Shown: piece after piece, positions 1-26,967 of the stretch
How positions within the stretch are numbered: the stretch's first letter is position 1
Layout: each line of letters opens with the position of its first letter
DNA from: an uncultured Lachnospiraceae bacterium
GTDB lineage: Bacteria; Bacillota; Clostridia; Lachnospirales; Lachnospiraceae
Reading direction: 5' to 3'
DNA length: 26,967 bases
NCBI GenBank assembly: GCA_934418125.1
Contig: CAKRWT010000030.1
Span: forward strand, 1-26,967
Program-made: the position numbers and the translations under genes
Notes under the pieces: model-generated
Database searches by the model: none
Told to the model about the DNA's origin: nothing
What the model saw: only the letters and a program-made list of their open reading frames with translations

Positions 1-2
1 TC

Positions 3-491
3 AATGCCGGACATAATCAGAAGCTGATGGAGAGTTGCCACGTCCTGTGGGAATATGCAGAATATGTGGCAAGGGTGAGGAAATATGCGGCAGAACTGCC
101 GTTAGATGAAGCGGTGGAACAGGCAATTGGAGAATGTATTCGGGAAGGGATTCTAGCAGAATTCCTTCGCCACAATCGTGCGGAGGTATATCAAATGAGC
201 ATTTTTGAATATGACAAAGAAGAGGAAGAAAAGAAACTTCGCAAAGCAGAGTATGAATATGGAAGAGAAGAAGGAATAAAAGAAGGAATAAAGGAAGGAA
301 TAAAGGAAGGAATAAAGGAAGGAATAAAGGAAGGAATAAAAGAAGGAATAAAGGAAGGGCAACAGGAAGAAAGAACCAGATGGTTACTGTTACTATCCAG
401 AATGACCACCGGAGGAGATGCCGAGCAGATACCACTGCTGAACAATCCGGAAGTCCTGGAAGCGATGAAACGAAAATATGAAGTTCAGTAG
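3..491 (+). CDS. Rpn/PD-(D/E)XK nuclease family (transposase-like) protein, C-terminal part
   Basis: The reading frame is open to the left edge, so the N-terminal nuclease core lies outside the window. The visible start (NAGHNQKLMES, then a helical stretch to about residue 60) resembles the C-terminal half of Rpn/YhgA-like proteins, recombination-promoting nucleases often annotated as PD-(D/E)XK 'transposases'. Just after the middle is a lysine/glutamate-rich segment with seven perfect E-G-I-K units, then a short hydrophobic tail ending at a TAG. Such K-E-G-[IR] repeats near the C-terminus are common in this family. No catalytic residues are visible here, so the family call rests on the tail only. 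No clear terminator follows. Methionines at 27 and later are internal. Confidence 0.7.
   Translation, partial: NAGHNQKLMESCHVLWEYAEYVARVRKYAAELPLDEAVEQAIGECIREGILAEFLRHNRAEVYQMSIFEYDKEEEEKKLRKAEYEYGREEGIKEGIKEGIKEGIKEGIKEGIKEGIKEGQQEERTRWLLLLSRMTTGGDAEQIPLLNNPEVLEAMKRKYEVQ
270..353 (+). repeat. In-frame 12-bp tandem repeat, seven units (EGIK)
   Basis: Seven 12-bp units of the form GAAGGAATAAAR, each encoding Glu-Gly-Ile-Lys, followed by a partial unit. The units differ only at the third base of the Lys codon (AAA/AAG). Because the period is a multiple of three, unit gain or loss would not shift frame. The open frames on the opposite strand here are by-products of the repeat. Confidence 0.95.
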
Positions 492-513
492 GGATACTAA
501 TTATGCTACATGT

Positions 514-538
514 ATTAGCACCACCACATCGTGCTAAT
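514..538. promoter_or_regulatory. Inverted repeat upstream of the ZIP transporter gene, candidate metal operator
   Basis: Perfect 8-bp arms ATTAGCAC and GTGCTAAT are separated by 9 bp. A TATAAT lies just downstream at 541-546, so the palindrome covers the expected -35/spacer region. The outer half-sites TTAG...CTAA match those of the TTAG-N6-CTAA sites at 4024, 4089 and 5317, but with about one extra helical turn between them. It has no following T-run, so it does not look like a terminator. The regulator is unknown. Confidence 0.5.
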
Positions 539-584
539 CATATAATAGTAATAGAGCGAAAGAGTTGGGAAGGCAGGAAGAGAT

Positions 585-1361
585 ATGCAATTAGCATTGG
601 GATTATTGATACCATTTATAGGCACTACATTGGGTTCAGCCATGGTATTCTTTATGCGGAAGGCTATGGACAAGAAAATCGAGAAGATGTTGTTAGGATT
701 TGCATCCGGAGTGATGATTGCGGCATCGGTGTGGTCACTTTTAATTCCAGCAATTGATATGGCAACGGAGCAGGGAAAGGTGGCATGGGTTCCGGCTACG
801 GTTGGATTCCTTGGCGGCATGGCATTTTTGCTCGTTCTGGACAGTGTCATTCCCCATCTTCATCTGGAGAGTGAGAAACCAGAAGGGATGGAATCCAATT
901 TAAAAAAAACAACTATGCTTGTCCTGGCAGTAACACTGCATAATATTCCGGAAGGAATGTCCGTGGGTGTCACTTTTGCGGGAGCGTTGCTTGGCAATAC
1001 CGGTATTACGATGGCGGGTGCTTTTGCGCTAGCGGTAGGAATTGCCATTCAGAATTTCCCGGAGGGCGCGATTATATCGATGCCTCTTCGGAGTGAAGGC
1101 GTATCCAGAGTGCGCGCTTTTGTATATGGCGCATTATCCGGAATTGTGGAGCCGATAGGGGCAGTTATCACGATTCTGCTGGCAAAGCAGATTGTACCTG
1201 CGTTACCATATCTGCTTGCTTTTGCAGCAGGAGCCATGATTTATGTTGTGGTGGAGGAACTGATTCCGGAATCGCAGGCTGGGGAGCACAGCAATATCGG
1301 AACTATAGGAGTGGCAGTTGGATTTGTGATTATGATGATATTAGATGTAGCACTGGGCTAA
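585..1361 (+). CDS. zupT: ZIP family divalent metal transporter (ZupT-like)
   Basis: A 258-residue membrane protein predicted to import Zn2+/Fe2+/Mn2+-type divalent cations across the cytoplasmic membrane. It shows the ZIP layout: about eight hydrophobic segments and a variable charged loop with His (PHLHLESEKPE, about 90-100). The metal-site signatures are in TM4 (HNIPEG at 119-124) and TM5 (QNFPEG at 156-161), and a Glu-Glu pair follows near 222-223 (VVEELIPE). Length and motifs fit bacterial ZupT/gufA-type ZIPs. The ATG at 585 follows a GGAAGAG-like ribosome site. It appears monocistronic: a promoter-like palindrome precedes it and a terminator follows. Metal specificity cannot be read from sequence; the ATPase and MntP nearby suggest a metal-handling locus. 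Confidence 0.88.
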   Translation: MQLALGLLIPFIGTTLGSAMVFFMRKAMDKKIEKMLLGFASGVMIAASVWSLLIPAIDMATEQGKVAWVPATVGFLGGMAFLLVLDSVIPHLHLESEKPEGMESNLKKTTMLVLAVTLHNIPEGMSVGVTFAGALLGNTGITMAGAFALAVGIAIQNFPEGAIISMPLRSEGVSRVRAFVYGALSGIVEPIGAVITILLAKQIVPALPYLLAFAAGAMIYVVVEELIPESQAGEHSNIGTIGVAVGFVIMMILDVALG

Positions 1362-1414
1362 GTGATAGGATTTCTCAACAGGAATTGTTAGTCGTGACAA
1401 ATTGAAGATTAGTG

Positions 1415-1457
1415 CGCTAGACTGTGTTAAAGATAAGTATGCAGTCTGGCGTTTTTT
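1415..1457 (+). terminator. Rho-independent terminator after the ZIP gene
   Basis: A 10-bp stem (CGCTAGACTG / CAGTCTGGCG, one T-G pair) with a 17-nt loop, followed by six T residues at 1452-1457. It lies 54 bp past the ZIP stop codon and 72 bp before the next start. Confidence 0.85.
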
Positions 1458-1460
1458 GTA

Positions 1461-1488
1461 TATTGGACTATTTACGACCAGTCCAATA
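1461..1488 (+). promoter_or_regulatory. Hairpin in the DUF6110 gene leader
   Basis: Perfect 9-bp inverted repeat (TATTGGACT / AGTCCAATA, 10-nt loop) immediately after the terminator T-run and about 24 nt before the ribosome site of the next gene. It could be an operator or an RNA leader element. I do not recognise a known riboswitch. Confidence 0.4.
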
Positions 1489-1528
1489 CCCAGATGGTAA
1501 ATCAAAAGAAAAGAGAGGAAGAAAAATT

Positions 1529-1831
1529 ATGTTAAAATGTTTGAAATGTTTTAAGAAAATCAATGGGAAGTCAACTGGTATTTTTGCAGCAGGTGTTTTA
1601 TTCGGAACTGCGGGAATTAAGATTCTTTCCAGTAAGGATGCAAAGAAGGTATATACAAATTGTACGGCTGCAGTTCTCCGCGCAAAGGAATGTGTGCTTG
1701 ATGTAGCAGGTACGATTCAGGAGAATGCAGAGGATATCTATGCAGGTGCAAAGCAGATTAACGAGGACAGAGCAGTAGCGGAAGCAGAGTATCTTGACGA
1801 GGAAGAAGAGTCTGCAACAGAGGCAGAATAG
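1529..1831 (+). CDS. DUF6110 family small membrane-associated protein
   Basis: A 100-residue protein of unknown function. It has a Cys-containing basic N-terminus (MLKCLKCFKK), one short hydrophobic segment (GIFAAGVLFGTAGIKIL, about 17-33), a helical middle with conserved-looking Cys and Lys, and an acidic Glu-rich tail. I recognise it as DUF6110-like, a family that tends to sit directly upstream of heavy-metal P-type ATPases in gut Firmicutes, as it does here (14-bp gap). I chose ATG 1529 because GAGAGGAAG lies 8 nt upstream; the longer in-frame extension to 1424 runs through the terminator hairpin and is unlikely. A role as accessory or chaperone of the ATPase is inference. Confidence 0.7.
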   Translation: MLKCLKCFKKINGKSTGIFAAGVLFGTAGIKILSSKDAKKVYTNCTAAVLRAKECVLDVAGTIQENAEDIYAGAKQINEDRAVAEAEYLDEEEESATEAE

Positions 1832-1845
1832 AGGCGTGGTAATAC

Positions 1846-3939
1846 ATGAGATTTAGAATTAAGGATGAAATCCGTGGCAGAGTGCGTGTTCATCTGATTC
1901 AGCCGTCTATGACAATGAAGCAGGCGGATATTTTAGAGTATGCGCTTTTGCAGCATGAGGCGGTAACGGCGGTAAAGGTGTATGACCGTTCCTGTGACGT
2001 GACGATTACTTATGAGGGTTCACGCCAGGAGATTATCAGATTATTGCAGGGATTTCGATATGATAAAGTACAGACACCGAAGGAATATTTAGAGAATTCC
2101 GGAAGGGCTTTAAACAGAGAGTACTGGGAGAAATTAGTGAATAAAATTGCCATTTATTATGGTAAGAAGTGGTTTTTACCATGTTCGGTAAGAGCCTGTA
2201 TCACAGCTTGTAAATCCATAAGCTATATCTGGAAGGCGATTGGTACATTAGCAAAGGGTAAGCTGGAGGTTCCGGTACTGGATGGTACAGCCATTGGGGT
2301 GTCTGTATTCAGAGGTGATTACGGAACCGCGAGCTCCGTTATGTTCCTGCTGGAGATAGGCGGGATTTTGGAGGAGTGGACTCATAAGAAATCAGTGGGT
2401 GACCTGGCAAGAAGCATGTCTCTTAATATCAGTAAGGTATGGCTTGTGGGAGAGAAGCAGGATGTATTGGTATCGACCATGAGTATTAAAGAGGATGACC
2501 TGGTAAGGGTTCGCATGGGAAATGTGATTCCTTTTGATGGCATCGTAACACAAGGGGAAGCTATGGTAAACCAGTCTTCCCTGACAGGAGAATCCATGCC
2601 GGTTCGTAAGGTAGAGCATGGTTATGTCTATGCGGGAACAGTCTTGGAGGAAGGCGAACTGGTTGTTCAGGTAAAAGAAGTCAATGGTTCCAGCAAATAT
2701 GAAAAAATTGGGGCTATGATTGAAGAGTCAGAGAAACTGAAATCTTCCCTGGAGGGAAAGGCAGAGCATCTGGCAGATAAGCTGGTTCCGTATACCTTTG
2801 CGGGAACGGCACTGACGTATTTACTGACAAGAAATGTGACGAAGACTATATCAGTACTGATGGTAGACTTCTCCTGTGCCCTGAAGCTGGCAATGCCACT
2901 TGCGGTATTATCGGCAATCCGTGAGGCAAGCCGTTTTGATTTGACGATAAAGGGAGGCAAATTCCTGGAAGCAGTGGCAGAGGCAGATACCATTGTGTTT
3001 GATAAGACAGGTACACTGACAAAGGCAAAACCGGTGGTAAAGCAGGTTATTCCTTTTGGGGACAGAAGTGAACAGGAGTTGCTTCGGATGGCAGCCTGCC
3101 TGGAGGAACATTTCCCTCATTCTATGGCGAAAGCAGTCGTGGAAGCAGCACAGGCGCAGGGACTGGAGCATGAGGAGATGCACTCTAAAGTGGAGTACAT
3201 AGTGGCGCATGGTATTTCTTCTATGGTTGAAGGGAAAAAGGTTGTTATCGGAAGTTATCATTTTGTCTTCGAGGACGAGGGAAGTGTGATTGCTCCGGAT
3301 AAGCAGGCGTTATTTGAAAACCTACCAGATGAGTATTCCCATCTGTATATGGCAGTGGAAGGCAAGCTCGTAGCGGTTATCTGTATTGAAGACCCATTGC
3401 GTGAAGAGGCAGCAGATGCAGTAAAGGCATTAAAACAGGCTGGAATCTCCAAGGTTGTCATGATGACTGGCGATAGTGAGCGGACTGCAAGGGCAATTGC
3501 TTCTCGTGTGGGGGTAGATGCTTATTTCTCGGAGGTATTGCCGGAGGACAAGGCGAAGTTTGTAGAAGCAGAGAAAGCAGCAGGCAGGAAGGTTATTATG
3601 GTGGGCGATGGTATCAACGATTCCCCGGCGCTGTCTTCTGCGGATGTGGGTATTGCTATCAGCGATGGTGCCCAGATTGCCAGAGAGGTAGCTGATGTGG
3701 TAACGGGTGCTGATGATTTGTACAGTATTGTGGTACTGAAGGAAATCAGCAACAGCCTGATGAAACGAATCCATGGCAACTATCGTAAAATCGTAGGCTT
3801 CAATCTTGGTTTGATTTTACTGGGTGTGGCAGGTGTGCTGCAGCCGACGACCTCTGCATTATTACATAATACCTCTACACTGCTTATTAGTTTGAAGAGT
3901 ATGCAGAATCTTCTGCCGGATGACTATGAAGCCAAGTAG
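1846..3939 (+). CDS. P1B-type heavy-metal translocating ATPase
   Basis: A 697-residue P-type ATPase predicted to export a metal cation using ATP. The N-terminus (1-75) resembles a degenerate HMA-like domain lacking a CxxC site. It carries the actuator motif TGES (247-250), a transmembrane metal-site motif S-C-A (343-345, in place of CPC/SPC), the phosphorylation motif DKTGT (386-390), a P1B 'HP' region altered to HFPHS (422-426) and GDGIND (587-592). C-terminal TM segments end the protein. SCA-type sites and PHP/PHS variants recall CtpC-like Mn/Fe/Zn exporters rather than copper pumps. It probably forms an operon with the DUF6110 gene. The substrate is inferred only: the iron/manganese-type surroundings favour Fe2+ or Mn2+. 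Confidence 0.85.
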   Translation: MRFRIKDEIRGRVRVHLIQPSMTMKQADILEYALLQHEAVTAVKVYDRSCDVTITYEGSRQEIIRLLQGFRYDKVQTPKEYLENSGRALNREYWEKLVNKIAIYYGKKWFLPCSVRACITACKSISYIWKAIGTLAKGKLEVPVLDGTAIGVSVFRGDYGTASSVMFLLEIGGILEEWTHKKSVGDLARSMSLNISKVWLVGEKQDVLVSTMSIKEDDLVRVRMGNVIPFDGIVTQGEAMVNQSSLTGESMPVRKVEHGYVYAGTVLEEGELVVQVKEVNGSSKYEKIGAMIEESEKLKSSLEGKAEHLADKLVPYTFAGTALTYLLTRNVTKTISVLMVDFSCALKLAMPLAVLSAIREASRFDLTIKGGKFLEAVAEADTIVFDKTGTLTKAKPVVKQVIPFGDRSEQELLRMAACLEEHFPHSMAKAVVEAAQAQGLEHEEMHSKVEYIVAHGISSMVEGKKVVIGSYHFVFEDEGSVIAPDKQALFENLPDEYSHLYMAVEGKLVAVICIEDPLREEAADAVKALKQAGISKVVMMTGDSERTARAIASRVGVDAYFSEVLPEDKAKFVEAEKAAGRKVIMVGDGINDSPALSSADVGIAISDGAQIAREVADVVTGADDLYSIVVLKEISNSLMKRIHGNYRKIVGFNLGLILLGVAGVLQPTTSALLHNTSTLLISLKSMQNLLPDDYEAK

Positions 3940-3986
3940 AAAGAAACAGTAAGTTTTTTCTTGCGAATTTTTAATCAAAAGCATAG

Positions 3987-4016
3987 TTGACAGACTAGCT
4001 GTGGTTAGTGTAATAT
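3987..4016 (+). promoter_or_regulatory. Promoter upstream of the DUF3793-flavodoxin genes
   Basis: TTGACA (3987-3992), an 18-bp spacer and TAATAT (4011-4016). The spacer holds CTAG-N6-TTAG, a possible weak version of the TTAG/CTAA operator. A full site follows at 4023-4040. Confidence 0.7.
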
Positions 4017-4022
4017 AACAAC

Positions 4023-4040
4023 AGTTAGACAAGACTAACT
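4023..4040. promoter_or_regulatory. TTAG-N6-CTAA palindrome 1 (candidate DtxR-type metal box)
   Basis: AGTTAG-ACAAGA-CTAACT has perfect 6-bp arms. It sits just downstream of the -10 at 4011, where a bound repressor would block initiation. The half-site resembles the TTAGG...CCTAA arms of DtxR/IdeR operators, and the downstream flavodoxin is a classic iron-limitation gene. The regulator is inferred. Confidence 0.6.
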
Positions 4041-4041
4041 A

Positions 4042-4078
4042 AAAGATATCCGGTGTCTTGAACACACCGGATATCTTT
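4042..4078. terminator. Strong 15-bp hairpin between two metal boxes
   Basis: A perfect 15-bp stem (arms 4042-4056 and 4064-4078, core ATATCCGGTGT) with a 7-nt loop. No long T-run follows (CTTTCAAAA), so termination is uncertain. It lies between the two TTAG-N6-CTAA palindromes and could attenuate the transcript from 3987 or act as a leader element. The palindromic A/T edges would let it act on either strand. Confidence 0.5.
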
Positions 4079-4088
4079 CAAAACAATA

Positions 4089-4104
4089 GTTAGACACAAC
4101 TAAC
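4089..4104. promoter_or_regulatory. TTAG-N6-CTAA palindrome 2 (candidate DtxR-type metal box)
   Basis: GTTAG-ACACAA-CTAAC, nearly identical to the site at 4024-4039 and 65 bp downstream of it. It lies 27 bp before the DUF3793 start codon. Confidence 0.6.
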
Positions 4105-4130
4105 AAACAGTACATATAAGAGGTTTCACT

Positions 4131-4682
4131 ATGTTTGAAAAATATCTGGTTGAAAATTGTTCTCCTACATTGGCATCATTAAAAACCGCAAACTTATTCT
4201 CCTATACGTATCCCTCGATAGCGGAACTAAATGAGACAATTCAGTATTGGAACAATCAGATGAAGGAAAAAGGAGTGAAGCTTACGGTACTGAGAGTAAA
4301 TGGCGCGACCGCCCTGGTTTATGTATATCGGGAGGCTTACTTATCCAACGATTTTCAAAAACCGGGCGTAGCGCAGCTTTTACGTCACTTTGGCTACGAG
4401 AGCATTAAGGTGGAGGAAGCCATTGAGCATCTGAAAGAAAGGCTGATTGATATTGAAGATTTTCCTCATGAGATAGGACTGTTTTTAGGGTATCCAGTCA
4501 AAGATGTAGCGGGTTTCCTCTTTTACAAAGGCAGCCATTGCAAGTGTACCGGATGCTGGAAGGTATATGACAATGAGCTGGAAGCGCTGAGAACTTTCGC
4601 CATGTTCGATAAGTGCAGAAAGATTTATGTAAACTTATGGAACCAGGGAAGAAGCATTATGAAGCTGACGGTGGCAGCGTAA
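4131..4682 (+). CDS. DUF3793 family protein
   Basis: A 183-residue cytosolic protein of unknown function. The block HEIGLFLGYPVKDVAGFLFYKG (written here only as family landmark, residues about 118-138) and the following C-K-C-T-G-C-W cluster (about 144-150) are typical of DUF3793. In Firmicutes this family often sits next to flavodoxin genes, as it does here (86 bp before fldA). The clustered cysteines could bind a metal or an Fe-S cluster, but this is inference. AGAGG precedes the ATG by 7 nt. Two TTAG-N6-CTAA palindromes and a strong hairpin upstream point to metal-dependent control. Confidence 0.75.
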   Translation: MFEKYLVENCSPTLASLKTANLFSYTYPSIAELNETIQYWNNQMKEKGVKLTVLRVNGATALVYVYREAYLSNDFQKPGVAQLLRHFGYESIKVEEAIEHLKERLIDIEDFPHEIGLFLGYPVKDVAGFLFYKGSHCKCTGCWKVYDNELEALRTFAMFDKCRKIYVNLWNQGRSIMKLTVAA

Positions 4683-4768
4683 GGTAAGGTGGCGGAAAGC
4701 AAACATACCTGGAAGATAATTTGCATGGATAGTGCATTGTCTATAAAAGATAAAGGAGAAATGATAAT

Positions 4769-5191
4769 ATGAGCAAAGTTGCAGTAGTATATTGGAGTGG
4801 AACAGGTAACACAGCAGCTATGGCAAGTGCCGTTATGGATGGAGCAAAGGAAAAAGGTGCAGAGGTGGATATCTACACAAGTGCAACTTTCGATGCATCT
4901 ATGATGGACCAGTATGACGCTATCGCTTTTGGATGTCCTGCTATGGGAGCAGAAGTGTTAGAGGAAAGCGAATTCGACCCGATGTTTATGGAATGTGAGA
5001 GCAAGTTAAGTGGTAAGAAAATCGCATTGTTCGGTTCCTATGGATGGGGAAGCGGCGAATGGATGGAAACCTGGGCAGATAATTGCAAGAATGCAGGTGC
5101 ACAGTTTGCCTGTGATTATGTAATTTGCAATGGTGCACCGGATGCAGATGGCACAGCAGCCTGCAAGGCACTTGGATCAGCCCTGACATAA
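4769..5191 (+). CDS. fldA: Flavodoxin
   Basis: A 140-residue FMN-binding electron carrier, the usual stand-in for ferredoxin when iron is scarce. The FMN phosphate loop SGTGNTAAMA begins at residue 10. The isoalloxazine-contacting loops GCPAMGAEVLEE (about 55-66) and GSYGWGSGEW (about 90-99) are in the expected places. The length is normal for short-chain clostridial flavodoxins. A strong AAAGGAG site precedes the ATG. It is probably co-transcribed with the DUF3793 gene upstream and the small ORF downstream, under the candidate iron boxes at 4023-4104, consistent with a known iron-starvation response. Confidence 0.93.
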   Translation: MSKVAVVYWSGTGNTAAMASAVMDGAKEKGAEVDIYTSATFDASMMDQYDAIAFGCPAMGAEVLEESEFDPMFMECESKLSGKKIALFGSYGWGSGEWMETWADNCKNAGAQFACDYVICNGAPDADGTAACKALGSALT

Positions 5192-5208
5192 AGAAGAGAG
5201 ATGGCAAT

Positions 5209-5316
5209 ATGTTAGATGCAACATTATCCATTCTGTTTGTGGCAGGAGTGACAGTTACCTGCAGCGGAATCAAAAGTAAGTGCAAACAGATATTAAGTAA
5301 GGAAAAGCGATTGTGA
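5209..5316 (+). CDS. Small 35-residue membrane peptide downstream of flavodoxin
   Basis: Starts at ATG 5209, 17 bp after the flavodoxin stop, with a GAGAGATGG-type purine stretch before it. The product has one hydrophobic segment (LSILFVAGVTVTC) followed by a basic tail with two Cys (KSKCKQILSKEKR). It resembles in outline the tiny Cys-containing single-pass proteins found with iron-uptake genes, but I cannot assign a family. The stop overlaps the -35 of the next promoter. Confidence 0.45.
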   Translation: MLDATLSILFVAGVTVTCSGIKSKCKQILSKEKRL

Positions 5317-5339
5317 GTTAGCTATAACTAATTCATAAT
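5311..5339 (+). promoter_or_regulatory. Enolase promoter with a TTAG-N6-CTAA box in its spacer
   Basis: TTGTGA (5311-5316), 17-bp spacer, CATAAT (5334-5339). The spacer is filled by GTTAG-CTATAA-CTAAT (5317-5332), the third copy of the palindrome seen at 4024 and 4089, placed where a repressor would block RNA polymerase. This suggests enolase shares metal-dependent control with flavodoxin. Confidence 0.55.
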
Positions 5340-5359
5340 TTTGCTTCAATAAATCATGT

Positions 5360-6732
<1,373 letters not shown>

Positions 6733-6816
6733 GCCGGTAAACAAAAAAGGTATCAGGCATTTATGCAGATTACTGTATAGAAGCTAATATATATGCAAAC
6801 ATAACACCCTCCATAG

Positions 6817-6851
6817 ATAACACCAGACAGGTATCGGTCTGGTGTTATTTT
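6817..6851 (+). terminator. Rho-independent terminator after eno
   Basis: A perfect 12-bp stem (ATAACACCAGAC / GTCTGGTGTTAT) with an 8-nt loop, followed by TTT and a T-rich stretch. It lies 84 bp past the eno stop. The stretch 6733-6816 holds no other recognised feature. Confidence 0.85.
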
Positions 6852-6921
6852 CTGTCTTGCAAAGGTTCTGGTTGCCAGCAATTATTATTAAGAAAAGAAA
6901 ATAGAAAAATAGCAAATATGA

Positions 6922-6940
6922 GTTGAAAATGATTCTCAAC
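6922..6940. promoter_or_regulatory. Fur-family box over the mntP promoter
   Basis: GTTGAAAATGATTCTCAAC is a 19-bp palindrome with one mismatched pair. Its core TGAAAAT-G-ATTCTCA differs from the 7-1-7 Fur consensus (TGATAAT-N-ATTATCA) at two places. It starts at the -35 and fills most of the spacer of the promoter at 6923-6951. Fur fits better than PerR or Zur. Confidence 0.6.
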
Positions 6941-6951
6941 AATGATATACT
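6923..6951 (+). promoter_or_regulatory. mntP leader promoter
   Basis: TTGAAA (6923-6928), 17-bp spacer, TATACT (6946-6951). Transcription would start near 6958, just before the riboswitch. Confidence 0.75.
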
Positions 6952-6956
6952 GAACA

Positions 6957-7045
6957 AAGTTCCTACGAGGGAGTAATCAGCACCATAACAGGTGCAGTTC
7001 TATCGACATTCTGGTGGCAACACCCGGTATTACTTGAAATGATGA
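6957..7045 (+). ncRNA. Probable yybP-ykoY (Mn2+) riboswitch aptamer
   Basis: Conserved landmarks in order: the GGGAGTA loop (6969-6975), a P2 hairpin GCACC/GGTGC, then CGACATTC followed by the tetraloop hairpin GGTG-GCAA-CACC and CCGG (7013-7027). The last pattern matches the second conserved loop of this class. It lies directly upstream of mntP, a classic target of this riboswitch, and is followed by a terminator. The exact P1 boundaries were not resolved. Confidence 0.8.
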
Positions 7046-7085
7046 GACTCATGGACAGCGGTAGCTGTCCGTGAGTCTTTTTTTT
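7046..7085 (+). terminator. Riboswitch expression-platform terminator
   Basis: A 14-bp stem (GACTCATGGACAGC / GCTGTCCGTGAGTC, one T-G pair) with a GGTA loop and eight T residues at 7078-7085. Manganese binding to the aptamer would be expected to favour the antiterminated form and switch on the exporter. Confidence 0.85.
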
Positions 7086-7122
7086 CGGCAGCGATAGACC
7101 ATTACAAAAAGGAGAAAGAAAA

Positions 7123-7680
7123 ATGAGTATTTGGGAATTATTTATCCTGGCAATCGGATTATCTATGGATGCCTTTGCGGTATCTGTCTGTAAGGGCTTA
7201 TCCCTTGGCAAAATCAAGCCCAAGCACATGTGTATTGCGGGTGCCTGGTTTGGTGGATTTCAGGCTCTGATGCCGTTAATCGGGTATTTTCTGGGCAGCT
7301 TTTTTGCAGACATGATTACGAAATATGCCCACTGGATTGCCTTTGTGTTACTGCTGTTCTTGGGTGGTAAGATGGTAAAGGAGGCACTGGGAGAGGCAGA
7401 GACCTTGGATGCTTCCATGGATGCCAGGAATATGTTTCTGCTGGCAGTTGCTACCAGTATTGATGCCCTGGCAGTGGGAGTGACCTTTGCATTTCTTCAG
7501 GTGGCAATCATACCGGCGGTGTCTTTTATCGGTGTCATCACTTTCATCTGTTCTGCCGTGGGTGTAAAAATCGGCAGCATTTTCGGTTCCAAGTACAGCA
7601 CTAAGGCAGAGTTATGCGGTGGTATTATCCTGATTCTGATAGGGGTTAAGATTCTGCTTGACGGGCTTGGTATTTTATAA
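7123..7680 (+). CDS. mntP: MntP manganese efflux pump
   Basis: A 185-residue membrane protein (YebN/MntP family) that exports Mn2+ and protects from manganese overload. It has six hydrophobic segments in two inverted halves, each opening with the family's Asp motif: [13 protein letters not shown] (about 14-26) and [12 protein letters not shown] (about 113-124). Gly-rich helices and the length match the family. A GGAGAAAG ribosome site precedes the ATG. The upstream yybP-ykoY-type leader and terminator support a manganese role; the Fur-like box at 6922 would add iron or manganese-dependent transcription control. Confidence 0.93.
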
Positions 7681-7848
7681 GAAATGCCTATTCATTTCCG
7701 GCAGTTTCTGCTAAACTGATACTGGGTGATAAGAGCGTATGGGAGAGCAGTTAAAGGTAGAAAAAGGGAGAAATCTATACAAAAAAATGTAGACATTTTC
7801 GCTCCTCGGTATTATGATTAAAACGTTTGTGAGAACGAGGAGGAAGAT
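7681..7848. promoter_or_regulatory. mntP-sulP intergenic region with promoter
   Basis: Holds a small GAAATG/CATTTC hairpin just past mntP (7681-7698) without a T-run, and a promoter candidate TAGACA (7790-7795)-N17-TATGAT (7813-7818). CTCCTCG (7802-7808) is complementary to CGAGGAG in the sulP ribosome site (7836-7842), but it lies upstream of the predicted start of transcription. No gene is seen. Confidence 0.45.
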
Positions 7849-9501
7849 ATGGAAAAATTAAAACCAAAGTTGTTTTCCGTTATGAAAACATACACAAAAG
7901 AGCAGTTCATCAAGGATGTTATATCCGGTATTATTGTAGCGATTATTGCATTGCCGTTGTCGATTGCGCTGGCACTGGCCAGTGGTGTGTCGCCGGAAAG
8001 AGGTATTTATACTGCAATTGTAGCAGGATTTGTAATTTCTTTTCTGGGTGGCAGCCGCGTCCAGATAGCCGGACCGACAGCGGCTTTTGCGACTATTGTG
8101 GCAGGAATTGTAGCGGAAAAGGGAATGGAAGGTCTTGCCGTGGCAACCATTATGGCAGGTATTATTCTGATTGTGCTTGGATTTTTCCGGGTAGGCAGTC
8201 TGATTAAATTTATTCCTTATACCATTACAACGGGTTTTACGGCAGGTATTGCCATTACCCTTTTTATCGGACAGATGAAGGATTTCTGTGGACTTACCAT
8301 TGTGACAGAAGAACCATTAATTGAAACGATGGACAAGCTGGCAGCCGATATTCAGAATATTGCCACCATTAACTGGCAGGCAGTGTTAGTGGGTGTAGTA
8401 AGCGTTGCAATCCTGATTCTGTGTTCCCGGTTTCTGCCCAAGATTCCGGCATCCTTAATTGCCGTTATCGTAGGAATTCTGATGGTAGCCGGTCTGAATA
8501 TGCAGGTCAATACGATTGGGGATTTGTATACGATTTCCAATAAGATTCCCATGCCCCAGATACCGAAGTTTTCGCTTAAGCTGATTCAGAGTGAATGGCA
8601 TGATGCTCTTACCATTGCGATTCTGGCAGCTATCGAATCCTTGCTTTCTGCAGTTGTGGCAGACAGCATGATAAACAGTAGGCACCGTTCCAATATGGAA
8701 TTGATTGCCCAGGGCTGTGGGAACGTAGCATCGGCTCTGTTTGGTGGTATCCCGGCAACGGGTGCTATTGCCAGAACAGCAGCCAATATTAAGAATGGTG
8801 GCAGAACGCCGATTGCGGGTATGGTTCATTCCGTTACCTTATTATTGATTCTGATTCTGTTAATGCCTTATGCCGCTTTGATTCCTATGCCGACGATTGC
8901 AGCAATACTGTTTCAGGTAGCTTATAATATGTGTGGCATAAAGAAGGTAATTTATCTGTGTAAGACATCTTCTAAGAGCGATATTACAGTACTGTTAAGT
9001 ACTCTGATTCTGACTGTTGTCTTTGATTTGGTAGTAGCGATTGAAGTTGGTCTGATAGTAGCCATTGTTCTGTTTATGAAACGGATGAGTGATGTGACGG
9101 ACGTAGAGGGCTGGCGTTATGTGGATGGAGAAGATGAGGATGATGCAGACAGTCTTTCCCTGCGGGAAGTACCTAAGGGGACACTGGTTTATGAGGTAAG
9201 CGGTCCGTTATTCTTCGGTGTGGCAGATAAGATTATGCATATTGCTTATAAGGACAGTGACAAGTGTGTGATTGTCCGAATGAGAAGTGTGAATGCAATT
9301 GATGCCACAGCCATGCATGCGTTGGAGGAGCTGTATGATAACTGCTGTAAGAAAAAAGTACAGTTAGTATTTTCCCATGTAAATGAACAGCCGATGCGAA
9401 TCATGCACAAGGCAGGCTTTGATGAAAAGATTGGGGCAGAGAATTTCTGTGTACATATTGATGATGCCTTGAAACGTGCCAGTGAAATCGTGCAGGCATA
9501 A
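7849..9501 (+). CDS. SulP family anion transporter with STAS domain
   Basis: A 550-residue membrane transporter of the SLC26/SulP family (sulfate, bicarbonate or dicarboxylate uptake, usually with Na+ or H+). The N-terminal two thirds contain about ten to twelve hydrophobic segments with the SulP signature region (GVSPERGIYTAIVAGF, then GGSRVQIAGPTAAF, about residues 46-75). A cytosolic STAS domain fills about 440-545 (VYEVSGPLFFGVADK, then the DATAMHAL loop). Length is typical. The strong AGGAGG site leaves 5-6 nt to the ATG. The substrate cannot be read from the sequence. The gene is monocistronic and ends 7 bp from the stop of the convergent symporter gene. Confidence 0.9.
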   Translation: MEKLKPKLFSVMKTYTKEQFIKDVISGIIVAIIALPLSIALALASGVSPERGIYTAIVAGFVISFLGGSRVQIAGPTAAFATIVAGIVAEKGMEGLAVATIMAGIILIVLGFFRVGSLIKFIPYTITTGFTAGIAITLFIGQMKDFCGLTIVTEEPLIETMDKLAADIQNIATINWQAVLVGVVSVAILILCSRFLPKIPASLIAVIVGILMVAGLNMQVNTIGDLYTISNKIPMPQIPKFSLKLIQSEWHDALTIAILAAIESLLSAVVADSMINSRHRSNMELIAQGCGNVASALFGGIPATGAIARTAANIKNGGRTPIAGMVHSVTLLLILILLMPYAALIPMPTIAAILFQVAYNMCGIKKVIYLCKTSSKSDITVLLSTLILTVVFDLVVAIEVGLIVAIVLFMKRMSDVTDVEGWRYVDGEDEDDADSLSLREVPKGTLVYEVSGPLFFGVADKIMHIAYKDSDKCVIVRMRSVNAIDATAMHALEELYDNCCKKKVQLVFSHVNEQPMRIMHKAGFDEKIGAENFCVHIDDALKRASEIVQA

Positions 9502-9508
9502 CCTTTTT

Positions 9509-10804
9509 TTAAGAGGTAATCTGTCGTTGCAGACAGTAAAGGGCTAACAGGTTTGGAAAAACCATCAGCCCATTAATCAGGTCGGTACATTCCCATACCA
9601 GGTGCATGGGGATGACAGCACCAAGATATATCATAATAATATAGACAAATTTATAATACGGGATACCTTTCTGTCCGACAAGGTATTCCGTTGCTTTTTC
9701 CCCGAAATAAGACCATCCAATCAAGGTTGTTAGTGCAAAAGCACAAAGAGACACTGTCAGGAAGGCATTACCCACATAGGGCAGGTGGAAAAAGGCTGCG
9801 GCGGTCAGGTCTGTCTCGGCAATGCCGGAAACAGAAGCCGGGTCATATAGCATGTTGGAGACGATAACCAGACCAGTAATCAGACACATGACTACGGTAT
9901 CCCAGAAAACAGCGGTCATGGAAACGTATGCCTGTACCTGGGGATTGGTGGTATGGGAAGAAGCAGCAGCGATGGCAGAAGTACCAAGGCCGGCTTCGTT
10001 GGTAAACAATCCTCTGGCAATGCCATAACGGATAGTATGTTGTAAGACGCCACCTGTAAGACCGCCGGTAATAGCGGGAAGACCGAATGCATCCTTTATA
10101 ATCCACAGGCAGGCGGCCGGAAACTGCTGCCTGTAGAGAAAAAGCAGTAACAGGCAGCCAAACAGATAAACGAAGCTGATGGCAGGCACCATCCGTTCAC
10201 ACAAGGAGCCAATTATTTTTACATTTCCCAAAATGGCAAGACCGGTTACCAGAGCCAGTAGGATGCCCACCAGATGTGGGGACAGATGAAAAGTGACAGA
10301 GGCAGCCTGGGTTACAGAATTGGCTTGAGTGGTGCAACCGACTCCAAATGCAGCAATCAGTGTGCAGATGGCATAAAAGCCACCTAAATTTTTGTTATGT
10401 AAACCATTTTGAAGAACATACATGGGACCGCCTACGTAAGTACCATCGGAACGTTTCTGGCGGAAAAGAACACTTAAGTAACACTCACTGTAAGCCGTTG
10501 CCATGCCAAGAATGCCTGTCAGCCAGCACCAGAGAATTGCACCGGGACCACCCAGGGCAACTGCCGTGGATACGCCGATAATATTTCCCGTGCCTAAGGT
10601 GGCAGCCAAAGTGGTTGCAAGGGCAGAGAATGGAGAAAGATTTTGTCCAGTGTCATCGGTAGAACGAAGAGACAGGCGGATGGCGTACCATAATTTTTTC
10701 TGAGGAAATTTCAGCCGGATGGTGAAGTAAATATGAGTTCCCATCAGGAGAATAAGCAGAGGAAATCCCCAGAGAAGATTGTTGACTGTTTCAAGATAAG
10801 CCAT
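9509..10804 (-). CDS. AGCS family alanine/glycine:cation symporter
   Basis: A 431-residue membrane protein predicted to import alanine or glycine with Na+ or H+. Family signatures include GTGNIIGVSTAVALGGPGA near residue 70, GTYVGGPMYVLQ near 120, and NEAGLGTSAIAAAS in the middle, the AGCS/DAACS-type substrate region. About ten TM segments and the length fit the family. The minus-strand ATG at 10804 has only a weak ribosome site (AGG about 8 nt away). A TATAAT (complement of 10835-10840) could be its -10. It converges tail to tail with the SulP gene with no terminator between them. Confidence 0.9.
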   Translation of the reverse strand: MAYLETVNNLLWGFPLLILLMGTHIYFTIRLKFPQKKLWYAIRLSLRSTDDTGQNLSPFSALATTLAATLGTGNIIGVSTAVALGGPGAILWCWLTGILGMATAYSECYLSVLFRQKRSDGTYVGGPMYVLQNGLHNKNLGGFYAICTLIAAFGVGCTTQANSVTQAASVTFHLSPHLVGILLALVTGLAILGNVKIIGSLCERMVPAISFVYLFGCLLLLFLYRQQFPAACLWIIKDAFGLPAITGGLTGGVLQHTIRYGIARGLFTNEAGLGTSAIAAASSHTTNPQVQAYVSMTAVFWDTVVMCLITGLVIVSNMLYDPASVSGIAETDLTAAAFFHLPYVGNAFLTVSLCAFALTTLIGWSYFGEKATEYLVGQKGIPYYKFVYIIMIYLGAVIPMHLVWECTDLINGLMVFPNLLALYCLQRQITS

Positions 10805-10871
10805 AGAGTAAGCCTGCCGTTAATTCTTTGCTATATTATATAGAAGAGATGGAGAAAAAAGAACCGGGATA

Positions 10872-10880
10872 TGATATAAT
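10872..10880 (+). promoter_or_regulatory. Extended -10 for the gene at 10960
   Basis: TGATATAAT, a TGn-TATAAT extended -10. No good -35 is seen. A CATTTG-TTCC-CAAATG hairpin (10914-10929) lies in the predicted leader. Confidence 0.5.
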
Positions 10881-10959
10881 GTTGCAAAGGAAAAACAAGC
10901 GGGTGCGAAGCAGACATTTGTTCCCAAATGGAAAAGGAAAAAGATAAAGGGGATACAGA

Positions 10960-11331
10960 ATGGAAAGAGCATATGAATGGGCAAAAGCATTATGCTATTA
11001 TGCTGGAGAGGACGAGGCGTTTCTGTCACGGTTCTGGCAGTCATTGACCCAGTCGGAGCAGATATACCGGGAATTTGTGTATTATCTGGAGCATCAGGAC
11101 TTTTTGTGTGACTATAAAGTGGCAGGCTATGGAATGTTAGATATTATGGTATGGCAGATGGACCATTTTAAGGCACAGTTAGATCGGGGAAAGGATGATA
11201 TGAAGCATAATGCGGACAAAATGATTCTGATGGCATTTGATACGATGCTTAAGATGGAAAAAGAACCAGAAAAATATGTGACATTACTGATGAGTGAAAC
11301 AGGAACGGATTATCCTGGAAAATATGAATGA
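10960..11331 (+). CDS. Hypothetical helical protein
   Basis: A 123-residue soluble protein that I do not recognise. It is predicted almost wholly alpha-helical, rich in Tyr, Trp and Met, with an acidic N-terminal helix (MERAYEWAKALCYYAGEDEA). It has no signal peptide, membrane segment or Cys cluster. AAAGGGG precedes the ATG by about 8 nt, and an extended -10 (10872) supports expression. It stands alone between divergent agcS and the response regulator gene. Codon use looks like its neighbours, so there is no sign of recent transfer. Confidence 0.7.
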   Translation: MERAYEWAKALCYYAGEDEAFLSRFWQSLTQSEQIYREFVYYLEHQDFLCDYKVAGYGMLDIMVWQMDHFKAQLDRGKDDMKHNADKMILMAFDTMLKMEKEPEKYVTLLMSETGTDYPGKYE

Positions 11332-11450
11332 TATAAAGCTACAAAGATAGTTCTGCGCGAGCACAAAATCTTGCCCAAGTCGACAAAAAAAGATAAACTA
11401 TAATTGCAATAGTATTTTTGTTGGGAATAGTAGTGGTATTGGAGCGGCTT

Positions 11451-12257
11451 ATGAGAACTATATTGGTGGATGATGATGCGATTTCCAGAGAACTTTTCAG
11501 TAGTATGTGTGAGGAAAATCCAGAAATTGAATTAGTAGGAATCTATGAGAACCCTATACAGGCAAGAGAGTTTGTAAAAGAGCATCAGATTGAACTGGCA
11601 ATACTGGATATCGAGATGCCGGAAATAAATGGTCTGGACTTTGGGCGGGAGCTAAAGCAGTTATATCCGGATATGGTGCTGTTTTATGTGACAGCACACA
11701 GCAAGTATGCGGTAGATGTTTTCCGGGAAAAAGCAGATTATTGCATTATGAAACCTTTTGACAGAAACGATATTAAAGATGCTGCCCAAAGAGCATTGTT
11801 ATTATCCAAAAGGCAGCAATGGATTCGTGCTGTGATGTTTGGAAGATTTCAGCTATTTGCAAATGATGAGCCGGTACATTTTGGAAATGCCAAAGCAAAG
11901 GAATTATTGGCACTTTGTCTGGATAGACGTGGGGGCGAAGTCTCTATGCAGGAAGCCATTGATAAACTGTGGCCAAACAGACCCTATGATGAGCGGGTAA
12001 AACGGCTTTACCGGAAGGCTGCCATGAATTTGCAGAAAACACTGGGAGATATTGGTGCAGATAAGCTGTTTGAAACAAGGCGTGGAGCCTGTCATATAAA
12101 TGCGAGAGAGATTGACTGTGACTTCTATCGTTACCTGGAGGTTGGGGAGAAAGAACTTTTTAAGGGAGAATACCTTTTTGATTATGAATGGGGCGAGGAG
12201 ACTCTGGCAATGTTAGAGCAGGAAGCCTATCATAAGGAGTGGAGATACAAAGGATGA
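11451..12257 (+). CDS. Orphan response regulator with SARP-like DNA-binding domain
   Basis: 268 residues. The receiver domain (1-118) has the acidic pocket VDDD (6-9), phospho-Asp D53 in LDIEMPEING, T81 and K101 (MKPFD). The C-terminal part (about 130-230, FGRFQLFANDEPVHFGNAKAKELLA...) resembles the OmpR/SARP-type winged helix rather than LytTR. I chose ATG 11451 because GGAG ends 6 nt upstream; a TTG at 11418 would add 11 residues with no ribosome site. No histidine kinase lies in the window, so its partner must be elsewhere. Its stop overlaps the start of the nucleoid protein gene (ATGA), suggesting co-expression. Confidence 0.82.
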   Translation: MRTILVDDDAISRELFSSMCEENPEIELVGIYENPIQAREFVKEHQIELAILDIEMPEINGLDFGRELKQLYPDMVLFYVTAHSKYAVDVFREKADYCIMKPFDRNDIKDAAQRALLLSKRQQWIRAVMFGRFQLFANDEPVHFGNAKAKELLALCLDRRGGEVSMQEAIDKLWPNRPYDERVKRLYRKAAMNLQKTLGDIGADKLFETRRGACHINAREIDCDFYRYLEVGEKELFKGEYLFDYEWGEETLAMLEQEAYHKEWRYKG

Positions 12258-13279
12258 ATAAGGAAGATATCAGAATTAAAAATGTCATTGTACATATATT
12301 GGATTCTACAATTGGTATGCCGGTTCTTTCCGATAAAGAACTGGAATATGGTTCTGAAATAGCAGAGTTTTTAAAGGAACATATTGCAAAAATTAGTTCT
12401 GGCGATGATACAAAGGAATGTCGTTTTTATCGGGAGGAATCAGAAGTGTTCCATATGCTGGAATCATATGCCGATGATGATTTTGTGGAAATCAGTAAAG
12501 ATATTGCAACTTTATTGTATGAGATTATGAACAGCAATATTGATATACCTTCCGCTGACCTGATGGTAGTCCGTTTCCGGGAAGGAGAGGATGAGTATCT
12601 GGCATTGCTGAAAATGAATTATAAAACCCAGTATACCCATAGAACTATGACACTGGAGGATGGGGAAGGAAACAGTAATGAAATTATACGGCATAAATCG
12701 CTGTTGCCATCAGAGAGCCAGCGGCTGACAGAGGCAGCCATTATTAAGCTGGATGATTTGTCCTTGCATGTAATTGAGAAAAAGTACGAAGTAAATGGCG
12801 AGAAAACGAATTATTTCTCATTCCTGTTTTTAAAATGCAGTGCGCATCTGTCTCATAAATCCAAGCTTTCGATTGTCAGCCGGGCGGTGGAAAGTGTACA
12901 GAAGGAAGGCTTTGACGAGACAGAGTGTTTTGCGAAACAGATGCGGGCCAAGAGCATTATACAGGAAGAAATAGAGGAAAAGGGTGGCTTTGTCGTAGAA
13001 GAACTGGCAGAGAAAATATTTGAGGAAGAACCGGAATTACGAGTGGCTTTTCAGGATAAAATGGAAAAGTACGATATGGTAAAAGAAGAAATCCAGCCCA
13101 AGAGTGAAAATACAGTGCGCAAATATCAGAGCCAGCATCTGTATACCGATACCGGGATTGAGATTAAGATACCCATGGAGCAGTATAAGAATCCAAGAAG
13201 TGTGGAATTTATTACGAATCCGGATGGGACGGTTTCTGTATTGATTAAAAATATTGAACATCTGGAAGCAAAAATGTAA
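12254..13279 (+). CDS. Nucleoid-associated protein, NdpA/YejK family
   Basis: A 341-residue protein of the 37-kDa nucleoid-associated family, thought to bind the chromosome; its molecular role is poorly known. Landmarks are the N-terminal IKNVIVHILDS block, the central region with LMVVRFREGEDEYLALLKMNYKTQYTH split by short gaps, and the C-terminal GIEIKIP...FITNPDGTVSVLIKNI segment typical of the family. The ATG overlaps the previous stop (ATGA) and has GGAG 9 nt upstream; a GTG at 12239 is in frame but sits inside that ribosome site. It probably lies in one transcript with the response regulator and the DUF2974 gene (15-bp gap). Confidence 0.8.
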   Translation: MNKEDIRIKNVIVHILDSTIGMPVLSDKELEYGSEIAEFLKEHIAKISSGDDTKECRFYREESEVFHMLESYADDDFVEISKDIATLLYEIMNSNIDIPSADLMVVRFREGEDEYLALLKMNYKTQYTHRTMTLEDGEGNSNEIIRHKSLLPSESQRLTEAAIIKLDDLSLHVIEKKYEVNGEKTNYFSFLFLKCSAHLSHKSKLSIVSRAVESVQKEGFDETECFAKQMRAKSIIQEEIEEKGGFVVEELAEKIFEEEPELRVAFQDKMEKYDMVKEEIQPKSENTVRKYQSQHLYTDTGIEIKIPMEQYKNPRSVEFITNPDGTVSVLIKNIEHLEAKM

Positions 13280-13294
13280 GAAAAGGGTGGCAGT

Positions 13295-14458
13295 ATGGGA
13301 ACAATTCTTGACTATTTGAAGGAGTATGGCGATTATACGTTTGAGGAAAGACCGCTCAGTGAGGTGGACAGTCTGGTGTTGTGCCAGTTCAGTTATCTGA
13401 AATTTGATGGGATGGTGCCGGGTATCCGGGAGAAGGATCACTTTGTGACCATGCAGGAACTGGCAGAACACGCTGATTATGATTCTTTATATGCAGACGA
13501 AAGGTATCGGCAGGATAATACCGCACTGTTTCGCGGTATGCTTTCCGCCAGTCGGTTTAATACCTTACAGATAATGTATTATGTAAACCAAATAGACACA
13601 AAAAAGGAAATGCAGTTTTCGGCAGTCACTTTCCGGCTTTCCAATGGGGGTTATTATGTGGCCTTCCGTGGAACCGATGAGACCATTGTAGGCTGGAAAG
13701 AGGATTTGAATCTGGCTTTTTCCAATCCAACACCGGGACAACTGATGAGCGTGGAATATCTGGAACAGGTAGCAGAACACATTTCAGGCCATTTCTATGT
13801 GGGTGGTCATTCCAAAGGGGGCAATCTGGCAACCTATGCTTCAATGTTTGCGGAAAAACAGGTACGTGACAGAATAATGAAAGTTTTTGACCATGATGGT
13901 CCTGGCTTTCGACCGGAGATTAAACAGAAAGGTGCGTACGGAGAAATTGAAGATAGGATATGTAAGACCATACCACATTCTTCTTTGGTTGGAATGTTGT
14001 TATATTCTAATGGAAAATATCAAGTGGTGGAGAGCAAAAGCATTGGACTGGCACAGCACAACCCTTATACCTGGATTGTAAAAGATGGAGAGTTTCACAA
14101 AGTAAATCAGCTATATGCCGGCAGAAGATTCATAGATGAAACCATGAATCAGTGGATTTTATCTTTAAGCCAGGAACAGGTACACACCTTCGTGGATACC
14201 CTTTATGAGGTTGTTCTTTCCTCGGAGACAGATAACCTGATTGATTTTACTGCCAATGGTTTTAAGAGTATCCAGCGCATCACCGCAGCCCTGAAAGCGA
14301 TTGATGAAGAATCTGCCAGGGCAATCCTGCAGATTATGAGAGCTCTTTTTGACATGGCATCCATCAATGCAAGAGAAATTGTCAAGAGCAAGAAGGAATC
14401 AGACCGGGGCAAGTTTGAGGAAGGAATTTTACAACTGGAACAGTTATTTAAAAAGTAA
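13295..14458 (+). CDS. DUF2974 (Mbeg1-like) alpha/beta hydrolase
   Basis: A 387-residue predicted lipase/esterase-like cytosolic enzyme. It has a family-typical N-terminus (DYLKEYGDYTFEERPLSEVD), the oxyanion-side block VAFRGTDETIVGWKEDL (about 128-144), and the nucleophile elbow G-H-S-K-G-G with Ser at 173. An acidic Asp follows in KVFDHDGPGF, and a catalytic His is likely later (GLAQHNPY). The substrate is unknown. AAGGGTGG precedes the ATG. It is the last gene of the operon starting at 11451 and ends 10 bp before the stop of the convergent gene. Confidence 0.82.
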   Translation: MGTILDYLKEYGDYTFEERPLSEVDSLVLCQFSYLKFDGMVPGIREKDHFVTMQELAEHADYDSLYADERYRQDNTALFRGMLSASRFNTLQIMYYVNQIDTKKEMQFSAVTFRLSNGGYYVAFRGTDETIVGWKEDLNLAFSNPTPGQLMSVEYLEQVAEHISGHFYVGGHSKGGNLATYASMFAEKQVRDRIMKVFDHDGPGFRPEIKQKGAYGEIEDRICKTIPHSSLVGMLLYSNGKYQVVESKSIGLAQHNPYTWIVKDGEFHKVNQLYAGRRFIDETMNQWILSLSQEQVHTFVDTLYEVVLSSETDNLIDFTANGFKSIQRITAALKAIDEESARAILQIMRALFDMASINAREIVKSKKESDRGKFEEGILQLEQLFKK

Positions 14459-14468
14459 AGAGAAAGCA

Positions 14469-15116
14469 TCAGACAGCGGTGAGCGACAGAAAGGATTGCA
14501 ATAGAAGGTCGCCACCGTTTTCCAGGATACGCTCCGGATGCCACTGTACACCCCAGATGGGAAGAAATTCATGTTGGATACCCTCTATCGTGTTATCACC
14601 GGCACGGCATACCGCAAAGAGATGCTGCCCCAGATGGTCAATGGACTGATGATGGGCAGAGTTGACCAGGGTACTGGTACCATAGAGCTGATAAAAGAAG
14701 TCGTTGCAGTTTAAAATGCTGTGATAAACGTAGTGGTACTGGTCTCTTGTAATCCATTTATGTAAACCAGCAGTGGGAATGTCCTGGAAGATGGTTCCTC
14801 CAAAGTGAATATTGATAACCTGAATGCCTTTGCAGATACCAAGCACAGGCTTTTTTTGTGCAATAAAATATTCCAATGCCTGAAACTGCAGCAGGTCTAA
14901 TTCGGTATCAATATGGTGGGAACCATGATTTTCCTGTCCGAAAAAAGCAGGGGTAACATCGCCGCCGCCGGGAAGAAGCAGGTGGGTAGCGCTGACAATG
15001 GCAGCCGTATTTAAAGTAACCATATAGGAAACATTAAGACTACGTAGTGCCTGTTCGTAGTTTCTGGTATCTTCTAATCTGCCTACAATGGCAACACAGG
15101 GAGAAAAAGGATGCAT
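14469..15116 (-). CDS. Gamma-glutamyl-gamma-aminobutyrate hydrolase-like class I amidotransferase (peptidase C26)
   Basis: 215 residues with the full glutamine-amidotransferase triad: nucleophile C95 in LGICKG, and H193/E195 in QWHPE. The GGGD(V)TPAFFG block (50-60) is typical of the PuuD-type branch. These enzymes cleave gamma-glutamyl amides, for example in putrescine breakdown, but no puu pathway genes are near, so the substrate is open. It is slightly shorter than E. coli PuuD. The minus-strand start has GGAGG 5 nt upstream. The crRNA-like gene upstream reads in the same direction but ends at its own terminator 58 bp before this start. Confidence 0.85.
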   Translation of the reverse strand: MHPFSPCVAIVGRLEDTRNYEQALRSLNVSYMVTLNTAAIVSATHLLLPGGGDVTPAFFGQENHGSHHIDTELDLLQFQALEYFIAQKKPVLGICKGIQVINIHFGGTIFQDIPTAGLHKWITRDQYHYVYHSILNCNDFFYQLYGTSTLVNSAHHQSIDHLGQHLFAVCRAGDNTIEGIQHEFLPIWGVQWHPERILENGGDLLLQSFLSLTAV

Positions 15117-15173
15117 GAAATTCCTCCGGTAAATAGGGGTTCTTTATATGGTATGTGGGAGTGGGGAAAAGGT

Positions 15174-15211
15174 GAAAATAAAAAGTAAGGTCTAGGAAGA
15201 ACCTTACTTTT
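15174..15211 (-). terminator. Terminator of the crRNA-like RNA (bidirectional stem)
   Basis: Minus strand: stem AAAAGTAAGGT (15211-15201) / ACCTTACTTTT (15191-15181), 9-nt loop, then TATTTTC. The T-rich tail on both strands means it may also work on the plus strand. Its 5' arm overlaps guide positions 11-21 of the crRNA-like RNA. Confidence 0.8.
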
Positions 15212-15249
15212 TAATAAAACTATTTCAATCCACAGTTAATATAACCGAC
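15175..15249 (-). ncRNA. CreR-like Cas-regulating crRNA (pseudo-repeat plus guide)
   Basis: About 75 nt, read on the minus strand. The 28-nt pseudo-repeat (15249-15222) keeps the repeat's 5' GTCG, a degenerate GTTA-TAT-TAAC hairpin instead of the CGCTCCC/GGGAGCG stem, and the exact last 12 nt GTGGATTGAAAT, which holds the type I-C 5' handle. The guide (from 15221 downward) begins AGTTTTATTAAAAAGTAA. It matches 17 of 18 nt at 15301-15318 in the cas promoter, next to a TTC PAM. The RNA has its own promoter and an intrinsic terminator, and no second pseudo-repeat. This fits the known concept of Cas-regulating RNAs that recruit the effector to repress cas genes. No transcript has been measured here. 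Confidence 0.85.
15222..15249 (-). repeat. Degenerate CRISPR repeat outside the array
   Basis: 28 nt compared with 32 nt in the array. Both ends are conserved (GTCG and GTGGATTGAAAT), and the middle is replaced by a shorter stem. Orientation is opposite to the array and the cas operon. Confidence 0.85.
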
Positions 15250-15254
15250 GATTT

Positions 15255-15283
15255 ATTTTAACTCAAATAATTCATAAGGTCAA
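15255..15283 (-). promoter_or_regulatory. Promoter of the crRNA-like RNA
   Basis: On the minus strand: TTGACC (complement of 15278-15283), 17-bp spacer, TAAAAT (complement of 15255-15260). The predicted start of transcription, 15247-15249, coincides with the first bases of the pseudo-repeat. Confidence 0.75.
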
Positions 15284-15297
15284 ATTTTATAATATTT

Positions 15298-15335
15298 TTC
15301 AGTTTAATTAAAAAGTAAATTGACAGATAAAGTAT
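15298..15335 (+). promoter_or_regulatory. Predicted Cascade target site in the cas promoter (PAM + protospacer)
   Basis: TTC (15298-15300) followed by AGTTTAATTAAAAAGTAA (15301-15318), which equals the guide of the crRNA-like RNA except at position 6. A 35-nt footprint would run to 15335 and cover the -35 TTGACA. Beyond position 18 the match is no better than chance, too short for Cas3 cleavage to be expected. Confidence 0.82.
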
Positions 15336-15348
15336 AGCGTGATAATAT
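15320..15348 (+). promoter_or_regulatory. cas operon promoter
   Basis: TTGACA (15320-15325), 17-bp spacer, TAATAT (15343-15348): near consensus, implying strong basal activity that needs a brake. Transcription would start near 15355. The rest of the 304-bp gap 15117-15420 is AT-rich leader sequence and contains no protein gene. Confidence 0.8.
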
Positions 15349-15420
15349 AAAACTATGAACTACATAAATAAAAATAAAGATAAACAGAAAGTGTGATTGG
15401 GAAGAAGGGATTAGAACGGA

Positions 15421-17826
15421 ATGATAGCACATATAAAAAGGGATAATCCGCAGGAAACGGAATCGGTAAAAGAACATATCGAGAGAACCTGTTCAGCTTG
15501 TGAGAAAAAAGGAGCGCGATGCTGGATAAAGAAAATCATGAAAGTATGTGGAGAACTGCATGATTTTGGTAAATGTAGTTTACCTTTTGCAGAATATATC
15601 TGTGCAGATGAACAGACTCAAAGAAAACTGAAAGGAAAGATACCTCATGCGGCAGCGGGTGCGAAATATTTGTACGAGCAGTATAAGGATAGCCAGCAGG
15701 CGGACGAAAGATTACTGGCAGAGTTGATTGCTTATGCAGTAGCCGCGCATCATGGCATATTTGACATGGTAGAGGAATCTGGGAGAGACTGTTTTACAGA
15801 TAAACTGCAAAAGGTGGAAGATTTTGAGGATACTTGTAAAAATGCCAGAATGGAATACCTGGATGACAAGGCATTGCAGGAAGATTTCAAAGAAGCGGTA
15901 AAGGAATTTCAGAACATCAAAGAAAAAATGAAGATGGTCATGGCAGAAAATGTAACAAACCTTAATAAAACGAAACTGGAGGAACAGTATTTGTTTCTGC
16001 TAGGGGCATTGCAAAGACTAATGCTTTCCATTCTGATTGATGCCGACTGGGAGAGCACGGCTGCTTTTATGGAAAGGCAGGAGAATAGAAAGAAAGAGAT
16101 GACTGCACCGGAGGAAGTCTTTAAGCGGGCAAAAGAAAACTTCCAGTTCTATATGGAGCAAAAGCAGGAAGAAACGAAAGGCAGGAAGCTGACGGAAAAG
16201 GAGAAAGAGATAGGAATCGTTAGGGAAGAATTACAAAACCAGTGTAAGGCTTTTGGACAGAAACCAGCAGGAATTTATTGCCTGCCCATTCCTACCGGAG
16301 GAGGCAAGACCCTGAGCAGTCTGGCCTATGCCCTGGAGTTTTGTGAGGCTCATCCGGAAACAGAGCGGATTTTCTATATTGCACCTTATACAAGTGTTAT
16401 CGAACAGAATGCAGACGTGTTCCGGAAAGCTGTCGGGAATGACGAATGGGTATTAGAGCATCATTCTGCGGTTGTTAGGGCGCAACAGCACCAAGGAGAG
16501 GAGTACCGGCAAGAAGATACAGAGAGCCTGGATGTCAACTGGGAAGAACCTTTTATCTGTACGACACTGGTACAATTCATGAACACTCTGTTTTCCAATC
16601 AGAAGAAGGCGGTGCGCAGAATGCATCGTCTGGTTAATGCTGTTGTTATTATAGATGAGGTGCAGGCAATGCCTGTTAAGTGCATTAATACCTTTAACTA
16701 TATGATGAATTTCCTCCGTGCAGTCTGCAACACGACTACTATTTTGTGTACCGCGACACAGCCCAGATTGGGGAATACGGAATGTCCTATCTGCTATAGC
16801 AGTCCGAAAAGTATGATTGAAGGCGTGGAAGAATGGTTTGAACGGCTGGACAGAGTGGAAATACAAACTCCTGTGAGAGGCGAGAAGTATTCGATTACTT
16901 CACTGGCAGACGAGATAGTAAGTGCAAGAGAAAAGTATTGTTCGATTCTGGTGGTATTAAATACAAAAATGGCAGTACGGAAACTATATGATGCCCTGAT
17001 GGACCGGGGAATAGCGAAAGAGTACCTTACCACCAATCTGTGTGCCGACCATAGAAGTAACCGGATTAGCAAAATAAAAGAAAAACTGAAGCGACAGGAA
17101 TCGGTTATCGTAATCAGCACGAATCTGATAGAAGCAGGCGTGGATATTTCTTTTTCCTGTGTTTACCGATCCATGACCGGCTTGGACAGCCTTGCTCAGA
17201 CGGCGGGAAGATGTAACCGAAATGGAGAATTGGAGAAAGGTTTGATTTGCCTTATCGAGTTGGAGGGCGAGGGTACAGGAAGTATGAAGGAACTGCAATG
17301 TCACATGGCGGCTACAAGGGAGTTGTTGTATGAAAACAATTTTTCCCAAGGAGAATTATTGAAACCGGAAGCCATGGATAAGTACTATGAACTATTGTAC
17401 CGACAGGATGAGATACGGGATGGGATGAATTTCCCGGTAAAAGACCTTGATACAGACCTGAGGAAACTTTTAACAAAGGGATTCCAAAATGCAAAAACGC
17501 CACATGTGATGCAACAGGCATATCAGACAGTTGGGGAATGCTATCAGGTAATTGCTGAGAATTCTTTTGGTGTGATAGTTCCTTATGGAGAAGGGAAAAA
17601 ATTGATTGATGAAATCAGAAATACTACCGACAGGGAAGTTATCAGGAACTGTATCAGGAGGGCACAGCGTTATACAGTTAATGTGAGAGCTGATAAACTG
17701 GATGAAATGAGAGGAATACTGGAAAGTGTGAATGAGCAATTCCCAGGTATTTATATGCTTGTATCGCCGGGAAGTTATCAGGATGAATTTGGACTTGCAG
17801 AGGAATTAGGTACACTAATTTATTAA
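15421..17826 (+). CDS. cas3: CRISPR-associated helicase/nuclease Cas3 (type I-C)
   Basis: 801 residues. Cas3 is the nuclease-helicase recruited by Cascade to unwind and degrade target DNA. The N-terminal HD nuclease domain carries H19, H47-D48 (ELHDFGK) and the AAHHG motif near 112-116. The SF2 helicase has Walker A PTGGGKT (291-297), the DEAD-type box D-E-V-Q (412-415), TATQPR and the motif VI QTAGRCNR (593-600). All key residues are present, so it should be active. ATG 15421 follows GAAGGGA. It is first in the operon, 18 bp from cas5c, with a consensus promoter that the upstream crRNA-like RNA appears to target. Confidence 0.97.
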   Translation: MIAHIKRDNPQETESVKEHIERTCSACEKKGARCWIKKIMKVCGELHDFGKCSLPFAEYICADEQTQRKLKGKIPHAAAGAKYLYEQYKDSQQADERLLAELIAYAVAAHHGIFDMVEESGRDCFTDKLQKVEDFEDTCKNARMEYLDDKALQEDFKEAVKEFQNIKEKMKMVMAENVTNLNKTKLEEQYLFLLGALQRLMLSILIDADWESTAAFMERQENRKKEMTAPEEVFKRAKENFQFYMEQKQEETKGRKLTEKEKEIGIVREELQNQCKAFGQKPAGIYCLPIPTGGGKTLSSLAYALEFCEAHPETERIFYIAPYTSVIEQNADVFRKAVGNDEWVLEHHSAVVRAQQHQGEEYRQEDTESLDVNWEEPFICTTLVQFMNTLFSNQKKAVRRMHRLVNAVVIIDEVQAMPVKCINTFNYMMNFLRAVCNTTTILCTATQPRLGNTECPICYSSPKSMIEGVEEWFERLDRVEIQTPVRGEKYSITSLADEIVSAREKYCSILVVLNTKMAVRKLYDALMDRGIAKEYLTTNLCADHRSNRISKIKEKLKRQESVIVISTNLIEAGVDISFSCVYRSMTGLDSLAQTAGRCNRNGELEKGLICLIELEGEGTGSMKELQCHMAATRELLYENNFSQGELLKPEAMDKYYELLYRQDEIRDGMNFPVKDLDTDLRKLLTKGFQNAKTPHVMQQAYQTVGECYQVIAENSFGVIVPYGEGKKLIDEIRNTTDREVIRNCIRRAQRYTVNVRADKLDEMRGILESVNEQFPGIYMLVSPGSYQDEFGLAEELGTLIY

Positions 17827-17843
17827 CAGGAAAGGAAGGCAAC

Positions 17844-18578
17844 ATGGAAAAAGAGAATTCAATTGAGTACAGTGTCTGGGGAAAATATGCACTTTTTACA
17901 GACCCCTTTTCTAAGGCGGGCGGGGAGAAAATCAGTTATCAAATTCCAACGTACCAGGCACTGAAAGGAATTACTGAGTCAATTTACTGGAAGCCGACAT
18001 TTATCTGGTACGTGGATGAATGTCGTATTATGAATCCCATACAGACGGAGTCTAAGGGGATGAGACCAATTAAGTACTTTGGAGGAAATGACTTGTCCTA
18101 TTACACGTATCTTCGTAATGTAGAGTATCGTGTGAAAGCTCATTTTGAGTGGAATGAAAACAGACAGGATTTGGTACAGGACAGAAATGAAAATAAGCAC
18201 TACCAAATTGCGAAGAGAATGTTAGAGCGTGGTGGAAGAAGAGACATTTTTCTTGGGACAAGGGAGTGTCAAGGCTATGTGGAACCCTGCAAATTACAGG
18301 AAGGAACGGGAGCGTATGACAATAATAATCTTTCGTTTGGACTGATGGTGCATGGAATTACATATCCGGATGAGGCAGTCAGAGAGGAAGAGAAGGGGAA
18401 GATGACAGTCCGTTTTTGGAATGTAACGATGACCAAGGGAATCATTCGGTTTCCCAGGCCGGAGGAGTGTAGTGTAAGGCGAATCATTAAAGAAATGAAA
18501 GAGAAAGAATTTCAACCAGGTATGAATTTCATGGGACTACAGGAATTTGAAGGAGGTGATATGTTTGACATGGCTTAA
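17844..18578 (+). CDS. cas5c: Cas5c (Cas5d), pre-crRNA endonuclease and Cascade subunit
   Basis: 244 residues. In type I-C systems Cas5c replaces Cas6: it cuts each repeat, leaves an 11-nt 5' handle, and caps the handle end of Cascade. The residues matching the catalytic Tyr and Lys-His of the studied B. halodurans enzyme appear as Y48 (ESIYWKP) and K118-H119 (ENKHYQ), so processing activity is expected. Other landmarks are the N-terminal ferredoxin-like fold (YSVWGKYALFTDP) and GTRECQGYVEP (about 141-151). AGGAAAGGAAGG precedes the ATG. The 3' end overlaps cas8c by 14 bp and contains the cas8c ribosome site. Confidence 0.96.
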   Translation: MEKENSIEYSVWGKYALFTDPFSKAGGEKISYQIPTYQALKGITESIYWKPTFIWYVDECRIMNPIQTESKGMRPIKYFGGNDLSYYTYLRNVEYRVKAHFEWNENRQDLVQDRNENKHYQIAKRMLERGGRRDIFLGTRECQGYVEPCKLQEGTGAYDNNNLSFGLMVHGITYPDEAVREEEKGKMTVRFWNVTMTKGIIRFPRPEECSVRRIIKEMKEKEFQPGMNFMGLQEFEGGDMFDMA

Positions 18579-20496
18579 AGAACTGGAGGAGACATACAAT
18601 GTCTACAGTCACTTGGCGGGAGTTGTCAAGGATGAACAGCCGGTGCTGCTTCCTATATCCCATTCTACTTTTAATGCACAGATAGAGGTGGATTTGGATG
18701 AAGAGGGAAATTTTATAGATTCCCGGAAGGTAGAAAAGGGAGATGCCGTAACGATTATTCCGGTAACGGAAGATTCAGCCGCGAAGGCAAATGGAAATTT
18801 TCCACATCCGTTATGCGACAAACTTTGTTATGTGGCGGGGGACTATTCATCCTATACGGGAGATAGGAGTGAGGAATATTATGAGGCCTATATACAGCAA
18901 TTAAAGGAATGGGTAGATTCGGAAGATAGTTATTATATGGTAAAAGCCATCTATCTATACCTGATAAAAGGAACGTTGATACAGGATCTGGTTAGGACGC
19001 ATAGTCTGGAATTAAATGAAGATGGTATGCTGACCGATGCTATAAAAATTCAAAGTTTGGGACAGACAGGGGCGAATGTAAGATTTCGTGTCTATGGAAA
19101 AGGAAGAAATGAAGAAACTGCGGTCTGGAAAAATCACACGATGTATCAGCAGTTCATAAAATTTTATTCCAAGAGGGCTGGAGTACTAGGGCTTTGTTAT
19201 GCTTCAGGTAAAATGGTTCCCTGTACGTTGAAACATCCTTTCAAAATACGGAATACTGGAGATAAATCAAAAATAATATCGGGAAATGATAACAATGGTT
19301 TTACTTACCGAGGCAGGTTCTTATCCAAAGACCAGACAGTATTGGTAGGATATGAGTTGTCACAGAAAGCACATAGTGCACTTCGATGGCTGATACAGAA
19401 ACAAGGGTATACAAGAGACGAATCGGCGATTGTATGCTGGATGACGAACCGGGATATGCAGGTGCCAGACCCTATGAAGGATTCTGTCAATGCGTATGGA
19501 AACATAAAAGAAATAGACCTGAATGATTTGCTTTCACCAAAGCAAACAGCTCTGGAAGAGAGTGATTCGGGTATGTACTTTGCAAAGAAATTTAGAAATG
19601 CAGTAAAGGGATATGCCTCGAAATTGCAGGAAAATGATAAGATTGCGGTAATTGCCCTGGAGGCGGCAACGGCAGGAAGACTATCCATTGTGTATTATGA
19701 CGTAGTCGGGGCGAAACAATATATGGATGCTATCATGGAATGGCAGGCACATTGCAAGTGGAGAAGGACGGTTCGGCTGGAAAATAAGGAAGAGAAACGG
19801 ACGATTACCCTGGAGTCTACACCATCTCCAAGAGAAATGGCACTGGCAGCGTATGGAGTACAGCGTTCAGAATGGTTGGAAGCAGACAGCAAATTACTTC
19901 GGGCTACGACGAAGAGGCTTCTACCATGCATTACCAGAAAAGGAATGAAGATTCCAACGGATATGATAAAGGCAGCAGCGAGAAGAGCCTCCATGCCGGA
20001 ATCGATGAGTGATTTCGTATGGCGCAATGATGTTCTCAGTGTGGCCTGTGCAATGATTCGGTATAACTATGAGGAAGGAGAAGAAAAAATGGATACCTTT
20101 TTAGAAGACAACAGCAATAACAGAGATGTATTGTTTGGCAGATTATTAGCAGTACTTGATTATAAGGAAAAACGGGCTATGTTTGAACGCGATGAGGATG
20201 GAAAAATTCTGGATGTGAGAACCACAAATGCAAAAAGATATTGGAATACATTCAGCAGCAGACCAAGCAAGACATATCAGACCATAAAAGAGAATCTGAA
20301 TGCTTACGAGAGGAAACTGAGTGGTTTTGAACAGAAGAAGTTCGATGAATGGGAAGGACAGATTGTGAACGCCATACATGCGTGTGGAGGATATAATAAC
20401 CGACCACTTACGGAGTATTATTTGCCGGGGTATTATCAACAGATGGAATATATGAAAGAAGAAATGCAAAGAAACTATACAAAAAAGGAACAGTAG
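18565..20496 (+). CDS. cas8c: Cas8c (Csd1), large Cascade subunit
   Basis: 643 residues. This is the large subunit that recognises the PAM (TTC in this subtype) and helps recruit Cas3. I chose TTG 18565 because AGGAGGTGAT ends just before it (8-nt spacing from AGGAGG) and the resulting N-terminus TWLKELEETYNVYSHLAG is typical of the family. Longer in-frame starts (18547, 18556) overlap that ribosome site. Further landmarks are PISHSTFNAQIEVDLDEEGNF (about 29-49, split description), the central GYELSQKAHSALRWL, and a C-terminal helical bundle. An in-line small-subunit (Cas11c) product from an internal start in the 3' third is known in this subtype and may occur here. Confidence 0.95.
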   Translation: MTWLKELEETYNVYSHLAGVVKDEQPVLLPISHSTFNAQIEVDLDEEGNFIDSRKVEKGDAVTIIPVTEDSAAKANGNFPHPLCDKLCYVAGDYSSYTGDRSEEYYEAYIQQLKEWVDSEDSYYMVKAIYLYLIKGTLIQDLVRTHSLELNEDGMLTDAIKIQSLGQTGANVRFRVYGKGRNEETAVWKNHTMYQQFIKFYSKRAGVLGLCYASGKMVPCTLKHPFKIRNTGDKSKIISGNDNNGFTYRGRFLSKDQTVLVGYELSQKAHSALRWLIQKQGYTRDESAIVCWMTNRDMQVPDPMKDSVNAYGNIKEIDLNDLLSPKQTALEESDSGMYFAKKFRNAVKGYASKLQENDKIAVIALEAATAGRLSIVYYDVVGAKQYMDAIMEWQAHCKWRRTVRLENKEEKRTITLESTPSPREMALAAYGVQRSEWLEADSKLLRATTKRLLPCITRKGMKIPTDMIKAAARRASMPESMSDFVWRNDVLSVACAMIRYNYEEGEEKMDTFLEDNSNNRDVLFGRLLAVLDYKEKRAMFERDEDGKILDVRTTNAKRYWNTFSSRPSKTYQTIKENLNAYERKLSGFEQKKFDEWEGQIVNAIHACGGYNNRPLTEYYLPGYYQQMEYMKEEMQRNYTKKEQ

Positions 20497-20512
20497 AAAA
20501 GGAGAAGGAATC

Positions 20513-21358
20513 ATGGGAGAATTTACAAACAAAATTGACTTTGCAGCACTGGTAATGGTTAAGAATGCAAATCCAAACGGAGACCCTTTAAATGGTAATC
20601 GTCCAAGGGAAACTTATGACGGATACGGAGAAATCTCAGATGTTTGCATCAAGCGTAAAATCAGAAACAGACTACAGGATATGGGTGAAAGCATTTTTGT
20701 GCAAAGCGATGACAGAACAGATGACGGATGCAAGAGTCTTGCAGAGAGAGTAAAGAAAAGTGAAGAGCTTAAGAAAGCAGGAAAGGCAAAAGATAGAGAA
20801 ACGTATGCGAAGGTAGCCTGCGAAAAGTGGATTGATGTCAGAAGTTTTGGACAGGTTTTTGCATTTAAGGATGACAGTGTTTCTGTAGGGGTAAGAGGAC
20901 CTGTTTCCGTTCATTCGGCTTTCAGTGTCCTTCCGGTATCGGTTGACAGTATGCAGATTACCAAAAGCGTGAACAGCGAAACCAAGGAAGGAAAATCCTC
21001 CGATACCATGGGAATGAAGCATACTATTTATTCTGCTTTATACGTTATTAAAGGAAGCATCAATCATCAGCTTGCTGAGAAAACTGGTTTTAGCGATGAA
21101 GATGCCGAGAAAATAAAAGAGGCACTGAGAACCTTGTTTGTTAATGACAGCTCATCGGCAAGACCAGATGGCAGTATGGAAGTTTGTAAACTTTACTGGT
21201 GGAAGCATAATTGTGCGGCTGGACAATATTCGTCGGCAAAAGTTCACCGGTTATTGGAAGTAAAGGCAAAAGTAGATGACCCAAAAGAGTTTGCAGATTA
21301 TGAAGTAGTTTTGAATACGTTACCGGATCTGAATGTAGAAGAGATTGAGGGAATTTAA
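20513..21358 (+). CDS. cas7c: Cas7c (Csd2), Cascade backbone subunit
   Basis: 281 residues. It forms the multi-copy backbone that coats the spacer part of the crRNA and kinks every sixth base outward. The family signature NANPNGDPLNGNRPRETYDG (18-37) is clear, as are GVRGPVSVHSAF (about 128-139) and the SDTMGMKHT(I)Y block. Length is normal. AAAAGGAGAAGG precedes the ATG. The TAA stop is immediately followed by the ATG of cas4, indicating translational coupling. Confidence 0.97.
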   Translation: MGEFTNKIDFAALVMVKNANPNGDPLNGNRPRETYDGYGEISDVCIKRKIRNRLQDMGESIFVQSDDRTDDGCKSLAERVKKSEELKKAGKAKDRETYAKVACEKWIDVRSFGQVFAFKDDSVSVGVRGPVSVHSAFSVLPVSVDSMQITKSVNSETKEGKSSDTMGMKHTIYSALYVIKGSINHQLAEKTGFSDEDAEKIKEALRTLFVNDSSSARPDGSMEVCKLYWWKHNCAAGQYSSAKVHRLLEVKAKVDDPKEFADYEVVLNTLPDLNVEEIEGI

Positions 21359-22081
21359 ATGGTTACGGAAGAAGACTATCTATTGCTTTCCGGAATCCAG
21401 CACTTTGCTTTTTGCAGAAGACAATGGGCTCTGATTCATATCGAACAGCAATGGGCAGACAATTACCAGACTACATCCGGAAATCTGATGCACAAAAGGG
21501 CGCATGACGAAGAATTGTTTGAAAAGCGTGGAGATATTCTGATTGCAAGAGGATTACGTATTGCATCAAAAGAACTGGGAATGAGTGGGCAATGTGATGT
21601 GGTGGAGTTTCATAAGGCGGAGGATGGTGTTTCTGTTTTTTCCTATGAAGGCAAATGGAGCATAGTGCCAGTAGAATATAAAAATGGACTTCCAAAAGAG
21701 AATCAGGCAGATGAATTGCAACTTTGCACACAGGCGATGTGCCTAGAAGAGATGTTTGTTACAACTATTCCAGAGGGATACTTGTATTATGGAAAGAACA
21801 GGAGAAGAACCCATGTAGAGTTTACCGGGGAACTGCGAAAAATGGTATTGCAATATAGCAAGGAAATGCATGATTTATACCGAAAAGGATATACACCCAA
21901 AGTAAGATATAAAAAGCAATGCGGAGCCTGTTCCCTTAAAAATCTGTGCCTGCCCAAGATACAGAAGACCGAGTCTGTACATAATTATATTGAGAAAAAT
22001 ATTGCAAGTTCCAACAAGAAAAATGTGGATAGCGAAGAAAATGGAATATATGAAAAGGAGGGAGAAACGAAAGATGCGTAA
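21359..22081 (+). CDS. cas4: Cas4 RecB-like nuclease
   Basis: 240 residues, somewhat longer than the usual 200-220 because of a C-terminal tail of about 25 residues. Cas4 trims prespacers and selects the PAM during spacer capture. It shows the N-terminal Fe-S cysteine C19 (FAFCRRQW), the RecB nuclease residues H/E (HKRAHDEELF), D in QCDVVEF and E-Y-K (PVEYKNG), and the three C-terminal cysteines C-G-A-C-x5-C (CGACSLKNLC). All conserved positions are present. It starts directly after the cas7c stop and overlaps cas1 by 8 bp. Confidence 0.95.
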   Translation: MVTEEDYLLLSGIQHFAFCRRQWALIHIEQQWADNYQTTSGNLMHKRAHDEELFEKRGDILIARGLRIASKELGMSGQCDVVEFHKAEDGVSVFSYEGKWSIVPVEYKNGLPKENQADELQLCTQAMCLEEMFVTTIPEGYLYYGKNRRRTHVEFTGELRKMVLQYSKEMHDLYRKGYTPKVRYKKQCGACSLKNLCLPKIQKTESVHNYIEKNIASSNKKNVDSEENGIYEKEGETKDA

Positions 22082-23108
22082 ACTGTTGAATACGCTGTAT
22101 GTTATGACAAAAGACTGCTATCTGACATTAGATGGGGAAAATATTGTAATACTGCTGGAGGACAAAACGCTGGGAAGATTTCCACTTCATACCCTTGAAA
22201 ACATTGTATGTTTTACTTACAAAGGGGCATCACCGGCATTGATGGGAGCATGTGCAGAACGAATGGTAGGGATGACGTTTTATACACCAAACGGAAAATT
22301 CCTTGCTCGTACAGTGGGAAAAGAGTATGGTAATGTACTGCTAAGAAAAGAACAGTACCGCATCTCGGATAAAAAGGAAGAAAGCCTGAAATTTGCAAAG
22401 AATATGATAATAGGAAAAATATTCAATGGACGATGGAGCATTGAACGAACAATGCGGGATCATGCTTATCGGATTGATAAAGAAAAACTGAAACAGACTT
22501 CAAATTATTTGCAAGGAGTGCTTTCTGAAAAGGTAAAACAGGTTTCTTCCTTGGATGAACTCAGAGGAGTGGAAGGAAATGCGGCAGAACAGTATTTTTC
22601 CATCTTTAATGAGTTGATATTAAATCAAAAGGAAGAATTTTGTTTCACAACCAGAAATCGAAGACCACCATTGGATAATGTAAATGCAGCTCTATCTTTT
22701 GCCTATACGATTCTGGCAGGCGAATGTGCCAATGCATTATACGGCGTTGGGCTTGACCCTTATGTTGGATTTATGCATGCAGACAGACCCGGGAGAAAGT
22801 CCCTGGCACTGGATATGATGGAAGAGTTAAGACCGATTATGGCAGACAGAATGATTCTTACACTCATCAATACCAAGGCACTTCAGAAAAATCACTTTGA
22901 ATGTCAAAGTGATGGAGCAGTGCTTCTTAATGAAGATGGTAGAAAAGTATTCTTTAATGCATGGCAGACACACAAGAAAGAGATGATTACGCATCCCTTT
23001 TTGAAAGAGAAGATTGAGTGGGGATTGGTTCCGTATGTACAGGCATTATTATTAGCAAGAACCATTCGTGGAGATTTGGATGAATATCCTACATTTATGT
23101 GGAAGTAG
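22074..23108 (+). CDS. cas1: Cas1 integrase
   Basis: 344 residues. Cas1 is the metal-dependent integrase that inserts new spacers at the leader end. Catalytic positions visible are E167 (LRGVEGNAAE), H235 (VGFMHADRPGR) and the acidic cluster at 247-251 (DMMEE). ATG 22074 is preferred: AAGGAGGGAG lies 9 nt upstream and the N-terminus RKLLNTLYVMT is typical of I-C Cas1. An upstream in-frame ATG at 21990 would give an extra lysine-rich extension and overlap cas4 by 92 bp. The stop is followed at once by the cas2 region. Confidence 0.97.
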   Translation: MRKLLNTLYVMTKDCYLTLDGENIVILLEDKTLGRFPLHTLENIVCFTYKGASPALMGACAERMVGMTFYTPNGKFLARTVGKEYGNVLLRKEQYRISDKKEESLKFAKNMIIGKIFNGRWSIERTMRDHAYRIDKEKLKQTSNYLQGVLSEKVKQVSSLDELRGVEGNAAEQYFSIFNELILNQKEEFCFTTRNRRPPLDNVNAALSFAYTILAGECANALYGVGLDPYVGFMHADRPGRKSLALDMMEELRPIMADRMILTLINTKALQKNHFECQSDGAVLLNEDGRKVFFNAWQTHKKEMITHPFLKEKIEWGLVPYVQALLLARTIRGDLDEYPTFMWK

Positions 23109-23117
23109 GTGATTGAT

Positions 23118-23408
23118 GTGTTAGTATTGATTACGTACGATGTATGTACACAAGATGCTGCTGGAAAGAAGAGATTGCGAAAGGTTGCAAAGGAGTGTGT
23201 TAACTATGGACAAAGAGTGCAAAACTCTGTTTTTGAATGTATTTTGGATTCTTCACAACTTTTGTTATTGAAGGATAAACTTTCCTCATTGATTAACGTC
23301 GAGGAAGATAGTTTGAGGTTCTACTATCTAGGAAACAAGTATCAGACAAAAGTGGAGCACTTTGGAACAAAGAGTACTTACGAAGCCGAGGGTACGCTCA
23401 TGGTATAA
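23118..23408 (+). CDS. cas2: Cas2, integrase partner
   Basis: 96 residues from GTG 23118. Cas2 is the dimeric scaffold of the Cas1-Cas2 integrase. Landmarks are the beta-strand LVLITYDV with its Asp, GKKRLRKVAKECVNYGQRV (about 18-36, typical of I-C) and NSVFEC. I prefer GTG 23118 over GTG 23109 because AGGTGAT lies at the same spacing seen for cas8c and the length matches the usual 96 residues; the alternative adds three residues. It is the last cas gene, directly before the array leader. Confidence 0.96.
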   Translation: MLVLITYDVCTQDAAGKKRLRKVAKECVNYGQRVQNSVFECILDSSQLLLLKDKLSSLINVEEDSLRFYYLGNKYQTKVEHFGTKSTYEAEGTLMV

Positions 23409-23454
23409 AGTGCGAAGAGCAAGCACACATAGATTTGCAGATAGGTTCGCACTT
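23408..23454. repeat. Inverted repeat at the cas2-leader boundary
   Basis: Perfect 9-bp arms AAGTGCGAA (23408-23416) and TTCGCACTT (23446-23454), 29-nt loop. It could end the cas operon transcript weakly or serve as a leader element for the integrase. It has no T-run. Confidence 0.5.
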
Positions 23455-23570
23455 AAAATAAGACAGAAAAAGGGTTGGAATTAGTTTATAAGTAATTGCT
23501 ATTAATATTTTTTAGTTATTTGTACTAAAGCAGGAATACCTGAAGAAGTTGAAAATTGGTTATTTTTGCT
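23409..23570 (+). promoter_or_regulatory. CRISPR leader
   Basis: 162 bp of AT-rich sequence between cas2 and the first repeat, as expected for the leader holding the array promoter and integration signals. A weak -35 TTGGAA (23475-23480) is present, but I cannot fix the -10. The first repeat begins directly after TATTTTTGCT. Confidence 0.8.
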
Positions 23571-23735
23571 GTCGCTCCCCTCGTGGGAGCGTGGATTGAA
23601 ATCCGACCAGCCACCCCCATGCTGGGATAGGTCGGCGGTCGCTCCCCTCGTGGGAGCGTGGATTGAAATCTTTATATTTCCTTTGTTGTCACGTTTATGA
23701 TACGTCGCTCCCCTCGTGGGAGCGTGGATTGAAAT

Positions 23736-23770
23736 TCAAAAATAACCGGGTCAAAATTGGGGAGCGACAT
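23736..23770 (+). repeat. Spacer 3, intact copy of a duplicated spacer
   Basis: 35 bp. The first 31 bp recur at 24598-24628. Its last 12 bp form a 22-bp perfect palindrome with the start of the following repeat (23759-23780, arms GGGGAGCGAC and GTCGCTCCCC around AT). Confidence 0.95.
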
Positions 23771-24597
23771 GTCGCTCCCCTCGTGGGAGCGTGGATTGAA
23801 ATATTCCAGTCATATGTACCAGTACAAAACTCCAAGCGTCGCTCCCCTCGTGGGAGCGTGGATTGAAATAACTTGGCGTCGGCTTCCTCTCTGGCAAGAA
23901 ATACGTCGCTCCCCTCGTGGGAGCGTGGATTGAAATTTGCCCTTGTCTCTGTAATTTGCCTTGTAGTGGGTCGCTCCCCTCGTGGGAGCGTGGATTGAAA
24001 TAGAGGAAACAGAGGAAGACGCAGATATTATAGACGTCGCTCCCCTCGTGGGAGCGTGGATTGAAATCCGGTTTATGAATGGGGAAATAGACGCTACCGC
24101 GGTCGCTCCCCTCGTGGGAGCGTGGATTGAAATAATTCTCGTACTTACAACCAACGTGACCGCCTTACGTCGCTCCCCTCGTGGGAGCGTGGATTGAAAT
24201 ATGCAGACTCCCGGAGCTGTTGCTCCTGCCCCGGTGTCGCTCCCCTCGTGGGAGCGTGGATTGAAATAGATATTAACAAAGCATTGGAAGAATTATTGAA
24301 GTCGCTCCCCTCGTGGGAGCGTGGATTGAAATTGTCACAACAAATCCTACAACATCAACTGCTGCATTGTCGCTCCCCTCGTGGGAGCGTGGATTGAAAT
24401 ACGGACATACAGGATGTCGCCCGGCCCATACGCGTCGCTCCCCTCGTGGGAGCGTGGATTGAAATCTGTCTGCTTGTCTTATCGGAACGTATGACAAGGG
24501 TCGCTCCCCTCGTGGGAGCGTGGATTGAAATCTAATCCGGCATTAGTAAAATAATCACGCAAATAGTCGCTCCCCTCGTGGGAGCGTGGATTGAAAT

Positions 24598-24639
24598 TCA
24601 AAAATAACCGGGTCAAAATTGGGGAGCGTGGATTGAAAT
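24598..24639 (+). repeat. Second copy of spacer 3 fused to a truncated repeat
   Basis: 42 bp where 67 bp (35-bp spacer plus 32-bp repeat) would be expected. The spacer sequence runs straight into GGGAGCGTGGATTGAAAT. A 25-bp deletion between two GGGAGCG copies, one in the spacer and one in the repeat, explains the junction exactly. The retained 3' handle has lost the 5' stem arm, so processing here is probably impaired. Confidence 0.93.
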
Positions 24640-25207
24640 ACCATCACTTTTGCTGCGGATTCAGCGACAGTCATGTCGCTCCCCTCGTGGGAGCGTGGAT
24701 TGAAATACGCAGAATGTAAACATATACAGCCCGCGCGAACGTCGCTCCCCTCGTGGGAGCGTGGATTGAAATGGGAACAGGTATTTGCTATCGGGGTTAT
24801 AGTGATCGTCGCTCCCCTCGTGGGAGCGTGGATTGAAATTGTGGACATGCCGCTGCGGGGAAGATCTGACAGCGTCGCTCCCCTCGTGGGAGCGTGGATT
24901 GAAATACAATCACGACAAGGCAGGACAGAACACCAGCACAGTCGCTCCCCTCGTGGGAGCGTGGATTGAAATCCCTGGTGTTGCAACCGCTAATCCGTGT
25001 GTAAAAGGGTCGCTCCCCTCGTGGGAGCGTGGATTGAAATATTTTCAGAATGGAAATCGGGTCGGAGTAAACCAAGTCGCTCCCCTCGTGGGAGCGTGGA
25101 TTGAAATCTTTTTACTCGGCATGATATGCCTGTAAGAAGATGTCGCTCCCCTCGTGGGAGCGTGGATTGAAATGTTTAGCCAGTAAAAAACATTGTCCAA
25201 ACAATAA

Positions 25208-25438
<231 letters not shown>

Positions 25439-26967
25439 TGAATCCGACCAGTTCTGTGCCCTCAAAATCGTCGCTCCCCTCGTGGGAGCGTGGATTGAAA
25501 TCGCTTTTTCTTTTGGCGTAATTACTTTGATTGTATGCGTCGCTCCCCTCGTGGGAGCGTGGATTGAAATCATGGCAGGACTATATTGACAGTTTGCAGG
25601 AAGGTCGCTCCCCTCGTGGGAGCGTGGATTGAAATTTTATCTGTTTTATCAGACCAACCAGGTAAGTTATCGTCGCTCCCCTCGTGGGAGCGTGGATTGA
25701 AATTCCTACGCGGTATAGGGTGTTACCTGTGGACAGAGTCGCTCCCCTCGTGGGAGCGTGGATTGAAATGTGAAACGCCTAGCGTCTAGGCTGGCACAAA
25801 ACACTGTCGCTCCCCTCGTGGGAGCGTGGATTGAAATCCAAAACTCAGGGTGCAGCCAAGGAAGCTTTTGCCCCGTCGCTCCCCTCGTGGGAGCGTGGAT
25901 TGAAATTCGCCGTAGGTCACTACCTCTCCGGTGCGCCAGTCGTCGCTCCCCTCGTGGGAGCGTGGATTGAAATTTTTACAATATTTTGGACGAATATCAA
26001 GATGAATGTCGCTCCCCTCGTGGGAGCGTGGATTGAAATACATTCTGTAGTTTTATTATAGTATACAACTGCCAGTCGCTCCCCTCGTGGGAGCGTGGAT
26101 TGAAATATGGAAGAGTACACAGGCACAAAGAAAGCGTGAGTCGCTCCCCTCGTGGGAGCGTGGATTGAAATGCCGTAGCGTCAGATCTTGCGAACGTGTG
26201 CGAATGTCGCTCCCCTCGTGGGAGCGTGGATTGAAATTACAATTAGTTTACGGATTTGACAGATGACTTTGTCGCTCCCCTCGTGGGAGCGTGGATTGAA
26301 ATCTTTTCCAGTGCATCGAAATCGTAATCATTCTGTTTGTCGCTCCCCTCGTGGGAGCGTGGATTGAAATCTCGGTACAATCACAACTGTTGCAGGATTA
26401 TTTACGTCGCTCCCCTCGTGGGAGCGTGAATTGAAATAGGATGCACAGCAAAACAAATTTGCACATCTTAGTCGCTCCCCTCGTGGGAGCGTGGATTGAA
26501 ATAAGGACAGAAGCGTTAAAAATACAACAGTTTTGGGTCGCTCCCCTCGTGGGAGCGTGGATTGAAATCAAACGTCCGGAAAAAGAAAGGAGCGTCTACA
26601 TGAGTCGCTCCCCTCGTGGGAGCGTGGATTGAAATCGTGATTACACCCTAAAGGGTGGACGGAAAAAAGACGTCGCTCCCCTCGTGGGAGCGTGGATTGA
26701 AATAAGAATTAAAAGACGTAGGAATATGTCAATTTATGGTCGCTCCCCTCGTGGGAGCGTGGATTGAAATCTACATTGATGGCTTGTACGGCTTTGCGCT
26801 TAATGTCGCTCCCCTCGTGGGAGCGTGGATTGAAATCGTCAGCACAGGAAACTTGGCTACACTGTCTACGTCGCTCCCCTCGTGGGAGCGTGGATTGTAA
26901 TCTCTATCTGGCTGTTTAAACCTACGTAGATATTTGTCGCTCCCCTCGTGGGAGCGTGGATTGAAAT

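Follow-up and report, generated by a model that had tools for sequence, protein, structure and literature searches.

A crRNA-like gene with a guide matching the cas promoter region of its own type I-C locus

The window, that is, the whole stretch of 26,967 nucleotides that was analysed, carries on its minus strand a gene of the CreR type whose guide matches the cas promoter region of its own type I-C locus, and by analogy with known cas-regulating RNAs its transcript very probably directs Cascade to repress cas. Fourteen other loci carry differing guides that match their own upstream DNA, from which it follows that Cascade likely represses its own production.

The type I-C locus and its array

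The type I-C locus of the window is complete, running from cas3 through cas2 and then into the array:

15421..17826, plus strand: cas3, first gene of the operon (TIGR01587, TIGR01596)
17844..23408, plus strand: type I-C cas5d, cas8c, cas7, cas4, cas1 and cas2 (TIGR01876, TIGR01863, TIGR02589, TIGR00372, TIGR03640 and TIGR01573)
23571..26967, plus strand: CRISPR array with 49 exact copies of GTCGCTCCCCTCGTGGGAGCGTGGATTGAAAT in view, reaching the end of the window

A Cas6 gene is absent from this operon, so that Cas5d would process the RNA. The array repeat consists of GTC, a stem (CGCTCCC-ctcgt-GGGAGCG) and then the handle. Some irregularities were also seen inside the array. At 23759-23780 the last bases of a spacer, GGGGAGCGAC, are the reverse complement of GTCGCTCCCC, with which the repeat begins two bases further on, and the resulting 10-base inverted repeat spans the border between spacer and repeat; the repeats at 26406-26437 and 26870-26901 each have one altered handle base (GTGAATTGAAAT and GTGGATTGTAAT, respectively); and the repeat-to-repeat distance at 24543-24652 is 109 against the usual 66 or so.

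Anatomy of the crRNA-like element

Upstream of cas3 lies a solitary unit with the parts of a crRNA gene, read on the minus strand:

15278..15283, minus strand: predicted -35 of the crRNA-like gene, TTGACC (consensus scan)
15255..15260, minus strand: predicted -10 of the crRNA-like gene, TAAAAT (consensus scan)
15222..15249, minus strand: degenerate repeat GTCGGTTATATTAACTGTGGATTGAAAT, composed of GTC shared with the array repeat, the stem CGGTTA/TAACTG and the handle
15222..15232, minus strand: 11-nt crRNA 5' handle TGGATTGAAAT, the same as the 3' end of the array repeat
15204..15221, minus strand: guide positions 1-18, AGTTTTATTAAAAAGTAA, directly after the handle
15175..15213, minus strand: hairpin of 14 pairs with a loop of 7, followed by TTTT (likely terminator by a looser rule)

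Outside the array, the I-C handle occurs only at 15222-15232 (at most one mismatch allowed, window before position 23500), and it lies 189 bp from the start of cas3. The stem of the degenerate repeat (CGGTTA-TAT-TAACTG, in which 15247-15242 pairs with 15238-15233) closes directly on the handle as in the array repeat. Folded alone, the degenerate repeat reaches -2.7 kcal/mol compared to -12.7 kcal/mol for the array repeat, and the minimum-energy fold of the predicted RNA does not include this weak hairpin.

The putative promoter (TTGACC-17-TAAAAT, 15283-15255) agrees with the consensus at 10 of 12 positions, a scan result that is not evidence of function, and would start an RNA at about 15248. 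The hairpin at 15175-15213 is likely the terminator of the gene; a stricter terminator scan called none there. It pairs guide positions 9-18, and loading into Cascade would thus need to open it. No Rfam family reached its gathering score.

The guide and its target

The guide is partly complementary to its own cas promoter region, beside a PAM:

15298..15300, plus strand: TTC PAM of the target
15301..15318, plus strand: target of the guide, AGTTTAATTAAAAAGTAA, 17 of 18 identical
15320..15348, plus strand: predicted cas promoter, TTGACA-17-TAATAT, 10 of 12 (consensus scan)

A reading of the sequence made before this analysis had claimed identity of guide and target at positions 1-5 and 7-18, a canonical I-C PAM in front of the target and a near-consensus cas promoter behind it. 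Re-reading both strands (guide 15221-15204, minus; target 15301-15318, plus) confirmed the identity, with the sole mismatch at position 6 (T/A, window 15216 and 15306). The other two statements also held, TTC being given as an I-C PAM in a published study (PMC8406640). The claim that the footprint covers the -35 stood in part: the full protospacer of about 34 nt (15301-15334) does cover it, whereas the paired 18 bp stop at 15318, one base short of the hexamer. Four promoter-like sites were found in 15050-15500 against 1.7 expected. Since the predicted promoters of the RNA and of cas diverge with the target between them, the crRNA-like RNA might, judging from this layout, repress its own gene too.

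In the whole window, only the guide and target sites fit the 17 fixed positions with three or fewer mismatches, while the same search of the shuffled window gave a mean of 0.19 matches, and two or more in 2 of 100 shuffles. Under an order-1 Markov model of both strands of the 304-bp intergenic region, 5.3e-6 exact 17-base matches are expected, and 5.9e-8 when TTC is also required.

Survey of cas3-upstream regions

A handle, a guide and a PAM-flanked target were found together in 15 of 106 cas3-upstream regions, the window included; the remaining 91 have no detectable element, and the distribution is patchy. These regions comprise 89 in the main scored set, left from 95 loci after removal of same-contig duplicates (L039, L040, L042, L069) and of regions shorter than 300 bp, and 17 in a later set, from which L099 was removed as a duplicate of L027. 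L026 is counted among the 15 although its TCC PAM excluded it from the 89-region score.

A Cas3 search of GTDB genomes led to 38 loci (51-58% identity; Lachnospiraceae and kin where the record states it), four of them with less than 200 bp upstream. A minus-strand handle lies upstream of cas3 in nine of the 38, and each of these nine guides matches a site within its own upstream DNA; the site follows TTC in eight loci and TCC in L026. Five more elements (L058, L081, L085, L091, L105) come from distant loci whose Cas3 is 33-35% identical to that of the window; these loci were drawn from 397, 398 and 392 further genomes plus 8 plasmids, at most 30 loci being taken in each of the 397-genome (29 genomes) and 398-genome (48 genomes) draws. 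A Cas3 match was found in 41 plasmid records, and in none of the eight whose I-C loci were examined does the element occur. L110, a Paenibacillus plasmid I-C locus, has a 536-bp gap between cas3 and cas5c (3951-4488), in which no handle-guide-target set was found.

There are 13 distinct guides among the 15 elements, and the guide of the window is unlike the other 14. The nearest Cas3 to that of the window belongs to L033 (58-59% identity), which has no detectable element. On a tree of 42 rows, presence and absence of the element need at least eight changes; this tree leaves out L033, L043, L085, L045 and L048 for their short translations, L085 being a carrier. One further candidate, L049, was set aside as weak (TTT in the place of the PAM, seed 9 of 10). 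When as few as 5 matching handle letters of 11 were accepted, hits came at a background level (242 of 8010 pairs across loci against 19 of 90 own loci), and the count was therefore restricted to elements whose handle is near-intact. The handle pattern itself occurs in 65 of 397 genomes, a count that was excluded as uninformative because arrays match too.

Seven of 14 elements have a stem of five or more pairs directly against the handle (CGGTTA/TAACTG, CACTT/AAGTG, CGCTT/AAGTG, CGCAA/TTGCG); four have a stem of only three pairs and three have none. Additionally, in L085 (guide TTGTGGATTGACATC) and L105 (guide ATGGATTAAAG) either the guide or the sequence beside it looks like the handle, and L058 has a second handle at a distance of 18 nt from the first; guide and operator in these three loci look as though they derived from repeat copies.

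Pairing between guide and target

The elements share a strict pattern of pairing. Over 14 of them, positions 1-5 are matched in 14, 13, 14, 14 and 14 cases, positions 7-11 in 14, 14, 14, 13 and 14, and positions 13-16 in 14, 14, 14 and 13; the exceptions include L023, mismatched at position 2, and L091, mismatched at position 10. Position 12 is matched in four of the 14, and positions 17-20 in 6, 2, 1 and 1, respectively. L105, the fifteenth, pairs through position 17 and is mismatched only at 6 and 12. Position 6 is matched in none of the 15. Pairing thus ends at 18 nt in the window and collapses after 16-18 in its relatives.

The element scan ignored positions 6, 12 and 18 onward, and the pattern there is therefore not a product of selection by the search. 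For chance tests the near-duplicates L037 and L026 were dropped, leaving 13 distinct elements that were treated as independent; the p-values are rough because the elements are partly related. With that reading, position 6 is matched less often than chance predicts (0 matches, 3.2 expected; p 0.026), position 12 conforms to chance (p 0.70) and positions 18-20 are again below chance (4 against 10.2 expected, p 0.013). Positions 21-34, in the same 13 elements, are not below chance (55 against 46 expected).

The sequence-only reading had explained the mismatch at position 6 by a base flipped out in Cascade. Such a base is reported for a type I-B system (PMC8501985), and this much of the explanation stands; for I-C Cascade specifically, no flip-out at position 6 was found in the I-C structure paper searched. 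The matches at position 6 also fall lower than an unread position should give.

Covariation and cross-locus controls

Guides differ between lineages, yet each matches its own upstream DNA. A score combining handle, seed and extension, with TTC required, reached 23 or more within the own locus in 13 of 89 regions, compared to 2 of 1760 sampled pairs of a guide region and a target region from different loci. Of these two pairs, one joins the sister loci L017 and L021 and the other is a true array spacer in L050.

It had been proposed that guide and promoter be compared across related genomes for joint change everywhere except at position 6. The comparison supports the proposal with one position added: 15 loci match themselves, and within a family of related elements the two sides change together except at 6 and 12; the independent divergence that would have spoken against the proposal was not the outcome. 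Pairwise comparison within this family (L015, L023, L027, L025, L037) gives 50 differences at read positions, of which 40 are shared by guide and target, and at positions 6 and 12 a shared change occurs in 0 of 11 differences; these pairwise differences are non-independent. The other ten read differences comprise two that are two-sided and non-matching, four in the target only and four in the guide only, most of which fall at position 17 or, in L023, at position 2. Without the near-duplicate L037 the counts become 24 of 30 at read positions and 0 of 8 at positions 6 and 12. Among other relatives, three of the four read differences between L017 and L021 are shared by guide and target, and the single read difference between L014 and L026 (position 17) is in the target only. 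The searches turned up no close relative of the element in the window, so covariation is shown for related elements and not for direct orthologues.

Location of the targets

The footprint of PAM plus 34 nt overlaps a promoter-like pair in 9 of 14 elements (L105 being outside this count), and in L015, L025, L037 and L027 it covers the -10 and the start. In L023, L014, L026 and L021 it lies 2-12 bp from such a pair, and in L017 no promoter-like pair is within its reach. The targets of L017 and L021 are more than 200 bp from cas3. That of L085 is some 600 bp away from cas3, and whether it is connected with the cas promoter is doubtful.

Comparison with known systems

CreR RNAs, as Liu et al. are said to have described in 2023, reportedly regulate cas in types I-B, I-E and V-A. 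The element of the window resembles them as a solitary unit beside cas, made of a degenerate repeat and a spacer, with a partial, PAM-flanked match to the cas promoter, a pairing too short for interference and a predicted autorepression; guide and promoter are also conserved as a pair across loci, in this case among related elements. It differs from CreR in belonging to type I-C, in an operon devoid of Cas6, and in having a single repeat followed by a hairpin. A CreR of type I-C was not found in the open literature searched, a body that leaves the two likeliest papers outside. Autorepression of cas by CreR in types I-B, I-E and V-A is relieved by crRNAs and Acr proteins (PMC12737573, PMC13131331).

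CreA of the CreTA modules (PMC8501985, PMC9458426) is alike in its pairing: both have a TTC PAM, pairing at 1-5 and 7-11, free positions 6 and 12 and a degenerate repeat, and CreA also has a form with one repeat and a terminator. CreA guides type I-B Cascade, which pairs with 1-5 and 7-11 behind TTC while 6 and 12 are dispensable (PMC8501985). CreA represses the promoter of a toxin RNA, whereas the target in the window lies upstream of cas3 itself.

For type I-C, two studies describe TTC as the PAM in Xanthomonas, with at least 27 matched bp needed for interference (PMC8406640), and repression by I-C Cascade from a TTC-flanked site over a -10 (PMC10865793). The former agrees with the earlier assertion that a match of 18 nt is too short for cleavage. 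Racr RNAs, phage-borne anti-CRISPRs that include RacrIC1 for type I-C, share the solitary unit that mimics an I-C repeat, but are inhibitory without a promoter target (PMC10651486); the element of the window has a target and is host-borne, linked to cas3 and to chromosomal-type genes such as eno and agcS. A scan of viral contigs with two guide patterns gave no match for either.

Standalone-repeat mini-arrays, which Shmakov et al. reportedly described in 2023, are said to be crRNA-like with spacers partly matching cas promoters, and the element of the window shares both traits.

Alternative explanations

Two of the alternatives treat the element as debris. It might be a stray remnant of an array, a solitary repeat end next to an AT-rich stretch whose likeness to a promoter arose by chance; the intergenic DNA upstream of cas3 has indeed 28% GC, the match is A/T-rich, words like AAAAAGTAA recur at 14444-14466 and the stem is degenerate. 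The expectation of 5.9e-8 matches with a PAM, the excess of own-locus over cross-locus scores and above all the joint change of guide and target, which contradicts it, make this very unlikely. An accident of self-targeting, in which an ordinary chromosome-directed guide decayed so as not to kill, would account for a guide, PAM and target arranged as in interference. The element lies outside the array, however, all elements pair over 17-18 nt with positions 18-20 below chance, and the read positions stay in step while the sequences change, so that such an accident seems exceedingly improbable.

The other alternative keeps the regulatory pairing and changes its object: as in CreTA, the RNA would hold down a small toxin encoded in the leader of cas, making the loss of Cascade harmful to the cell, and would not tune cas. 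The pairing grammar reported for CreA is the same (PMC8501985), a 13-codon ORF (MNYINKNKDKQKV, 15355-15396) lies between the promoter and cas3, and the distance of the L017 and L021 targets from cas3 leaves room for a gene. Nevertheless, no annotated gene comes between the targeted promoter and cas3, which begins some 70 bases further on, and the ORF, which came from listing start codons in the cas leader of the window, has no clear ribosome site by eye; we consider a guarded toxin unlikely. Repression of cas by its own Cascade is the reading followed below.

Proposed mechanism and significance

In the mechanism proposed for this autorepression, a short RNA would start at about 15248 and extend to the hairpin whose end lies near 15175, as consensus sites and folding predict. 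Cas5d and Cascade would take up this RNA by way of its intact handle and the weak stem abutting it, and the RNA in the complex is expected to begin with UGGAUUGAAAU, followed by the guide. Bound to TTC and the seed-side match of 17-18 nt, just upstream of the -35, Cascade would hinder RNA polymerase. Pairing of 18 nt falls short of the 27 bp that interference reportedly needs in a different I-C system, and Cas3 would consequently not cut the chromosome. Occupation of Cascade by array crRNAs or anti-CRISPRs would relieve the repression, as with CreR, and more Cas protein would be made.

More broadly, these elements may form a recurrent class of autoregulatory guides peculiar to type I-C, with Cas5d in place of Cas6 as the processing enzyme. 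Guide and operator would co-evolve like lock and key, and the grammar would be fixed: TTC in front, paired bases at 1-5, 7-11 and 13-16, a mismatch at 6 that is obligatory, and a break at 18-20 that is under selection and would hold Cascade in a state of binding without cutting. This wider proposal is tentative, slightly less likely than not. Among the observations themselves, the possibly new ones are that the setting is based on Cas5d, that the element recurs among distant I-C loci and that position 6 is never paired.

If cas is autorepressed in this way, this immune system would sense its spare capacity, and perhaps anti-CRISPR attack, via one crRNA-like RNA. The strict pairing grammar of the 13 distinct guides is a natural data set on where type I complexes bind DNA but do not license its cleavage.
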